Under the pieces are notes generated by a model that searched no databases, was not told the origin of the DNA, and saw only the letters and a program-made list of their open reading frames with translations. From positions 1,077,001-1,141,000 of the forward strand of contig NZ_CP147020.1 in the NCBI RefSeq assembly GCF_037126435.1: a DNA stretch of 64,000 nt. The letters run 5' to 3'. Below are positions 1 to 64,000 of this stretch, piece after piece. Position 1 is the first letter of the stretch. Each line of letters begins with the position of its first letter. Both the position numbers and the translations under genes were made by a program. The stretch comes from Bernardetia sp. ABR2-2B. Lineage in GTDB: Bacteria; Bacteroidota; Bacteroidia; Cytophagales; Bernardetiaceae.

Positions 1-1212
1 AACTGGAATATAATTACTTCTCAAAATATTCAGTTAGAGTCTATTTTTCTTCCTATCGGAATTTCGTTTTTTACGTTTCAAGCGATTAGCTATGTTGTTG
101 ATGTTTATAAAAAGGAAATTCCTGTTTGTAGAAACTTATTTGATTTTACTTTTTACCTTAGTTTTTTTCCACAGCTTGTAGCAGGTCCTATTGTAAGAGC
201 AAAAGATTTTTTACCACAAATACGGAAAAGGTTAGAATTTAACTCGGTTACTTTAGGCTGGGGACTTTTTTGGATTCTGAAAGGTTTATTCAAAAAGGCT
301 GTTTTGGCTGATTATATTGCTCAATATGTAGATTTAATTTATTCAAATATAGATGGCTACACAGGTTTTGAGCATCTTTTGGCAATGTATGGCTATACGA
401 TTCAGATTTACTGTGATTTTTCGGGCTATTCAGATATGGCAATTGGCTTGGCTATGCTGATGGGTTATGAGCTTTGCCTTAATTTTGACCGTCCGTATTT
501 GGCTACTTCTATTACAGACTTTTGGAGACGTTGGCATATTTCGCTCTCTACGTGGCTGCGTGATTATATTTATATTCCTTTGGGTGGAAATCGTCACGGA
601 ATTTTGAGAATGTATCTGGCTCTTATGGCTACGATGCTTATTGGAGGTTTTTGGCATGGTGCAGACTGGAAATTTGTTTTTTGGGGAGGAATGCACGGAA
701 TTGGCTTAGTGATTCATAAAATTTACTTGACTTTGATAGCAAATTTTAGAAAAAATAATTTGAATGATATAGATAAAGACAGTTCTGATATACATCTAAA
801 AAATAAAGAAATAGGCTTTTTGAAAAAAACAGCTTTTTCTATTTCTGATAACTTGATTAATTTTATAAAAAACAGTTTGGGTTGGCTGGTTACTTTTCAT
901 TTTGTGGCATTTTTGTGGGTATTTTTCCGTGCTGAGAGTTTTGAGAAGGCGTGGTTTTCTATCAAAAAAATCTTGATAGCAACAGAGTTTGATTACGCAC
1001 TTCCATTTTGGGAAACTCGTCCTTTGTTTGTTGTGATGCTTTTTGTAGGTTTATTTTTACATTTTAGCTCAAAAATATCGTATAATAATTTAGGAAATTA
1101 TTTTGCTTCACTTCCCTTTTGGGCAAAAGCTGTTTGTTACCTTATTGTGATTCAAATTATTTTACAAGTACAGTCGGAAGGAGTTCAGCCGTTTATTTAT
1201 TTTCAGTTTTAA
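1..1212 (+). CDS. MBOAT family membrane O-acyltransferase (AlgI-like), 5' partial
   Basis: This is the C-terminal 403 residues of a membrane-bound O-acyltransferase. Frame 1 is open from the first base of the window, so the true start lies upstream; the TTG at 304 is internal. The family moves acyl groups, often acetyl, onto exported polysaccharide or other secreted substrates. Visible signatures are the FFPQLVAGPIVR segment, the WRRWHISLSTWLRDYIYIPLGG block, and GFWHGADWKF with the invariant MBOAT histidine. Many hydrophobic helices surround them. AlgI/DltB-type proteins usually work with a separate SGNH/AlgJ-type partner, which is not visible here; the next gene is unrelated. The substrate cannot be told from sequence. 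Family assignment is secure. Confidence 0.93.
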   Translation, partial: NWNIITSQNIQLESIFLPIGISFFTFQAISYVVDVYKKEIPVCRNLFDFTFYLSFFPQLVAGPIVRAKDFLPQIRKRLEFNSVTLGWGLFWILKGLFKKAVLADYIAQYVDLIYSNIDGYTGFEHLLAMYGYTIQIYCDFSGYSDMAIGLAMLMGYELCLNFDRPYLATSITDFWRRWHISLSTWLRDYIYIPLGGNRHGILRMYLALMATMLIGGFWHGADWKFVFWGGMHGIGLVIHKIYLTLIANFRKNNLNDIDKDSSDIHLKNKEIGFLKKTAFSISDNLINFIKNSLGWLVTFHFVAFLWVFFRAESFEKAWFSIKKILIATEFDYALPFWETRPLFVVMLFVGLFLHFSSKISYNNLGNYFASLPFWAKAVCYLIVIQIILQVQSEGVQPFIYFQF

Positions 1213-1242
1213 AAAACATAACCTCAAGTTATTTTCAAGTAA

Positions 1243-2427
1243 ATGAATATCTTTATTACAGTTGTTGGAGTTATTTTATTTCTAATTATTACCATTCTTT
1301 TTATTGGTTTTTTAAATCAAATAGGAAGAGCATTAATAGGGGGTTTGTTTACAACTGAAAATATTGAGCTTTATTTTGGCTCATGTCCAAATGATAATGA
1401 TGATAGTTTTAAAATGAAGATAGGACGGTTTAGGTTATTTTTCTCAAAAAATTATTCTTGGTTTCAAGGTTCTTCTAGGTTTTTGGATACTCTTTTTCTA
1501 TCCATTCAAAAAAAGATTATTAATATAGCAGGTACTTTTCTATCTCTCTTGTTAGCAGTAGCAATTTACTATGTTACTATGAAATTTGATGTGTATGATT
1601 TTGTAAGAGCAGCAAGTGTGATATTTATTGTTTGCACTATTTTTAATTTAATCATACCCTTTGTATCAACAAGTGATTTTATAGAAGAGCCTATCGGAAC
1701 AACATTGGATAATTATATGTATGATAGAAATGGAAATCATAGTGATATAGATATAGAATTAACCAACCTTTTACAAGAAGGAGTAAAATCTTTTAGTAAT
1801 CAAGAGTACGAGAAAGCAATTTCCCCTTTAAAAGAGTTGAGAAGTCATACCAATAAAATTTTACTTACTAATGACCTTTTATTTCAGTCTTATTTAATGA
1901 CCAAACAATATATAGAGGCAGAAAAGTTTGTAGATTATTTAGAAAAGAAAATTAGTTTAGATTCTAATAGATATTGTCAGTTTGCTTTAGCAAAAGCTCA
2001 TACCCAACAGTATGAAAAAAGTTTATATTATTACGAGAAATCATTAGAATTAGATAAAAAAAATGCGATTACACTTAATAACAGAGGATATACTTATAAT
2101 CTATTAGAAGAATATGAAAAAGCTATTTTAGATTTTAATGAAGCAATTCGATTAGATTCTGCATCTGCTTATTCTTATAACAACAGAGGGTTAGCCAAAA
2201 TAAAACTAGGGCAAACAGAAGAAGGTTTAAAAGATATTCAAGTTTCTATGGAACTTGATAATCAAAATTCGTATGCTTACCGTAATCTAGGAATTTATCA
2301 TTTTGAAAAAAAGCAATACAAAATTGCTTTAAGCTACTTTGAAAAATCTTATGAGTTAGATAAAGAGACTCATTTGATAGAAGAACATATTAAGGAAACA
2401 AAAGACATACTCAAAAAATTAGATTAA
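1243..2427 (+). CDS. Membrane TPR protein with degraded M50-like N-terminal domain
   Basis: A 394-residue protein with a membrane-bound N-terminal part and a soluble repeat part. Helix 1 covers about residues 2-24 and further hydrophobic segments lie near 97-115 and 125-145. From about 170 to the end there are tetratricopeptide repeats, with blocks such as YEKSLYYYEKSLELDKKNA and YEKAILDFNEAIRLD. The order helix, ELYFGS-like strand, IGRFRLFF, then SIQKKIINIAGTFLSLLLA resembles site-2-protease (M50) relatives in Bacteroidota, where an HExGHA motif sits at the end of helix 1. Here that spot reads NQIGRA (residues 25-30), so the zinc ligands are absent. TPR is clear; the M50 ancestry is inference. 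The role is unknown. Confidence 0.8.
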   Translation: MNIFITVVGVILFLIITILFIGFLNQIGRALIGGLFTTENIELYFGSCPNDNDDSFKMKIGRFRLFFSKNYSWFQGSSRFLDTLFLSIQKKIINIAGTFLSLLLAVAIYYVTMKFDVYDFVRAASVIFIVCTIFNLIIPFVSTSDFIEEPIGTTLDNYMYDRNGNHSDIDIELTNLLQEGVKSFSNQEYEKAISPLKELRSHTNKILLTNDLLFQSYLMTKQYIEAEKFVDYLEKKISLDSNRYCQFALAKAHTQQYEKSLYYYEKSLELDKKNAITLNNRGYTYNLLEEYEKAILDFNEAIRLDSASAYSYNNRGLAKIKLGQTEEGLKDIQVSMELDNQNSYAYRNLGIYHFEKKQYKIALSYFEKSYELDKETHLIEEHIKETKDILKKLD

Positions 2428-2452
2428 AAAAAAGACTAAAACATAACTCACT

Positions 2453-3535
2453 TTGAATACATTCGGACATATTTTTAGAATTACTACTTTTGGAGAATCT
2501 CACGGTAAAGGAATTGGTGTTACCATAGACGGCTGCCCTGCTGGTTTAGAGATAGATTTGGATTTCTTGGCAAGTGAAATGAAACGCCGAAAACCAGGGC
2601 AATCCAAAATAACAACTCCTCGCAAAGAAAAAGATGACCTACAAATCTTATCTGGAGTTTTTGAAGGAAAAACAACAGGAACACCTTTAGCTATTTTCAT
2701 TCCTAATCAAGACCAAAAAAGCAAGGATTATTCACATATTGCTGACAAATTCCGTCCTTCACACGCAGATTATACCTACCAAAAAAAATACGGAAATAGA
2801 GATTATAGAGGTGGAGGCAGAAGTTCGGCAAGAGAGACGGCAGCACGAGTGGCAGCAGGAGCAGTGGCAAAACTTTTCTTAAAATCTAAAGGAATTTCTA
2901 TTCAAGGATATGTTTCTCAAGTGGGAGATATTGAGCTAACTAAAAACTATGCAGAATTAGATTTTGATGCCTATAATAAAAAAGGAGAAAATATCATTCG
3001 TTGCCCAGATAAAGAAACGGCAAATAAAATGATTGACTTGATAGAAAAAATCAAAAATGAAGGCGATACAATCGGTGGAGTTGTTTCTTGTGTGATAGAA
3101 AATACGCCTGTCGGTTTGGGAGAACCTGTTTTTGATAAACTACACGCTGAATTGGGAAAAGCAATGCTAAGTATAAATGCTGTAAAAGGCTTTGAATACG
3201 GAAGTGGTTTTGAAGGTGTAAAACTAAAAGGTTCAGAGCATAATGACGAATTTTATACAGACGAAAACGGTAAAGTTCGTACAAAGACCAATCATTCGGG
3301 AGGAATACAAGGAGGAATCAGCAATGGAGAAGCAATTAATTTTAAAGTTGCTTTCAAGCCTGTCGCTACGCTGATGCAAGACCAAGAAAGTGTTGATGCA
3401 GAAGGAAAAGCAGTTACTGTTTCGGGAAAAGGAAGACACGACCCTTGCGTTGTCCCTAGAGCTGTTCCGATTGTAGAAGCGATGGCTGCCCTTGTGATTG
3501 CTGATTTTTATTTGAGAAATGAGGTTAATAAGTAG
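2453..3535 (+). CDS. aroC: Chorismate synthase
   Basis: Catalyses the last shikimate step, EPSP to chorismate, using reduced flavin; chorismate then feeds the trp genes found at 46-50 kb. The 360-residue length is normal. All three family signatures are present: [19 protein letters not shown] near residue 14, [20 protein letters not shown] near 120, and [19 protein letters not shown] near 330. The start must be TTG at 2453: the frame is closed by TAA at 2444, there is no ATG or GTG between, and TTG-AAT-ACA-TTC gives the conserved NTFG N-terminus. The gene lies 25 bp after the TPR gene and may be cotranscribed with it. A strong bidirectional hairpin follows at 3575. Confidence 0.97.
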
Positions 3536-3574
3536 TTTAAAGTTTATATTCAGATTATGAATATTCTCAACAAA

Positions 3575-3616
3575 AAAACCTACTAAATTTCTAATAAAAG
3601 AAACTTAGTAGGTTTT
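3575..3616. terminator. Bidirectional terminator between aroC and thrS
   Basis: A 12-bp perfect stem pairs AAAACCTACTAA (3575-3586) with TTAGTAGGTTTT (3605-3616). It continues past one mismatch with TTTCT/AGAAA around an AATAAA loop. A and T tracts flank the stem, so it can end transcription of both converging genes, aroC and thrS. Confidence 0.85.
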
Positions 3617-3642
3617 ACATAATCTTAAAAATCAACTGTTAT

Positions 3643-5586
3643 TTATTCAGCTAATTCAGCATCAACGGCACTAATAAAGTGATTTGTAAATTCTTCAACA
3701 GTCATCGTACCCAAATCGCCTTCGCCTTTTTTACGAATAGAAATAGTATTTGATTCTACTTCTTTTTCGCCAACCAAAAGCATATAAGGAGTTTTGGCAA
3801 CTTCTGCATCACGAATCTTACGACCAATTTTTTCATTGCGCTCATCTACACTACCACGAATATCACTTTCACGCAATTTCTGTACAATATTTTTTGCATA
3901 ATCATTGAAACGCTCCGAAATTGGTAAGACAACAAGCTGGTCAGGAGAAAGCCAAAGGGGGAAATTTCCTGCTGTACTTTCAATCAAAATAGCTACAAAG
4001 CGTTCCATCGAACCAAACGGCGCACGGTGAATCATTACTGGACGGTGTGGCTTATTATCAGAACCTGTATATTCCAACTCAAAACGCTCTGGAAGATTAT
4101 AATCTACTTGAATTGTTCCTAACTGCCATTTTCTACCAATCGCATCACGTACCATAAAATCTAATTTAGGTCCATAAAATGCAGCTTCTCCATACTCAAT
4201 AACCGTAGGCAAACCTTTTTCTTCGGCTGCTTCTTTGATTTGCTGTTCTGCCAAATCCCAGTTTGCATCATCGCCTACATATTTTGTTTTATTTTCTGGG
4301 TCACGAAGCGAAACCTGCGCTGAATATTCAGTAAAACCAAATACTTTAAAAACATAAAGCACCAAATCAATAACACTTTTAAATTCGTCTTTTACCTGCT
4401 CTGGCGTACAGAAAAGGTGAGCGTCATCTTGCGTAAACCCACGTACACGAGTAAGTCCGTGCAACTCTCCACTCTGCTCATAACGATACACTGTTCCGAA
4501 CTCTGCCAAACGCAAAGGCAAATCACGATACGAACGTGGTTTTGTCTTATAAATCTCACAGTGATGAGGACAGTTCATTGGTTTCAAAAAAAATTCCTCA
4601 TCTTCTGATGGTGTTTTGATAGGCTGAAAAGCATCTTCGCCATATTTTTCGTAGTGTCCAGAAGTAATATAAAGGTTTTTGTGTCCGATATGAGGCGTAA
4701 CTACTGGTTCGTAACCACGTTTTACTTGTTCTTTTCTCAAAAACTGCTCTAAACGCTCTCTAAGCATTGTGCCTTTTGGCAACCACAAAGGAAGACCCAA
4801 ACCAACACGTTCGGAAAAAGTAAATAATTCTAGTTCTTTTCCTAATTTACGGTGGTCTCGTTTTTTGGCTTCCTCTACTTGCTCTAAATATTCTTTTAAT
4901 TCTTTCTCTTTTGGAAATGTAATTCCATAAATACGTGTGAGTTGCTGACGGTTTTCATCGCCACGCCAATATGCACCTGCAACACTTAATAATTTTACTG
5001 CTTTTACAGTTCCTGTATGTGGAATGTGAGGTCCACGACACAAATCTGTAAAATTTCCCTGTGTATAAAAAGTGATTTTGCCATCTTCTAAGGCTTCAAT
5101 CATTTCTAATTTGTAAGGGTCATTTTTTTCTGTGAAATAAGAAATTGCATCAGCTTTCGAAATCTCTTTTCTTACAAATTCGTTTTTCTGCTTGGCAAGT
5201 TCTTTCATTTTCTTTTCGATTTTTGGCAAATCGTCAGAAGAAAATGTTTTTTCTCCAAAATCTACATCATAGTAAAAACCGTTTTCGATAGGAGGGCCAA
5301 TAGCAAATTTTACATCTTCGTAAAGTGCTTCTAAGGCTTCGGCTAAAAGGTGGGCAGAAGAATGCCAAAAAGCCATTTTTCCGTCGTCATCGTTCCATGT
5401 AAGAAGTTTTAAGGCTGTATTTTCTGGTAATTCTCTGGTAGAATCCCATACTTCTCCATTTACTTCGGCTGCAAGTACATTTCTTGCTAGTCCTTCACTA
5501 ATACTACGTGCTACCTCAAAGGCATTTGTGCCTTGTGGATAATTTCGGATACTTCCGTCTGGAAGAGTTACATTAATTTGGCTCAT
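3643..5586 (-). CDS. thrS: Threonyl-tRNA synthetase
   Basis: Charges tRNA-Thr in the cytoplasm. The 647-residue length matches the bacterial enzyme. Domain order is complete: TGS domain (about 1-62), editing domain with HSSAH near residue 75 and DLCRGPH near 185, class II catalytic core with the zinc-binding Cys in [11 protein letters not shown], motif 2 in [11 protein letters not shown] and motif 3 in [11 protein letters not shown], then the anticodon-binding domain to the end. Translation starts at ATG 5586. A TAGCTTTG box lies about 65 nt upstream and a palindromic repeat just beyond it. No T-box or leader terminator was recognised in the 269-bp upstream gap. Confidence 0.98.
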
Positions 5587-5650
5587 AAGATAATTTGGTC
5601 ATTACTTACAAATGCAACAACCTGTTTTTTTGAGAGGGTTAGAAATAAAT

Positions 5651-5658
5651 CAAAGCTA
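5651..5658 (-). promoter_or_regulatory. Candidate -7 promoter box of thrS
   Basis: The minus strand reads TAGCTTTG, an exact match to the Bacteroidota -7 consensus TAnnTTTG, about 65 nt before the thrS start. No clear TTTG is present at the -33 distance, so support is partial. Confidence 0.4.
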
Positions 5659-5681
5659 CAATTCCTTGACTTTTTATTTTA

Positions 5682-5720
5682 AACCGTCGTTGAGGCTCAA
5701 ATGCAGCCGTCAACGAGGCT
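5682..5720. repeat. Hairpin repeat, copy 1 (CCGTCGTTGAGG family)
   Basis: The arms CGTTGAGGCT and AGCC-g-TCAACG pair as a 10-bp stem with one bulged G and a short CAAATGC loop. A copy with a single base change across 36 nt lies at 48847-48883 inside the trp operon, and a diverged relative lies at 17820. It sits in the divergent region between thrS and a secreted protein gene, so it is not a simple terminator. Confidence 0.75.
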
Positions 5721-5855
5721 TGACTACAAATATCTATAAAATAAATGTAGAATGGTAGAATTATTTTTTATTCTTCTATAACTGAATTAAAAAATATCTA
5801 TATTTGTTGAAATTTATTCTAAGTAAAATTTATTATCTACTATTATTTATTCAAA

Positions 5856-7337
5856 ATGAAATACAAATTAGTTCTTTTAGCTTTCTTTACGTTATTTTTT
5901 TTTAACAATGTATATTCTCAAAAAATTAGTTTTGAAAACTGTTCAAAATGTTCTCTAACATCAGTAACAAATCTTCCTACAGGTAATATATTATCCTTAT
6001 ACACATTTAGTTATGAAAAAGGAGATTTTACTGATTATGAAATATACATTCATAATCCTAGTGGTAAGTTACTAAAAACAACTAAATTAAAGATAGAATA
6101 TCAATCATCACTTCAAGATAAAGGAAGTATTATTACTAAGGATGCTTTGTATCTTACATTTTATGATATAGATTTTATTAGGCTACTAAAGATCGACTTT
6201 GATGGAAATATAAAGAGTGATAAAAGAATAGAAGTAACTAAAGAAGAACAAAAATTCTATTTTGAACGAGTTAGCCCATATTTTCCACTTTCAGGTTCAT
6301 TAAATGTTGTAGAAAATAATAATGAAATTTATATATTTAGTATGTATAAAATCAATAAACTTCGATACGGAATAATGAGCAGAAGAATTAGTAATGCAGG
6401 TAAAACTCTTTGGACAAATAAAATAACTCCTGAAAAAGGTTCTTATGAAATTAAACAAGTTGAAGTTTCAGATGCCTCAGTATTTATAGTTTCAACAAAA
6501 AAAGCAAAAATTAAAGAAGGAGAATCAAATAGAATATTTTTTATTATTGATAAAAACAATGGCAAGTTAAAGAAAGAAGTAGACCTTATTCATAATGAAG
6601 GAACTTTAATGCCAAGTAACATTCAAAGAACGACAGATGGAGTTGTTTTGTCAGGTTTATTTTTTGATGCTAAGGATTCAAAAGGTGTATTTGTAGGTAA
6701 ATATGATGATAATGGCAAGCAAACTCAAATATATACTTATGATTGGGAAAAAATGTATTCCCTAAAAATGAAAGATGATACTTCATTTATGAATCCAAAT
6801 ATGAGATTAAAATTTGTAGCTTCTTATATTAAAGACAACAAAATAACATTGGTTGCTGAAGAGTTTTCAACTGGACTAAATTTAATGCCTGATTTGTCAA
6901 TTATGCTAACATCATTCTATATAAGTCCAAATAATAAAAATCAAATTTTAGGAAATGTTGTTACTCTTGCAGTAGATTTATCGACAGGCAATATAGAATC
7001 AAAGTCATTAAATAAAATACATTCAGAGGCTATTAAAGTTACTCTGACAGGAATAATGCCTAAAGCTGAAGTTAAATTGATTGGATTGTTAGATGATTTT
7101 GGTTATACTCGTATCATTCGAACAGAAGTATTCAACGAAAAAATATTTCTTCTATTAAAAAAAGGAAAAAATACATTCCTTTTTGAAACAATAAGTGATG
7201 GCAATATCGAACAAAAAGACGTTGATACATCTGATATAAACCCAAAATATGGTTTATATATATATATTAGTAGTGGTAAAATTTTATATAAAGCTGTAGA
7301 GAAAAAAGAATATTCTGTTTGGCAAGAAAGTTTTTAG
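5856..7337 (+). CDS. Secreted protein of unknown function
   Basis: A 493-residue protein with a clear Sec signal peptide (about residues 1-21, ending VYSQ). The rest alternates short beta strands with turns such as NPSGKLLKTTKLKI, DFDGNIKSD and DKNNGKLKKEVDL, the rhythm of a beta-propeller in which each blade records one value. It lacks a C-terminal sorting domain and any catalytic motif I recognise. It may belong to the uncharacterised secreted families common in Bacteroidota, but I cannot name one with certainty. It stands alone, divergent from thrS, and converges on the DUF4173 gene across a hairpin terminator. Confidence 0.75.
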   Translation: MKYKLVLLAFFTLFFFNNVYSQKISFENCSKCSLTSVTNLPTGNILSLYTFSYEKGDFTDYEIYIHNPSGKLLKTTKLKIEYQSSLQDKGSIITKDALYLTFYDIDFIRLLKIDFDGNIKSDKRIEVTKEEQKFYFERVSPYFPLSGSLNVVENNNEIYIFSMYKINKLRYGIMSRRISNAGKTLWTNKITPEKGSYEIKQVEVSDASVFIVSTKKAKIKEGESNRIFFIIDKNNGKLKKEVDLIHNEGTLMPSNIQRTTDGVVLSGLFFDAKDSKGVFVGKYDDNGKQTQIYTYDWEKMYSLKMKDDTSFMNPNMRLKFVASYIKDNKITLVAEEFSTGLNLMPDLSIMLTSFYISPNNKNQILGNVVTLAVDLSTGNIESKSLNKIHSEAIKVTLTGIMPKAEVKLIGLLDDFGYTRIIRTEVFNEKIFLLLKKGKNTFLFETISDGNIEQKDVDTSDINPKYGLYIYISSGKILYKAVEKKEYSVWQESF

Positions 7338-7393
7338 GTTTTCTATCTTATTGTTGAAATTGTACTATCTTCTTTCTCATATTCCAAAAATGA

Positions 7394-7440
7394 GAATAAG
7401 CCGTTGTTAATCCAAAAGCATCGTTAAAAACGGCTTATTC
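7394..7440. terminator. Bidirectional terminator
   Basis: A 12-bp perfect stem pairs GAATAAGCCGTT (7394-7405) with AACGGCTTATTC (7429-7440). It lies between converging genes, and its right arm includes the stop codon of the minus-strand gene (7435-7437). There is no long T tract. Confidence 0.7.
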
Positions 7441-8967
7441 CTCTTCCAATAAACTCACTGTACTAGCATCAGCATAATTCCAAGAAACCCAAGAGTATTT
7501 TTTTTGTTCTTCCAAATAATCTTCAATACGCCAGTCTAAATGTGGTTTGTTCCTACTATATAACCTTTTCATATCATCCTCAATATACTGACGATTTTCT
7601 AAGAGAATAGGCAACGTCTGGTCTGAACGACTTACCATAAATCCTACATCGATTTTAGCTTTGCCTTCTGCTGTTTTACATTTTTCAATATTATATTTGA
7701 CAATCAACATATCCCAATTTACACAAGCCATAAAAACGAGCATCGCATAAGTTGCCCAACTATTTACTCTCCACAAATAAAAACTTGATTTGTGTTCCTT
7801 GATTTTCACAAATAAAGAAAACAATCCATAAGTGGTTAAAGCCAAAAAGAGCAAAACACCAATTCTTTTGTAAGCCAATCCGTGTTCGATAATGTAATAG
7901 TACGTTCTGATAACTACCGAAATAACCAAAATTGCATTTTGAAAAATCCAAACATAAGCCAACTTTTTGAGTAAGTCATTTTTGATATAGAAATTTAGGT
8001 TTTTGCGAAAAAAATACATCAAAATTCCCATAGAAAGGAAAATGCTGATTATCAACATATACGTTCCCTCATGAACTAATTCTGCTAGATTTCCAGCTTC
8101 ATCAACGTCAAAGTTTAGCCACAAAAAATTAATATCGATACCATTTACAACTAAAAGTAAAGCATTAACCATTGCAATCAATAGTATTCCGATTTGATAT
8201 TCTTGTTTCAAATCCATCGTTTTGAAAGTAGTTTCTTTTTGCGTTTCCAGTAGTTCCATTTCTGTTACTCGTCTTTCTCTACTTGATTCTCTTCTTAGTA
8301 TATCTGTTTTCATACTTTCCCATAGCGCAACGATAAGAGTAGTTTCACGTTTTACAAGACTTACCAAAATTATAACAGCTCCAAGGAGTAGAAATAGAAC
8401 TTTTACAAATGAAAAATCAATAAAAAGACTACTCAGAACATCAAAGATTTTATTCCCAAGATTATTTGTCAATTTATTAAAAACTGGATTAGCTATCTTG
8501 AAAATCACAAAAAATAAAATAAAAACAGCTAAAGGAATAACTAGAAGACGAAGTTTGCGAGTAGAAGATTTTGAAAGAGTAGCAGGAGTTTTGATAAAAC
8601 TAATTTGCTCTAAAAAGGAAAGGTGTACAGAAATCAGTGCTACCAAACTACTCCAAAAAGCTGAAGAAAGTAAACGAAGACTTTTTTGTTGAAAAAAGCC
8701 TAACATCAGCCAAAAAGATATAATGTGAGCAATTTTACTGATTATGGAGTTATGAATAAGTACAGCAATTCCTGTAATAAAGGAGCAACCAATGGCTATC
8801 TTAACATATTTAGATTTAAAACTCTGTTTATGGAAGAATAAGAAAGTCCCTATCAATAAATTCGAAAATATGAATAGATTTAAGCCCAACATTTCATTCC
8901 AAAAAAGGGCATTGAAAATTACTAAAAGCAGAAGTATTATAAGACTTTTAAAAGCTTTCAATTTCAT
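7435..8967 (-). CDS. DUF4173-type polytopic membrane protein
   Basis: A 510-residue integral membrane protein. Roughly ten to twelve hydrophobic helices are spread over residues 5-430, with a charged cytosolic-looking linker near 215-250 (ESSRERRVTEMELLE). The C-terminal part, with FYLWRVNSWATYAMLVFMACVNWDMLIVKYNI followed by a soluble tail, matches the DUF4173/DUF4153 family of Bacteroidota and Firmicutes. These proteins have no established function; some lie near two-component or stress genes. Here it is monocistronic. Family assignment is from memory of that conserved RVN-W motif and is fairly confident. Confidence 0.8.
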   Translation of the reverse strand: MKLKAFKSLIILLLLVIFNALFWNEMLGLNLFIFSNLLIGTFLFFHKQSFKSKYVKIAIGCSFITGIAVLIHNSIISKIAHIISFWLMLGFFQQKSLRLLSSAFWSSLVALISVHLSFLEQISFIKTPATLSKSSTRKLRLLVIPLAVFILFFVIFKIANPVFNKLTNNLGNKIFDVLSSLFIDFSFVKVLFLLLGAVIILVSLVKRETTLIVALWESMKTDILRRESSRERRVTEMELLETQKETTFKTMDLKQEYQIGILLIAMVNALLLVVNGIDINFLWLNFDVDEAGNLAELVHEGTYMLIISIFLSMGILMYFFRKNLNFYIKNDLLKKLAYVWIFQNAILVISVVIRTYYYIIEHGLAYKRIGVLLFLALTTYGLFSLFVKIKEHKSSFYLWRVNSWATYAMLVFMACVNWDMLIVKYNIEKCKTAEGKAKIDVGFMVSRSDQTLPILLENRQYIEDDMKRLYSRNKPHLDWRIEDYLEEQKKYSWVSWNYADASTVSLLEEE

Positions 8968-9159
8968 TAGGAGATGGTTTTTTAATATCTATTTTCTTAA
9001 CAATGAGAGTAAAGAATAAAATTACATAAAAAAAAGTCTTTAAGATACTGATGAGTAACACTAAAAGAATTCTTTCTTAGAAGAAAAGATTTTAAACTAT
9101 CATTCCAAAACTCTGTTAAATCAAATGTAATACAATTTTTTAAACTAACTCCTTTTGTA

Positions 9160-10938
9160 ATGACATTTTTTACTCACTACAAGTCCTCTTTCAACTCTTC
9201 ATTTTTTATTACTGTCCTCATAACTTTTTTTCTCTCTACTTTTTCGGTTTTTGCTCAAGACAGTAATTTACAAGATAGCTCAAAAAACAAGAAAAAAGAC
9301 AAACTACCCCTAAAAGAATTTGTAGTTGATACCCTTTTACAAGAACAAAATGACCGTTCGTTTATAGGAAAATATAGCGATTATTATTTCAACATAAAGG
9401 AACTGAACAAAGGAGTATCAAAGTCTGGAGAATTTATAAATCGACAAACTCCACAGGCTGCCATGGAACATTTTTTATCCTCTTGTAAAGAGAAAGACTT
9501 CCAGTCGGCTGCCTATGTATTGAATCTAAATTTAATTCCAGAGAAAATTCGTACTGAAAAAGCTATTATTCTTGCTGAAAAGCTATACTATGTAATGAAT
9601 AAACGAATTAGCATTAATTGGGACGATTTGCCAGACCGACCAGATGGACAGATTAATCAAGGAAATGCAGGTGATAAATCTATTGCAGGAAAAGCACAAA
9701 AAAGTATTCGTTTTGGCTCTCTTTCCTTAGATGGAAGAACTATTCCTCTACTTTTGGATAGAGTAAAGATAGAAAAAGAAGCTCCTTTATGGGTAATTTC
9801 TGCTAATACAGTTGAGAATATAGAGCTTTTATACGAAGAACATGGTCCTTCACAATTAGATCGTATTGTTCCTAAATGGGGAGAATTCGAAATTTTAGGC
9901 ATACAGGTTTGGAAACTAATTGGTTTGATAGTTTTTGCGCTCTTATGTTATTTGCTTGGAAAATTGATTGCTTTTTTGATAAACAAATTAGTTGCTCAAT
10001 CTGACAAAATTTGGGTAGATGAAATAGGAGATAAAATAGCAACTCCGATTGCACTTGCAACAAGTGTGTTGAGTTTTTATTTTATAATGAACAAATTCCT
10101 TTCTATTTCTGGCTCATTTTCGCCTATTTTCTATGCTGCTATGCTTATTGTTGTGATTGGCTCTTTTACTTGGTTAATTTTGAGAATTATCGAATATGCA
10201 ATTGACAGAATTGCTGAAACACAAGTTGGAGATATTTCAGAAGAGGAAAATTTAGAATCTAGGCGTTATCTGACTCATATTTCAGTTGCTCGTCGTGTCT
10301 TTACTTTCATCATTATTATTGTTGGTGTTGGTCTTGTTCTCTCTCAATTTGAATTTCTTCAGAACTTAGGTATTTCTTTAATGGCTTCGGCTGGTGTAGC
10401 TACGGTTGTTTTGGGTGTTGCAGCACAAAGTACGTTGGGAAACATAATTGCAGGAATGCAGATTGCTATCACAAAACCAGCAAGAATAGGTGATACTATT
10501 TACTTTGAAAGCCAATATGGAATAGTAGAAGATATTCGTTTTACCTATTTGATTATCAAAACTTGGGATGAGAGAAGAGTAATTATTCCCCTAAAACATT
10601 TCATTACTGAACCCTTTGAAAACTGGTCTATGAATGACCCACATCTAATGAAACCAATTATGATTTATACAGATTTTTATATTGATGTAGAAAAAGTAAG
10701 AAGTAAATTTTCAGAGCTTTTGAAAGAATCAGATAATTACGATGAAAAAGAACCACCCAAATTACAAGTAATTGGTAGTTCGAAGGAAGGAATCGAAATG
10801 CGTGCATTGTGTAGTGCAAAAGACCCTTCAACAGCTTGGGATTTGCATTGTGATGTTCGTGAAAAATTATTGAAATATGTAGCCGAGTTAGAAAATGGTG
10901 CTTATCTAGCTAAAGAAAGAATACTAATTCATAAATAG
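9160..10938 (+). CDS. MscS-family mechanosensitive channel
   Basis: A 592-residue channel that would open under membrane tension during osmotic downshock. It has a signal-like N-terminus (about 1-32, ending FAQ), a long extracytoplasmic N-domain, then helices from about 245 to 420. The MscS core is clear: pore-lining helix LMASAGVATVVLGVAAQSTLGNIIAGMQIAI, then the beta domain with IGDTIYFESQYGIVEDIRFTYLIIKTWDERRVIIPLKHF. This is a large-loop MscS subtype, about twice the size of E. coli MscS. The frame stays open after the TAG at 10936 for 45 more codons (see next entry), so the protein may recently have been shortened. Confidence 0.93.
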   Translation: MTFFTHYKSSFNSSFFITVLITFFLSTFSVFAQDSNLQDSSKNKKKDKLPLKEFVVDTLLQEQNDRSFIGKYSDYYFNIKELNKGVSKSGEFINRQTPQAAMEHFLSSCKEKDFQSAAYVLNLNLIPEKIRTEKAIILAEKLYYVMNKRISINWDDLPDRPDGQINQGNAGDKSIAGKAQKSIRFGSLSLDGRTIPLLLDRVKIEKEAPLWVISANTVENIELLYEEHGPSQLDRIVPKWGEFEILGIQVWKLIGLIVFALLCYLLGKLIAFLINKLVAQSDKIWVDEIGDKIATPIALATSVLSFYFIMNKFLSISGSFSPIFYAAMLIVVIGSFTWLILRIIEYAIDRIAETQVGDISEEENLESRRYLTHISVARRVFTFIIIIVGVGLVLSQFEFLQNLGISLMASAGVATVVLGVAAQSTLGNIIAGMQIAITKPARIGDTIYFESQYGIVEDIRFTYLIIKTWDERRVIIPLKHFITEPFENWSMNDPHLMKPIMIYTDFYIDVEKVRSKFSELLKESDNYDEKEPPKLQVIGSSKEGIEMRALCSAKDPSTAWDLHCDVREKLLKYVAELENGAYLAKERILIHK

Positions 10939-11076
10939 GAAACTATAGATAAAAATATTGACAAGAAAACTAAAACTTCTCAAATCAATTCTAAAACTTC
11001 TACTGATGGTGTTTTGAAAAAGGACAAGGAAGAATTTGAGGAAAAAGAAAATGAGAAGGAAAAAGCAAATAGTTAA
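10939..11076 (+). pseudogene. In-frame remnant of the MscS C-terminal tail
   Basis: After the TAG stop of the channel gene the same frame runs 45 codons to a TAA at 11074-11076. The translation is rich in Lys, Glu, Ser and Thr, ending KKDKEEFEEKEN and so on, typical of a charged cytosolic tail. No new start codon with a reasonable context opens it. The simplest reading is a nonsense change that detached a dispensable tail. Readthrough or a sequencing error are alternatives. The remaining 11077-11244 is AT-rich and holds nothing I can name beyond presumed promoter DNA of the next gene. Confidence 0.5.
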
Positions 11077-11244
11077 TCTTCTTTAAGCCTATAATTTTCA
11101 AACTTTTTCTTGTAAAAACTCTTTTCTTATTGTATTTTGACAAACTCAACTTTTAATAGCTTTAAAAATTGAGGTTTATAAAAAATATTTTTTCATCTCG
11201 CTCTTGTTGGTGTTTTTATCCAACTAAAAAAGAAATTACAACTT

Positions 11245-12399
11245 ATGCCAAAAAAAATTCTTATCATAGACGATGAAGCTGCCATTCGTCATACACTCCG
11301 AGATATTTTGGAGTATGAAAAATACGAAATAGATGAAGCCAAAGACGGACAGCAAGGTCTTGATATGTTGCTTATCAATAATTATGATGTAGTTTTGTGC
11401 GACATCAAAATGCCAAAAATGGATGGAATAGAAGTATTACAAAAATCTACTGAGCTAGGTAGAGAAAATGCTTTTATTATGATTTCAGCTCACGGAAACA
11501 TTGAAACTGCTGTCGAATGCACCAAAAAAGGAGCGTTTGATTTTATCGAAAAACCACCTGATTTGAACCGTCTTTTAGTTACAATTCGTAATGCAATGGA
11601 AAAAACAAAGCTTGTTACGGAGACTAAAACGCTAAAGAAAAAAGTGCCTAAAACGATTGATATCATCGGAGAATCACAAGCAATTCATGATGTAAAAGAA
11701 ACTATCGAAAAAGTTGCTCCTACTGATGCTCGTGTAATGATTACTGGACCAAACGGCTCTGGTAAAGAATTGGTTGCTAAGTGGTTACACGAAAAAAGTG
11801 AGCGTTCTTCGCATCTTTTGGTAGAGGTAAACTGTGCTGCCATTCCTGCTGAACTGATAGAAAGCGAACTTTTTGGACACGAAAAAGGCTCTTTTACTTC
11901 AGCTATCAAACAGCGCATTGGCAAATTTGAATTAGCTGACAAAGGGACTTTATTTCTTGATGAAATTGGAGATATGAGTCTTTCAGCACAAGCAAAAGTT
12001 TTACGTGCCTTGCAAGAACACAAAATTACTCGTGTCGGTGGCGACAAAGAGATTAAAGTTGATGTTCGTGTGGTGGCTGCGACAAATAAAAACTTGAAAG
12101 AAGAAATCAAAAATGGAAACTTTAGAGAAGATTTGTACCACCGTTTGGGTGTTATTTTGATAAAAGTTCCTGCTCTCAACGACCGTAGAGATGATATTCC
12201 TCTTTTGGTGGAACACTTTTTAGACCAAATAGCAAATGATTATGGAGAGCCTAAAAAGAAAATCGATTCGGCAGCTCTAAAAGAACTTCAAAAAAATGAC
12301 TGGACAGGAAATATTCGTGAACTTCGAAATGTAGTTGAAAGACTTATCATTATGAGTGGAAAATCAATCACTGCAGATGATGTGAAGAAACATGCTTAG
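11245..12399 (+). CDS. Sigma-54-type response regulator (NtrC family, no HTH)
   Basis: A 384-residue two-component output protein. Receiver domain: residues 1-120 with acidic D9/D10, phospho-acceptor D53 (VVLCDIKMP) and K103 in the FIEKP turn. AAA+ domain: about 140-370 with Walker A GPNGSGKE, Walker B GTLFLDEIGDM and the arginine-rich sensor regions. The sigma-54 contact loop, usually GAFTGA, reads GSFTSA. The protein ends right after the AAA+ lid (ELRNVVERLIIM...ADDVKKHA), so the usual Fis-type DNA-binding domain is absent. It may therefore act without DNA binding or through a partner. No histidine kinase is adjacent. Confidence 0.93.
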   Translation: MPKKILIIDDEAAIRHTLRDILEYEKYEIDEAKDGQQGLDMLLINNYDVVLCDIKMPKMDGIEVLQKSTELGRENAFIMISAHGNIETAVECTKKGAFDFIEKPPDLNRLLVTIRNAMEKTKLVTETKTLKKKVPKTIDIIGESQAIHDVKETIEKVAPTDARVMITGPNGSGKELVAKWLHEKSERSSHLLVEVNCAAIPAELIESELFGHEKGSFTSAIKQRIGKFELADKGTLFLDEIGDMSLSAQAKVLRALQEHKITRVGGDKEIKVDVRVVAATNKNLKEEIKNGNFREDLYHRLGVILIKVPALNDRRDDIPLLVEHFLDQIANDYGEPKKKIDSAALKELQKNDWTGNIRELRNVVERLIIMSGKSITADDVKKHA

Positions 12400-12428
12400 A
12401 ATATAATAACTTTCTATCGTACTAATTA

Positions 12429-12467
12429 ATCCCTATCAGTTAGTTTTAAAAACTAGCTAATAGGGAT
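12429..12467. terminator. Intrinsic terminator after the response regulator
   Basis: A 19-bp stem with two imperfect pairs joins ATCCCTATCAGTTAGTTTT (12429-12447) to its partner ending AATAGGGAT (to 12467). A run of T residues follows on the plus strand. It separates the response regulator from the convergent minus-strand operon. Confidence 0.85.
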
Positions 12468-12507
12468 ATTATTTTTTTTATTGTAAAGAAAAATAATCAT
12501 TTTATTC

Positions 12508-13515
12508 CTACAAACTCCCCTCCCACGAAAAATAATAAAGACAAGGAACAACCCAAGACAAAACCAAGAAAAGTAAGGTAATCTTTTGATAGTTCTTCCA
12601 AAAAGTAGAATAATCTGTTTTCAATTTAGATTTTACTAAACTAAAAATCAGTTGATTTATTAAAAATAGAGCTATAAAAAATAAATTGAAGAAAATAAAA
12701 TAACCTATATAATTATATTTTTGAAAGAAAATATCAAACAAACAAAGATGCGAAGGCAATCCATAAATATATTTTACAAAGAAGAATTTCAAAACATAAA
12801 CGCTCAAAATAATATAAAAAACACCAACTATAAAAAATAGAAAAGCAGAAAAAAGAGACTCTTTTACTCTTTTAGAAATTAAATTGAAGATTAAATAAAT
12901 TCCTAGAACACCTCCAGTAAGAACCCAAATAAAAACTCCTTCATTAATAAAAGTGGAAGAGCTTAGAAAATTGGTAGCATCTATTTCTTGACTAAAAAAG
13001 CTAACACTACAACAAGTTGCAATTAAGTCAGGGTTTATATTCCAAAAATAAAGACACATCAATATAAGTTCGGTACTTACACAAAAAAAAGCAGGAAAAA
13101 CTAAATAATATTTTTGAGGAGTAAGAGGATAGGTGGGTTCTTTTCTATCCAAAAAATGCAAAAACAAAAAACTACTATACACAAACAAACTTCCTATCTT
13201 AAAATAAAGCAGAGGATAACCGTATTGATTTGCTTCTAACGCACCTGTGGCACACATTGCACCACGCAAAAGCGAAGGGATATGCTCATTGATAGTAATC
13301 AAAAAAGCAATCAAGGAAAAACTCTGAAATAAAAGCACTAATTCTAAAACAGCTCCTACCAAAAATGTACGCCTCTCAAGGTTGATTTGAGTTTCATCGT
13401 TACTAGAAATATTCCATTTTCTGATAATACTAGAAACTGTCTTTAAGACCATAAGAAGTAAGAAAAAACAACAGCTTTGAGCCAAAAGTTGAGCAATTAT
13501 CCACGTATCAGTCAT
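12508..13515 (-). CDS. Polytopic membrane protein with conserved Cys motifs
   Basis: A 335-residue integral membrane protein with about eight helices. The open frame extends up to 13617, but that part overlaps nuoJ; ATG 13515 (MTDTWIIAQ) gives a start 34 nt after the nuoJ stop and a membrane-type N-terminus. Notable motifs are LERRTFLV, LLRGAMCATGAL in the first third, and NPDLIATCCSVSF mid-protein, with a vicinal Cys pair. I recall similar GAMC...SCC membrane proteins of unknown function in other anaerobe-related and Bacteroidota lineages, so a redox or metal role is possible but unproven. Downstream of nuoJ in one operon, in the place where nuoK would normally be. Confidence 0.75.
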   Translation of the reverse strand: MTDTWIIAQLLAQSCCFFLLLMVLKTVSSIIRKWNISSNDETQINLERRTFLVGAVLELVLLFQSFSLIAFLITINEHIPSLLRGAMCATGALEANQYGYPLLYFKIGSLFVYSSFLFLHFLDRKEPTYPLTPQKYYLVFPAFFCVSTELILMCLYFWNINPDLIATCCSVSFFSQEIDATNFLSSSTFINEGVFIWVLTGGVLGIYLIFNLISKRVKESLFSAFLFFIVGVFYIILSVYVLKFFFVKYIYGLPSHLCLFDIFFQKYNYIGYFIFFNLFFIALFLINQLIFSLVKSKLKTDYSTFWKNYQKITLLFLVLSWVVPCLYYFSWEGSL

Positions 13516-13549
13516 AATTTTATCATCAAGAAACCTGTTAAACCATTTA

Positions 13550-14068
13550 CTATACTTTCTTTTCTTTTCCCACCAAAACAGCAACTCCAAGGAGAGCAAT
13601 TGTGAGCAAAATCCCACCTAACTCAAAAAATATAATATAATCTGTCAGAAAAAGACGAGCTATTTCATCAAGTGTAGAACTATCTGTATTTGATGAAGTT
13701 TCTCTAATAGGAATAAACTCTGTTAAATTATTTCTAAAAATCCAACTAGAAATTAATAAAACGAATAATATAGAAAGTGAAATACCTGAAATTTTATACT
13801 GCTTATCAGAAATAATTTTTTCATCAGATATTTTATGAACAAACATAATCCCAAACAAAAGCAGAACTACAACTCCACCCACATAAATAGCCAAATGTGT
13901 TGCAGCTACAAAATCAGCTCCTTCCAAAACAAAAAGTGCAGCTACTCCAAGCATCGTAGCCAAAAAAGAAAACGAAGACTTGACAACTTCCTTTTGATAC
14001 CAAACACTCAAAGCACTTAGAATAACGATTATTCCGAAAATGATTTTTAAACCTTTTATGTACTCCAT
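13550..14068 (-). CDS. nuoJ: NADH-quinone oxidoreductase subunit J-like
   Basis: A 172-residue membrane protein with five helices that matches the complex I subunit J (ND6) family. The helix with LEGADFVAATHLAIYVGGVVVLLLFGIMF carries the family's pi-bulge region, and the C-terminal helix EIARLFLTDYIIFFELGGILLTIALLGVAVLV matches the usual end. In complex I this subunit lines the path from the quinone site to the pump modules. No other nuo genes lie nearby: the upstream neighbour is an AAA/nuclease-like protein (11 nt gap) and the downstream one is the Cys-motif membrane protein. It may be a displaced subunit of the cell's only complex I, or a second copy. Confidence 0.9.
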   Translation of the reverse strand: MEYIKGLKIIFGIIVILSALSVWYQKEVVKSSFSFLATMLGVAALFVLEGADFVAATHLAIYVGGVVVLLLFGIMFVHKISDEKIISDKQYKISGISLSILFVLLISSWIFRNNLTEFIPIRETSSNTDSSTLDEIARLFLTDYIIFFELGGILLTIALLGVAVLVGKEKKV

Positions 14069-14079
14069 TTTCTGTTTTT

Positions 14080-15624
14080 CTAAATTTGTTCTACTAAATA
14101 CTCTTTGATTGTTTTTTCGTTACAAGCTACCCCAATGATATAAATTGTTTTACCGTTTTCTTTTTCAGATTTGTATTTTTCTGAATAGTTCTTTTCTTTT
14201 ATTTGCTTGATTGCATTTTGGGCAGTATTATCTACTTTAAATTCTAAAATATAAATGTATTTTTCTGTCTCTACGACGGCATCGATTCTACCTTCCGAGG
14301 TACTTACTTCTGATTGTGTGTAATACCCTAACAAACTGAAAATCAAATGAACAATACTGTGGTAATAACTTTCTTTTTTATCTTCAAAAATTTGATAAGG
14401 AATATCTGCAAAAAGCGCATTGATATAAACAAAGACTTTATCTAACTGATTTTTATCAAAACTTTTCTTTATTTGATATAATAAACTTGTTGTTTCGGTA
14501 GTTTCTTTTTTTGCATATTCGGCTAATAATAGTTGATTCATTGAGTTTTGAACCTCTCTATTAGGATAACCCAAAAGATATATATCAGCCATTAAATGGT
14601 CTTTAATTGTAAAATAACCTGTCTGAAATAATATAGTAACTGGATTCAAGTTAGTAATTTCAAATTTTTCTAGGGCATTTAAACTTGTTTCTATTTCTTC
14701 AATATCATAATATTCATTTTCTGCTAGTAATTTTATCAAAAAAGTAGGTGTTCCTGTTTTAAACCAGTAATTATTAAATTCTTGACTTTTAAAAAAGCTA
14801 AGTACTGAAAATGGATTATAAACCTTGTGTATTCCTCTAAAATTATAACCATTATACCACTCACGCATTTCATCTGTTAATTCCTTTTCTGAAATATTCT
14901 TGTTTTTAGCTATAAGAGTAATATAATCAGAAAAGTAATGTAATATTTCTTTTTCTGTATAGCCTAATAAATCAGAAGCATAATGTTCTAGACTAATATC
15001 ATTCAAATTATTCAAATCCGAAAAAATAGACACTTTGCTAAATCTTGAAACACCTGTCAGAAAAAAGAAACGCAAATGAGGGTCTAAACTTTTGATAGGA
15101 GAATAAAAATTTTTCATTATATCTCTATTTTCTTCTGCAATATGAATTTCATCTTTTCCTAAAAAATCAATAATTGGTTTGTCGTATTCATCAATTAGAA
15201 TGACTACTCGTTCATTAAATTTTTTGTGTAATTTTCTGACTAATTCTTGTAATTGAGTAGTGATAGTTTTTGCTTCTAATGTAATTTCAAACAAACTAGC
15301 ATGATAAAATAGATTCTCTTCAATCGCTTTTTCCAAGCCTAATTTTTTGTAATCTATTTCTGTAAAACTAAAATGCAAAACAGGAAATTTTTTCCATTCA
15401 ATTTTATCTTCAATCCATAAATCATCGAAAAGCTCTCTCTTCCCAGAAAATATCTCTTTTAATGTACTGACTAACAAAGACTTACCAAAACGACGAGGAC
15501 GAGAGAGAAAATAATAACCTGCTCCATCGACCAAATCAAAAATCTTTTCTGTCTTGTCAATATACATAAAGCCACCTGTACGTAGTTTTTCAAAATCTTG
15601 AATGCCTATTGGTAATTTTTTCAT
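14080..15624 (-). CDS. AAA-family ATPase with C-terminal PD-(D/E)XK domain
   Basis: A 514-residue member of the PF09820 AAA plus PF08011 (DUF1703) family, abundant in Bacteroidota as near-paralogues. The N-terminus (LPIGIQDFEKLRTGGFMYIDKT) is diagnostic. Walker A is RPRRFGKSLL near residue 42 and Walker B VVILIDEYDKP near 140. The C-terminal nuclease-like fold shows GRIDAVVET then YILEFK near 460. Function is unknown; the domain pair and the copy number seen in related genomes suggest a selfish or defence-linked role. The gene sits 11 nt before nuoJ and probably drives it as a transcription unit, which suggests insertion upstream of an older pair. Confidence 0.9.
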   Translation of the reverse strand: MKKLPIGIQDFEKLRTGGFMYIDKTEKIFDLVDGAGYYFLSRPRRFGKSLLVSTLKEIFSGKRELFDDLWIEDKIEWKKFPVLHFSFTEIDYKKLGLEKAIEENLFYHASLFEITLEAKTITTQLQELVRKLHKKFNERVVILIDEYDKPIIDFLGKDEIHIAEENRDIMKNFYSPIKSLDPHLRFFFLTGVSRFSKVSIFSDLNNLNDISLEHYASDLLGYTEKEILHYFSDYITLIAKNKNISEKELTDEMREWYNGYNFRGIHKVYNPFSVLSFFKSQEFNNYWFKTGTPTFLIKLLAENEYYDIEEIETSLNALEKFEITNLNPVTILFQTGYFTIKDHLMADIYLLGYPNREVQNSMNQLLLAEYAKKETTETTSLLYQIKKSFDKNQLDKVFVYINALFADIPYQIFEDKKESYYHSIVHLIFSLLGYYTQSEVSTSEGRIDAVVETEKYIYILEFKVDNTAQNAIKQIKEKNYSEKYKSEKENGKTIYIIGVACNEKTIKEYLVEQI

Positions 15625-15683
15625 TTTATTTTTTTTTATTCTTATTTCAAACCAGTCTAGTAAAAATACAAAAAAACATTTCG

Positions 15684-17261
15684 CTATTGCTTCAAATAAC
15701 GTCTTTTATACTTAAATAAATCTGACTTTGTAGGAATGCTTTCATTATGTAATCTATCAACAGCCGTAACTAAATAGGTGTATTTACAGTTTTTTCGAAC
15801 ATTTGGATCGATATAAAAACATTCTTTTTGACGTAAAATAGCTGCAATGTTTTCAGGGTTTTCGATGTCTATTTCTTTTCCATCTTCAAAACGATAGACG
15901 ATAAAATAGGTAGGTTGCTCAAAAGGGTCAGAAGTTTCTTGTGCTTGCCAGTGCAAAACTGCTCCTTTTCTTGAACCTGAAACAGTCAAATTCATTGGAG
16001 GAGGAGGAGGAGTTTGGTCAATCCAAGTCAAAACAGGAGGCAAAGCCTTGAAACGATAAAAATTAGCTTTTAAGGAATCTTGAACATGGGCTGGGTTATC
16101 TTGCAGAAAACGAGAACGATAAAAAATGCTTCCTGCTGCCATTCCTGTTCTTCCTCTCATGATTCTAATCTGTTCACTCATTTCAGAAGGATTATTCCAT
16201 CTTTCATCATATTTATCATTTTGGATTTTATAAACAGCATGTCCGACGTAAATATGTCTTCCAAAACTATTTTCTTGCCACCAGTTGAGCATACTTTGAT
16301 AAGGAACAGCACTAGATTTTGTGCTAAAATAAACCTGTGGAGCTAAATAATCTATCCAACCACGTTGCAACCAAAGGCGAGTATCGGCATGTAAATCATC
16401 ATAGGCAGAAATTCCTTTTGTTTCTGAACCTTTTTCATCTTTGCTTTGATTGCGCCAAACAGCACACGGACTGATTCCAAATTTAATATAAGGCTTAATA
16501 TTTTTGATAGCCAAAGCTGTTTCTTTTATGAATGTATCAATGTTATTTCTGCGCCATTCTTCTATTGTTTCGAAGTTTTCTCCGTATTTTTTGAATGTTT
16601 CGGTGTCATCATAAGCTCCTGCATCTGGATAAGGATAAAAATAATCATCCAAATGAACGCCATCAATATCATAACGCATCACTACTTCAATAATAATTTC
16701 TCGTACAAATTCTCTTGCATCAGGCTCACCAGGATTAAAAACTAAACTGTTTCCAGCTCTCATAAACCACTCTGGGTGTAGCTTTGTAATATGATTTTCT
16801 GGTAAATCTATCTTTGCATTTACATTTATGACAGCACGAAAAGGATTAAACCACGCATGAAACTCCATTGACTTTTTGTGCGTTTCTTCTATCATAAAAA
16901 CTAAAGGGTCATAAAAAGGCATTGGCATTTGCCCTACTTTTCCAGTCAAAACTGATGACCAAGGTTCTCGTACGGAGGGATAAAGTGCATCTCCAGAAGG
17001 ACGAACTTGTACGATAAGCGCATTTAAGTTATTTTGAGAATGCGTTTTTACTAAACTAACAAACTCTTCTCTTTGAGCTTTTGAATTTAGATTTGATTTA
17101 GAAGGGAAATCAATATTTCCTACACTAGCAACCCAAACAGCTCTAAATTCTCTTTTTGGAGAAGGATTTAATAACAAATCTTGAGAAAAAGCAGTTTGAT
17201 AAGTAAATAGAAAAATAAATAAGGAAAGGAACGAAATTTTCATTTTTGGAATAGAATTCAT
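15684..17261 (-). CDS. Secreted glycoside-hydrolase-like protein (GHL10)
   Basis: A 525-residue exported enzyme of the GHL10 family (PF02638). The signal peptide ends FSQ; ATG 17261 or the ATG six codons later (17243) could both serve. The TIM-barrel domain opens with REFRAVWVASVGNIDFPSK and contains NALIVQVRPSGDALYPS, the FHAWFNPFRA strand, DGVHLDDYFYPYP with paired acids, and WIDYLAPQVYFS. A fibronectin-like module follows from about residue 420 (PPPPMNLTVSGSRKGAVLHW). Relatives act on cell-wall or other glycans, in some cases as glycosidases on denuded peptidoglycan strands. It is monocistronic. Substrate is inference. Confidence 0.9.
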   Translation of the reverse strand: MNSIPKMKISFLSLFIFLFTYQTAFSQDLLLNPSPKREFRAVWVASVGNIDFPSKSNLNSKAQREEFVSLVKTHSQNNLNALIVQVRPSGDALYPSVREPWSSVLTGKVGQMPMPFYDPLVFMIEETHKKSMEFHAWFNPFRAVINVNAKIDLPENHITKLHPEWFMRAGNSLVFNPGEPDAREFVREIIIEVVMRYDIDGVHLDDYFYPYPDAGAYDDTETFKKYGENFETIEEWRRNNIDTFIKETALAIKNIKPYIKFGISPCAVWRNQSKDEKGSETKGISAYDDLHADTRLWLQRGWIDYLAPQVYFSTKSSAVPYQSMLNWWQENSFGRHIYVGHAVYKIQNDKYDERWNNPSEMSEQIRIMRGRTGMAAGSIFYRSRFLQDNPAHVQDSLKANFYRFKALPPVLTWIDQTPPPPPMNLTVSGSRKGAVLHWQAQETSDPFEQPTYFIVYRFEDGKEIDIENPENIAAILRQKECFYIDPNVRKNCKYTYLVTAVDRLHNESIPTKSDLFKYKRRYLKQ

Positions 17262-17398
17262 TTTTATACAAAAAACAAGTAAACTTTATTCAAAGGTATT
17301 ACATTATTTCCAATTCTGTTTTTTGAGTTTTGTCAATTTTCTTTATTTCGAAGTCATTTTACATTAATTTACCTTTCAAATTTTAAAAAAATACAATT

Positions 17399-17812
17399 AT
17401 GGAATACAAAAACCCACTTCAACTTATCGATAACCTTGTCGGACAAGCCAATGAATACCTTACTAATCAGATGGTTATTAGTCGCCCTGCCGTGAATGTT
17501 TCAGAAACTGACGACTCTTATTGCGTTCAACTTGCAGCTCCTGGGCTAAAAAAAGAAGACTTTGAAATTGACCTTTCCGAAGGGAATCTAACTATTTCAG
17601 CCAACAAAGGACACGAGACAACAGCTTCTACTGGAAAGAAATTTACTCGTAGAGAATATAGCTTTTCGCAGTTTAAACGCACTTTTTCGCTACCTTCTCA
17701 CGTCAATACGGACAAAGTGGCAGCAAAATATGAAGACGGAATTTTGGAAATAATTTTGCCATTCATTAAGCAAGAAACACAATCAGAAGTTCGTAAAGTA
17801 AAAATTGATTAG
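17399..17812 (+). CDS. Small heat shock protein (Hsp20)
   Basis: A 137-residue alpha-crystallin-type holdase that keeps unfolding proteins soluble for the ATP-dependent chaperones. The alpha-crystallin domain spans about residues 30-130, from RPAVNVSETDDSYCVQLAAPGLKKEDFEIDL to VAAKYEDGILEIILPF, which is the conserved A-x-x-x-n-G-v-L strand. The C-terminal I-x-I-like anchor is weak (VRKVKID). It starts at ATG 17399 after a very AT-rich leader and is followed by a dnaJ-like gene, so the pair looks like a stress cluster, although a hairpin stands between them. Confidence 0.95.
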   Translation: MEYKNPLQLIDNLVGQANEYLTNQMVISRPAVNVSETDDSYCVQLAAPGLKKEDFEIDLSEGNLTISANKGHETTASTGKKFTRREYSFSQFKRTFSLPSHVNTDKVAAKYEDGILEIILPFIKQETQSEVRKVKID

Positions 17813-17819
17813 ACATTTT

Positions 17820-17860
17820 AAACCTCGTTGAGCGTTAAATTTGAACCTCAACGATGGTTT
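17820..17860. terminator. Terminator hairpin after hsp20, relative of the CGTTGAG repeat
   Basis: AAACC-t-CGTTGAG-c-GTT pairs with AAC-CTCAACG-at-GGTTT around an AAATTTG loop, giving about 15 base pairs, then TTTTAATTT. The core arms CGTTGAG/CTCAACG recall the repeats at 5682 and 48847. It starts 8 nt after the hsp20 stop and probably ends that transcript. Confidence 0.75.
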
Positions 17861-17962
17861 TAATTTATAAATTCATAAAGACGAATAAATAGTTAATTTT
17901 CTGAATATCTTTTTATTAATTTTTCAAACTACTAGAATATCGAATATCACTAGCAACTAATT

Positions 17963-18865
17963 ATGGATTATTACAAAACATTAGGAATAACAAAATCTGC
18001 ATCAGCAGACGATATAAAAAAGGCTTTTCGCAAACTTGCTGTAAAGTATCATCCAGATAAAAATACAGACAATCCGAATGCTGAAAAGAAATTTAAAGAA
18101 ATAAATGAAGCTTATGAAACTTTAAAAGACTCCGAAAAACGCAAAAAATACGACCAATACGGAAAAGATTACCAAAAGTATGAAGGTGCAGGAGCTGGTG
18201 GTGGAGCTTATGACTTTGGAGGAAACAGAAACGGAGGAGGATATGCCCAATACGAAACTAACTTTGATGATGCTTTTGGAAAAGGTGGTTTTAGTTCTTT
18301 TTTTGAACAAATGTTTGGAGGAGGACAAACAAGTGGATTTGGTTCGGCTGCTTCGGCAGGAAGAGATTTAGAAGCTGAAATGACTATTACTTTACAGGAG
18401 GCTTATTTTGGAACTTCTCGTACAATTAGCGTAAATAAGCAACAGCTCCGAATAAATATAAAAGCTGGAACGACAGATAATAAAAAATTAAGACTTAAAG
18501 GAAAAGGAGAGAAAGGTGCAAACGGACAAAGTGGCGATTTGTATATCTACGTAAAAGTGGAAAAGCACCCAACCTTTGAAAGAAGAGGAGATGATTTGAA
18601 TTGTACTGTAAAAGTAGGGTTGTATGCTGCTGTTTTGGGTGGAAAAGTCCAGATACCAACAATAAAAGGAAGTTCGATAAATATTCCTATTCCAAAAGGC
18701 GCACAAAATGGACAGAAATTAAGACTTAAAAATTTGGGTATGCCTGTTTATGGAAAATCTGATAAGTTCGGAGATATGTTTGTTAAACTTCGTATCGAAA
18801 TTCCTACAAAGTTGAGCGACAAAGAAGAATCTTTATTTAAAGAACTTAGTAGATTGAGTGATTAA
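17963..18865 (+). CDS. cbpA: DnaJ-family co-chaperone (CbpA type)
   Basis: A 300-residue Hsp40. The J domain covers residues 1-70 with the HPD triad in [10 protein letters not shown], which triggers the DnaK ATPase. A Gly/Phe-rich linker ([20 protein letters not shown]) follows to about 130, then two beta-sandwich client-binding domains ([21 protein letters not shown] and onward). The four CxxCxGxG zinc motifs of DnaJ are absent, so this is the class II/CbpA form. It is close downstream of hsp20, which fits a protein-folding stress role. The symbol reflects domain type, not proven orthology. Confidence 0.93.
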
Positions 18866-19097
18866 CTACTAACTCAAATAGCTTCTCGTATTTCAATGTA
18901 ATTAAAGTATTGACTTTTAAATTTTTTGTTGGAGTTTTAAATAAGAGTATGTATTTTGCAAATGATTGTAATTGCAAAACAATTATTCTAGGCAAATACT
19001 ATAATAATATTATTTATTATCTTTGTAATTCTTACAGAGTTAGATAGAACTAAATTTCTACTCTCTTTATGTTTATTACCTCTAATTAGAAATTTTC

Positions 19098-20060
19098 ATG
19101 TCTTCTAATGTACGCACATATGTCATGCTTCACATGATTGTATTATTGAGTAGCTTTATTCCCTCAATAGTGCTTTTGATTGATGTGCCTGCTATCGAAT
19201 TGCTTTTTTTACGTACTCTAGCAGCCTTTGTCATGTTATTATTTTTGATTAACAAACGAGCTGCGCCTAGCCTTTTTACAAAAAAAGCAATTCTGCATAT
19301 GTTAGGTTCTGGGATATTAGTTTTTCTTTATTGGGGATTATCTTTTATTTCTGCTAAAATCTCAACAGCCTCAGTTTGTTTGGTCGGAATGGCAACTACT
19401 TCCCTTTGGATTAGCTTTTTAGACCCTCTTTTATCTAAGAGAAAAAGCCGTCCTTTTCAAGTTTTAGTTGGAATGAATGCTATCCTTGGTATTTATATTA
19501 TTTTTAATTCTGATTTTGATTACGGCTGGGGACTTGCCATCGGTATTATAGGAGCAATTTTTGGTGCATTACTGACTATCTATAACGCAAAATTAGCTCA
19601 TCAACACGATGCCTATGTCGTTACTTTTTATCAAATGGGAGGAGCGCTTATTAGCACTACTATTTTTCTTCCTTTTTATTATTATTTCTTCTTAGTTCCT
19701 GACGGAAAATCATTTCAATTTGAGGCAAGTCTTACAGATTATATGCTCATTTTAGGTCTTGCATTTGTATTTTCTATTTATGCCTATTCTATTTTTATTA
19801 GTATTATGAAATCCATTCCTCCTTTTACGGTAGCTTTGGTAAGTAATCTAAATCCTGTTTATGGAACGGCAGCTGCAATTTTGCTTTTTCAAGAAACAGT
19901 TATGAATACAGGCTTTTATATTGGAACAGGATTACTACTTCTTTCTGTCTTTACTTATCCAATTTTAAGTGATTATATGAAGAATTACAAAAAAAATCAT
20001 ATAGAAAGCCTAAAGGAACAAGAAAGTAAAAAAGAAGAAGAAATAAATATTATAAAATAA
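19098..20060 (+). CDS. EamA/DMT-family transporter
   Basis: A 320-residue inner-membrane transporter with ten hydrophobic helices in two EamA repeats (about 5-135 and 150-295), the layout of the drug/metabolite transporter superfamily. Repeat ends show PVYGTAAAILLFQETVMNTGFYIGTGLLLLSV, the usual conserved exit helix. A charged tail (ESLKEQESKKEEE) closes the protein. Substrate is unknown; relatives export amino acids or metabolites. Its stop abuts that of the convergent gene with 1 bp between, and no terminator hairpin is visible between them. Confidence 0.92.
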   Translation: MSSNVRTYVMLHMIVLLSSFIPSIVLLIDVPAIELLFLRTLAAFVMLLFLINKRAAPSLFTKKAILHMLGSGILVFLYWGLSFISAKISTASVCLVGMATTSLWISFLDPLLSKRKSRPFQVLVGMNAILGIYIIFNSDFDYGWGLAIGIIGAIFGALLTIYNAKLAHQHDAYVVTFYQMGGALISTTIFLPFYYYFFLVPDGKSFQFEASLTDYMLILGLAFVFSIYAYSIFISIMKSIPPFTVALVSNLNPVYGTAAAILLFQETVMNTGFYIGTGLLLLSVFTYPILSDYMKNYKKNHIESLKEQESKKEEEINIIK

Positions 20061-20061
20061 C

Positions 20062-20571
20062 CTACGCCCAAGTTTTTTCGCTTCTAAAAAGCGATATTTC
20101 TTCATTTTGAAGTGATAATTCTTTACAAGCATTTTTAGTCGTTGGGCGTTGCAACAAAATCAATGTAAGAATACCTACGACGACAACGGCAAACTCTCCT
20201 TGACCAGTCATAAAATATCCTAACCCAGCAAATGCACCAGAAAAAGCAGGAAGCGTATATCTATAACTAGAAGCACGAAGAAAACGTTGAGCTTTCCAGC
20301 GCAAAAGAACTTGTGATTTCGCATCTGGAATACGTTTTTTGTAAAGTATAACTCCTAAAGAAGCAACGAAAACACAAGAAATAGCTAAGAGCCAAATAAA
20401 CCATTCAGGAAAAACTACATACGGAGAAACGTAACTATTTGGGCTTTCGTAACGCCCTAAACCAAAAAACAGTAATATAAGAGGAAGTAAAATAGAAGAA
20501 TAAAATAAAATACTCAAACGATGAGTAAAGTCAGAACGCCTAGTAACACCAAAAAAACCTTTCTTTTGCAT
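20062..20571 (-). CDS. Small membrane protein, four helices
   Basis: A 169-residue protein that I do not recognise. Two helices lie near residues 20-42 and 55-77, and two more near 105-140 in the GAFAGLGYFMTGQGEFAVVVVGILTLILL segment. A basic stretch RWKAQRFLRASSYRY separates the pairs. The N-terminus is basic and the tail soluble. The start ATG 20571 is the only good one. A real gene is likely because the hydrophobic pattern is regular and the frame is uninterrupted. It is monocistronic and converges on the EamA gene. Confidence 0.7.
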   Translation of the reverse strand: MQKKGFFGVTRRSDFTHRLSILFYSSILLPLILLFFGLGRYESPNSYVSPYVVFPEWFIWLLAISCVFVASLGVILYKKRIPDAKSQVLLRWKAQRFLRASSYRYTLPAFSGAFAGLGYFMTGQGEFAVVVVGILTLILLQRPTTKNACKELSLQNEEISLFRSEKTWA

Positions 20572-20791
20572 AATTAATTATAATTCAAGTAATAAAATAA
20601 GTAAGTAGATAATAAAGAGGAATTATGTAAAGTAATTATAATAGGCAGTTTTGGTAGTTTTAATAGTGTTATTCTAAGATTTATTTATTAAGAAACAATA
20701 TCTACACCAAATTTATTAAGAAACCATAAATTATTAGCAATTTTAGGTTACTTTTTCGGTGAGCTTACTCTAAAAAGCTATGAATGAAGGC

Positions 20792-22288
20792 TTATTTAAC
20801 TATTTTCTCCAACACATCAGCAATTTTTCTATCATTCGAAAGACGAGGAACTTTATTTTGTCCTCCTAATTTTCCAATAGATTTCATGTAGGTCTGGAAA
20901 CCATCAGCAGGAAGAGAGCGAATAACTAACTTTTTCAAAATCGAACCTCTTATCAAATCGTTATAATAAGAATTGAGTTCTTGTAGTTTATTATCCAAAT
21001 CTGTCGAAAATTTTTCTAAATCATTTGGCTGATTTTCGAAAGCTATAAACCATTCATGATAGGGCAATCCTTCTTTTGGCGTAACTTGTGGCGCAACAGT
21101 AAATTCTGTTGTTCTTGTTTCGGGGTGTTTGTCTAAAGCAAAACGCAATGCTTGTTCTACTTCGCTTCCAATGACGTGTTCGCCAAAAGCAGAAATAAAA
21201 TGCTTAATTCTACCAGAAAAAATAATTTTATATGGATTTTTGCTTACAAACTTAATCGTATCTCCAATGCTATATCCCCAAAGTCCTGCATTACTATTTA
21301 AAATCAAAGCATAATTTTTATCTAATTCTACTTCTGAAATGCTCAAACGAGGAGGATTTTCATCATAGAAATTTTCAGCAGGAATAAATTCAAAGAAAAT
21401 TCCACTATTTAAAAGTAATAAAAGAGAATTATCTTGTTGAGAGTTTTGGTAAGCAAAAAATCCTTCCGAAGCTGGAAATGTTTCGATAGAATCTATTTTC
21501 TCTCCAATAGATTCATAAATTTTATTTCTGTATGGTTCAAAATTAACTCCTCCATAAACAAACAAATCAAAATTTGGAAAAATATCTTTTATGCGTTTTC
21601 CATTAGTTCGCTCATGCAATTTATCAAAGTACATTTGTACCCAAGGTGGGATTCCAGAAATCAAAGACATATCTGAATTAATGGTTTCATCAATTACTTT
21701 ATCTAATTTAGTTTCCCAATCCTCAATACAGTTCGTTTCATAAGACGGTTTTTGATTCGTTCGTAGATAAGAAGGAACGTGATGATTTACAATTCCTGAA
21801 AGCCTTCCGAGTGGAACACCTCCTTTTTCTTCTAAGACAGGGCTACCCGAAAGAAAAATCAAACTTTTATCTAAAAATTTACTATTTCCTGTTTCATTGA
21901 TATAACATAAAAGCGCATCTCTAGCCGAATTGATATGGTTTGGAATGGAATCTTTTGTAATTGGAATATACTTTGTGCCTGATGTAGTGCCTGATGTTTT
22001 GGCAAAATAGAGAGGTTTTCCTTTCCATAAAATATCTTGTTCTCCCTTCAAAATACGGTCAATGTACGGACGTAAGTCTTCATAATCGTTTATAGAAACA
22101 TTCTTTTTGAAGTCTTCATAATTTTTGATGTCAGCAAAATTATGGTCTTTTCCAAAAGCAGTATTTTTTGCTTGTGAAACCAATTTTTGTAACCATTGAT
22201 GTTGTATTTTTTCCGAATTTTGAATCCATTTTTTTTGCTGACTTACAATATAAGAAGCCAATGGGCGAGAAAGAAGAGAACGAATCAT
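20792..22288 (-). CDS. GH3 auxin-responsive-promoter family protein
   Basis: A 498-residue member of the GH3 family of acyl-adenylating enzymes. In plants GH3 proteins conjugate amino acids to hormones; the bacterial role is unknown. The phosphate-binding loop is KTSGTTSGTKYIPIT near residue 105. Further marks are FDLFVYGGVNFEPYRNKI, the PASEGFFAYQ segment near 275, and YSIGDTIKFVSKNPYKIIFSGRIKHFISAFGEHV near 340-375, which contains the conserved Y-x-x-G-D. A small palindromic repeat lies 14 nt before the start. The gene is followed at distance by an unrelated convergent gene and preceded by yqgE. Confidence 0.92.
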   Translation of the reverse strand: MIRSLLSRPLASYIVSQQKKWIQNSEKIQHQWLQKLVSQAKNTAFGKDHNFADIKNYEDFKKNVSINDYEDLRPYIDRILKGEQDILWKGKPLYFAKTSGTTSGTKYIPITKDSIPNHINSARDALLCYINETGNSKFLDKSLIFLSGSPVLEEKGGVPLGRLSGIVNHHVPSYLRTNQKPSYETNCIEDWETKLDKVIDETINSDMSLISGIPPWVQMYFDKLHERTNGKRIKDIFPNFDLFVYGGVNFEPYRNKIYESIGEKIDSIETFPASEGFFAYQNSQQDNSLLLLLNSGIFFEFIPAENFYDENPPRLSISEVELDKNYALILNSNAGLWGYSIGDTIKFVSKNPYKIIFSGRIKHFISAFGEHVIGSEVEQALRFALDKHPETRTTEFTVAPQVTPKEGLPYHEWFIAFENQPNDLEKFSTDLDNKLQELNSYYNDLIRGSILKKLVIRSLPADGFQTYMKSIGKLGGQNKVPRLSNDRKIADVLEKIVK

Positions 22289-22301
22289 AATTTGGTAATT
22301 A

Positions 22302-22333
22302 TGTCGTTGGTGGAGACACCAACAACGGCAAGT
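22302..22333. repeat. Hairpin repeat TGTCGTTGGTGG family, copy 1
   Basis: A 32-nt element with a perfect 7-bp stem, GTTGGTG (22306-22312) and CACCAAC (22317-22323), and a GAGA loop. 27 of 32 bases match the element at 50389-50420. Both lie about 15 nt upstream of a minus-strand start codon (GH3 gene here, trpE there), hence inside the 5' untranslated RNA. Confidence 0.7.
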
Positions 22334-22379
22334 CGATGTTATTTTTTTTCTGATAGCTCTTAAAAGCTACCAACTACTT

Positions 22380-22955
22380 TTAATTTAGGCGTGGGTCAGT
22401 TGGATAATTAGAATAGATTTTATATTTGCCTCCCATTTCTTGCAGAATTGCATTCCAAAGCTGTTCTGGTTCGTGTTGAAACATAATTTTAGGGTTTACT
22501 TTTGAGATAATCCACGTATTATTTTCTAGTTCTGCATCCAATTGTAATTCTGACCAACCACTATAGCCCACAAAAAAGCGACAATTTTGCTTTGTAATTT
22601 TTCCTTTAAGTGCCAATTCTTGAAGATTATCAAAATCTCCTCCCCAAAAAATATCTTCAGAGATAATTAGCGACTCTTTGAGTTCAGTCATTGTATGTAA
22701 AAAGTGCATCGTATTTTGTTCGACAGGTCCTCCTACAAAAAGTTTGTTTTCAATTTCTAACAAGTCGGTTGCTTCACTTACACTAATTTCGGTCTGACGA
22801 TTAACAACCAACCCAAAAGAACCTTCTTCTGAATGCTGACACACTAAAATCACAGTTCTATCAAAGTTTGGGTCATCTAATAAAGGTTCTGCCAACAAGA
22901 AATTACCTGCTTCTACAGAATTATTATCATTAAAAGGAGAATCAAAAAATTGCAT
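22380..22955 (-). CDS. YqgE/AlgH family protein
   Basis: A 191-residue soluble protein of the UPF0301 family. The conserved N-terminal block GNFLLAEPLLDDPNFDRTVILVCQHSEEGSFGLVVNR and the mid-protein LFVGGPV and FFVGYSGWSELQLDAELENNTWI blocks are all present, and length is typical. Function is unsettled: AlgH affects alginate production in Pseudomonas, but no enzyme activity is established. The C-terminal half is the usual one, ending near LWNAILQEMGGKYKIYSNYPTDPRLN. It may be cotranscribed with GH3 (91-bp gap holding the hairpin repeat). Confidence 0.95.
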   Translation of the reverse strand: MQFFDSPFNDNNSVEAGNFLLAEPLLDDPNFDRTVILVCQHSEEGSFGLVVNRQTEISVSEATDLLEIENKLFVGGPVEQNTMHFLHTMTELKESLIISEDIFWGGDFDNLQELALKGKITKQNCRFFVGYSGWSELQLDAELENNTWIISKVNPKIMFQHEPEQLWNAILQEMGGKYKIYSNYPTDPRLN

Positions 22956-23123
22956 TTTAATAAATAGGAATTAGAGATTGGATATTAGAGTATAGGAATT
23001 GGGAGCTGGGAATTAGGTATTAGGACTTAGATGCTATGAATACATTAAAACGATAAGGTTCTATGAAAATAATATAGATTTTCATTCTCTACTATCCAAT
23101 TCCCAATATCTATTTCCTAACTT

Positions 23124-24878
23124 CTAATCTTGATAAAAATGATTTACAATTTCTAAATGGTTATTTACAAAACGAAGCAAGGGTACAAGCTGATTATCAT
23201 TTGAGCCATAATAATTTTGTCCTATCATTACCTTTCCATCTATAAAGCGTTCTTTCTGTAAATGGCTTTCAAAATTTATTCCATATTTGTACATCGTTTT
23301 TCCGAAAAAGTAAAGTGATTCGTATCCTACATACGCATATTCAGAAGGCAAAATATTTGTTTTATTGATGTATTTTGTAATAAATTCTTTGCTCTTTAGA
23401 GGACTAACATAATCAGTATAGATAAAAAATACTGATCTATCCATAAAATCATTCATATCAATTTGGTCAAATTCTAACCAACCTTTATCTATAAAAAGAG
23501 GAATATCTACCATAGAAGTTTTCAAAACACTAATTACAGAACCTGCAACAGCTAGTTCGGAACTGGCTACAAAAATATGTGCTGTGGTATCTCCTTCTGG
23601 TTTTTTGAATGTCTCTCCTTCTTTCAATCGTGCTGGTTTTTTGGCAATCGGACTGAGTACATTTCTTATTTTATTAAAGGTACTTTTTCCTGCATCTACT
23701 TGTTCAAACGCCATTACTTTTCCTCCTTTTTCCTCTACAATTTTCTTATAAGCATTTGCTAATATAACATCTTTACGGGATTCTCCATAAATAATATAGG
23801 CTTTATCAGCATTTAAAGAGTCAAAAGAGTAATTAGCTACTGCTTTTGCTTGTGTGTAATAGCTTGGCTCAAAAAGATAGGTATTTTTCTTTCCTTCAAT
23901 CAAATCAGGTGTATATGAAAGAGGGTTTACCATATTTATATTGTTAGTCTGTGCAAACTCTGAAACAATAGGAAATGTCGTTGGATATAAAGGTCCAAAA
24001 AACATATCAATATTTTTCATTGCAGGAAGCTCAACTAAATTTCTTACATTATTTGCATCATTTTCTGTATCAAAAGGCAACAAATTAATAGTTATCCCTT
24101 CATTTTTTAGGTCTTCTTGAGCTACTTTCATTCCTTCATACAAATCTAAAAATGATTGTACTTCACGAGCCGAACTTTCATTTTTTAATCTAAAAGGGAG
24201 CATTACAGCTACATTATATTCTTCCTTTTTAATCACTTTTTCAGGAGCTGTACTTTTAGTTTTTTGGTAGGGTGAGGTATAGCCATACGCAAATTCTATT
24301 TCTTTTAGTATTTTTTCATCTTCTTCTAAGACTTCACTTTGAGCTGCAATTTTATCAGCTAAAGCTTCTGATAAAGGACGGTCTTTTGAGAACTTTTGAT
24401 ATAATAGCTTTAATTCTGCAATTGATTTTTTAGGTAAAAAAGTTGCTTTCAAATTCTGTACGGCAGTGCGTAATTTTGAACCTTTTATTGCTTCTAACCA
24501 AGTCATTGCCTGTAAGGATTGGTCTTTTTCGAAGGCAATTAACCCACCTAAATAAAGCATTTCTTGATATTGGTCGGAGGGAAGAGTTTTGTCTTTTGCT
24601 TTTTTTAGAAGCTCACTAATTTTGGTATAAGCTGTTGCAAGGTCGCCTCCCTTATAACTTGCCATCGAATAGAGATAACTTGCAGGAAAGAAAAAACCAT
24701 TGCTAGGATTCTCTTGCATTGCCATAATTAGGCTCTGACGTGCAGCCGAATAGTTCTTATTAGCTAGTTCTGTTTTGCCTTTTTGATAATAGCTTTGATA
24801 ATCTTGAGCAAAAGAAGAAATAGGGGAAAAGATAAACAGTAGGCTAACTATTATGCTTAAAATTAAAGTAAAACGCAT
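23124..24878 (-). CDS. TPR plus periplasmic-binding-protein fusion (LpoA-like)
   Basis: A 584-residue exported protein. Signal peptide about 1-24 (ending SFAQ). Residues 25-200 form TPR-like helices (YQSYYQKGKTELANKNYSAARQSL). From about 222 a two-lobe type I periplasmic-binding fold begins (YNVAVMLPFRLKNESSAREVQSFLDLYEGMKVAQEDL), with DMFFGPLYPTTFPIVSEFAQ and KAYIIYGESRKDVILANAYKK marking the lobes. This arrangement resembles LpoA/LppC, which activates penicillin-binding proteins in enterobacteria; the role here is inference. No lipobox Cys is visible. The 168-bp gap upstream of its neighbour holds only degenerate GAATTGGGA-type repeats. Confidence 0.85.
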   Translation of the reverse strand: MRFTLILSIIVSLLFIFSPISSFAQDYQSYYQKGKTELANKNYSAARQSLIMAMQENPSNGFFFPASYLYSMASYKGGDLATAYTKISELLKKAKDKTLPSDQYQEMLYLGGLIAFEKDQSLQAMTWLEAIKGSKLRTAVQNLKATFLPKKSIAELKLLYQKFSKDRPLSEALADKIAAQSEVLEEDEKILKEIEFAYGYTSPYQKTKSTAPEKVIKKEEYNVAVMLPFRLKNESSAREVQSFLDLYEGMKVAQEDLKNEGITINLLPFDTENDANNVRNLVELPAMKNIDMFFGPLYPTTFPIVSEFAQTNNINMVNPLSYTPDLIEGKKNTYLFEPSYYTQAKAVANYSFDSLNADKAYIIYGESRKDVILANAYKKIVEEKGGKVMAFEQVDAGKSTFNKIRNVLSPIAKKPARLKEGETFKKPEGDTTAHIFVASSELAVAGSVISVLKTSMVDIPLFIDKGWLEFDQIDMNDFMDRSVFFIYTDYVSPLKSKEFITKYINKTNILPSEYAYVGYESLYFFGKTMYKYGINFESHLQKERFIDGKVMIGQNYYGSNDNQLVPLLRFVNNHLEIVNHFYQD

Positions 24879-24938
24879 GAAATAGTGATTAATTATTAGT
24901 GATTAATTATGAATTGCTATACAGAAATCAACTGGTAG

Positions 24939-25436
24939 CTATTTACTGATAACTGGTAACTGATAAGGCACAAATTTGCTTACATCTTGCCCATAACGAT
25001 ATAATTCTCTAACAATAGAAGAGCTTATGAAGGTATATTGAGGAGAAGTAATTAGAAAAACGGTTTCGATATCTGAATCTACGTGTTTATTAGCTTGAGA
25101 AATAGGAGTTTCATATTCAAAATCAGTAGTGTTTCGGATTCCACGGAGAATAAAACGTGCGCCATTTCTTTTGGCAAAACGAGCTGTCAGTTCAGAATAA
25201 GGCTGTATTTCTATTCTATCTTCATCTTTAAAAGTTTCTTGTATCATTGTTTTCATTACCTCCAACTCAAAAAAACGCTTCTTTGTGCTATTTACGCCAA
25301 TAGAAATAATAATTTTATCAAAGAGATGAAGTCCACGCCTTACAACATCTTCATGTCCTTTTGTAAATGGGTCAAAAGAACCTGGAAAGATTGCAATTCG
25401 TGGTGTATGCTGTATTTGTGTATTTTTTTCTTCCAT
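24939..25436 (-). CDS. coaD: Phosphopantetheine adenylyltransferase
   Basis: Makes dephospho-CoA from 4'-phosphopantetheine and ATP, the fourth step of coenzyme A synthesis. The nucleotidyltransferase motif GSFDPFTKGHEDVVRRG lies near residue 18, with the T-x-GH signature. Conserved FILRGIRNTTDFEYE and the C-terminal FISSSIVREL are present. The 165-residue length is normal with a short N-terminal extension (MEEKNTQIQHTPR). It lies 17 nt after the RluA gene, so the two probably form an operon. Confidence 0.97.
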   Translation of the reverse strand: MEEKNTQIQHTPRIAIFPGSFDPFTKGHEDVVRRGLHLFDKIIISIGVNSTKKRFFELEVMKTMIQETFKDEDRIEIQPYSELTARFAKRNGARFILRGIRNTTDFEYETPISQANKHVDSDIETVFLITSPQYTFISSSIVRELYRYGQDVSKFVPYQLPVISK

Positions 25437-25453
25437 TATTGTATTTGGGTCGG

Positions 25454-26194
25454 CTACATTGAGTGTGTATAATCTAATTGTTTATCCTTAATTTTGAAAT
25501 CATCTAACGTCAAAAACTCTTCCCAAAACGGTTCTTGAGGTAAAGCTGCCACACAAATTAAAGGTTCTTTTTTGACAGGATGAATAAAATTAATTCTTCG
25601 TGCATGAAGATTTATATTTCCATCTTCATTTACTTTTTTATAGCCATATTTTACATCACCACGAATAGGACAACCAATGGCAGCCAATTGAACACGAATT
25701 TGATGAGGTCTGCCAGTCAGAGGCGTAACCTCTAACAAATGAAACATATTTAGTTTTCCCACATAACGATATTTCAATTCTGCTCGTTGAGCTTTTCCTT
25801 GTGGCTCATCGTAGGCTTGTGTAGTATTTGTCTTTGAGTCTTTTTCAAGATAATGAATAAGTTTGTCTTCCTTATTTGGAGGTCTTCTTTTAACAACAGC
25901 CCAATATACTTTATTAATGTCTCTATCTCTAAAAAGTTTGGACATACGTTCTAACCCTTTCGAAGTTCTGGCAAGTACCACTACACCACTTACAGGACGG
26001 TCAAGGCGATGTACCAAGCCACAAAAAACCTTTCCTGGTTTTTCGTATTTCACTCTAATATATTCTTTTGCTAAATCTACTAATGAATTATCACCCGTAC
26101 TATCTCCTTGTGAAAGCAAACCTGCTGCTTTATTGACGATAAGTAAATGGTTATCTTCATAGATAACTCGGAAGGGTTTTTCTGTAATTGCCAT
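25454..26194 (-). CDS. RluA-family RNA pseudouridine synthase
   Basis: A 246-residue enzyme that isomerises uridine to pseudouridine in rRNA or tRNA. The catalytic block HRLDRPVSGVVVLARTSKG (near residue 63) contains the essential Asp. RPHQIRVQLAAIGCPIRGDVKYGY near 165 is the second family motif. There is no S4 RNA-binding domain, so it belongs to the short RluA/RluC-like branch; the exact target base is not readable. It is the first gene of a likely operon with coaD. Start ATG 26194. Confidence 0.93.
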   Translation of the reverse strand: MAITEKPFRVIYEDNHLLIVNKAAGLLSQGDSTGDNSLVDLAKEYIRVKYEKPGKVFCGLVHRLDRPVSGVVVLARTSKGLERMSKLFRDRDINKVYWAVVKRRPPNKEDKLIHYLEKDSKTNTTQAYDEPQGKAQRAELKYRYVGKLNMFHLLEVTPLTGRPHQIRVQLAAIGCPIRGDVKYGYKKVNEDGNINLHARRINFIHPVKKEPLICVAALPQEPFWEEFLTLDDFKIKDKQLDYTHSM

Positions 26195-26268
26195 TTTATC
26201 TGTTTCTTATATTAATATAAATTCACACAAAAATACAGATTATTTGTTAAAAAAAATGGATAAGGGAC

Positions 26269-26294
26269 AATTACGAATCAAAAATTACGAATTA
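26269..26294. repeat. Short AATTACGAATTA-type repeat, copy 1
   Basis: AATTACGAATCAAAAATTACGAATTA. Related copies on the opposite strand lie at 39371-39397 and 63501-63519. All are intergenic and low in complexity. No function can be assigned. Confidence 0.5.
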
Positions 26295-26408
26295 AGATGT
26301 ATTAAAATAATAAATCCAGTTTAATATGTTGATTGTCAAAAGTTTGTATTAAAAGTTGTTTCTGTTAATTAATTTCTACTTCTAAAGGAAAAGAACTAAA
26401 AAGCGAAT

Positions 26409-26430
26409 GGGAAGAGAAAAATCTCTTCCC
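26409..26430. other. Perfect 8-bp hairpin GGGAAGAG/CTCTTCCC
   Basis: GGGAAGAG (26409-26416) and CTCTTCCC (26423-26430) pair around AAAAAT. No T tract follows. It lies between the RluA gene start and the peroxiredoxin 3' end, next to a MITE-like repeat, and might be a weak terminator for the peroxiredoxin. Confidence 0.4.
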
Positions 26431-26449
26431 ATTGAATATTTATTAAACC

Positions 26450-26543
26450 TTATCACGGTTTGTATTAAGGTAGTTCAGACATCTTGTCTGAACATAAAAA
26501 GTAGTATTTTATCCTATTCAACAATCTGGAAGACTGTTATACA
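26450..26543. mobile_element. MITE-like element A, copy 1 (right end lost)
   Basis: It begins with the family end TTATCACGGTT and contains the palindrome GTTCAGACA-tct-TGTCTGAAC (26473-26493) and a second hairpin ACAATCT-gga-AGACTGT (26521-26537). The matching right end AACCGTGATAA is missing. Thirteen-bp direct repeats AATATTTATTAAA flank it at 26435-26447 and 26544-26556. It is the largest content of the 357-bp gap 26195-26551. Confidence 0.65.
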
Positions 26544-26551
26544 AATATTTA

Positions 26552-27004
26552 TTAAAACTTTTTAGTTAGATTTTCTACTACTTCTCTTATTTTACTTTTT
26601 CCAGAAGTAAGGTCGCTTTGAATATCCATAATTGTCTTATCACCAGCCAAAACAAAAGTATTTCGTTTAGGAATTGAGACGATAGGCAACAGAGAATCAT
26701 AGAGTTTGGCTACTTTTCCTTTTGTATCTGCTAAAAGCTCAAAAGGTAAATTATATTCCTTTTTGAAACGATTATGCGTTTCGATGTCATCTTTACTAAT
26801 TCCGATAACCGTAACACCCAAATCTCTAAATGCTCCAAACTCATCTCTAAAAGAACACGCCTGTTCAGTACAAACGCTTGTAAAATCTTTTGGATAAAAA
26901 TAAATAATACAAGGCTCATCACCCAAATCATATAACGTAAATTCTTTTCCTGAAGTAGAATCTAATGTAAAATTTGGTGCTTTTTCTCCGATTTTTAGTC
27001 CCAT
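26552..27004 (-). CDS. bcp: Bcp-type peroxiredoxin
   Basis: A 150-residue thiol peroxidase of the BCP/PrxQ group that reduces H2O2 and organic peroxides with thioredoxin. The peroxidatic Cys45 sits in PKDFTSVCTEQACSFRDEF, with the resolving Cys50 five residues on, the atypical two-cysteine arrangement of PrxQ. Thr42 completes the active site. The last codon and the stop codon lie within the 13-bp direct repeat that borders the neighbouring MITE-like element. It is transcribed divergently from a second peroxiredoxin at 27279, across 274 bp that could hold shared oxidative-stress control. Confidence 0.95.
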   Translation of the reverse strand: MGLKIGEKAPNFTLDSTSGKEFTLYDLGDEPCIIYFYPKDFTSVCTEQACSFRDEFGAFRDLGVTVIGISKDDIETHNRFKKEYNLPFELLADTKGKVAKLYDSLLPIVSIPKRNTFVLAGDKTIMDIQSDLTSGKSKIREVVENLTKKF

Positions 27005-27195
27005 AAGTGTTTTGTATAATTATGTGATAATAAATTGATTTTGAACTACCAAACTGGTTTATTACTGATTAGTTTGAAAACAACTTTTAATTTCTCTAAA
27101 AAATCAAAACTATTATTGATACAGCAAGTTTTGATATAGAAATTACACAGATGAGTTATTTTAAGAATCGATTTTTTTTCTTAGCTCAAAGTGCT

Positions 27196-27203
27196 TAATT
27201 TTG
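27196..27203 (+). promoter_or_regulatory. Candidate -7 promoter box for the 2-Cys peroxiredoxin
   Basis: TAATTTTG matches TAnnTTTG and lies 76 nt before the start codon of the downstream gene. A T-rich stretch lies at the -33 distance but no exact TTTG. Partial support only. Confidence 0.4.
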
Positions 27204-27278
27204 CATCTTAGTTTTAAAGAATAATTAATTATTATAATTAATACTGATTTTCTTACCATTTAAAAAAGAATTTATACT

Positions 27279-27908
27279 ATGAATTTAGTGAATCATCCTG
27301 CGCCTCGTTTTTCTGCTCCTGCTGTAATTGAAGGCGAAGAAATCATTAATGACTTTTCATTAGACCAATATATTGGCAAAAAAAATGTAATCCTTTTCTT
27401 TTACCCAAAAGATTTTACGTTTGTTTGTCCAACTGAAATTTTAGCTTTTCAAGAAAAATTAGCTCTTTTCGAATCTAAAGAAACAGCTATTGTAGGCTGT
27501 TCTACTGATACAGAAGAAACTCACCTTGCTTGGCTTATGACTCCAAAAAATAAAGGAGGAATTGAAGGCGTAACTTTCCCAATGGTAGCTGATACTGCCA
27601 AAACAATTGCTACAAACTATGGCGTTTTAGGTGGAGATTATACGTATGACGATAGAAATAACCTTGTTTTTGAAGGCGCACCAATTTGTCTTCGTGGAAC
27701 ATACTTAATTAATAAAGAAGGAATTATCAAGCATATTTCTATCAATGATTTTCCTTTAGGGCGTAATATCGACGAATATATCCGTTTGGTAGATGCTCTT
27801 CGTTATGTTGAGAAACATGGAGAAGTTTGTCCTGCAAACTGGGAAGAAGGAAAAGAAGCAATGCACGAAACTAGAGAAAGTGTAGCTGATTATTTAGGCA
27901 AAAAATAA
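27279..27908 (+). CDS. Typical 2-Cys peroxiredoxin (AhpC/Prx1 type)
   Basis: A 209-residue thioredoxin-dependent peroxidase. The peroxidatic Cys50 lies in FFYPKDFTFVCPTEI, and the resolving Cys in HGEVCPANWEEG near residue 183, so the protein should work as an obligate dimer. The GGDYTYDD segment stands where eukaryote-like Prx1 has GGLG, and the tail lacks the YF motif of sensitive enzymes, so it may resist over-oxidation. ATG 27279 lies in a very AT-rich leader. Two terminator-like hairpins follow. The divergent bcp gene completes a peroxide-defence pair. Confidence 0.95.
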   Translation: MNLVNHPAPRFSAPAVIEGEEIINDFSLDQYIGKKNVILFFYPKDFTFVCPTEILAFQEKLALFESKETAIVGCSTDTEETHLAWLMTPKNKGGIEGVTFPMVADTAKTIATNYGVLGGDYTYDDRNNLVFEGAPICLRGTYLINKEGIIKHISINDFPLGRNIDEYIRLVDALRYVEKHGEVCPANWEEGKEAMHETRESVADYLGKK

Positions 27909-27942
27909 GCACTTCTTTCTTTATATTTGAAAGTAATAAAAG

Positions 27943-27980
27943 AAGTCAGATAGTCTAGTAAAGATTATCTGACTTTTTTT
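27943..27980 (+). terminator. Intrinsic terminator of the 2-Cys peroxiredoxin gene
   Basis: AAGTCAGATA (27943-27952) pairs with TATCTGACTT (27966-27975) and a seven-T run follows directly. It lies 34 nt after the stop codon. Confidence 0.88.
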
Positions 27981-28033
27981 GTGCGCTATTGCTAAAAGTA
28001 TTACAGTTATTTTAAAAAGATACTTCTTCACAA

Positions 28034-28068
28034 AAAAACCTTTGCCTACCCACTAAGCAAAGGTTTTT
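28034..28068. terminator. Second terminator hairpin, bidirectional
   Basis: AAAAACCTTTGC (28034-28045) and GCAAAGGTTTTT (28057-28068) form a perfect 12-bp stem with A and T tails. It serves the convergent gene(s) on the minus strand, and backs up the peroxiredoxin terminator. Confidence 0.85.
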
Positions 28069-28094
28069 GTTTATATTTCTTATAAATTACTATT

Positions 28095-28391
28095 CTAATT
28101 TTTAGAATAATTCAATATGTTATTTATTATTTGATTAGATGGTTTATGCTTTGTCTGACAATCATCCATTTGTTTTTTTAGATTTACTATTTCATAAAAA
28201 AACTGATTTAGTTTTTCATTTGATTGGAGAAGCAATTCTACTTTCGAATTTTCTAATGAAGATGTTTCTTGATAGACATAACGAACTACCATATTTTGGA
28301 GATACTGAAATTCAGTTTCCTTATCTTTTGAAACTGTTATTGATGTAGAATTGATTGATGAGCTAATTGTTGATAGGATTGGATTTTTCAT
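28095..28391 (-). CDS. Small hypothetical protein downstream of an ECF sigma factor
   Basis: A 98-residue frame from ATG 28391; the frame continues back to a TTG at 28460 that would add 23 residues. The translation is polar with a heptad-like helix (ENSKVELLLQSNEKLNQFFYEIVNLKKQMDD), so a short coiled coil is plausible. No membrane helix is present, which argues against a classical anti-sigma factor. It lies about 120 nt after the sigma gene on the same strand and ends before a terminator. I do not recognise it, and it may be a decayed gene. Confidence 0.4.
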   Translation of the reverse strand: MKNPILSTISSSINSTSITVSKDKETEFQYLQNMVVRYVYQETSSLENSKVELLLQSNEKLNQFFYEIVNLKKQMDDCQTKHKPSNQIINNILNYSKN

Positions 28392-28510
28392 ACGATTTTC
28401 ACTTATATAGATAGAATAACCTGTGTTTTTTGAGTTGTTCTGATTTAAGCTAATATTCAATCTTTTCTATCACTTATGTTTTAGCTAATGAATTATTCAA
28501 TTTCATCATT

Positions 28511-29194
28511 TTATTTAACATCATTGTTAATTCCTTCGCTTGCCTCCATAAGTTTTCTAAGATTGATAAGAGCATAACGCATTCTTCCTAGTGCTGTATT
28601 TATACTTACGTGTGTCGAATCTGCAATTTCTTGAAAACTCATATTAAAATACTGACGCATAATCAATACTTCTCTTTGAGCATCAGGTAGCTGACGCACG
28701 TGTCTTTTCAAATTTTCACAAATCTCTTGCTCAATATGAGCTTCTTCAGAAGATTTTTGAGTAAATTCTATAGTATTAAAAACTGTACTACCGTCTTCTA
28801 CAGTAATGGTTGGATAACGTTTTTGCTTTCTAAAGTAATCTATAGCCAAGTTGTGAGCAATACGTGAGAGCCAAGGTAAAAACTTCCCTTCCTCATTGTA
28901 TTTGCCCAAACGAATAGTATCTACTACCTTTATGAATGCTTCTTGCATCAAATCTTCAGCTATATAAGTATCCTTTACAATCGTAATGAGAATAGTAAAT
29001 ATTCTGTTTTTATGGCGATTCAACAAAACAGCAAATGCGTTGTCGTTGCCTGATTTATAAAGAGTAATGAGCTGACTATCGTTAGCTTGTAATAATTCTT
29101 CTAAAGGAAGAGAGTCTTTTTTTCTCTTAGTAGTAATAGAATTAGTTTGAGTCTTAGACTTTTTTTCTTTGCTTAATTTACTTTTAGTTTGCAT
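28511..29194 (-). CDS. ECF-family RNA polymerase sigma factor
   Basis: A 227-residue group IV sigma factor. Region 2 spans about 50-120 (AFAVLLNRHKNRIFTILITIVKDTYIAEDLMQEAFIKVV, then FLPWLSRIAHNLAIDYFRKQKR for -10 recognition). Region 4 spans about 165-220 (LPDAQREVLIMRQYFNMSFQEIADSTHVSINTALGRMRYALINLRK) and carries the helix-turn-helix for the -35 element. A basic 35-residue N-terminal extension precedes. No anti-sigma with a membrane helix is adjacent, so control may be transcriptional or through an unlinked partner. A TATATTTG promoter box lies about 85 nt upstream. Confidence 0.95.
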   Translation of the reverse strand: MQTKSKLSKEKKSKTQTNSITTKRKKDSLPLEELLQANDSQLITLYKSGNDNAFAVLLNRHKNRIFTILITIVKDTYIAEDLMQEAFIKVVDTIRLGKYNEEGKFLPWLSRIAHNLAIDYFRKQKRYPTITVEDGSTVFNTIEFTQKSSEEAHIEQEICENLKRHVRQLPDAQREVLIMRQYFNMSFQEIADSTHVSINTALGRMRYALINLRKLMEASEGINNDVK

Positions 29195-29277
29195 CTTCTT
29201 AACGTGGCTTAATAGTGGGTATTGCTTTAAAAAGAAGTACGAAGTGTACCGTGTCTGTAATAATTGATTGATATATA

Positions 29278-29285
29278 CAAATATA
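29278..29285 (-). promoter_or_regulatory. Candidate -7 promoter box of the ECF sigma gene
   Basis: The minus strand reads TATATTTG, a match to TAnnTTTG, about 85 nt before the start codon. A TTTT lies at the -33 distance. The rest of the 335-bp gap 29195-29529 is AT-rich with no convincing gene. Confidence 0.4.
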
Positions 29286-29529
29286 ACAACGTTTTATTAA
29301 AAATAAAAGTTACACATAGATTTTTTATCAATTACGTAAAATATCGCTTATCATTAACAATGCCAAATTCAACGAGAAAAGTTTTTATGTCGGTAAACAA
29401 ATCCATATTTTCGACGAATGAACCAAATACAACGATTAATTTTCATAAAAACCAAACTAAAAACGAATCTTACCTGTTAAAAAAGTAGTGTTTTTTGATA
29501 AAAAATTACATAAGAAACTTAAAATACAA

Positions 29530-29988
29530 ATGAATAACTTTTTAACACCCTTTTCACACGATTTTTTTATGAAAGAAGCTTTGAAAGAAGCTCAAAAAAG
29601 CTTTGAAGCTGGAGAGATTCCTGTAGGAGCTCTCATTGTTCATAATCAAAAAATTATTGCTAGAGCGCATAACATGACTGAAAAATTACAAGATATAACT
29701 GCTCATGCCGAACTAATTGCCATTACTTCTGCTGCTAATACACTAAATTTTAAGTATTTGACAGGCTGTAAGCTCTATGTAACCCTAGAACCTTGTGTGA
29801 TGTGTGCTGGAGCATTGGCATGGTCGCAAATTTCAGAAATTTATTATGGAGCAAATGATTTGCAACGAGGTTTTTCTGTTCTTACAGATTCAAATTTGTT
29901 TCCAAAAAAGATAAAAATAAAAAATGAAATTTTGGCGCAAGAATGTGAAGAGTTATTAAAAAAATTCTTTAAAAAACTACGTAACTAA
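29530..29988 (+). CDS. tadA: tRNA-specific adenosine deaminase
   Basis: Converts the wobble adenosine of tRNA-Arg(ACG) to inosine. The zinc-deaminase signatures are exact: TAHAELIAI (HAE, with the proton-shuttling Glu) and LEPCVMCAGAL (PCxxC). The frame opens at 29488, but ATG 29530 (MNNFLTPFSHDFFMKEAL) gives the usual N-terminal helix and a 152-residue protein of normal length. It is monocistronic, and a bidirectional hairpin follows at 30130. Confidence 0.95.
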   Translation: MNNFLTPFSHDFFMKEALKEAQKSFEAGEIPVGALIVHNQKIIARAHNMTEKLQDITAHAELIAITSAANTLNFKYLTGCKLYVTLEPCVMCAGALAWSQISEIYYGANDLQRGFSVLTDSNLFPKKIKIKNEILAQECEELLKKFFKKLRN

Positions 29989-30129
29989 GGATTTATTTTC
30001 AAAAACAGTCTTTTAGAAGTAAAAAAGTTGGTTTTTGAGGCAAAGTGAAATTATAAATCTTATTTTTTTTCGATTTTTTTTCTTTCTACTTTTTTACCTA
30101 ACGAAATCTAAAAATGAGATATAAAAAAA

Positions 30130-30170
30130 AGTCAATTGAAAAACTGTATTCTACAATTTTTCAATTGACT
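30130..30170. terminator. Bidirectional terminator
   Basis: AGTCAATTGAAAAA (30130-30143) pairs perfectly with TTTTTCAATTGACT (30157-30170), with A and T tracts outside. It lies between the converging tadA and hydrolase genes. Confidence 0.85.
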
Positions 30171-30287
30171 AAAAATTTAACATTTTTTTATTTAACACTT
30201 TTTAACTAATCTAAATTTCTTATTTTGTAGTCTTCAATCAGATTAATTACGAAATCATTTAGCTTTTGAGGAAAAATTAAGGTCAAA

Positions 30288-31172
30288 TCATTCAAAACGA
30301 GCCACTAAATCAGTCATTTCTAAGAAAGGAGTAGGTAATTCTTCAATATTACTTATCAAATTGGGGTGTTTTGTATTGTAAGTATGGTCTGCATCTTCTA
30401 TCAAGACTAATTTTGCATTTTTAGTCTGAGTTGTAGTAGAACTGCTCCACTCAAAAATATCTTGTGCATCCTTTGGCGTTACAGAACTATCTTTTGCTCC
30501 GTGAATAATAAGTTGTGGCGTATTTGCTTGAGCTAACTTTTGTGTGGCTTCCTTTACAGAGTAGTTTGCAGGATTTTTCTTAAAATCTTCGTGAAAAGAT
30601 TCAAACAAAGGCATTTTTTGATTAGTGCGTCCGTTTGCTATAATTACAACTCCGTTTTTGTGCCATTCTTTTTTATTTTTTTCGTTGAAATAACGCTCTT
30701 CCAAATCACTGACTGCCGAAAGTGTAATTACTTTTTTAATGCGTTTGTCTTTAGAAGCATAAATAATAGCTGTACTTCCTCCTCTGCTGTGTCCCACAAG
30801 GCGAATATCCTTTCTATTTCGTTTTGGTAAGTCTGAGCTTTTATTAAAAATGAAATTAATCGCTGTTGCTGTATCAGAAAGTTCTTTTGTGATTGTATTT
30901 TGTCCGAAGGCTTCTAAATCTTCAAAATCAAGAGGACTTTCAGTAGTTGTTCCGTTATGAGAAAAATTTACTTTGAAAACTAAAAATCCTTTTTGCGTCC
31001 AAACTTGAGCCATTTGGTCAAAAGCACCCCAATCTTTAAAACCTTTGAAACCGTGCAGAAAAACAATAATAGGCGTTTGAGAATTTGTTCTTTCTTTTGG
31101 AAGATGATAGTCTATAAGAATAGATTTTGCTGGAGCGAGTGGATTAGGTAGTTTTATTTCTATTTTTTTCAT
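30288..31172 (-). CDS. Alpha/beta hydrolase (dienelactone-hydrolase-like)
   Basis: A 294-residue soluble serine hydrolase. The oxyanion strand is IIVFLHGFKGFKDWG near residue 38, the nucleophile elbow is LVGHSRGGS near 130, the acid is in LIIHGAKDSSVTP near 225, and the His in LIEDADHTYN near 265. The N-terminus lacks a signal peptide. The family includes esterases, acyl-peptide-type hydrolases and cocaine-esterase-like proteins, and substrate is unreadable. It lies 142 bp after the next minus-strand gene. Confidence 0.9.
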   Translation of the reverse strand: MKKIEIKLPNPLAPAKSILIDYHLPKERTNSQTPIIVFLHGFKGFKDWGAFDQMAQVWTQKGFLVFKVNFSHNGTTTESPLDFEDLEAFGQNTITKELSDTATAINFIFNKSSDLPKRNRKDIRLVGHSRGGSTAIIYASKDKRIKKVITLSAVSDLEERYFNEKNKKEWHKNGVVIIANGRTNQKMPLFESFHEDFKKNPANYSVKEATQKLAQANTPQLIIHGAKDSSVTPKDAQDIFEWSSSTTTQTKNAKLVLIEDADHTYNTKHPNLISNIEELPTPFLEMTDLVARFE

Positions 31173-31314
31173 CGTTTGGAAAATAGGGTTTAGAGAAGAT
31201 AAATTTAGAAATTAGATTTATGAAGTTAGAAGTAAATGAAGTATGAGCTAAATACATATAAAACAGCAAATAAAAAATATAAAATTGAAATTAACTGCTT
31301 ACTGGTAATTGCTA

Positions 31315-32679
31315 CTAAGAATTTATTTTGAGTTCTTTTATAAAAGAAAAATAATCAAAGGAAAATTTCGTGAAGTCTTTATAATCAATTTTAGGTTTTT
31401 TATCAGCAATATTTGGATACATTTCTTGCCAAGTATCCAAAATAAAATTAATTCGTTTTGTGGTCAAAGTTTTTTGTATAGTAATTTGACTTTCATTTTT
31501 TTCTGAAAAAGTATGTTTTGCTTCTAAGGCTTCAAAAAAATTTGGATAAAGAATTTGAAAATAAAGATGCAAAAATTCTTTTGTCGGACGTGGCAATCCG
31601 TAATTGAACAAACAATAACCAGCAATATACTCAAAGACAAAAGGTGTAAACTCTTGCTGTTCGTTTTTGTCGAACCAAGAAGCAGCCTGTAATTGTTTTT
31701 CTACTATTTCTTTGATTTCTTGTTCATAAGCAGGTTTAGAAATCCCAAATGTTGCTTTGGTCTCATAAAAGTTAGAAGCTAATTCTTTATCAGAAAGAGT
31801 AAGTAATTTTTCAAATTCTTTTATTGCATAGTCATTGCGTTGCACGGGCAAACGGTTTTGGTCATAGAAAACTACTTTATGAATATCTTCCAAAATTGCC
31901 GTAATCGTTCCTTCTGGAGTAAGCAAATAATCTATTCGATACAAAAGTGTCAGAAGCATATATGAGATGGCAGAAGCAAGACGTTCAGCATTCAATTTTT
32001 CTATTTCGTCTAGCGTTTCTTTTATCCATTTTTTCAAGAAGCGAAGTTTTACTTGTTGCTGCTTTTCTGACAAAAATTCAATATGTTTATCATCAATAGA
32101 TTCTAATTGATTTGTAAACTCATTCAATAATAAATCATCTTGTGCATCCGAACGAGTAGCGATTTCTCTAAGCCCATTGTATAACTTACCTGCAAAACTA
32201 TCAACCGTATTGGTCGTAAAACGAATCCAGATAACTCCATTTTCGTCTAATGAAAACCCACTATACAAAAGATTGTAATTCATCTCCATTAAACGCCTTC
32301 CCAAAGCGACATGCAAATCTTCTTTTAGTTGTACTAGCTTTACTTCCCCTACAAACTCTTCAGAATTAGCAAAACCACGCACTATTTTTGAGCCTTGCTG
32401 CAATGTAAAGTCTATTTTGAAATCTGCTATATTTCCATCTTTATTAATCTGAACAGTATCATAATTTAGGTTACTTTCGTTATCATCAAGCAGATAATTA
32501 AAAAACTCTAAATAGGCTTGTAGATAATTTTTTTCTTCAAAAAAGCCTGTCGACCTTGCCCACGCATCATATTTTTCTAGTGTTTTGTGTGCATCAGAGT
32601 ATCTACCAAATCGTATATCAATTCCATCATTAGTGTCCGTTTGTCCGACAAAGGCTGTTATAATTTTTTTGAAAAGCAT
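31315..32679 (-). CDS. Hypothetical soluble protein with YbjN-like N-terminus
   Basis: I do not recognise this 454-residue protein. The frame reaches a TTG at 32706, but ATG 32679 (MLFKKIITAFVGQ) is the first strong start. Residues 1-150 look like a YbjN/type-III-chaperone-like alpha-beta fold (YLQAYLEFFNYLLDD, then alternating strands FKIDFTLQQGSKIVRGFAN). From 200 on it is helical, with a polar coiled segment at 200-240 and a repeat-like stretch to 330. No catalytic motif, signal peptide or membrane helix is seen. It is probably cytosolic. Confidence 0.7.
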   Translation of the reverse strand: MLFKKIITAFVGQTDTNDGIDIRFGRYSDAHKTLEKYDAWARSTGFFEEKNYLQAYLEFFNYLLDDNESNLNYDTVQINKDGNIADFKIDFTLQQGSKIVRGFANSEEFVGEVKLVQLKEDLHVALGRRLMEMNYNLLYSGFSLDENGVIWIRFTTNTVDSFAGKLYNGLREIATRSDAQDDLLLNEFTNQLESIDDKHIEFLSEKQQQVKLRFLKKWIKETLDEIEKLNAERLASAISYMLLTLLYRIDYLLTPEGTITAILEDIHKVVFYDQNRLPVQRNDYAIKEFEKLLTLSDKELASNFYETKATFGISKPAYEQEIKEIVEKQLQAASWFDKNEQQEFTPFVFEYIAGYCLFNYGLPRPTKEFLHLYFQILYPNFFEALEAKHTFSEKNESQITIQKTLTTKRINFILDTWQEMYPNIADKKPKIDYKDFTKFSFDYFSFIKELKINS

Positions 32680-33048
32680 ATCTCTTTTTTTGTTTGTAAG
32701 CGACAATTCAAATTCAATTTAAGGAAAGAATCTCAAAAATAACTGGTATTTTTTTGAAAATGCTCTTTATTGTTTGTATTTTTAATAAAAAAAGAAATCT
32801 TAGACCATAAAGTGCTAGTAAAATCTTAACTTTGAATTTTGTTTACTTTCTTTTACTAACAATTATGAATTAACGCCATTATTGTTTTTTTAGCGTAGTA
32901 ACAATAACTACACTCTGAAAACATAGGTTTAAAGCCTAAAAGAAGACCTAATAGTTTTTATAAGAAAGCTCTGTAAAACCATACCTTTTGAAGCTAATTT
33001 TGCTAAATAATTTTATCAAGAAACAAGTTATATCAATACTATAAATTT
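32680..33048. other. Divergent intergenic region
   Basis: AT-rich DNA between two divergent genes. The plus strand has TAACTTTG (32827-32834), which fits TAnnTTTG but lies 215 nt before the next start and lacks a -33 partner. No gene, RNA or strong hairpin was found. Confidence 0.35.
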
Positions 33049-34686
33049 ATGAAATTTCTATTCAAAAAATATTTATATTTATCTCTCTTATTCGTAGGAT
33101 TGATAATTGGCTTTTTTAGATGTGTTGCGATTGAAGACTTGATAGCTCCCACTATTGGAGATTTTGTTTTAGAAGAAAGATACAACATAACAGACTCAAT
33201 ACTAGTAACAGTAAATTTATTTGATAATTTTGTAGTAGAAAAAGCAGACATTACTATAAAAAAAGTAGGTGGCAATAGTTCACTTGATACTACGATAACT
33301 ATAAGCACAGATAGTACGCAGGCGAGGTTAGTAAATCTAGTTGATTATCCTATTTTCATTCCTGTTGATGCTGCTTTAGGAGAATATACGTTTACACTTA
33401 CCGTGGCTGATGGCATAGAGGATGAGAATAATCCTCCTCCAAATATAACTACTATTGAAAAAACTTTTTTTGTAGATGGTGATGGTAGTGCGCCTCTTGT
33501 TGATGGTATTGAGTTGGATTTGGATTTAGATATTAATATAGACAATCTATTAATAAGTGCATTTCCAGATGGTGTAACGTATCAAGCTTGTAGGTCAAGT
33601 ATAATTCCAATTTCAGGAACAGCTAGTGACAACGTGGGTATAGAAAGTATATTGGCAGAGTTTAGAACAGAACAAGGTACATCTATTGTTTCTAGCCGAA
33701 GAGAATTTACTTTTAGTGGAGAAACTAAACCTTTACAAATCGTATTAGAAGATGTTTTTGAAACAAATCCTATCGTAGTTCCAAGTCAAGGTAATCCTCC
33801 TAATAATAATTTTATAGCAAACAATACTCAATTAGAGCTTGTCATTGTTGCAACAGATATAAATGGTCAATCTGCTAGTAAAGCTATTCCTTTTATGATA
33901 GATTGTGATGACCAAAGTCCAATTATTCAAAGTATTATTACAAATCCACCTTTGAATGAAACTAATGGCGATTCTGTGAAAGTAATACAAGGACAAGAAT
34001 TATTTATTACTGGTGGTATTGTTAGCGATAAGCGTGAAACAACATCAATTGAAAATGATGGATTATTAAAAAATATTTCTGTTTATTTTAATAATGAAGA
34101 TGCTCCTTTCAAAACTTGGTTTATAAATAGCGATACTATAAATCTTAAAAACCTTGATAGTATTCCTCTTGCTATTCCTATTCCTCCAAACCCACAAACA
34201 ACTGATAATTATTCGTTTACTGTTGAAGCTACTGATTTTGCTGGTAATGAGCCTACAAGGGAGACAATAAGAATAAAGATTATAGAAAATGAACCTCCTA
34301 ATTTATCATCAGTACAGTTTACATTTGGAGATGCTGACATAATAAGAAATTTTAGCAATAACCCAAGGGAAGAAGAAAGTATTTCAGTAGATATTACCTA
34401 TCGTTTAGTAAAAGGTATAACTGATGAATCAGGCTTATCCAATTACATTGCTACTTGGCAAAGAGAACAAGAAGCCCCAATCACAATAGGGGAATTAAGC
34501 AATATAAACTCTAACGATATTCAATTCGTATCTAGTGGTAACGACGACGCTTTTACAAAGCAATATGTTCCTTTTGCAGTAGAAGAAGGTACAAGAGTAG
34601 GTACTCGTTATACTCTCACTATACAAGCTGAGGATACTTCTGGTAAGTTTATTGAGCAAACTTACTATTTTATCGTTACCGAATAA
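33049..34686 (+). CDS. Putative lipoprotein or exported protein with Ig-like repeats
   Basis: A 545-residue protein with a hydrophobic N-terminal segment (11-24) followed by FRC, a non-classical lipobox. The rest consists of repeating beta-rich modules, with starts such as APTIGDFVLEERYNITDSILVTVNLFDN, CRSSIIPISGTASDNVGIESILAEF and DQSPIIQSIITNPPLNETNGDSVKV. The D-N-V-G-I and I-x-D-D patterns are those of cadherin/DUF4625-type lipoprotein domains in Bacteroidota. It is acidic and extracellular in character, so a surface adhesin or structural protein is possible. It stands alone before folK. Confidence 0.75.
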   Translation: MKFLFKKYLYLSLLFVGLIIGFFRCVAIEDLIAPTIGDFVLEERYNITDSILVTVNLFDNFVVEKADITIKKVGGNSSLDTTITISTDSTQARLVNLVDYPIFIPVDAALGEYTFTLTVADGIEDENNPPPNITTIEKTFFVDGDGSAPLVDGIELDLDLDINIDNLLISAFPDGVTYQACRSSIIPISGTASDNVGIESILAEFRTEQGTSIVSSRREFTFSGETKPLQIVLEDVFETNPIVVPSQGNPPNNNFIANNTQLELVIVATDINGQSASKAIPFMIDCDDQSPIIQSIITNPPLNETNGDSVKVIQGQELFITGGIVSDKRETTSIENDGLLKNISVYFNNEDAPFKTWFINSDTINLKNLDSIPLAIPIPPNPQTTDNYSFTVEATDFAGNEPTRETIRIKIIENEPPNLSSVQFTFGDADIIRNFSNNPREEESISVDITYRLVKGITDESGLSNYIATWQREQEAPITIGELSNINSNDIQFVSSGNDDAFTKQYVPFAVEEGTRVGTRYTLTIQAEDTSGKFIEQTYYFIVTE

Positions 34687-34766
34687 AATCATCATCTAAT
34701 GTCAGAGAGAGAGTAGCCTACACAAAGAGTTGTTCTTTCTTTTATTTTTCTAAAAAATCATAATAC

Positions 34767-35282
34767 GTGAATACAATTTTCCTATTATTAGGAGGAAATC
34801 TAGGAGATAGAGAAGCGACTATTTCGGAAGCAAAAAAGTATATTTCTTTACAGATTGGAAATATAGAAAAAGAATCTAGTCTCTATCAAACGGCAGCTTG
34901 GGGTGTAGAGAATCAGCCTTCTTTTCTCAATCAAGTAATAGAAATATCTACACTTCTATCAGCACAAGAAATACTCTTTCAAATAGAAGAGATAGAAAAA
35001 AAGCTAGGCAGAAAACGCTATCAAAAATGGTATGCCCGAACGATTGATATAGATATTCTATATTATGAAAATGAGATTTTGGAAGAAGAAGAAAATGATA
35101 GTAAGAAACAAAAAGACTTAAAAATCCCTCATCCATTTTTGCATCAACGTCGTTTTACGCTTGTTCCTTTGGTAGAGATTGCTCCTTATTTTGTACATCC
35201 TATTTTAGAAAAGACAAATAAAGAGCTTTTGGAGATTTGTTTGGATAAGCTGCCTGTGGAGCAGTTGGTAGTGAATGGATAA
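34767..35282 (+). CDS. folK: 2-amino-4-hydroxy-6-hydroxymethyldihydropteridine pyrophosphokinase
   Basis: Transfers pyrophosphate from ATP to the pterin in folate synthesis. The start is GTG 34767: a TAA closes the frame at 34761 and GTG-AAT-ACA-ATT gives the usual MNTIFLLLGGNLGDRE. The HPPK signature WYARTIDIDILYYENEI near residue 90 and HPFLHQRRFTLVPLVEIAP near 120 are both present. Between them the loop EEENDSKKQKDLK is longer and more charged than usual. Length 171 is normal. A MITE-like repeat follows 36 bp after the stop. Confidence 0.95.
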   Translation: MNTIFLLLGGNLGDREATISEAKKYISLQIGNIEKESSLYQTAAWGVENQPSFLNQVIEISTLLSAQEILFQIEEIEKKLGRKRYQKWYARTIDIDILYYENEILEEEENDSKKQKDLKIPHPFLHQRRFTLVPLVEIAPYFVHPILEKTNKELLEICLDKLPVEQLVVNG

Positions 35283-35318
35283 TTTAAAATTGACAATTTA
35301 CTGGTTATCAAAGCATAA

Positions 35319-35416
35319 AAACTTTGTCAGCAGTTTTTTGGTAATCCAAAAATAGCTATGACAATAGTTTGAGTACACAACTATTAACAGCCTTCTTGGA
35401 AAGACTGTCAAAGTTT
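35319..35416. mobile_element. MITE-like element B, copy 1
   Basis: Ends AAACTTTGTCAG (35319-35330) and CTGTCAAAGTTT (35405-35416) are inverted with one mismatch. Inside, AATAGTT and AACTATT form another hairpin. The motif TGACAATAGTT also occurs in copy 2 at 45622. No gene is carried. It lies between folK and a large convergent signalling gene. Confidence 0.65.
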
Positions 35417-35444
35417 AAAAAAATACTATATTTTATTTGATTAT

Positions 35445-38400
35445 CTAAACACGAATCCCCATAATAGCAATATCATCACGTTGTTTTGTATCTCCTTGAT
35501 GAACAAGTAACATATCTGTAAGCTCTTGCTTTTGCTTTTGGGCAGGTAGTGAACCAATATTTTTTAATACATTTTGTAATTGCAGACTACCAATTTTTTT
35601 ACCATTACTATTGGGTTGGTCAGCATATCCATCAGAAGTTAGATAAATCATATCTCCACTTTCAAGTTGAATTTCGGTTGTAGTGAACACCTTTTCGTCT
35701 TTTGCTCGTTTTCTTCCTCCAATAGATTTTCTATCTCCTTTTACTTCTTTAAAAATACCATCTTTTTTAGTAATATAAAGAGGTCTTTTTGCTCCCGAAA
35801 ACCATACTTGATGTGTTTTGAGATTGATTTTACAGAAGCAAACATCCATTCCATCCGTATTTCTGTTGTCCTGTTGAGAAAGAGAAGTTCTGATTTTTGT
35901 ATTCAATAGTTCAAGTGTTTCACAAGGTTTTAGTGTTCGGTTTTGTTGTACCATATCACTCAAAAGTGAACTTCCAATCATAGACATAAACGCCCCTGGA
36001 ACTCCGTGTCCAGTACAGTCTGCCACAGCAACATACACAATATCTCCCAAATTTTTGAACCAATAAAAATCTCCAGAAACAATATCTAAAGGTTCATAAA
36101 CAGTAAATACTTCAGGCAAATGCTCCTTTAATTCTGTTTCGGTAGGTAAAATAGCTTTCTGAATCGTTTCGGCATAACGCAAACTATCCGTCATATTTTT
36201 GTTCTTTTCTTCTAATTCTTTTGTGCGTTCTTTTACCTGTAATTCTAATAAAGCCTGTTGGTTTTTACTTCTTTTGATTCTAGCTATATAAAAAGTAGAA
36301 ATAATTCCTACAATAAAAAAAACTCCCAGCACTCTAAACCATAGACGCTCCCAAACAGGTGTCGAAACATTTATATACAGAGCAATTCCGTCTTCATTCC
36401 AAACCTCATCAGAGTTAGATGCTTTTACACGAAAAATATAGTTTCCATACGGCAATGTCGGATAATTGACAAATCTACGCCCAGAATTTACATACGTCCA
36501 TTCTTCATCTAGTCCTTCCATTTTATAAGCATACATATTCTTTTTTGGGTCAGAAAAATGTAATGCAGAAAATTCTAGTGAAAAGCCTGTTTTTTCATAA
36601 TCTAAAGTAAGACTATCAGCCGTCAAGATATAACTATCCAATGGATTTTCAACTCTAGTAATAAAGTCTATAAAAGGAAGTGATTTAGAAAAAATTTCTA
36701 TTTCTGTAAAGACAAGTTGAGGAGGCAAAGGGTCGTCTTTAATTTCAGTTGGAAAGAAAGCATTATAACCATCTTTTCCACCAAAAAACAACTCTCCTTT
36801 TTCACTTTCATAATACGAACCAGCCAAAAATTCTTGTCCTTGCAAACCGTTTGTTTCATCATAAGACTTTGCTCTCAATGTTTCTAAAGAAAAACGAGAA
36901 ATACCTTTATTTGTAGAAAGCCATAGATTATTGTCTTCCCCTAAAATGACTGAATAAATCATATCAGTAGGTAGTCCATCTTTTCTTGAGAAATAACTTA
37001 ATGAATCTTGTTTTGGAAAATAACGAATCAAACCTTTGCTAGAACTAAACCAAACACTACTATCGCCCACCTCTTCGATAGCACTTACCCAAACTTCAAG
37101 GTCTTTTCGTTTGTCTAAAATAACCTTCTCTGTCGCAATATCATATAAATATGCTCCTGTTGGTGTTCCTACCCAAATTGTATTTTTGTCTGTTGATTTT
37201 GCAGAAAGCATAATTTCATTATCTGATAGCTTTGATTCTCCTTCAATCTTCACTTCGAAATCATTCAAGGCACGATTATATTTACATAAATCTCCTTCAA
37301 AAGTAAGTACCCAAATTTCGCCTTTTTTGTCTGTGAAAATTTCTGCTATTCTACTAGATGGTAATCCTTCCCAGTGTTTTTTGTACTGAATAATAGTCAG
37401 TTTTCCATTTTTATAAGAAAAACGCCCTACTCCTCTATCTCTTGTACTACACCACGTCGTTCCATAGAGGTCTTGTGTAATTCCTGTTACATCATCACTT
37501 GGCATTGCGTGTGAATAACGAGAATATTGCGTAAACCAACCGTTTGCAATATTAGGGTTATATCTAAAAATACCTGCTTTTTTTGTTCCTATCCACGTTT
37601 TTCCTTCATCATCTTTGTAGAAGCAAGTAATATTATTATCTTGAATTCCATTTTTACGAATATCATTTACCGAACGATATAATCTAAATTTGACTTTCTG
37701 TGGGTCATATTTATTCAGTCCTCCTTGTTCTGTTCCAAACCAAAAAACTCCTGTACGGTCTTGAAAAAGAACTTTTATTCCTGCATTATCACTCAAACTA
37801 AAGGGGTTATAAACATCTTTTTGAAAACGAAGAAAGCCCGATTTTTCATTCAAATATTTATTCAATCCTTGTGAAGCAGTTCCTATCCAAAGCGTTCCTG
37901 CTTTATCTACCAAAAGACCTGTGATGTGATTTTCACTAATAGAATTTTCATCATTCGTTTTATGGACAAAAGAAGTAAAAGAATCATCATTCTGTTTTTC
38001 AGTTTGTTTCTGACTAGATAATTTATCTAAATGAAGAGCCTGTAAGCCACTTTTTGTTCCTATCCAAACTACACTTGCTGTTGCATCTACTGCCAATGAG
38101 GTAATATGATTATCCAAAAGTCCGTTATCTGTATCAAAATGTCTTACTTGTTCGTTGGTTTGAGCTAGTGCAATTCTGTACAAACCAAGTGAATCTGAAC
38201 CTATCCATATAGCACCTTTAGTATCTTGAGTAATAGCAGAAATAGGTAAATCTTTCAAAATGGCTAACTTTTGATTATTAGCAGCAAAATGTATCCATTC
38301 GTTTTTTTTCTCTTGATAAAAACTCAATCCTTCTTTACTTCCTACCCAAATATTGTCTTTATTATCTCTAAATAGATTATTGATTTGCGTGTGTGGGATA

Positions 38401-38831
38401 GCTCCAGTTTCTCCAAACTGAACTTGCTCAAAGGTATTTTCATTTCTAATCCACTTACTGATTCCTTCTTCTGTTCCTACCCAAATATTACCTTTTTTAT
38501 CTTCACAAAGTGCCTTGATAGAATTATTTGTAAGAGAAGTTGAATCATTAGGTAGATGTTTGTAATCCACCAACGAATAGCCATCATATCTATGCAAACC
38601 ATCAGGAGTTCCTATCCATAAGAAGCCTTGCTTATCTTGAATAAGTGCTGTAATATTGTTTTGTGAAAGACCTTCTGATGTTGTTATTGCTGAAAAACGA
38701 ATGCTTTGAGCAAAAGAAGTAGAAAAATAGACTACAAAAAGTAGTAAAAATAAGAAGGTTGATAAGAAAGCAAATATTTTATTAGAATAAAATAATTTAC
38801 TGTTCCTTTTTTTGGAGGAAAAAAATTGCAT
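35445..38831 (-). CDS. Propeller-Y_Y_Y sensor with SpoIIE/PP2C phosphatase output
   Basis: A 1128-residue membrane signalling protein. Signal peptide to about residue 42 (SFAQ). Two seven-bladed propellers follow, made of Reg_prop repeats (FLWIGTPDGLHRYDG, NIWVGTEEGISKW, TLWIGTASQGLNKY and so on), up to about 700. Then a Y_Y_Y beta module (near 780-850), one transmembrane helix (WFRVLGVFFIVGIISTFYIARI), a short coiled coil, and a C-terminal SpoIIE-type phosphatase with GDFYWFKNLGDIVYVAVADCTGHGVPGAFMSMIG and TSDGYADQ. Periplasmic ligand binding would thus be coupled to dephosphorylation of a cytosolic target. Hybrid kinases with this sensor are common in Bacteroidota; a PP2C output is the less common version. 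Confidence 0.93.
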   Translation of the reverse strand: MQFFSSKKRNSKLFYSNKIFAFLSTFLFLLLFVVYFSTSFAQSIRFSAITTSEGLSQNNITALIQDKQGFLWIGTPDGLHRYDGYSLVDYKHLPNDSTSLTNNSIKALCEDKKGNIWVGTEEGISKWIRNENTFEQVQFGETGAIPHTQINNLFRDNKDNIWVGSKEGLSFYQEKKNEWIHFAANNQKLAILKDLPISAITQDTKGAIWIGSDSLGLYRIALAQTNEQVRHFDTDNGLLDNHITSLAVDATASVVWIGTKSGLQALHLDKLSSQKQTEKQNDDSFTSFVHKTNDENSISENHITGLLVDKAGTLWIGTASQGLNKYLNEKSGFLRFQKDVYNPFSLSDNAGIKVLFQDRTGVFWFGTEQGGLNKYDPQKVKFRLYRSVNDIRKNGIQDNNITCFYKDDEGKTWIGTKKAGIFRYNPNIANGWFTQYSRYSHAMPSDDVTGITQDLYGTTWCSTRDRGVGRFSYKNGKLTIIQYKKHWEGLPSSRIAEIFTDKKGEIWVLTFEGDLCKYNRALNDFEVKIEGESKLSDNEIMLSAKSTDKNTIWVGTPTGAYLYDIATEKVILDKRKDLEVWVSAIEEVGDSSVWFSSSKGLIRYFPKQDSLSYFSRKDGLPTDMIYSVILGEDNNLWLSTNKGISRFSLETLRAKSYDETNGLQGQEFLAGSYYESEKGELFFGGKDGYNAFFPTEIKDDPLPPQLVFTEIEIFSKSLPFIDFITRVENPLDSYILTADSLTLDYEKTGFSLEFSALHFSDPKKNMYAYKMEGLDEEWTYVNSGRRFVNYPTLPYGNYIFRVKASNSDEVWNEDGIALYINVSTPVWERLWFRVLGVFFIVGIISTFYIARIKRSKNQQALLELQVKERTKELEEKNKNMTDSLRYAETIQKAILPTETELKEHLPEVFTVYEPLDIVSGDFYWFKNLGDIVYVAVADCTGHGVPGAFMSMIGSSLLSDMVQQNRTLKPCETLELLNTKIRTSLSQQDNRNTDGMDVCFCKINLKTHQVWFSGAKRPLYITKKDGIFKEVKGDRKSIGGRKRAKDEKVFTTTEIQLESGDMIYLTSDGYADQPNSNGKKIGSLQLQNVLKNIGSLPAQKQKQELTDMLLVHQGDTKQRDDIAIMGIRV

Positions 38832-39026
38832 AGACTTGCAAAAATTAGTAATTTCTAGGATAGAATAATATAGGATAATAGTAACCTAAAAATACACAAA
38901 TTCTATAATCTAAAAAAATCTAATTTCAATTTGGACTAAAAACTAAGTAAACTCTTCAGAAATAAGTACAACAAACTTATTTAATTGTAAATTAATAAGA
39001 GTTACAGATATAAATCAATTTATTTT

Positions 39027-39326
39027 ATGGAAAAGATATTAGACAGACAAGAACAAATAAATCTCAAAAGAAATAAAACTTGGCTAATTATTATACTGAC
39101 AAATACTATTTTGATAAGTGGCATGTTTTGGGTTTTCGAATCAGCACAAGACGTAGGAAAACTATTTGTAGGTGGGTTAGGAGTTATTTCCATTCTTTCA
39201 ATAAATCCAATTGTCGCAATGATTTTACTTTTTTTTACAGACTCAAAGGATTGGAAAAAATGGTGCTTTACTGCCTGTATTGTATCTTTAGTAATTTCTG
39301 TACTCTATTTTTCTATTCTGTTTTGA
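39027..39326 (+). CDS. Small three-helix membrane protein
   Basis: A 99-residue protein with a charged N-terminus (MEKILDRQEQINLKRNK) and three hydrophobic helices at about 18-36, 44-68 and 78-98. I do not recognise it. The unbroken frame and regular hydrophobic pattern support a real gene. It lies between two genes for signalling or repeat proteins; the overlapping frame-shifted translation at 39080 has no such pattern and was discarded. Confidence 0.55.
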   Translation: MEKILDRQEQINLKRNKTWLIIILTNTILISGMFWVFESAQDVGKLFVGGLGVISILSINPIVAMILLFFTDSKDWKKWCFTACIVSLVISVLYFSILF

Positions 39327-39370
39327 AAAACTATATCACAAAAAGATGTATCTTTTCCTACCAAAATTTC

Positions 39371-39397
39371 AAATCGTAATTTTTAATTCGTAATTAA
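39371..39397. repeat. Short AATTACGAATTA-type repeat, copy 2 (inverted)
   Basis: AAATCGTAATTTTTAATTCGTAATTA, the reverse complement of the type at 26269. It ends 3 nt before the start codon of the next gene, so it forms that gene's leader. Confidence 0.5.
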
Positions 39398-39400
39398 TAC

Positions 39401-40942
39401 ATGGATAATCTTCGTGCTATTTTAGATACTTTTTCGGAGGAGGAAAAAAAGGCTCTTCACGCTTTCGTGCAGCGTCAAAAAATCCGTAAAAATAGAAAAG
39501 ACCTTCAACTTTTAGAACTCTTACAAGAAGAAACTGTCTATAATGGGAAAGAATTATTGATACAGCTTTATCCAAAAACAAAGAATAAGGTGGCTTATCA
39601 TGCGCTTCGCAGAAGGCTGATGCAACATTTTATAGATTTTATTACGCTTTCAAGAAGTACCGACCAAACTATTGAAGGAACTGATATTATGGGAATACTT
39701 TCGCTCTCTCACTACCTTTTTGAAGTAAACCTAGAAAGTATTGCTTGGAAGTACCTCAAAAAAGCAGAAAATCAAGCTCGTGAAAATGAACAATACCATC
39801 TTCTCAATTCAATTTATAACTTAGCACTTGCAAATACAAATAGTGAATTTGCACCTAATTTTGATGAGCTTTTAAGGTTACGCAATCAAAATAAAATTTT
39901 TGCAGAACAAGAAGAACGAGCGCATATTGCCAATTGCATCTTAAAAAATCAACTCGCAGAAGCAAAACGAGAAGGAAAGGTATTAGATTTTGATAAAATA
40001 ATGAATCAAATTTTGGAAGAATGGGACTTGACAAAAGTTGTAACTGAACGCCCTAGAATCCGTTTCAATTTACTTTCCATTGCTAGAAATGCCGTAGTTG
40101 CTAAAAAAGAATATTATAGTTTCGAATCTTTTTTACGTCTGAATTATGATGAGTTATTAAAAGATATGATGATTTCAGAAAAAAATCAATCTTACAATCA
40201 ATATTATAGGCTCTCATTGCTTTATATGTTGGCTCATCTTTTATATCGCAACAAAAAATTTAATGAATCCTTGTCTTACCTTGAAGAATTTCAAGATATT
40301 TTAGAATCTTCTTCCAAAAATTCAAAAAGTTATAAAACCTCTTTTTACTCCAAATTTACGCTCTTGAAGGCTGCAAACCTTGCTTTTACAGAAGAGCGAG
40401 ACAAAGCTATCGAATTATTAGAAAATTTACTCAAAAAAAATAAGTCTATTCTCTCAACCAACGATGTTTTGAATACGCATCTAAATTTGGTTTTTTATCA
40501 CTTTCAAAAAGACGATTTTAAGAAAGCAAATAAAGTTTTATTAGATTTTGGTCATTCTGATACTTGGGTAGAGAAAAAAATGGGGAAAGAGTGGGTTGTT
40601 AGAAAATGGCTTATTGAATCTGTGTTGCAATTTGAGCTTAAAAATGATGATATTGCACGAAAAATTATTGCTAAAATAAAACAAAAATATGCTTCTCTTT
40701 TAGGGCAGTCTAATTATCAAAACAGTAAGCCTTTTTTGAATCTTTTAGAAGAATATATGCGTTATCCACAGCGAGTTACGCAGTCTGATTTTTCGGAAAA
40801 AGTAGAGAAGGTAATTACTTTTGCAGAAAGTAGCCAACAAGAAGATTTGCAAGAAATGGCATTTTATGCGTGGCTAAAATCCAAAATGGAAAGAAGAAAT
40901 TATTATGAGACACTCTTAGAATTAGCCAATAAAGTAAATTAA
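39401..40942 (+). CDS. Helical-repeat protein of unknown function
   Basis: A 513-residue soluble protein, almost entirely helical. The N-terminus DNLRAILDTFSEEEKKALHAFVQRQK and the basic LLQEE...LYPKTKNKVAYHALRRRLMQHFIDF segment are followed by TPR-like helices (LESIAWKYLKKAENQARENEQYHLLNSIYNLALA, and similar to the end). No catalytic motif or signal peptide was seen. I know of such proteins in Cytophagales without assigned function. It lies 81 bp before the TPR/SpoIIE gene on the same strand, and a scaffold role in the same pathway is conceivable but unproven. Confidence 0.75.
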   Translation: MDNLRAILDTFSEEEKKALHAFVQRQKIRKNRKDLQLLELLQEETVYNGKELLIQLYPKTKNKVAYHALRRRLMQHFIDFITLSRSTDQTIEGTDIMGILSLSHYLFEVNLESIAWKYLKKAENQARENEQYHLLNSIYNLALANTNSEFAPNFDELLRLRNQNKIFAEQEERAHIANCILKNQLAEAKREGKVLDFDKIMNQILEEWDLTKVVTERPRIRFNLLSIARNAVVAKKEYYSFESFLRLNYDELLKDMMISEKNQSYNQYYRLSLLYMLAHLLYRNKKFNESLSYLEEFQDILESSSKNSKSYKTSFYSKFTLLKAANLAFTEERDKAIELLENLLKKNKSILSTNDVLNTHLNLVFYHFQKDDFKKANKVLLDFGHSDTWVEKKMGKEWVVRKWLIESVLQFELKNDDIARKIIAKIKQKYASLLGQSNYQNSKPFLNLLEEYMRYPQRVTQSDFSEKVEKVITFAESSQQEDLQEMAFYAWLKSKMERRNYYETLLELANKVN

Positions 40943-41023
40943 GGTTTTTTTACTTGATTTGGAAATAGACAGAAATCTATGTTTCTTTATTGTAAAATAT
41001 TAAAGCTACTACTTTACTAAACA

Positions 41024-43105
41024 ATGCACTTACAAAAACTATATATAGTTCTGTTATCGTTCTTTTTCTCTTTTATCTTGTTTTCTAGCTTTGCTAACAA
41101 ATCAGATAGTTTAATTAGTGCCTATAAATCTGTTAGTAAAAAAGACCAAATAAAGTGGATTAATAAACTTGTAGAAGCTGACATAAAATCAGAGGAGAAA
41201 AAAAAGGTTTTGAATTTTATATTGGAGCAGAATAAAAATGATAAAATACTAAAAGCAAAGATATATGTGACTTTTGGTTTTTTAGAAGAGCAAAATAAAA
41301 AATTCCCTAAAGCTATTGAAGCCTATGAAAAAGCTTTGTTTATACAAAAAGAATCAAACCAAATTGCTTTAGATACGCTTGTCAATCAATGGAAAATCAA
41401 TTTAGCTACTGTTTATCAAGCTATTGGAGATGACCAAAAAGCATATGTTATTTTTATGGAAGTATTAAAAAATATTGAAAAAGATACTGATAAGAATAGT
41501 AAAAAAGAGTTGATAGCAGATATAAGCAAAAGAATTGGAGATGTACATCGTAACCTAAAAAATGAAGATAAAGCTATTGAATACTATCAAAGAGCCCTCG
41601 AATTATATCAAGAGTTAAACATAAAACAAGGAAAAGCATCTACTTCAAATAGTTTAGGAATTCTTTACTCTGACCAAGGCAATCCTCAAAAAGCATTAGA
41701 GTTTTATAGAAAAACATTACAACTTTGTAGAGAAATAGGCTATGAAAGAGGGGTTTCATTTACGCTCAATAATATTGGCTACGAACTTTTTGTCTTAAAA
41801 AATTATGACTCAGCTTTTTATTATTATGAAGATGCTCTCAAACTCAAAGAAGAACTAAATAACCCTTCTAGCATGTCTGCTACTTTAGTAAATATGGGAC
41901 AAGTTCGCTTGGTTCAAGAAGAATATACAGCAGCAAAATTATTGTTTCAGAAAAGCTTAGACCTTGCTATCAAAACAGAAAATAGTTCAGTAGAGTTAGA
42001 AAATTATGAATATCTCACACAGCTTTATCAAAAAATTGGAAAGTCAGATGAAGCCTTAGAAAACCTTCAAAAATACGTAGAACTAAAAGAAGTTATTTCT
42101 GAAGAAAGTAAATTAGAACAAATAAATGAGTTAGAAGCTCGTTTTCAAGCAGGAAAAAAACAACAACAAATTGATTTTTTACAACAAAAATCTGAATGGG
42201 AAACAGGAAAAAGTTATCTGTTAGGAGGAGTAGCACTTTTGGCTATCATTGTTGTCTTTTTGGCTTTTAGAAGAATTAGAGAAAAACATAAAGTAAATCA
42301 ACTTTTAGGAAAAAAAAATAATGAAGTTACAACTGCAAATCAAAAAGTAAAAGAAAGTATTGTATATGCTAAACATATTCAAGATGCTATTCAAGTCAAT
42401 GAAACACAGCTTTTTGAATATTTTCCTACTCATTTTATTCTCAACCGTCCTAGAGATATTGTAGGTGGAGATTGTCTTTGGTTTGCTCAGAAAGAAGAGG
42501 TTTTTTATATGGCTTTGGCTGACTGTACAGGTCATGGCGTTTCGGGTGCTTTCATGACTATTCTTTGTAATTCTTTACTAAATGATATTTTTAAGCATAA
42601 TAATTCAGCAAATAATGAACTTAATCCTGCCGAAATACTAGAAAAATTAGATGATTTATTAGAGGAGAATTTGCATCAAAAACAAACTCAAATAATGAGT
42701 GGAATGGACATTGCAATTCTGAAAATAGATGCAAAAGAAAATAAAATAGTTTATGCAGGTGCAAAAATCCCTCTTTATTATAAATTGCAAAATTCAAAAT
42801 TAATATCCATCAAAGCTACACGAAGACCAATAGGAGAGCAGCAGTTTAGACACAAACGAACAAACTTTAAAAATCATTTTTTAGATATCGAAAAGGGAAT
42901 GCGTATTTATCTGACTTCAGACGGTTATCAAGACCAGTTTGGAGGAGCAGAGAATAAGAAATTTATGAGAAAAAATTTTGAAAAGTTAATTTCTACTGAT
43001 ATTCCTATCTCTAATCAAGAAAAAGAAGTAGTTGATAAATTAGAAAATTGGAAAGGAAAAGAGCATCAAACTGATGATATTATGGTGGTTGGAATAGAGT
43101 TTTAA
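41024..43105 (+). CDS. TPR sensor with SpoIIE/PP2C phosphatase output
   Basis: A 693-residue signalling protein. Signal peptide (about 1-24), then six to seven TPRs (KAIEYYQRALELYQELN, KALEFYRKTLQLCREIG, SAFYYYEDALKLKEELN) to about residue 365, one helix near 395-412 (YLLGGVALLAIIVVFLAF), a coiled linker, and a SpoIIE phosphatase: IVGGDCLWFAQKEEVFYMALADCTGHGVSGAFMTIL and LTSDGYQDQ carry the metal-binding acids. It shares the output of the protein at 35445 but has a different sensor. The two are likely parallel inputs to a partner-switching or similar Ser/Thr phosphorylation pathway, whose kinase is not in this window. Confidence 0.93.
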   Translation: MHLQKLYIVLLSFFFSFILFSSFANKSDSLISAYKSVSKKDQIKWINKLVEADIKSEEKKKVLNFILEQNKNDKILKAKIYVTFGFLEEQNKKFPKAIEAYEKALFIQKESNQIALDTLVNQWKINLATVYQAIGDDQKAYVIFMEVLKNIEKDTDKNSKKELIADISKRIGDVHRNLKNEDKAIEYYQRALELYQELNIKQGKASTSNSLGILYSDQGNPQKALEFYRKTLQLCREIGYERGVSFTLNNIGYELFVLKNYDSAFYYYEDALKLKEELNNPSSMSATLVNMGQVRLVQEEYTAAKLLFQKSLDLAIKTENSSVELENYEYLTQLYQKIGKSDEALENLQKYVELKEVISEESKLEQINELEARFQAGKKQQQIDFLQQKSEWETGKSYLLGGVALLAIIVVFLAFRRIREKHKVNQLLGKKNNEVTTANQKVKESIVYAKHIQDAIQVNETQLFEYFPTHFILNRPRDIVGGDCLWFAQKEEVFYMALADCTGHGVSGAFMTILCNSLLNDIFKHNNSANNELNPAEILEKLDDLLEENLHQKQTQIMSGMDIAILKIDAKENKIVYAGAKIPLYYKLQNSKLISIKATRRPIGEQQFRHKRTNFKNHFLDIEKGMRIYLTSDGYQDQFGGAENKKFMRKNFEKLISTDIPISNQEKEVVDKLENWKGKEHQTDDIMVVGIEF

Positions 43106-43135
43106 AACAATTTGAGTTTAAGTAGTTATACTGTA

Positions 43136-43660
43136 ATGGAAAATATCTTTTTTACAAGCTGGGAAAACGTTGCTAGAGTTATCATTATGACTTTTTTAGC
43201 TTATGTTTCATTAATTTTTTTGATACGAATTTCAGGGAAACGTACACTTTCAAAAATGAATGCTTTTGATTTTGTAGTTACAATAGCTCTAGGTTCGGCT
43301 TTTGCAACTATTTCACTCAATGATAATATTGCAATTGCAGAGGGAGTTACATGTTTTGCAATTCTTGTATTTATGCAGTATATAATTACGTGGCTTTCAG
43401 TTCGTTTTAGAGGCTTTAAGAAATTAATTAGTGGCAATCCTATTTTGTTATTGTACAAAGGAGAATTATACGAAGATATTTTAAAACAAGAAAGAATTGC
43501 AATTGATGAGATTTATTTAAGTGCTAGAAAAGAAGGAATAGATAATTTGAATGATATTGACGCTATCGTTTTGGAAACAACAGGAGATATAAGCATTATG
43601 AAAAAGATAAGTAACAAAGAAGCCGAAGCTATGAAAGATGTGAAGATGAGCGATTCCTAG
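43136..43660 (+). CDS. DUF421/YetF-family membrane protein
   Basis: A 174-residue protein from ATG 43136; the open frame starts at a TTG (43112) eight codons earlier. Three N-terminal helices, then a cytosolic YetF fold. The family block FLIRISGKRTLSKMNAFDFVVTIALGSAFA is exact, and ERIAIDEIYLSARKEGIDNLNDIDAIVLETTGDISI is the soluble DUF421 core. The B. subtilis relatives YetF and YdfS are spore-associated; elsewhere the role is unknown. It lies 30 bp after the phosphatase gene and probably shares its transcript. The stop is 3 bp from that of the convergent TonB receptor. Confidence 0.92.
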   Translation: MENIFFTSWENVARVIIMTFLAYVSLIFLIRISGKRTLSKMNAFDFVVTIALGSAFATISLNDNIAIAEGVTCFAILVFMQYIITWLSVRFRGFKKLISGNPILLLYKGELYEDILKQERIAIDEIYLSARKEGIDNLNDIDAIVLETTGDISIMKKISNKEAEAMKDVKMSDS

Positions 43661-43663
43661 ATA

Positions 43664-45604
43664 TTAGAATTTTGTCCTCAAAACAAATTCAAAACTACGC
43701 CCCACCATCGGATAAAAAGCCATAGATTGATATTGAAAATCAAAAATATTCTGACAGTTCAATTCCAAAACAAACTTTGCTTTTTTATAATTGATTGTTT
43801 TTCCTAAAGAAAAATTAGCCAAAAAATAAGACGGTAAATATTCTGTATTTGTTGTGGTCGTAAAGCGTCTTCCCACAAACTGCTGTTCTACTCTCAAAAA
43901 CTGACTTTTATAGGCTGCATATAAAAAACTTTTTTGCTGATGAAAAGGCGTATAAATAAGTTGTTTTCCCTTTGATTCATCTAAATCTCTAATTTCTTCT
44001 AAGTTTTTAGAGTTAGTATAAGTGTAGGAAATATTTGCTTCAAGATTGAAATTTTGAGTAGATTTCTTAAAGAATAAATTACTTTCAATTCCCTGCGAAA
44101 AGACAGAACGCAAATTTTCAGGTCGCCAATAACCAGCCACAGCAGGAGACCACAAAATCCAATCTTCCATCTTTGCCCAAAAGTAAAGCGAAGACAAAGA
44201 AAGCTTTGTTTTTTCTTTATTTATAAAATGATAAACTGCCGAAAACTCTCCGTTCCAACCTTCTTCATTTCGTAAGTCAGGATTACCGACAGGAAACCAA
44301 TATCTATCATTCAAGGTAGGCGCACGAAAATTACGAGCTGCATTAACTTTGACTTCCAAATTATTTTTAATAAAACCAATTCCCAAAGAAGGCAAAAAAG
44401 ATTGAAACTCATTATTCAAAACTACTTGACGAACTAAAAAATTTGTCTGAAAGAAACTGAAAGGAGAGTATTCTACTGAAGCAAAAATACTTTGTTGTGC
44501 TTGTGTTTTTGTACTGTTAAGACCATCTACGTAGGCAAAATCTTGTCTTAGCCGAATTCCTGTTTGTAAAAGAATTTGACTTGAAGGAGCATATTTTATT
44601 TCTGAAAGTGCGTGATACGATTCATTTTTTGTTTTGGAAACAATTTGAGAAACTTCATTTCTATATTCTAAAAAGTCATACAGATAACCTGCTTTCGTGC
44701 TGATTTCGAAGTTTTTTTTCTTGTATTTCCATTGTAATAAATTTCTTACAGAAAAGTCATCTTGTGTTTCTTTATTTATGGGAACTGTTATTGGTGGTGA
44801 AAGTTCTCGGTTTGCATCTTGCGCCCAAAAATGATACGAAAATTGATGATTTGAAAGTCTAGCTGTATTTTTTGGTAAAAAATAAACTTCTTGAACCATT
44901 CCCTTTTGCTGCGTGGCTGCTCTTTTTCTTATGAATGTCTCTCCTCTATAATTGTAGGGATAATCATTTTTGGCAGATTTATAAAAAAGACGACTTGTAG
45001 CTTTTATATGTAGCCTTTTAGAATTTGATAAAAAATAAGAAGTTGTCAGAAGCTGTTTAAAAGTGTGAAAACTTCCAATAGATTGAATCCAATTTAGAGA
45101 AAAATCATTCTTCTTACTGTCATTATCAACTAGATTTTTAGGATTATGATTTAAAGAAATTCCACCTCCAAAGCCTCCTTCTCCATAACGCAAACTTGCA
45201 GCTCCATAGTGAACATTTACCTCATCTAACAATCCAACAGGAAAAAGAGAAAAATCTACTTGTCCCAACGTCGGAGAATTAAGAGGAATTCCTTCCCAAA
45301 AAACTTGTGTGTGTCCTGCGCTCGTTCCACGAAAAGAAGGAGAAGCCAACCCAGAAATACTATAAAACTTCAAAAAAATAGGTGTTCGATAGGACAAAAG
45401 CCTACCCAAATCCGAAGTCTGATAACTTGTCATTGCCAAAGAATCTAACTTTTGAACTTCAAAACCTGCTGCTTTTTCTTCTAAAGAATTTGATTGAATT
45501 TCGACAGCATTTAATTGAATAACAGAATCTTGTTCAGAATTGGTTTGGGCAAAAATAAAATGACTGATAAAGAAGAATGATAGAAAGAAGGCAATTTTTG
45601 ACAC
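43664..45604 (-). CDS. TonB-dependent outer-membrane receptor
   Basis: A 646-residue receptor for active uptake across the outer membrane. Signal peptide about 1-19 (FIFAQ). The plug begins near residue 30 (VIQLNAVEIQSNS) and holds SPSFRGTSAGHTQVFWEGIPLNSPTLGQVDFSLFP and the EVNVHYGAASLRYGEGGFGGGI strand. The rest is a 22-strand-type barrel ending in the aromatic FEFVLRTKF. There is no SusD partner and no carboxypeptidase-like N-domain, so this is a vitamin- or siderophore-type receptor; BtuB-like is possible but I saw no cobalamin riboswitch upstream. It lies 95 bp after trpC with a MITE-like repeat between. Confidence 0.93.
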   Translation of the reverse strand: MSKIAFFLSFFFISHFIFAQTNSEQDSVIQLNAVEIQSNSLEEKAAGFEVQKLDSLAMTSYQTSDLGRLLSYRTPIFLKFYSISGLASPSFRGTSAGHTQVFWEGIPLNSPTLGQVDFSLFPVGLLDEVNVHYGAASLRYGEGGFGGGISLNHNPKNLVDNDSKKNDFSLNWIQSIGSFHTFKQLLTTSYFLSNSKRLHIKATSRLFYKSAKNDYPYNYRGETFIRKRAATQQKGMVQEVYFLPKNTARLSNHQFSYHFWAQDANRELSPPITVPINKETQDDFSVRNLLQWKYKKKNFEISTKAGYLYDFLEYRNEVSQIVSKTKNESYHALSEIKYAPSSQILLQTGIRLRQDFAYVDGLNSTKTQAQQSIFASVEYSPFSFFQTNFLVRQVVLNNEFQSFLPSLGIGFIKNNLEVKVNAARNFRAPTLNDRYWFPVGNPDLRNEEGWNGEFSAVYHFINKEKTKLSLSSLYFWAKMEDWILWSPAVAGYWRPENLRSVFSQGIESNLFFKKSTQNFNLEANISYTYTNSKNLEEIRDLDESKGKQLIYTPFHQQKSFLYAAYKSQFLRVEQQFVGRRFTTTTNTEYLPSYFLANFSLGKTINYKKAKFVLELNCQNIFDFQYQSMAFYPMVGRSFEFVLRTKF

Positions 45605-45621
45605 AATTTTTATTTTTAGCT

Positions 45622-45684
45622 AAACTTTGTCAATAGTCTGACAATAGTTAGTATTAATTTAGGTATCTGAAACTGACAAAGTTT
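45622..45684. mobile_element. MITE-like element B, copy 2 (short form)
   Basis: Perfect 11-bp inverted ends AAACTTTGTCA (45622-45632) and TGACAAAGTTT (45674-45684). The interior TGACAATAGTTAGTA resembles that of copy 1 at 35319. It separates trpC from the TonB receptor gene. Confidence 0.65.
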
Positions 45685-45699
45685 TAGAAGTACGCAAAA

Positions 45700-46497
45700 T
45701 TACAATTTTTCTATGAACTCTTTACACGCCTTAGCAGGGTCTTGGTTTTTCATAAAATATTCTCCCATCAAAAAACCTTGAAAGCCTTTTTCTTTGAGCT
45801 TTAAAACAGTTTCCACATCAGAAAGACCACTTTCAGAAATCAAGACAAAATCATTTTGAGTTTCTTGTTTTATTTTCTGAATTTCATCAAAGAGTCGCAT
45901 AGATTCCTCAATATCTACTGTAAAAGTCTTTAAGTTTCGGTTATTTACTCCGACGGCATCTACTAAATGAGCAATTTCTTTTACTTGTTCTAGCTCTTCT
46001 TCTGCATGAATTTCTAACAAAACTTCTAAACCGAGTTTTTTTGCTTTTTCTGCAAGTTCTAAGCATCTTTTGGGAGAAAGCACAGCAGCAATCAGCAAAA
46101 TCACGTCTGTACCACTTGCTTTTGCACGATAAATTTGAAACTCATCTATCATAAAATCTTTTCTCAAAATAGGAATTTCATTGTAAGCACGAGCAATTTC
46201 TAAATCGCCTATTTGTCCACCAAAAAACTCTGTATCTGTCAGAACTGAAAGTGCAGAAGCACCAGCAGAAGCATAGCCTTGAGTAATTTCGATGACATCA
46301 ACTGAATCATTAATTATTCCCTTTGAGGGAGACTTTCGCTTAAATTCTGCAATAATTCCAGAACCATTTCGGATAGCATCTTTAAAAGAAAGTGTTTCTC
46401 TATTAAAAAAAGGCTTTTGCTTTAGACTTTCGATAGAAATTTCTTTTTTAAGCTGAGCAACTTCTTTTTGTTTGTGAAGGATTATTTTTTCTAGCAT
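45700..46497 (-). CDS. trpC: Indole-3-glycerol-phosphate synthase
   Basis: Closes the indole ring in tryptophan synthesis. A 265-residue single-domain TIM barrel, without the TrpF fusion found in enterobacteria. The signature IIAEFKRKSPSKGIIND lies near residue 49, PILRKDFMIDEFQIY near 108, and VGVNNRNLKTFTVDI and LISESGLSD near 178 and 212. It is the last trp gene here; trpF, trpB and trpA are not visible in this window. The gap to trpD (78 bp) contains a perfect 20-bp palindrome. Confidence 0.97.
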   Translation of the reverse strand: MLEKIILHKQKEVAQLKKEISIESLKQKPFFNRETLSFKDAIRNGSGIIAEFKRKSPSKGIINDSVDVIEITQGYASAGASALSVLTDTEFFGGQIGDLEIARAYNEIPILRKDFMIDEFQIYRAKASGTDVILLIAAVLSPKRCLELAEKAKKLGLEVLLEIHAEEELEQVKEIAHLVDAVGVNNRNLKTFTVDIEESMRLFDEIQKIKQETQNDFVLISESGLSDVETVLKLKEKGFQGFLMGEYFMKNQDPAKACKEFIEKL

Positions 46498-46511
46498 ATT
46501 TTAATTGGTAG

Positions 46512-46531
46512 GGTCAAGACATGTCTTGACC
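46512..46531. repeat. Perfect 20-bp palindrome in the trpD-trpC gap
   Basis: GGTCAAGACATGTCTTGACC is an uninterrupted self-complementary sequence. It has the shape of the internal arms of element A but a different sequence. It could cap or process the trp mRNA. Confidence 0.65.
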
Positions 46532-46575
46532 GTACAAGTACAAGTTGTAAGTTTAATTTTATATTTAGTTTGCTA

Positions 46576-47595
46576 CTATGCAAATTGAGGAGAAAGTTCT
46601 AATAGTTTTTTCAAAGAATCTAAAGCCTTTCCACTTTCCAAAGATTCTTTTGCCATTGCTTTTGCATCTTCGAAAGAAGTTTCCTTATTTGTATTTCTGA
46701 AAGCTGTTTCGATAGCAATAGCAGAGTTTGTCAAGATAACTTCGGTTTGTGGTTTGGTAGCTTCATTTTTCAAAACATTCGTAAATATTTTAGCAGCTTC
46801 TTCTATTGTGTTTCCTCCTTCAATCTGATTAGCTTCCAATGTTTTTGCTCCTAATTCTTTTGGAGAGATAATAAATTCGCCTTTATTAGAAATCATTTTG
46901 AAAGGAGAAGTAAGCGAAATTTCATCATAACCAGCCAATGAATGTATAATAGAAAACTGTGAATCTTCCTGTTTTTGATACAAATAAGCATACAAACGAG
47001 CCAACTCTAAACTAAAAACACCAATCATTTGACGCTTCACAAAAGCAGGGTTTACCATAGGACCTAGCATGTTGAAGAACGTTTTTGTTCCCAAACGCAG
47101 ACGAACAGGCGCAACAGCCTTCGCAGCAGGGTGAAACAGAGGAGCGTGTAGAAAACAAATATTTGCTTCTTCAATTTGACGTTGCAAGACAGATTCATCA
47201 GTTGTAAAGACAATTCCTAAATGCTCTAATACATTGGAAGAACCACAAGACGAAGAAACACCATAGTTTCCGTGTTTGGCAACCTTCACACCTGCACCTG
47301 CCAAAACAAAAGATGTAATTGTAGAAATATTAAACGTATTTTTGCCATCGCCACCTGTTCCACATAAATCTATCGCATCATAAGCCGACAAATCTACACG
47401 CAAACACGTTTCTAGCATCGCATCACGAAAGCCCAAAAGCTCATCTACGGTAATACTTCGCATATTAAAAACCGTCAGAAAAGAGGCTATTTGTAGTTGA
47501 TTATATTCTCCATTTGCCATTTTTAACAAGAGATTTTTTGCTTCTTCTCTTGTGATGGTGTGGTGTTCGTATAAGTGATTTAGTATGTTTTTCAT
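46576..47595 (-). CDS. trpD: Anthranilate phosphoribosyltransferase
   Basis: Joins anthranilate to PRPP. The 339-residue length is standard. The glycine-rich PRPP loop DLCGTGGDGKNTFNISTI lies near residue 77 and KHGNYGVSSSCGSSNVLEHLG near 106. Metal-binding acids are in the HSLAGYDEISLTSP region. It starts 4 nt after the stop of the preceding unknown orf, so its translation is probably coupled to that gene. Confidence 0.97.
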   Translation of the reverse strand: MKNILNHLYEHHTITREEAKNLLLKMANGEYNQLQIASFLTVFNMRSITVDELLGFRDAMLETCLRVDLSAYDAIDLCGTGGDGKNTFNISTITSFVLAGAGVKVAKHGNYGVSSSCGSSNVLEHLGIVFTTDESVLQRQIEEANICFLHAPLFHPAAKAVAPVRLRLGTKTFFNMLGPMVNPAFVKRQMIGVFSLELARLYAYLYQKQEDSQFSIIHSLAGYDEISLTSPFKMISNKGEFIISPKELGAKTLEANQIEGGNTIEEAAKIFTNVLKNEATKPQTEVILTNSAIAIETAFRNTNKETSFEDAKAMAKESLESGKALDSLKKLLELSPQFA

Positions 47596-47599
47596 TTAT

Positions 47600-48199
47600 T
47601 TATTTTTTTAATTGAATTTCAGTATGGTTATCATAAGAATTATTTACATCAAGAAAATCATCTAAGATAATGGCTGTATATTTTTTTTCCTTCACAATAT
47701 TTTTTACCATTGAAAAAATATATTCTGTTCCAATAGGAGAAATACCCAGAAAGTTGAATACTACTACATCTGCTTTGCTAAAACAACTAAGAATAGAAAT
47801 AAATCGATGTAAATCAGTAGGTAACTTATTTACCTTAGTTTCAAGTAATTTTGATTTATCTAATTCAGAATTGTGATAAATAGTCTGTATATGTTCTTTA
47901 CCAACACGCTCTAAATTTATATTTCGTTCAAGATAGTTTTGTAGAGTTGGAGAAAAGATACCTCTAATGTACCCTATTCTTTCAAGTCCTGCTCCTGCAA
48001 AACAAACAGTCTTATAAATATTAACACTCTCACTCGTTTTTTGATTTAGAAAGATAGGAATAAGTTGTTCTAATATTTGCCAATAGTAACCACCTCCACG
48101 AATAAAAAAGTGATGTAAACTTCCTTCATTAACAGAAAAGGGAGGTAGATAAAACTTACCTAAGACTTGTATATCTTTAGTAGACTCTAAAACTTTCAT
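47600..48199 (-). CDS. Unknown gene inside the trp operon, ABC-ATPase-like relic
   Basis: A 199-residue protein with no recognised function, between trpG (11 nt) and trpD (4 nt). Its layout is that of a small ABC ATPase of a type seen in Bacteroidota, but all key residues differ. RGGGYYWQILEQLIPIFLN stands where Walker A would be, LPTDLHR where the LSGGxxR signature is expected, ADVVVFNFLGISPIGTEYIF at the Walker B and D-loop, and IILDDFLDV where the switch-His region normally reads LITDHxYR. The alignment is by eye. It might bind a nucleotide-like ligand without hydrolysis, or have drifted to a new role. The frame is intact. Confidence 0.7.
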   Translation of the reverse strand: MKVLESTKDIQVLGKFYLPPFSVNEGSLHHFFIRGGGYYWQILEQLIPIFLNQKTSESVNIYKTVCFAGAGLERIGYIRGIFSPTLQNYLERNINLERVGKEHIQTIYHNSELDKSKLLETKVNKLPTDLHRFISILSCFSKADVVVFNFLGISPIGTEYIFSMVKNIVKEKKYTAIILDDFLDVNNSYDNHTEIQLKK

Positions 48200-48210
48200 A
48201 ATTTTTCAAA

Positions 48211-48831
48211 TTACACAGACTGGGAAGTCTGTGGTACGCTTTCCACCCAATTCTTAACAATCTGTTTTCCTTCTGGTGTAAGGATAGATTCTGGATGAAA
48301 CTGAATGCCTTTTAGTTTATATTTTTTGTGAGAAATTGCCATAATTTCGCCTTGTTCATCTACGGCAGTTACTTCAAAACCCTCGGGCAAACTGTCCTTT
48401 TGAATAACCCAAGAATGATAACGCCCTACATTAAGTTTGGCTGGAAGTCCTGCAAACAGACTATCTTCTGTCAGAATTTTGATAGGAGTAGCCTTTCCGT
48501 GATACACTTCTGAAAGATTTTCTAATTTTGCGCCAAATACTTCTCCCAACGCTTGATGTCCCAAACAAACACCCAACATATCTTTTGTAGGTGCAAAGTG
48601 TTTGATGATTTCTAATAACTTTCCTGCTTCCGATGGAATGCCACCACCAGGGGAAAGTAATATTTTATCAAATTTTTCTAGTTCTTCTAAAGTTACTTCA
48701 TCATTTCTAAAGACGGTAACTTGTGCGTGTTGTTCTTTATTGGTAGAAAACTCGCTTGTCAGTTCTCTCAAATAATGAACTAAATTATAAACGAAAGAAT
48801 CGTAATTGTCTATGACTGCTATTTGTTTCAT
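48211..48831 (-). CDS. trpG: Anthranilate synthase component II (glutamine amidotransferase)
   Basis: Supplies ammonia from glutamine to TrpE. Class I amidotransferase of 206 residues with the catalytic Cys89 in LGVCLGHQALGEVF and the His-Glu pair in FHPESILTPEG. SPGGGIPSEAG marks the oxyanion region. Such proteins may also serve PabB in folate synthesis, and folK is elsewhere in this window. The last eight codons, ending PQTSQSV, lie in a palindrome (48214-48233), so the normal 3' end seems to have been replaced or extended by a repeat. It is preceded by the 129-bp gap with hairpin repeat copy 2. Confidence 0.95.
   Translation of the reverse strand: MKQIAVIDNYDSFVYNLVHYLRELTSEFSTNKEQHAQVTVFRNDEVTLEELEKFDKILLSPGGGIPSEAGKLLEIIKHFAPTKDMLGVCLGHQALGEVFGAKLENLSEVYHGKATPIKILTEDSLFAGLPAKLNVGRYHSWVIQKDSLPEGFEVTAVDEQGEIMAISHKKYKLKGIQFHPESILTPEGKQIVKNWVESVPQTSQSV
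48214..48233. repeat. Palindrome at the trpG 3' end
   Basis: CACAGACT (48214-48221) and AGTCTGTG (48226-48233) form an 8-bp stem with a four-base loop. It encodes the last residues of TrpG. The arms resemble the AGACTGAC hairpin of element A. Confidence 0.65.
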
Positions 48832-48846
48832 TTTTTATATTTTTAT

Positions 48847-48883
48847 AACCGTCGTTGAGGCTCAAATGAAGCCGTCAACGAGG
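48847..48883. repeat. Hairpin repeat, copy 2 (CCGTCGTTGAGG family)
   Basis: Differs from the copy at 5682-5720 by a single base over about 36 nt. The stem CGTTGAGGCT pairs with AGCC-g-TCAACG. It lies in the trpE-trpG gap, 15 nt upstream of the trpG start codon. It could affect mRNA processing or the relative expression of the two subunits. Confidence 0.75.
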
Positions 48884-48960
48884 TTTTGATTTGTAAATTA
48901 TTATTAAGTTTTATTTGTAAAGGGGGTATAGAGCAAATTAAAGGTTAAGAACTCGTCGCT

Positions 48961-50373
48961 CTATATGACGATTTCTTCTGCTAGTTTTAGAGCTTTTCTG
49001 AGAGCTGCTAATTTGTTTCCTACCTCGGCAAGTTCGTTTTCAGGAACAGAACCTTCTACTACTCCTGCACCTGCTTGGAAATAAAGTGAATTTTCTTTGC
49101 TCAAAAATGAGCGTATCATTATGGCGTGATTGTAATCTCCATTGAAACCAATAAAACCAACAGCACCACCATAATAACTACGGTTTTCGGGTTCATATTT
49201 ATGAATAAGAGAAAGAGCATTTGGTTTTGGAGAACCTGAAAGCGTACCTGCTGGGAACGTATCGGCAGCAATCTGCAAAGGAGAAACCTCTGGCAAAAGT
49301 TGCCCACTTACTTCGGAAACCAAATGAATAACGTGAGAGAAATATTGTACTTCTCTGAAAACATCGACATTTATGTTTGTTCCGTTTCTACTCAAATCAT
49401 TTCTTGCCAAATCTACAAGCATAACATGTTCGGCATTTTCTTTTGGGTCATTTTGAAGCTGGACAGCTAAAGCAGCATCAGCAGAATCATTTCCTGTTCG
49501 TTTGAAAGTTCCTGCAATCGGATGGATAGTTGCTTTTCTATTTTTTACTACAAGTTGCGCCTCTGGAGAAGAACCCATTAACTTAAAACTCCCATAGTCA
49601 AAATAAAACAAATATGGCGAAGGGTTTACGCTACGCAAAGCACGATAAACATTAAAATCATCACCTTCAAAGTCTTGTTTGTAACGTCTTGAGAGAACAA
49701 TTTGGAATACATCGCCACGCTTACAGTGCGAAATTCCGTGTCCTACATTATCCAAAAAGTCTTCGTCTGTCATATTTGAAGTTTCAGAACCCTCTGTTTT
49801 GAAAGAATAGGTTGGTGCGTTTTTGTTTTGCAAAACATCTAATACTTTCTTGAAAGTAGGTTCATTTCCGTTTTCACTTTCCAACTGATGTTCAAAAATA
49901 TGTAGTTCATTTTTGAAGTGATTGATAGCAATTACATACTTGAAAACGTGATACTGAACCAGAGGAATTTTGATTTTTTCCGTTTTTGGTGCATCTATTT
50001 TCTCAAAATACTTAACAGCATCATAAGTAGTATAACCAAAAAGTCCGTTTGTAATAAAGTTGAGTTTACTTTTTTCAGCTTTAAAACATTTTGAAAACTT
50101 TGTCAAAGATTCTGTTACTTCTGATGGATTTTCAATGACTTTCTCTGTGCTGCTTCCATCAGGAAAGGATTGATAAATCGTTTCGTTTTCTACTTTGAAA
50201 TTCGCTATCGGCTCACAACAGATATACGTAAAGGCATTTTGATTGCCATGATAATCTGAAGATTCCAACAAAAAACTCATTGGATATTTATCTCTTAGTT
50301 TGAGATAAATTCCGACAGGTGTAAGCGTGTCAGCTAAGATTTTTTGGGTAAAGGTTTTTAGTTTGAAATTCAT
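48961..50373 (-). CDS. trpE: Anthranilate synthase component I
   Basis: Converts chorismate to anthranilate with ammonia from TrpG. From ATG 50373 (MNFKLKTFTQKILADTLTP) it has 470 residues; the open frame reaches a TTG at 50409, but that stretch lies in a palindromic repeat and adds a poor N-terminus. The feedback motif MSFLLESSDYHG (LLES, near residue 32) binds tryptophan in known enzymes. The chorismate-binding domain shows FQIVLSRRYKQDF, PIAGTFKRTG, LVDLARNDLSRNG, PAGTLSGSPKPNAL and FQAGAGVVEGSVPENE. It is first in the structural operon and is preceded by the trp attenuator. Confidence 0.97.
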   Translation of the reverse strand: MNFKLKTFTQKILADTLTPVGIYLKLRDKYPMSFLLESSDYHGNQNAFTYICCEPIANFKVENETIYQSFPDGSSTEKVIENPSEVTESLTKFSKCFKAEKSKLNFITNGLFGYTTYDAVKYFEKIDAPKTEKIKIPLVQYHVFKYVIAINHFKNELHIFEHQLESENGNEPTFKKVLDVLQNKNAPTYSFKTEGSETSNMTDEDFLDNVGHGISHCKRGDVFQIVLSRRYKQDFEGDDFNVYRALRSVNPSPYLFYFDYGSFKLMGSSPEAQLVVKNRKATIHPIAGTFKRTGNDSADAALAVQLQNDPKENAEHVMLVDLARNDLSRNGTNINVDVFREVQYFSHVIHLVSEVSGQLLPEVSPLQIAADTFPAGTLSGSPKPNALSLIHKYEPENRSYYGGAVGFIGFNGDYNHAIMIRSFLSKENSLYFQAGAGVVEGSVPENELAEVGNKLAALRKALKLAEEIVI

Positions 50374-50388
50374 AGGTTTTAGTGTATG

Positions 50389-50420
50389 TGTCGTCAGTGG
50401 GGACACCAAAAACGGCGAGT
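50389..50420. repeat. Hairpin repeat TGTCGTTGGTGG family, copy 2
   Basis: 27 of 32 bases match the element at 22302-22333. The stem is imperfect here (CAGTG and CACC arms). It lies between the trp terminator and the trpE start, about 16 nt before the ATG, as in the GH3 gene. Confidence 0.65.
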
Positions 50421-50444
50421 TTGGATATTTTTTTATTTTTAAAC

Positions 50445-50482
50445 AAAAAAAAGACTTATCACTTTTTTGCGATAAGTCTTTT
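50445..50482 (-). terminator. Attenuator terminator of the trp operon
   Basis: On the minus strand AAAAGACTTATC pairs perfectly with GATAAGTCTTTT across the 10-nt loop GCAAAAAAGT, then eight T residues in all follow at once. This is a textbook intrinsic terminator, 72 nt before trpE and 53 nt after the leader-peptide stop. There is no upstream gene for it to serve except the leader. Confidence 0.93.
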
Positions 50483-50585
50483 GTATATAAATCAAAGATA
50501 TAATTTTCTGTATTTTCCTAGTTATTTATTAGGTTCAGAATGCACACGACTTATCGCCTATATCTTTGATATAGTGCCACCACCA
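50469..50585 (-). promoter_or_regulatory. trp attenuator: antiterminator and protector pairings
   Basis: Segment B, GCGATAAGTC (50557-50548), can form a perfect 10-bp duplex with GACTTATCGC (50478-50469), which is the 5' arm and loop edge of the terminator; that pairing prevents termination. Segment A, ATCAAAGATATA (50570-50559), pairs perfectly over 12 bp with TATATCTTTGAT (50502-50491). The A and B pairings cross, so they exclude each other in a simple fold. A begins 6 nt after the last Trp codon and would be covered by a ribosome stalled there; B would be covered by a ribosome at the stop codon. The logic therefore matches Trp-dependent attenuation. Confidence 0.88.
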
Positions 50586-50639
50586 TGCAGAGTTTGCAGA
50601 AGTAGATAGATAAGTAATATTTAAAATTGTATTTGTCAT
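50535..50639 (-). CDS. trpL: trp operon leader peptide with three consecutive Trp codons
   Basis: A 34-residue open frame, ATG at 50639-50637, TGA at 50537-50535. The peptide runs from MTNTILNITYLSTS to a core SAWWWHYIKDIGDK and ends SCAF. The three TGG codons occupy 50585-50577. It is too short for normal gene finding, and no other product is expected from this region. It starts about 36 nt after the predicted transcription start, is followed 53 nt later by an intrinsic terminator, and lies upstream of trpE. Shortage of charged tRNA-Trp would stall ribosomes at the triplet. Three tandem regulatory codons in a random 34-codon frame directly before trpE are very unlikely by chance. Confidence 0.92.
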   Translation of the reverse strand: MTNTILNITYLSTSANSAWWWHYIKDIGDKSCAF

Positions 50640-50681
50640 TCTGTTTGTAAGACTTTTTTGTTGTGTTATTTTGTCTATACA

Positions 50682-50712
50682 CAAATCTACAAAAGTTTTT
50701 TGAGTTTACAAG
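50682..50712 (-). promoter_or_regulatory. trp operon promoter
   Basis: The minus strand carries CTTG at the -33 position (50712-50709), a 19-nt spacer, and TAGATTTG (50689-50682), an exact TAnnTTTG box. The predicted start of transcription is near 50675. The surrounding gap 50640-50959 holds nothing else I can name apart from the upstream region of the divergent protease gene. Confidence 0.75.
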
Positions 50713-50959
50713 TTTTTTATAAGTTTCTGAATTATTTTTTTTCAGAATTATGATTTTTAATTCTTGCCAACATTCCTGTATATGTATCTTATATTTGTAG
50801 TGATTTTCTCACTTCGTTTACAAAACTTTAAATTTCTGATTAAATTTATAGAACAAGTCTAAAAAAGAACGTTATTTTTGAGTAACTTAAATTTTAATCT
50901 ATCCTTTACTTCCTTTTTTACTCAATAAAGCTCTTTTTGTCAATTCTCTACGTCCATTT

Positions 50960-52039
50960 ATGTATCAAACTATTGAAATTTATAAAGAAGTAGTTATTCA
51001 AATTGCTACTCCAAAAGGCTCTGGAACAGGGTTTTATCTTCGTAATCATAATATAATTGTTACCAATCATCACGTTGTGGAAGGTTGTTCGGAAGTAGCT
51101 ATAAGTGGAAAAAATGTTCCCAAACAACTTGCAGAGGTTTGTTTTACGGATACTCGGCTGGATTTGGCTTTTTTGATTGCTACTGATTTGAAAATGCCTA
51201 CTATCGAATATTCACAAGAAGCAATTAGAGACGGAGAACAAATTGTAGCTATCGGACATCCGTACGGTCTTAAATACACGACTACTCAAGGAATTATTTC
51301 GAAGGCAAAACGTTTGCATAATGGCATAAATTATATTCAAGTAGATGCAGCCATCAACCCAGGAAATAGTGGTGGTCCTTTGGTAGATAATTTGGGAAGA
51401 GTAATTGGTGTCAATACATTTATTCATAGAGAGGGAACAGATTTAGGCTTTGCATTACCTTCTAATTATTTAGAGGAAACTCTGACTGATTTTGAGAGTT
51501 TTGGTAGAGAAAAGGCTGTTCGTTGTGGCTCTTGTACCAATGTTATTTTGCTTCCTAAAATTCAAAATTCCTATTGTCCTTCTTGTGGTTCGAAACTGAT
51601 TGACTTTACGAAAGAACTTTATAAGCCTGTCGGAATTGCTCATTTGATAGAAGAATTAATTACACAATTGGGTAAAAATGCTAGTTTGGCTCGTGCTGGT
51701 GCAAATCGTTGGGAAATGGTAGAGGGAAGTGCAACAATAAACCTTTCTTATAACCCTGAAAGTGGATATATTTTTGGCGATGCCTTTCTGTGTAACCTTC
51801 CTAAAGATAATATTGGCGATACATATACTTTTTTATTAGAGCAAAATCATTCTTTGAAAGGACTTCGTTTTAGTGTCAATGGACAAGATATAATTCTTTC
51901 CTTTTCTATTTTTGGACAATATCTCAAGCTTCAGACAGCCGTAGATTTGGTAAAAAACCTATTAGAAAGAGCCGACTATTTTGATAATGTTTTGGTAAAT
52001 GAATACGGTGCAACTTGGAGAAGACAAGAAGAATGGTAG
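50960..52039 (+). CDS. Cytosolic trypsin-like protease with zinc ribbon and C-terminal YbjN-like domain
   Basis: A 359-residue serine protease of the HtrA/S1C type without signal peptide or PDZ domain. The triad is visible: His38 in IVTNHHVVEG, Asp68 in TRLDLAF, Ser137 in NPGNSGGPLVDN. A four-Cys zinc ribbon follows (CGSC at 189-192, CPSC at 206-209). The last 140 residues are alpha-beta, with LIEELITQLGKNASLARAGANRWEM resembling the YbjN/type-III-chaperone fold, and end in basic WRRQEEW. It should act in the cytosol, where the ribbon may bind nucleic acid or protein. The combination is unusual. ATG 50960 is the only good start. Confidence 0.88.
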   Translation: MYQTIEIYKEVVIQIATPKGSGTGFYLRNHNIIVTNHHVVEGCSEVAISGKNVPKQLAEVCFTDTRLDLAFLIATDLKMPTIEYSQEAIRDGEQIVAIGHPYGLKYTTTQGIISKAKRLHNGINYIQVDAAINPGNSGGPLVDNLGRVIGVNTFIHREGTDLGFALPSNYLEETLTDFESFGREKAVRCGSCTNVILLPKIQNSYCPSCGSKLIDFTKELYKPVGIAHLIEELITQLGKNASLARAGANRWEMVEGSATINLSYNPESGYIFGDAFLCNLPKDNIGDTYTFLLEQNHSLKGLRFSVNGQDIILSFSIFGQYLKLQTAVDLVKNLLERADYFDNVLVNEYGATWRRQEEW

Positions 52040-52046
52040 AATTTTA

Positions 52047-52487
52047 TTACTTCTCTTTGAGGAAAAAATCATACGCCAATTTTTGAATATTATCTGGATC
52101 TGTCCAGTAGAGTTCATCTAAATCATCAAGTCTTTTTTCTTCTTCTTTTGTTATATATTCTTTCAATACGATAGGAATATCCCATAATGCTTTTATCCTT
52201 TCATCATCTTTACATTTTGAGAGAATAAGTTCACATTCGGTAATGATTTCTAAATCCTTATTAGCATTTATTTTTTTAAGGACTTTTTGGGTTTCTAAGA
52301 AATTTTCATATCCCCAATTACAGAAAAACTGTATAAAACCTCCATTATACATATCAGATTCTAACCTCCAAATTCGTACAACTTCTTGTTCCTTTTGAGA
52401 TAGATTTTCTAGTTTTCCTTTTTCTTTATCAAATAGTTTATCCATTACTTCGAATGAATAATCTTGAAATTCTTTTCTTATGTCCAT
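52047..52487 (-). CDS. DUF4375 (DMP19-like) protein
   Basis: A 146-residue acidic helical protein. The motif DMYNGGFIQFFCNWGYENFLETQKVLKKIN (near residue 50) is the hallmark of the DUF4375/DMP19-like fold, known as a DNA-mimic or toxin-immunity relative in some bacteria; the exact role here is unknown. The start ATG 52487 lies 3 nt after the ChaN stop, so the two are cotranscribed. The Asp/Glu-rich surface is compatible with DNA mimicry, though this is only suggestive. Confidence 0.8.
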   Translation of the reverse strand: MDIRKEFQDYSFEVMDKLFDKEKGKLENLSQKEQEVVRIWRLESDMYNGGFIQFFCNWGYENFLETQKVLKKINANKDLEIITECELILSKCKDDERIKALWDIPIVLKEYITKEEEKRLDDLDELYWTDPDNIQKLAYDFFLKEK

Positions 52488-52490
52488 AAA

Positions 52491-53423
52491 TTAATACGTC
52501 TTAGTCATAGAAAGAGGCGTAACAATCGCAAAATCAGCCACACCTGTTTTCTCTAAAGAATCTAATTCTTTTTGGTCGGCTGCTGTGATTGTCATTACCT
52601 TCAAGTCTGGATTGTATTTTTTGAGATAATACACGATGCTTTCATAATTATCTGAATGATAAGAACCATTGAAATGTAGGAAAACTGAATTTTTATTTTC
52701 TGAATAGTATTTATTGATACGATACGCCATTGTTGCATCTTTTACGGCTTGTGCATAAGCAAAATTTGCAGCACTTTCATTTACGTTTTCCGTATCAGAA
52801 GTAGAATGAACTCCCATCATTTTGAGCATATTGGCATAGGCAGGTAATTTTAAATCTACTTCAACAGGCAAAGGCATCATAAACCATTTTGCATCTTCCG
52901 AAAGAGAATCCAAACTAGATAAACCCTTTTTGGAAACCAAAGAAGCATAACGACGAGGAATATTTGTAGCTACAAAATCAAGATTGTTTTCCTTCGCAAA
53001 TTCTACCAAAGGCTTGTAATCTGTTTTATAATTGTTCCATAATCTAGCTTCGGCTTCAAAGTTTTTTTCTGTAATAATATCATTCAGATATTCATCTAAA
53101 ATAGTTTGATTATCAGCTTCAAACATTTCTGCGCCTAAAATCAGATTGTTTTTACTATACTTTTTGCTTTGATTTTCAGATTTATTTTTATTTATTTCTT
53201 TATATAAACCTTTTGTAAGCTCAATTTGTAGCCAATGAATAATCGGATTATTATGGCTTTCTCCAAAAAGAATAATATCGGCTTCTTGTGCCTTTTCTAA
53301 GATAGACTTGTAAGATGATTTTTTTCCTGCTGCATCAAAAATTTGATAAGCTGGTTTGTCAGTTTGGAAAGACATAAGTAGAAGAAGTAATAAGGCAAGG
53401 AAAGAAATGTTATATTTTTTCAT
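52491..53423 (-). CDS. ChaN-family haem-binding lipoprotein-like protein
   Basis: A 310-residue exported protein of the ChaN/DUF399 family (Cofac_haem_bdg), which binds haem in Campylobacter. Signal peptide about 1-22 (SFQT); no clear lipobox. The conserved ADIILFGESHNNPIIHWLQ strand near residue 50, LGAEMFEADNQTILDEYL near 95, and VFLHFNGSYHSDNYESIVYYL near 250 mark the family. It follows a small outer-membrane barrel by 11 nt and precedes the DUF4375 gene, giving a three-gene unit possibly tied to iron or haem uptake. Confidence 0.9.
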   Translation of the reverse strand: MKKYNISFLALLLLLLMSFQTDKPAYQIFDAAGKKSSYKSILEKAQEADIILFGESHNNPIIHWLQIELTKGLYKEINKNKSENQSKKYSKNNLILGAEMFEADNQTILDEYLNDIITEKNFEAEARLWNNYKTDYKPLVEFAKENNLDFVATNIPRRYASLVSKKGLSSLDSLSEDAKWFMMPLPVEVDLKLPAYANMLKMMGVHSTSDTENVNESAANFAYAQAVKDATMAYRINKYYSENKNSVFLHFNGSYHSDNYESIVYYLKKYNPDLKVMTITAADQKELDSLEKTGVADFAIVTPLSMTKTY

Positions 53424-53434
53424 TAGTTTTTTTC

Positions 53435-54070
53435 TTAGAAGAATCCACCTATACGAATTTGTAAAGGACTTGTATATAGAGAATTAAACTCATCATAAAA
53501 AGGATTATAGAGAGCCGAAATTGTAAAAGCTGAACGATTTCCTATTGGAAATGCAAATCCTCCACCAATAAAAAAGGCTGGAAATAATTCTGTTCCTTCG
53601 GCTGTGCCATTAAAATTATTAATAGAATATTTGGCAAAAAGTGTTTCATATTCAGTATGTGCAAATAAATTTCCTACTCCCAGAAAATCATTCGCAATAT
53701 TATAACGAGAAAATACACGCCCTCCATAAATACTTTGTTTTCCCAACAAATTACCGAATCTATCATTTATCCTTTGGTATTGATATGTTATACCTACTCC
53801 TGCTGAAAATCTTGGAGTAATTCTATATCCTACCATTGGTGAAACATCTATAAATGTTTGGTTTCCAAAACTAGCTCCAAAATTTCCACCAAAAAACAGA
53901 CGGTCAATAAAACGCATTTTTTCCTCCTCCTCATCATCTTCACTTTCTTTATCGCCTTCTATTACGACTGGTTCTTCTTCTTTTGGTTTTTCTACTTCTA
54001 CGCCTTCTACTTGTGCAAAGGAAACTGAATAGAAAAATGATAATGCAATAATTAAGATTATTTTTTTCAT
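53435..54070 (-). CDS. Small outer-membrane beta-barrel protein
   Basis: A 211-residue exported protein. Signal peptide 1-19 (SFAQ), an acidic linker (VEKPKEEEPVVIEGDKESEDDEEEE), then about eight amphipathic beta strands (FFGGNFGASFGNQTFIDVSPMVGYRITPRFSAGVGITYQY, to the final LQIRIGGFF). The terminal Phe is typical of OMP insertion. Family resembles the OmpA-membrane-like/porin fold, but no substrate is readable. First gene of the ChaN-DUF4375 unit. Confidence 0.85.
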   Translation of the reverse strand: MKKIILIIALSFFYSVSFAQVEGVEVEKPKEEEPVVIEGDKESEDDEEEEKMRFIDRLFFGGNFGASFGNQTFIDVSPMVGYRITPRFSAGVGITYQYQRINDRFGNLLGKQSIYGGRVFSRYNIANDFLGVGNLFAHTEYETLFAKYSINNFNGTAEGTELFPAFFIGGGFAFPIGNRSAFTISALYNPFYDEFNSLYTSPLQIRIGGFF

Positions 54071-54092
54071 TGTTTTTATATTTTAGATATTC

Positions 54093-54125
54093 AAACCTAT
54101 AAGGTTTTGAAAACCTTATAGGTTT
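54093..54125. repeat. Perfect 16-bp palindrome with 1-nt loop
   Basis: AAACCTATAAGGTTTT and AAAACCTTATAGGTTT are fully complementary across a single G. It lies 23 nt upstream of the barrel gene start and 9 nt past the PurF-like stop on the minus strand, so it may terminate the latter. The same type of AAACCTATAAGG palindrome is frequent in Bacteroidota genomes. Confidence 0.8.
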
Positions 54126-54134
54126 CTTATTTTT

Positions 54135-56102
54135 TTAATACGCCCTTACTTTTTTGCCTTCCATAAAATTAATAAAGGCTTGATTGGCTACCCTATTTCC
54201 TCCCTGCGTGGGATAATTACCAGTAAAATACCAATCTCCCAAATGATTTGGACAGGCTTTCTTTAAGTTTTCTACGGTCTGATAAACTACTTTTACTTCT
54301 GCTTTGATATTTTTTGAAATAATTTCAGCTACTTTATTAGAAACTTCTTCATACTCAAACATATCATATAATTCTTTGACATGATTAACTACTTTTTCTA
54401 ATGGCTGTTTTTTAGACTCCAAACATTTCTCATACACATCGTCTAGCATATATTTCAAATGACGGTCTTCTAAAAGTGCTAGTAAAGCACGAAAAACGAC
54501 AAACTCATGTTGCCTAGACATATCAATTCCGTAACAATCAGGAAAACGAATTTGAGGTGCAGACGACACAATAACAATTTTCTTAGGCTCTAATTTATCA
54601 AGCATCGTCAGAATACTTTTTTCTAACGTTGTTCCTCGTACAATCGAATCATCAAGAACTACAAGCGTATCAACTCCTTTCCTTACAATCTCATAGGTTG
54701 TATCATAAACGTGTGCTACCATATCATCACGCTGTGCATCGCCAGTAATAAAAGTTCTCATCTTAGAATCTTTAATTACCAACTTTTCAACTCTAGGACG
54801 GAAAGACATAATTTTCATTAATTCTTCTTTCGACAAGGACTCATCAGGATTTAATGTTTTCTCACGCTGTGCTATCAAATGATGCTCTACTCCTTTTACC
54901 AAACCTAAAAATGCCGTTTCGGCTGTATTAGGAATATACGAAAAGATAGTATTTTCCAAATCATGGTCTATGGCATCTAAAACTTGATGATGAAGCTGCC
55001 TTCCTAACATCTTGCGTTCATTATAAATCTCTGGGTCTGTTCCTCTTGAAAAATAAATACGTTCGAAACTACACGATTTTTTCTCTAAAGGTTCTTGAAA
55101 CTTAATTATTTCATAATCTGCTTTCTTATTAACTACTAATGCATGACCTCCTTCAAGTTCTTGTATTTCAGAATAATCACAATTAAAAGCTGTTTTAATA
55201 GCAGGTTTTTCGGAGGCAGCCACAATAACCTCATCATTTATGTAATAATAAGCAGGGCGAATACTTGCAGGGTCACGAGCCACAAATGCATCTCCATGAC
55301 CAGCCATCCCTACCATGACATATCCACCATCAAAATCGTTGCAAGAACGTTGAAGAATTTTTTTCCAGTCAATATTTTGCTCTAATTTTGTGATTATTTC
55401 TTCATTAGTGAGCGTTTGGGTTTGAGTTTGCACTTCTTGCGTTGAATTTTTTCCATTTGGATTTACATCAAAAGCTAACTTTGCCCTTTCTTCTTGTTGA
55501 TATTGAGAGTAAAAATGTTGGTTTTCTCTATCCAAAAAATGTCCTATTTTTTCTAAAGCTGTAATGGTGTCGCCTTGTTCTTGTGGAAACTGCCCCAATT
55601 CTGCCAAATGACTAAAAAGTTCTTCGGCATTTGTCATATTAAAATTACCAGCTAAAAGTAAATTTCTACTTCTCCAATTGCTACTTCTCAAAAGAGGATG
55701 ACAAAAACGCACATCATTTGCGCCATAAGTTGCATAACGCAAATGACCTAAAAATAGCTCTCCAGCAAAAGGAACATTCTCTTTTACCCATTTTCCTTTG
55801 TAGTATTTTTTACCTTCTTTTTGAGCTTTAGTAAATTTTTTACCTATTTTATTAAAAATATGATTGATAGGCTGTTCTTCAATCGAACGAATACGGTCTA
55901 TGTATTGATGTCCCTTTTTCATATCGATTTTGATACTTGCCAACCCTGCACCATCTTGTCCTCGGTTGTGCTGTTTTTCCATCAATAAAAACATTTTATT
56001 GACAGGATAAGCAGGTGTTCCATATTTTTCAATATAATATCCAAGTGGTTTTCGAAGGCGTAAGAATGCTACTCCACATTCATGTTTGAGAGATTCGCTC
56101 AT
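54135..56102 (-). CDS. purF: Amidophosphoribosyltransferase-like protein, extended
   Basis: A 655-residue class II amidotransferase; the usual PurF is near 470-510. The nucleophile Cys9 follows the short propeptide MSESLKHE. The glutaminase part shows NRGQDGAGLAS and LGHLRYATYG. The PRPP-transferase part shows ETAFLGLVKGVEHHL and the type I PRPP motif DTLVVLDDSIVRGTT, then IVIVSSAPQIRFPDCYGIDMS. Extra sequence lies at 190-245 (QTQTQTLTNEEIITKLEQN) and at the C-terminus (from 560). It may be the housekeeping purine enzyme or a second, specialised paralogue of the long type; the symbol reflects family only. No other pur genes are next to it. Confidence 0.85.
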   Translation of the reverse strand: MSESLKHECGVAFLRLRKPLGYYIEKYGTPAYPVNKMFLLMEKQHNRGQDGAGLASIKIDMKKGHQYIDRIRSIEEQPINHIFNKIGKKFTKAQKEGKKYYKGKWVKENVPFAGELFLGHLRYATYGANDVRFCHPLLRSSNWRSRNLLLAGNFNMTNAEELFSHLAELGQFPQEQGDTITALEKIGHFLDRENQHFYSQYQQEERAKLAFDVNPNGKNSTQEVQTQTQTLTNEEIITKLEQNIDWKKILQRSCNDFDGGYVMVGMAGHGDAFVARDPASIRPAYYYINDEVIVAASEKPAIKTAFNCDYSEIQELEGGHALVVNKKADYEIIKFQEPLEKKSCSFERIYFSRGTDPEIYNERKMLGRQLHHQVLDAIDHDLENTIFSYIPNTAETAFLGLVKGVEHHLIAQREKTLNPDESLSKEELMKIMSFRPRVEKLVIKDSKMRTFITGDAQRDDMVAHVYDTTYEIVRKGVDTLVVLDDSIVRGTTLEKSILTMLDKLEPKKIVIVSSAPQIRFPDCYGIDMSRQHEFVVFRALLALLEDRHLKYMLDDVYEKCLESKKQPLEKVVNHVKELYDMFEYEEVSNKVAEIISKNIKAEVKVVYQTVENLKKACPNHLGDWYFTGNYPTQGGNRVANQAFINFMEGKKVRAY

Positions 56103-56210
56103 AATAGAAGAAAGAAAAGGTGGGAATGAATTTTTGTATTCTGATTCGATGAATAGTTCAATTATTATACAAAGATAGCCATAAAATCAGTAAAAGTCTT
56201 TAAAAAAACC

Positions 56211-56636
56211 TTAATGAAAACGCTCAACAACAGCCATAGTTATTCTACTGATACAAGTCAGTTTGCCTTCTTCGTTGGTCATTTTGATTTCCCAAACGTG
56301 TGTTTTTCTTCCCACATGAAGGGCTGTTGCTGTTCCATACACCCATTTTCCTTTTGGCACAGGTCGGATATGATTTGCATTTATTTCTAATCCCATACAA
56401 GCATATTTTGTTGTATCAACGCTCATGTTGGCAGCAATACTTCCCAATGTTTCGGCAAGAACGACAGAACCTCCACCATGCAAAACACCCATAATTTGTA
56501 TATGACGTTCATCAACAGGCATTTTTCCACTAAGCGTATTCTCTGTAACCTCTGTAATTTCGATGCCTAGAAAACTAACCATTGTATTTTCTTGTCCTTT
56601 ATTTATTAGCTCTACTGGTTTTATATTAATGCTCAT
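56211..56636 (-). CDS. Hotdog-fold acyl-CoA thioesterase
   Basis: A 141-residue cytosolic thioesterase of the PaaI/YdiI (4HBT) group. The N-terminal helix GQENTMVSFLGIEITEVTENTLSGKMPVDERHIQIMGVLHGGGSVVLAETLGSIAA contains the HGG and active-site Glu. VRPVPKGKWVYGTATALHVGRKTHVWEIKM is the central strand. Such enzymes release CoA in menaquinone synthesis (DHNA-CoA) or aromatic degradation; which one is not readable here. It precedes the purF-like gene by about 110 bp on the same strand. Confidence 0.93.
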   Translation of the reverse strand: MSINIKPVELINKGQENTMVSFLGIEITEVTENTLSGKMPVDERHIQIMGVLHGGGSVVLAETLGSIAANMSVDTTKYACMGLEINANHIRPVPKGKWVYGTATALHVGRKTHVWEIKMTNEEGKLTCISRITMAVVERFH

Positions 56637-56658
56637 TTTATAACTTGATTATTAAATG

Positions 56659-56768
56659 TTATCACAGTTTATTTCATGTAGTTCAGGCATCCTGCCTGAA
56701 CATATAAAAACGAATTTTATTCTTAACGGTCAGTCTAGAAGACTGACATACAAAAATAACCGTGATAA
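56659..56768. mobile_element. MITE-like element A, copy 2 (most complete)
   Basis: A 110-bp element with 11-bp inverted ends TTATCACAGTT (56659-56669) and AACCGTGATAA (56758-56768), one mismatch. Inside are GTTCAGGCA-tcc-TGCCTGAAC (56681-56701) and GTCAGTCT-aga-AGACTGAC (56729-56747). It carries no gene and lies in the divergent gap between the thioesterase and the DUF2809 gene. Confidence 0.75.
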
Positions 56769-56852
56769 GGTTTGTTTAAAAAATAAATTCACTTTGTTTT
56801 AAAATTCAAATGTATTGAAATAGTTTAGAAATTTTTGAAGTAATTTTGATTT

Positions 56853-57278
56853 ATGAATTACAAACAACTCAAAATGCAGAGAAACCGAAAAATTTATTTT
56901 TTATTAATTGTCCTTACTATTACAATTGGTTTGGTTTCAAGAACTGAATTTATTTCTAGTTTCATTACTGAGCATTTTGGAGATTATCTATATGCTATTT
57001 TATTTTTCTTGATTTTTGGATTTATATTTACAAAAGTTCAGACTTACAGAATGTTTCTACTCACTTTGCTATTTTGCTATGGAATTGAATTTTTTCAACT
57101 TTATCAACCAAAAACAGCTAACTGGATTAGTTTTATTCGGAGTTATGAAGTAAGTAGATTGATTTTGGGAAATAATTTTCAATGGAATGATATAATTAGT
57201 TATACAGTTGGAGTAATGACAGGCTATATTTCTGAAACTTTACTCTATCCAAGATTTCATTCTAAAAATCATAAATAA
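56853..57278 (+). CDS. DUF2809 membrane protein
   Basis: A 141-residue protein with four hydrophobic helices. The motif WISFIRSYEVSRLILGNNFQWNDIISYTVGVMTGY near residue 90 matches the DUF2809 family, small VanZ-like membrane proteins of unknown role. A basic N-terminus (MNYKQLKMQRNRK) precedes the first helix. ATG 56853 is followed by a second ATG at codon 8, which is also possible. It precedes the M61 peptidase gene by 96 bp on the same strand. Confidence 0.85.
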   Translation: MNYKQLKMQRNRKIYFLLIVLTITIGLVSRTEFISSFITEHFGDYLYAILFFLIFGFIFTKVQTYRMFLLTLLFCYGIEFFQLYQPKTANWISFIRSYEVSRLILGNNFQWNDIISYTVGVMTGYISETLLYPRFHSKNHK

Positions 57279-57374
57279 TCAAAACAGAACCTTAAAAAAC
57301 CTTTTCTTGTCAATCAAATTGCTATTTTAATTACAAAACCAATTATTTCTATTTATACAATTTAATTTTATCTT

Positions 57375-59312
57375 ATGAATATTTTTTCATTTAGTTCTAA
57401 ATTTGTCTTTTTACTTTTTGTATTTAGCTTTTCACTAAGCTCTGTTTTTGCACAAGATGATTTTGAGACAACATCGTTATCAGATAGTACAGAGACTAGT
57501 TTTTCATATTCCTATACCTTAGACCTTACCAAATCAAAAAACGATAAAGTTCCTGTGGAGCTTTACTTTAAAGATTTAGCTTCTCTTGAATTATCTAGTA
57601 ATGTACTAGAGGTTACAGATAAAGATTCTATTTCTTTTTTTATGCCTAAGATTGTCCCTGGAACGTATCATATCTATGATTTTGGTCGCTTTTTGAGTGA
57701 TTTTAAAGTAACTGATATGGCAGGAAAAGAAATTAAATACACACACCCTACTGAAAATGAGTGGCGTTTTCCAACAAAAGGAGTTTATAAAATTTCTTAT
57801 TTAGTGGATGATACATTTGATTATAAAGGACAAAATAAGGTTTTCGAACCAGGGGGAACAGATATTGAAGATGATGTTTTTGTTATCAACACACATGGTT
57901 TTTTTGGTTATTTGGAAGATTTTAAACGTCAGCCTTTTGATATAAATGTAGTGAAGCCAAAAGGTTTTTATGGTTCTACGCCTTTGGTTGCTGCAAAAAC
58001 GAATGAAAAAATAGACACTTATTTAGTTTCAGATTACCATCTTTTGGCAGATTCCCCAATGCTTTATTCTATTCCTGATACAGTTACTTTTGAGGTAGGA
58101 GGAGCTGAAATTTTGGTTTCAGTTTTTCATGAAAAAGGAACAGTAAAGGCAGAGGAAGTAGCAAAAGAAGTGCAGAAATCGTTAGAAGCACAGAAAAACT
58201 ATTTAGGAGGAACGTTACCTATCAAAAAATATGCATTCTTGATTTATATCTTTGATGGTTTTAGTAATTCGGGTTCGTATGGAGCATTGGAACACTCTTA
58301 TTCTTCACTTTATTTTCTGCCTAATATGGGGGCTTCTCGTCTTGCCAACACAGTCGTGGAAATTGCAGCGCACGAATTTTTTCATATACTAACTCCACTT
58401 TCCATTCATTCGGAAGAAATTCATTATTTTGACTTTATCAATCCTAAAATGTCAAAGCATTTGTGGCTTTATGAAGGCGTAACTGAATATTTTGCAAACC
58501 ATGTTTTGTTGCAGCAAGGACTTATCTCTTTAGAAGAATTTTTGGATAAAATGCGTGATAAAGTAAGTGAGGCTAATAATTATTCTGATGTTCCTTTTAC
58601 AGAAATGAGTTTGGGCTGTTTGGATAAATACGCTGATGAATATGGAAATGTCTATGAAAAAGGTGCTTTGATTGGCTGGATGTTGGATGTTCGTTTGAGA
58701 GAATTATCTGATGGAAAATATGGCTTGATGAACTTAATGCAAGATTTATCAAAAAAATATGGTACAGAACAACCTTTTGAAGATGATAAACTTTTTGATG
58801 TAATTACTGAAATGACCTACCCAGAAATCCGTACTTTCTTTGCTGATTATGTAGAGGGAAGCAAAGAGTTACCTTATACAGATTACTTAAAAACCATTGG
58901 TATAAACACAACTGGAGACGGAACAGAAGAAGTATTTAATTTTGGAAATATTGGTTTGGCTGTTGATCCAGAAACAAAAGAAGTAAGCGTTTTTAGTATG
59001 GAGGGTGCAAACGAGTTTGGAAAGATGTTCGAAGAAGGTGATGTTATCTTAGAGATAAATGACCAAAAAGTAGATGCTACCAATTTCTTAGACTTAATAA
59101 CAGAAGCTAGTTATAAAGAAGATGAAGAAATGGAAATCGTTGTCAATAGAAAAATAAAGAAGAGGAAAAAAACTAAAATCAAAAAACGAACACTAAAATC
59201 AAAACCTGTGTTTGTAGAACAAGAACAAGATTTTGGTTTTGAAGAAGCACAAGACAAAAACGAAAAACAAACTGAACTCTTGAAAGCATGGGAAAAGTGG
59301 GAAGTAAAATAA
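57375..59312 (+). CDS. M61-family glycyl aminopeptidase with PDZ domain
   Basis: A 645-residue exported zinc metallopeptidase. Signal peptide about 1-26 (VFAQ). The N-terminal beta domain is followed by the catalytic gluzincin core: GSYGALEHSYSSLYFLP, then IAAHEFFHILTPLSIHSEEIHYFDF with the HExxH motif and the third ligand Glu in HLWLYEGVTEYFANHVL. A PDZ domain follows near 500-600 (FNFGNIGLAVDPETKEVSVFSMEGANEFGKMFEEGDVILEIND). The tail is very basic and then acidic. It removes N-terminal Gly or Ala from peptides and is probably periplasmic. A MITE-like element starts 2 bp after the stop. Confidence 0.94.
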   Translation: MNIFSFSSKFVFLLFVFSFSLSSVFAQDDFETTSLSDSTETSFSYSYTLDLTKSKNDKVPVELYFKDLASLELSSNVLEVTDKDSISFFMPKIVPGTYHIYDFGRFLSDFKVTDMAGKEIKYTHPTENEWRFPTKGVYKISYLVDDTFDYKGQNKVFEPGGTDIEDDVFVINTHGFFGYLEDFKRQPFDINVVKPKGFYGSTPLVAAKTNEKIDTYLVSDYHLLADSPMLYSIPDTVTFEVGGAEILVSVFHEKGTVKAEEVAKEVQKSLEAQKNYLGGTLPIKKYAFLIYIFDGFSNSGSYGALEHSYSSLYFLPNMGASRLANTVVEIAAHEFFHILTPLSIHSEEIHYFDFINPKMSKHLWLYEGVTEYFANHVLLQQGLISLEEFLDKMRDKVSEANNYSDVPFTEMSLGCLDKYADEYGNVYEKGALIGWMLDVRLRELSDGKYGLMNLMQDLSKKYGTEQPFEDDKLFDVITEMTYPEIRTFFADYVEGSKELPYTDYLKTIGINTTGDGTEEVFNFGNIGLAVDPETKEVSVFSMEGANEFGKMFEEGDVILEINDQKVDATNFLDLITEASYKEDEEMEIVVNRKIKKRKKTKIKKRTLKSKPVFVEQEQDFGFEEAQDKNEKQTELLKAWEKWEVK

Positions 59313-59314
59313 CA

Positions 59315-59485
59315 TGAACTCGGTATTAAAAACAGTCTGAAATACTTCTCTATCTTTTAGAAAAGCTACTTTCGGTCTGCTCTAACAGGACTGACCTAAT
59401 TTTAATCAAGGTCAGCCCTACAGGGCAGTACCGAAATTAAAAAGAATACACTAACTAATTGATAATAAATATAATACTGAGTTCA
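59315..59485. mobile_element. MITE-like element C
   Basis: A 171-bp element with 14-bp inverted ends TGAACTCGGTATTA (59315-59328) and TAATACTGAGTTCA (59472-59485), one mismatch. Inside, GCCCT-ac-AGGGC and GGTCAG-type arms form further hairpins. It is the only copy I found in this window. No gene is carried. Confidence 0.65.
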
Positions 59486-59518
59486 CATTAAAATAGAACT
59501 TAACCTCCAATAGACAAC

Positions 59519-59554
59519 AAAAAAGGTCTTTACAATTAAGTAAAGACCTTTTTT
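59519..59554. terminator. Bidirectional terminator
   Basis: AAAAAAGGTCTTTAC (59519-59533) pairs perfectly with GTAAAGACCTTTTTT (59540-59554) around AATTAA. A and T tracts suit both directions. It separates the M61 gene with its repeat from the convergent secreted-protein gene. Confidence 0.9.
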
Positions 59555-59586
59555 GATATATAAATTTCTAATACTGAATACAATTA

Positions 59587-60570
59587 TTAGTCATTATTTA
59601 ATGATGCATTTTTTTCTTTATCTTGAGTTATAATTGCTTTTTCACTCATCGTATTACGTTCTGTGAAACTATCATAAAGAATTTTGTACGTTTCTACTTC
59701 TGGAGCTAAAGCCATTGCAGCTTTATAAGCCATTGCAGCTTCTGCATAATAACCTGTTTCTTCCAAGTATTGAGCTTTGATAAGATGTCCTAAAGCAGTA
59801 TCATCACCAATTTGGTCTAATTGCTCACGAATTTCTTTCTTAGCATCGCTTTCCTTCTCTTTTTTGATAACTTGATTACCTGATTTGAAGTTTCTATCCT
59901 TCTTGTCTTCATCTGCTACTTCTACTCTGTAAAGAACAGCTGTTTGGTCTTGAAGTTCTGGACGAGAAAAATCAATTACATAAGAAGTTTCTTTAGTAAC
60001 TTCCGAATAAAGTTCATTATTACGTAAGTCTGTAAGAACAATACGATACTCTTTTACTTCTTTTTTGTCTATTTTAGCTATATCTTCGTAAACAAACCAT
60101 TCGATTTCTAGCTTATCACCTAGCATATTTACTTTACTCTCTTGAATGATGGTAATAGCTTTTTTATCTCCACGCTCTACAGCACCTGTTTTTCCCATGT
60201 GCTTATAACGATTTTCTCCACTCGCTTCTTCAGCAGCAGAAGTAAGTTCAGAAACTACATAGTTTGCATAACGAGATGTAAGACTAGAATTATTACTTGC
60301 TTTTAAGTTACTTGCAAGTTCGTTTACTTTATATGTTCCCTTCGTACGAAGCTCAACAGTTTGTCCGTTTGTATGTAGAAGACCTAAATATCCTCCTTGC
60401 TCCATCACAATAACATCAGTATTATTGAGTTTAGAGCCTACACGGATTGCGTTATTAGAAGCTGTATTGTTTCCTTTTGCAGTCAGAACACGGAAGGCAT
60501 AATTTTGCGCCATTGTAGTTCCACCAATAAGAAGCATTAGAGCTACTAGAAATAGTGATTTTGTTTTCAT
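59587..60570 (-). CDS. Secreted FecR/TPR-like protein beside a CHASE2 gene
   Basis: A 327-residue exported protein, signal peptide 1-21 (TTMAQ). Residues 25-90 resemble a FecR-type beta domain (AFRVLTAKGNNTASNNAIRVGSKLNNTDVIVMEQGGYLGLLHTNGQTVELRTKGTYKV). Then helical and beta parts, and a TPR-like C-terminus (ALGHLIKAQYLEETGYYAEAAMAYKAAMALAPE). The pairing of a FecR/TPR secreted protein with a CHASE2 membrane protein on the same strand suggests an envelope-sensing module. No enzyme motif was seen. The 348-bp gap to the CHASE2 gene (60571-60918) contains nothing I can name. Confidence 0.75.
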   Translation of the reverse strand: MKTKSLFLVALMLLIGGTTMAQNYAFRVLTAKGNNTASNNAIRVGSKLNNTDVIVMEQGGYLGLLHTNGQTVELRTKGTYKVNELASNLKASNNSSLTSRYANYVVSELTSAAEEASGENRYKHMGKTGAVERGDKKAITIIQESKVNMLGDKLEIEWFVYEDIAKIDKKEVKEYRIVLTDLRNNELYSEVTKETSYVIDFSRPELQDQTAVLYRVEVADEDKKDRNFKSGNQVIKKEKESDAKKEIREQLDQIGDDTALGHLIKAQYLEETGYYAEAAMAYKAAMALAPEVETYKILYDSFTERNTMSEKAIITQDKEKNASLNND

Positions 60571-60918
60571 AGTTTTATAAATTTAATTGAGGTAAGTATT
60601 TGATAAATGTATTTTGAATACTATTAATTTTGATATGGTTTTGAAAAACGTCATTTATATAAATTAGCTTTTCAGTATGTGCTTTGTTAAGTGTAACGAT
60701 TTCTAACAATTAAAGTTTTGAAGCAGACATTTTTATCTTAATAATCTACAAAAATCGAACAAAAAATAATTATATAACCGTTTTACGTGAAAACTTACTG
60801 AAAAGATGTAAAAATCTGAAAATTTAGTGTGATTTTTACGATTTTATTACTAGATACAGATTTTAGTTATTTTATCTTTAGTTTGCTTCCAATCAATTTT
60901 CTTGATTTTTTACTTTTT

Positions 60919-62157
60919 TTATTCATAGGCACGAGTAGATTTAGGATATAGATTCGCTAAAATAGCCAAAAAGACTTCTAAAACATCTCCAGACAAAACA
61001 ACTGCCAAAACTCCGACAGTTACTTCTAACATTAAATTATAGGTAGCTAATGTCCAAATAAAAATAAATACAAAGATAATAACTTCTACAAGCTGAACAC
61101 CTTTTGTGATAACATCATACCAAGTTCCTAATTTTCTATGGAAATAAATATAGGTAAAAAGTACAACATTGAAAAAACACATCAAGACAGAAATAATAAT
61201 TGCTAAGTAAGAAGGAATTACATCAATATAGTTTTCGTGCAAAATCATCGAAAGCATATTGGCGTGTATCATAATTCCGTACATATCTGTTGCAGCTCTT
61301 CCCACAGGTCGTGTGTTCATTGGCGTATAATACCTATCATCTACACCGTCATCTTGCAAAAATGTAGAACCCATATATCCCATAATGACGATTTTGTCTT
61401 TGAAAAATGATGGGTCAAAATTTTCTTCTAAAACATCCATTGGGTCAATGACCATAAATTTTTGCCAATTTCCACGATAATAAATCGTTTCTACTTCATT
61501 ATTTCTAGCTAAAAGTGTTTCTGCTTTCTTAGGATACGAAAGTTGTATGAGTTTTGTCGCAAAACTATATTCTACTGAATCCTTCACTTTTTCTTTTGGA
61601 GATACAATACGAGCCGTTTCAAACTTTGTATCTTCATCTGTAACAACATTTACATAACCTAACTCTGTATATTTCTGAAAAGGATAAAAAGGCATTCCCA
61701 AACTATCAAAGCTCTTACTATCTTCATTTGGTTTTTCTAGCTTCGAGGCAAACACAATTGGACACCTTTCACTTGCTATTTGTAGAAAAGATTCCATAAC
61801 AGAATCCTCAACAGGAGTCAGTCTGCCTTGAAAATTTCTTGCTTCTCCTCTCAGAATAGCATCCAAACCAATTACTTTGGGCTTATACCTTGAGATAACT
61901 TCTATTTGCGCTCCTAATCCACCTCTAGGCAAATATCCAATATTTACAATAACTATATTTGTATCTATTTCTATTTTTTCATTATCTCTAATTTGGGAAA
62001 AATAAACATCAGAAATTTTGAAGTTATTAATCGTTTGTTCAAAGATATTTAGAAAGTCAAAATTTACGGCAACCGTCTGCAACAAGAACATAAACGCAAA
62101 AATAGCAATTGTCCCTGTAATGGTAGCAAGATTAAATATTTTTCGTAAAAAACGCAT
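60919..62157 (-). CDS. CHASE2-domain membrane protein
   Basis: A 412-residue inner-membrane sensor. Helix 1 lies at about 12-30. The periplasmic CHASE2 domain (about 45-300) shows DTNIVIVNIGYLPRGGLGAQIEVISRYKPKVIGLDAILRGE and FKDKIVIMGYMGSTFLQDDGVDDRYYTPMN. Three or four helices follow (VIPSYLAIIISVLMCFFNVVLF, VVEVIIFVFIFIWTLATYNL). There is no kinase, cyclase or other output after them, so signals must leave through a partner, perhaps the protein at 59587. A TATCTTTG box lies about 80 nt before the start. Confidence 0.9.
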   Translation of the reverse strand: MRFLRKIFNLATITGTIAIFAFMFLLQTVAVNFDFLNIFEQTINNFKISDVYFSQIRDNEKIEIDTNIVIVNIGYLPRGGLGAQIEVISRYKPKVIGLDAILRGEARNFQGRLTPVEDSVMESFLQIASERCPIVFASKLEKPNEDSKSFDSLGMPFYPFQKYTELGYVNVVTDEDTKFETARIVSPKEKVKDSVEYSFATKLIQLSYPKKAETLLARNNEVETIYYRGNWQKFMVIDPMDVLEENFDPSFFKDKIVIMGYMGSTFLQDDGVDDRYYTPMNTRPVGRAATDMYGIMIHANMLSMILHENYIDVIPSYLAIIISVLMCFFNVVLFTYIYFHRKLGTWYDVITKGVQLVEVIIFVFIFIWTLATYNLMLEVTVGVLAVVLSGDVLEVFLAILANLYPKSTRAYE

Positions 62158-62234
62158 TAGTTAAAGTGATAAGTTGTAAGTAATAGATTCAAAAAGTGGT
62201 GATATAGTAGAAAATCCTATTCTGTTAATATATG

Positions 62235-62242
62235 CAAAGATA
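62235..62242 (-). promoter_or_regulatory. Candidate -7 promoter box of the CHASE2 gene
   Basis: The minus strand reads TATCTTTG, matching TAnnTTTG, about 80 nt before the start codon. The -33 element is not clear. Confidence 0.4.
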
Positions 62243-62443
62243 CAAATTATTTCTAATACGCCTGTACGTTGTGAATTACTTTTTTATAATAGAAATAAAT
62301 ACTAAATTTTCTTTTCTAATTAAAATAACGTTTTTTTGATAAGAATCTGAAATTATAGAGTGTTATTTTTCACAAGTTACTTAATTATCAAGAGCAAAAT
62401 CAACAATTTATCAACATTACATCTTTTATAGTTTTTAATTTTT

Positions 62444-63457
62444 ATGGCAAAAAACAGACGTTCACGCTTAACACCTCAAGAATACATAGACGGAATTTTG
62501 GCGCATAATCCTTTTATTTTGAGTAGAGCCATTACACTCATAGAAAGTCAGTTGGAAAGTGATAATGAACTTGCGACACAAATTATTGATAAATTAATGC
62601 CCTATACAGGAAATTCTATTCGTGTAGGAATTACAGGCGTTCCGGGGGTAGGGAAAAGTACATTTATTGAAACGTTCGGGTTGTTTTTGACAGAATTAGA
62701 GAATCAAAACAAAAAAGTAGCTGTTCTTGCCATTGACCCAAGTAGTCAGCGTTCGGGAGGAAGTATTTTGGGAGATAAAACAAGAATGGAAAAACTCTCT
62801 AATCATAAAAACGCTTATATTCGTCCTTCTCCAGCTCGGAGTTCTTTGGGGGGAGTGAGTCAGAAAACTAGAGAAACAATGCTTTTGTGTGAAGCAGCAG
62901 GTTTTGATATAATTTTGATAGAAACAGTAGGCGTTGGGCAGTCAGAAACGATTGTAAAAGGAATGGTAGATTTTTTTCTTTTGCTTATGCTTGCAGGAGC
63001 AGGGGACGAATTGCAGGGTATAAAACGTGGCATTATGGAAATGGCTGATATGCTTGTCATTACAAAAGCAGATGGAGAAAACAAAAATGCAGCTACACAA
63101 GCAAAATCTCAATACAAACACGCTTTACATTTATTTCCTCCTAATGATGCAAAATGGACAGTTCCAGTAGAAATTTGTTCGGCTTTAGAAAATAAAGGAA
63201 TAGAAAGTATTTGGAGTAAAATCAACGATTTTATAAAACAAACTTCATCTAATGGATTTTTTCAAAATAATCGTAGTCAGCAGAATAAACAATGGTTACA
63301 TCAAACGATTGAAGAGCAACTAAAAAGAGATTTTTATGCAACTAAAAATATCAAAACTCAATTATCTGATTTAGAAAAACAAGTGGCAAGTGGAAACAGA
63401 AATGCCGTAGAGGTAGCAAAGGAGCTTTTAGAGAATTATTACACAAAAAATGGTTAA
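62444..63457 (+). CDS. meaB: MeaB/ArgK-family G3E GTPase
   Basis: A 337-residue P-loop GTPase that guards methylmalonyl-CoA mutase and its B12 cofactor. Walker A is GITGVPGVGKSTFIETFG near residue 63; switch regions VLAIDPSSQRSGGSILGDKTRM and ETVGVGQSETIVKGMVDFFLLLMLAGAGDELQGIKRG follow, then the guanine motif VITKAD. Length and C-terminal helices are typical. The mutase genes are not seen next to it. ATG 62444 is the clear start. Confidence 0.96.
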   Translation: MAKNRRSRLTPQEYIDGILAHNPFILSRAITLIESQLESDNELATQIIDKLMPYTGNSIRVGITGVPGVGKSTFIETFGLFLTELENQNKKVAVLAIDPSSQRSGGSILGDKTRMEKLSNHKNAYIRPSPARSSLGGVSQKTRETMLLCEAAGFDIILIETVGVGQSETIVKGMVDFFLLLMLAGAGDELQGIKRGIMEMADMLVITKADGENKNAATQAKSQYKHALHLFPPNDAKWTVPVEICSALENKGIESIWSKINDFIKQTSSNGFFQNNRSQQNKQWLHQTIEEQLKRDFYATKNIKTQLSDLEKQVASGNRNAVEVAKELLENYYTKNG

Positions 63458-63491
63458 CTGCAAACCTCGTTTAGTTTACAATTAACCATTT
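63448..63491 (+). terminator. Candidate terminator at the meaB stop
   Basis: AAATGGTTAA (63448-63457) and TTAACCATTT (63482-63491) form a 10-bp stem, and the first arm holds the stop codon (63455-63457). There is no long T tract. Confidence 0.55.
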
Positions 63492-63500
63492 ATTACTAAT

Positions 63501-63519
63501 AATTCGTAATTAAAAATTA
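63501..63519. repeat. Short AATTACGAATTA-type repeat, copy 3 (inverted)
   Basis: AATTCGTAATTAAAAATTA, related to the copies at 26269 and 39371. It directly abuts MITE-like element A copy 3. Confidence 0.45.
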
Positions 63520-63627
63520 TCAAGACTTATTTCACGTAGTTTAGACATCTCTGCCTGAACATAAAAAAGTAGCTTTTATTACCACAGGTCAGTCTGGAAG
63601 ACTGACATATAAAAATAACTGTGATAA
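63518..63627. mobile_element. MITE-like element A, copy 3 (left end decayed)
   Basis: The right end AACTGTGATAA (63617-63627) matches copy 2. The inner TAGACA-tctc-TGCCTGAAC palindrome (63539-63560) and GTCAGTCT-gga-AGACTGAC are present. The left end is eroded to TTATCAAGACTT. Same size, about 110 bp, as copy 2. Confidence 0.65.
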
Positions 63628-63637
63628 AATTTATTCT

Positions 63638-64000
63638 TTAATTATCCTTTAAAGATTTCATATCAATCACGAAACGATAACGAACATCACTTTTGAGCAT
63701 TCTTTCATACGCATCATTGATGTCTTGCATTTTGATTTCTTCAATTTCCGAAACAATATTATGCTTTCCACAAAAATCTAACATTTCCTGTGTTTCTTTG
63801 ATTCCACCAATTACAGAACCTGCAATAGAACGCCTTCCCATTATCATAGCTGGTGTTTGAATCATAGAATCCAATTCTCCTATAAAACCAACCAAAACTA
63901 AAGTTCCATTAATTGTAAGCGTCGAAACATAAGGATTCAAATCGTGTTCATAAGGAACTGTATCAATAATTAAATCAAACTTTCCTCTTACTGATTTCAT
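63638..64000 (-). CDS. Zinc-dependent alcohol dehydrogenase, partial
   Basis: The C-terminal 120 residues of a medium-chain dehydrogenase; the first codon at the window edge is only an internal Met, and the rest of the gene lies beyond 64000. The Rossmann end FDLIIDTVPYEHDLNPYVSTLTINGTLVLVGF and the GRRSIAGSVIGGIKETQEMLDFCGKHNI block are those of the YahK/cinnamyl-alcohol-dehydrogenase group, which reduce aldehydes with NADPH. Catalytic zinc ligands are outside the window. Substrate unknown. Confidence 0.88.
   Translation of the reverse strand: MKSVRGKFDLIIDTVPYEHDLNPYVSTLTINGTLVLVGFIGELDSMIQTPAMIMGRRSIAGSVIGGIKETQEMLDFCGKHNIVSEIEEIKMQDINDAYERMLKSDVRYRFVIDMKSLKDN

What the first reader, a model, noticed from the sequence alone, without database searches (positions are those of the whole stretch)
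50445..50712. Complete ribosome-mediated trp attenuator with a WWW leader peptide in a Bacteroidota trp operon
Seen directly: consensus promoter, a 34-codon leader frame with TGG-TGG-TGG, an intrinsic terminator with eight Ts, then trpE. Established: this arrangement controls trp operons of enterobacteria by Trp-tRNA-dependent ribosome stalling. Inference: the same logic arose or persists here, in a phylum with weak Shine-Dalgarno use and its own sigma factor. The leader is too short to appear in normal annotation. I cannot say whether a comparative survey has already listed it.
Basis: partly seen in the sequence, partly recalled or inferred. Interest (0 to 1): 0.93.

Follow-up and report, generated by a model that had tools for sequence, protein, structure and literature searches.

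The report
Bacteroidota tryptophan-operon leader-peptide attenuator
Ahead of the tryptophan-making genes lies a tiny reading frame with three tryptophan codons and a switchable transcription stop signal, an example of a control device that Rfam already lists for this phylum, but which its model overlooks here and in many related bacteria.

Summary
On the minus strand: a Bacteroidota-type promoter (TTG-N19-TAGATTTG), a 34-codon leader MTNTILNITYLSTSANSAWWWHYIKDIGDKSCAF, an intrinsic terminator with eight Ts, then trpE. A perfect 10-bp antiterminator pairing (GCGATAAGTC with GACTTATCGC) begins 19 nt beyond the Trp codons. The WWW-to-region-2 segment, both terminator arms and one extra element are nearly invariant in seven congeneric genomes, window included. 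Of 253 Bacteroidota trpE upstream regions, 210 have a Trp-Trp ORF followed by a terminator. WWW plus terminator occurs in 167 of 252 on the trpE strand and 0 of 252 on the other. Across 95 dissimilar leaders, own arms pair better than swapped or shuffled ones, though only 42 of 95 are individually significant. Ribosome-mediated trp attenuation is the best explanation; no expression data were available. It is not a new kind: Rfam RF01692 'Bacteroid-trp' (Weinberg 2010) already names it. That model misses this locus (23.6 bits, cut-off 49, out of register) and passes its cut-off in 5 of 148 genomes of the order. Possibly new is a genus-specific third helix that may act as an anti-antiterminator.

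The parts
50709..50711 (-). -33 TTG of a Bacteroidota-type promoter
   Evidence: sequence; TTG in 6 of 7 aligned genus sequences; TTG-N16..22-TAnnTTTG upstream of the leader in 119 of 200 leaders against 5 of 200 reversed controls
50682..50689 (-). -7 element TAGATTTG (TAnnTTTG); transcript start predicted near 50676
   Evidence: TAnnTTTG in 7 of 7 genus sequences; start site inferred
50535..50639 (-). leader peptide ORF, 34 codons plus stop
   Evidence: translation; conserved in 7 of 7 genus sequences
50577..50585 (-). three Trp codons TGGTGGTGG (codons 19-21)
50609..50615 (-). possible upstream arm ACTTATC (codons 9-11), pairs with region 2 in the ribosome-free fold
   Evidence: MFE fold, duplex -7.3 kcal/mol; altered in L087 and by one base in L088
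50560..50570 (-). A1 ATCAAAGATAT (codons 24-27): part of a self-hairpin, or pairs with B1
   Evidence: invariant in 7 of 7 genus sequences
50548..50557 (-). region 2 (A2) GCGATAAGTC (codons 28-31): antiterminator 5' arm, separated by 19 nt from the Trp codons
50491..50501 (-). B1 ATATCTTTGAT: non-coding invariant element complementary to A1
   Evidence: invariant in 7 of 7, downstream of a variable spacer; A1:B1 -12.7 kcal/mol
50469..50478 (-). region 3 (B2) GACTTATCGC: terminator 5' arm and antiterminator 3' arm
   Evidence: A2:B2 -16.9 kcal/mol
50449..50482 (-). intrinsic terminator hairpin (regions 3:4), -16.7 kcal/mol
50445..50452 (-). eight-T tract (overlaps the outer A:T pairs of the scanned stem)
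48961..50373 (-). trpE, anthranilate synthase component I
   Evidence: Pfam PF00425 and PF04715
48211..48831 (-). trpG, glutamine amidotransferase
   Evidence: Pfam PF00117
46576..47595 (-). trpD
   Evidence: Pfam PF00591 and PF02885
45700..46497 (-). trpC
   Evidence: Pfam PF00218

Best explanation
A ribosome-mediated transcription attenuator of the trpE-G-(unknown)-D-C operon. Transcription starts near 50676 and a ribosome translates the leader. With little Trp-tRNA it stalls at Trp codons 19-21, leaving region 2 (50557-50548) free to pair with region 3 (50478-50469); this antiterminator prevents the terminator and RNA polymerase reads into trpE. With ample Trp the ribosome runs on to the stop codon at 50537-50535 and covers or crowds region 2, so regions 3:4 form the terminator and transcription ends at the T tract 50452-50445. 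Shown here: the elements, their complementarity, positions and conservation. Inferred: start site, stalling, Trp response, coupling of transcription and translation.
For: Anatomy. In seven genus sequences the WWW-to-region-2 segment, B1 and both terminator arms hardly vary. From WWW to the stop, codons for a shared amino acid differ from the window's in 0, 0, 0, 1, 0 and 0 cases (of 12-14), against 31-50 differing in the first 150 codons of trpE, compared without gaps. Post-stall nascent RNA has 2:3 as its MFE pairing, -20.1 kcal/mol. Trp-Trp ORF plus terminator in 210 of 253 trpE upstream regions; strand control 167 against 0 of 252 for WWW. Region 2 against own region 3 in 95 dissimilar leaders: -1117.2 kcal/mol summed, against -818.1 +/- 23.8 swapped (0 of 20,000), -736.4 +/- 22.6 shuffled (0 of 500) and -824.0 for the segment reversed. 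Pairing peaks in 16-nt windows starting 16 nt after the Trp codons. All 7 RF01692 matches in the order sample overlap leaders found by the independent scan.
Against: No expression data. Individually only 42 of 95 leaders reach p<=0.05 for 2:3 pairing; in the mainly flavobacterial named group only 8 of 74 do by the earlier test. 26 of 95 reach p<=0.05 for a hairpin just after the Trp codons. 43 of 253 trpE upstream regions lack the pattern within 600 nt. No covariation can be scored inside the genus because the arms do not vary. The ribosome-free fold uses an upstream arm that is not fully kept in L087 and L088.
Confidence: 0.92

Rival explanations
1. A constitutive premature terminator with a chance WWW ORF: no Trp sensing.
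For: TGGTGGTGG occurs 157 times in the genome; the terminator stands on its own.
Against: WWW plus terminator recurs upstream of trpE on one strand only; region 2 fits its own region 3; divergent upstream gene.
Confidence: 0.03
2. A Trp sensor that does not use codon stalling: nascent peptide plus free Trp (TnaC-like), a T-box, or a protein (TRAP-like) acting on the same terminator.
For: The leader sequence is strongly conserved within the genus.
Against: No Rfam family, T-box included, reaches its cut-off in the window. Outside the Trp run the peptides differ widely between families. TRAP sites were not tested.
Confidence: 0.04
3. Same attenuator, but in this genus the extra helix A1:B1 is part of a three-state switch: formed when the ribosome has left codons 24-27, it excludes region 2:3 and favours termination; a ribosome stalled at the Trp codons keeps it open.
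For: Perfect 11-bp A1:B1; B1 is non-coding and invariant in 7 of 7 next to a spacer with indels; the full post-stall RNA folds with A1:B1 plus terminator, -33.7 kcal/mol.
Against: Not general: in 95 leaders such pairing is weaker than shuffled overall (-386 against -436) and only L001 and L151 reach p<=0.01. A1 starts about 18 nt from the P-site when the first Trp codon is in the A-site, so the stalled ribosome may not cover it.
Confidence: 0.35

Closest known systems
Bacteroid-trp RNA, Rfam RF01692 (Weinberg 2010, PMC2864571 Table 1; also named for F. psychrophilum in a passage of PMC6414381)
   Same: Phylum, position upstream of trp genes, Trp-codon leader, hairpin after the Trp codons, terminator 5' arm at the end of the model (alignments).
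   Different: The window's RNA scores 23.6 bits (cut-off 49) and the match is out of register (50533-50471, past the leader ORF). Different arm sequences, a 34-codon leader, and the extra B1 element.
Enterobacterial trp leader (trpL attenuator, Rfam RF00513)
   Same: Tandem Trp codons, 2:3 antiterminator against 3:4 terminator, region 2 just beyond the stalled ribosome (E. coli details recalled).
   Different: No Rfam match; Bacteroidota promoter; by eye no Shine-Dalgarno-like sequence before the leader ATG (AAACAGAATGA); three Trp codons in place of two (recalled).
Leader-peptide attenuation reported for amino-acid operons in Flavobacterium psychrophilum (Guerin 2021, PMC9723704, section 19)
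   Same: Same phylum, same proposed mechanism, from mapped 5' transcribed regions.
   Different: The section read names pheA and hisG among elements conserved in the family, not trp; its supplementary tables were not read.

Membership tests
Ribosome-mediated trp attenuator (functional class) | Short leader ORF with tandem Trp codons before trpE | tested here: met
Ribosome-mediated trp attenuator (functional class) | Intrinsic terminator between leader and first structural gene | tested here: met
Ribosome-mediated trp attenuator (functional class) | Mutually exclusive antiterminator whose arm lies just past the Trp codons | tested here: met
   complementarity and position; use in the cell not tested
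Ribosome-mediated trp attenuator (functional class) | Trp-tRNA-dependent readthrough in vivo | not testable with these tools
   needs RNA or reporter work
Rfam RF01692 Bacteroid-trp | Covariance score at or above the gathering cut-off (49 bits) | tested here: not met
   23.6 bits, out of register; no match in own genome (run with stricter filters)
Rfam RF01692 Bacteroid-trp | Trp-codon leader upstream of trp genes in Bacteroidota | tested here: met
   phylum inferred from L004 and other named relatives
T-box (RF00230) | Covariance match | tested here: not met
   no family at gathering in the window
TRAP-regulated trp leader | Row of (G/U)AG repeats and a TRAP gene | not tested
   -

The most novel reading that the evidence does not exclude
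Tandem-Trp attenuation is an ancestral, nearly universal control of trpE in Bacteroidota, which implies working transcription-translation coupling across a phylum that rarely uses Shine-Dalgarno leaders. In the window's genus it has gained a third helix (A1:B1) that acts as an anti-antiterminator by pairing codons just past the stall site with a downstream non-coding element.
Probability: 0.3. Interest if true: 0.6.

Novelty: new member of a known kind. Interest (0 to 1): 0.4.

Why it matters
Attenuation by stalled ribosomes only works if a ribosome follows RNA polymerase closely. Matching arms at a fixed distance from the Trp codons across Bacteroidota are indirect evidence that such coupling is used in a phylum that rarely uses Shine-Dalgarno sites (recalled). 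The locus gives a small, genetically testable reporter of that question. It also shows that the Rfam model detects only a fraction of a widespread element and could be rebuilt.

Tried and rejected
A His leader elsewhere in the genome: a five-His ORF (L301) was followed up and rejected. It is an out-of-frame reading of a proline-rich stretch in a longer ORF (TonB-like by eye), with no terminator reported in the 500 nt scanned. Upstream of hisG itself no ORF with two adjacent His codons was found. The one hairpin there, reported on the minus strand at L303 1280-1240, is nearly symmetrical and lies just after the end of the preceding same-strand ORF, so it is probably that gene's terminator. A second Trp leader before the separate trpB: the WW ORFs seen lie inside the gene, none in the roughly 1.4 kb held upstream.

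A general A1:B1 helix throughout the phylum: rejected. Rfam matches below cut-off other than RF01692 were taken as chance. Coexistence of A1:B1 and A2:B2 as a pseudoknot was not modelled; the 2-nt connection makes it doubtful.

A cross-family covariance model was not built, because spacers and arm sequences differ too much; swap and shuffle tests were used in its place.

Full report
What is there. The window lies at 1,077,001-1,141,000 of contig C1 of a 5.4-Mb genome. The nearest named record is the MAG 'Flexibacter sp. CG_4_10_14_3_um_filter_32_15' (L004, 96% identical TrpE). The genome's order is unnamed in the tools; I take it as Cytophagales because L004 is so labelled and because a genome of the same order (G054, L108) shares its trpE upstream sequence with Thermoflexibacter ruber (L026). 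The minus strand reads trpE, trpG, an unknown gene, trpD, trpC. Upstream of trpE are TTG-N19-TAGATTTG, a 34-codon ORF with TGGTGGTGG, and a terminator with eight Ts. The promoter fits the Bacteroidota consensus (recalled). The arrangement TTG-N16..22-TAnnTTTG lies upstream of 119 of 200 leaders, against 5 of 200 in reversed sequence (8 of the 208 leaders had too little upstream DNA).

The arms. Region 2, GCGATAAGTC in codons 28-31, is the perfect complement of GACTTATCGC in the terminator's 5' arm (duplex -16.9 kcal/mol; terminator hairpin -16.7). With RNA exposed as if a ribosome were stalled at the Trp codons and the 3' arm not yet made, the minimum-energy structure is this antiterminator (-20.1 kcal/mol). 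With the full post-stall RNA, the best nested structure is the terminator plus a second helix, A1:B1 (-33.7 kcal/mol). Without a ribosome, region 2 pairs with an upstream arm, ACTTATC, in codons 9-11.

Conservation in the genus. Seven sequences (window, L004, L085-L089) were aligned. The segment from WWW through codon 31, the B1 element and both terminator arms are nearly invariant (codon 22 differs in L087). The spacer between leader stop and B1 varies with insertions. In the codons from WWW to the stop, synonymous differences from the window number 0, 0, 0, 1, 0, 0 (of 12-14 compared), against 31-50 codons in the first 150 of trpE (ungapped, so an indel may inflate the value of 50 for L087). 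This supports constraint on the RNA and not only on the peptide. It also means that no covariation can be read inside the genus.

Conservation in the phylum. One locus (L101) was dropped because the script could not place its frame, and five as duplicates, leaving 253. An ORF of at most 100 aa with at least two adjacent Trp codons, followed within 250 nt by a terminator, was found in 6 of 6 genus, 74 of 79 named, 73 of 101 order, 42 of 45 class and 15 of 22 phylum loci, 210 of 253 in all. With a stricter definition, 167 of 252 regions have WWW plus a terminator on the trpE strand and 0 of 252 on the reverse strand; the next most frequent triple run is Leu with 19 of 252. The 43 misses (listed) include contigs with little upstream DNA (L164), and at least one leader further away: G376 has an RF01692 match about 1.3 kb upstream of trpE, where my 600-nt scan of L235 found none.

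Do the arms match each other? For 208 leaders I measured pairing of the RNA after the Trp codons with the terminator 5' arm and loop. The printed start of region 2 (which counts one flanking base) has a median of 17-20 nt after the last Trp codon in each of the five groups. Counting leaders with p<=0.05 against shuffles, this test gave 6 of 6, 8 of 74, 37 of 72, 10 of 42 and 6 of 14 for genus, named, order, class and phylum. In 95 leaders with pairwise similarity ratio below 0.8, the own-pair energies sum to -1117.2 kcal/mol; swapped among leaders they average -818.1 (sd 23.8, 0 of 20,000 as low), with the leader segment shuffled -736.4 (sd 22.6, 0 of 500), and reversed -824.0. Swaps alone could reflect shared base composition; shuffles exclude that. 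Relatedness among the 95 is reduced, not removed. Individually 42 of 95 reach p<=0.05. Typical pairs, read by eye, are GTGAACAGC with GCTGTTCAC in Cytophagales and GTGA...AAGYC with GGCTTGTCATCAC in flavobacteria. Another genus of the family (L210) has GACGAGTA against TACTCGTC, so both arms changed and still pair.

The third helix. A1 (ATCAAAGATAT, codons 24-27) and B1 (ATATCTTTGAT) are perfectly complementary and invariant in the genus. Over 95 leaders such pairing is not stronger than shuffled (own sum -386 against -436), and only L001 and L151 reach p<=0.01, about what chance allows for one of them. I read it as a genus-level addition that may block region 2:3 when no ribosome sits on A1. 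This is inference.

What is known. RF01692 (Bacteroid-trp, 'Bacteroidete tryptophan peptide leader RNA' in Rfam) goes back to Weinberg 2010 (passages incl. Table 1 seen, supplements not read). A passage of PMC6414381 compares it with the E. coli trp leader and places it before the F. psychrophilum trp operon. Guerin 2021 (section 19 read) reports clues for leader-peptide attenuation at amino-acid operons in the same species. Passages of PMC7366714 mention sORFs in long 5' UTRs of B. thetaiotaomicron reminiscent of attenuation leaders, without trp. [quoted passage not shown] Passages of PMC4833913, PMC2395257, PMC6429828 and PMC3766115 showed no Bacteroidota trp leader. Vitreschak 2004 was not held; I recall that its abstract mentions Bacteroidetes/Chlorobi. 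RF01692 passes its cut-off in 24 of 247 phylum genomes, all 24 in the same class as the window but outside its order, and in 5 of 148 order genomes, none of the 7 of the window's genus or the 4 others of its family (both runs used stricter filters that lose weak matches). All 7 order matches (2 below cut-off) overlap leaders I had found independently. So the kind is known and its recorded range is too narrow. My ten literature searches listed no paper whose title or abstract describes the Cytophagales leaders, which is weak evidence since the library is partial.

Verdict. An ordinary-logic but well-conserved trp attenuator; a new member of a known kind that the current covariance model misses.

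Noticed in passing
window 47600-48199 (-): A 199-aa gene between trpG and trpD has no Pfam match. Of the six other genus genomes only G037 has a relative (33% identity), about 1.6 kb downstream of its trpE; one weak match in G004 among 29 relatives searched. A fast-evolving or recently inserted trp-operon gene.
   Followed up: partly
L019 and L041, about 160 to 80 nt upstream of trpE: Leaders with alternating aromatics (GFWFWYWHL in L019, GFWFWYWYL in L041), each followed by a terminator, in place of a Trp run: possibly sensing Trp, Phe and Tyr together. Both records are labelled as Thalassovita/Thalassobius (alphaproteobacteria, recalled), probably mislabelled MAGs.
   Followed up: no
L202, L203, L205, L206, L209, L211, L212: Small genomes of one family (f7, 1.2-1.6 Mb) keep a minimal 14-codon leader with two Trp codons and a terminator close to trpE.
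   Followed up: no
L038, L040, L051, L052, L054, L059, L067: In several Allomuricauda/Flagellimonas-type loci the leader starts about 490 nt and the terminator ends about 380 nt upstream of the trpE match, leaving an unexplained gap.
   Followed up: no
L303 (own genome, hisG): No ORF with adjacent His codons lies upstream of hisG, so no his attenuator of the same type is visible in this genome, although Guerin 2021 lists a structured hisG leader in flavobacteria.
   Followed up: yes
G376 (L235, L295): An RF01692 match lies about 1.3 kb upstream of trpE rather than directly before it, so another gene probably leads that trp operon.
   Followed up: no
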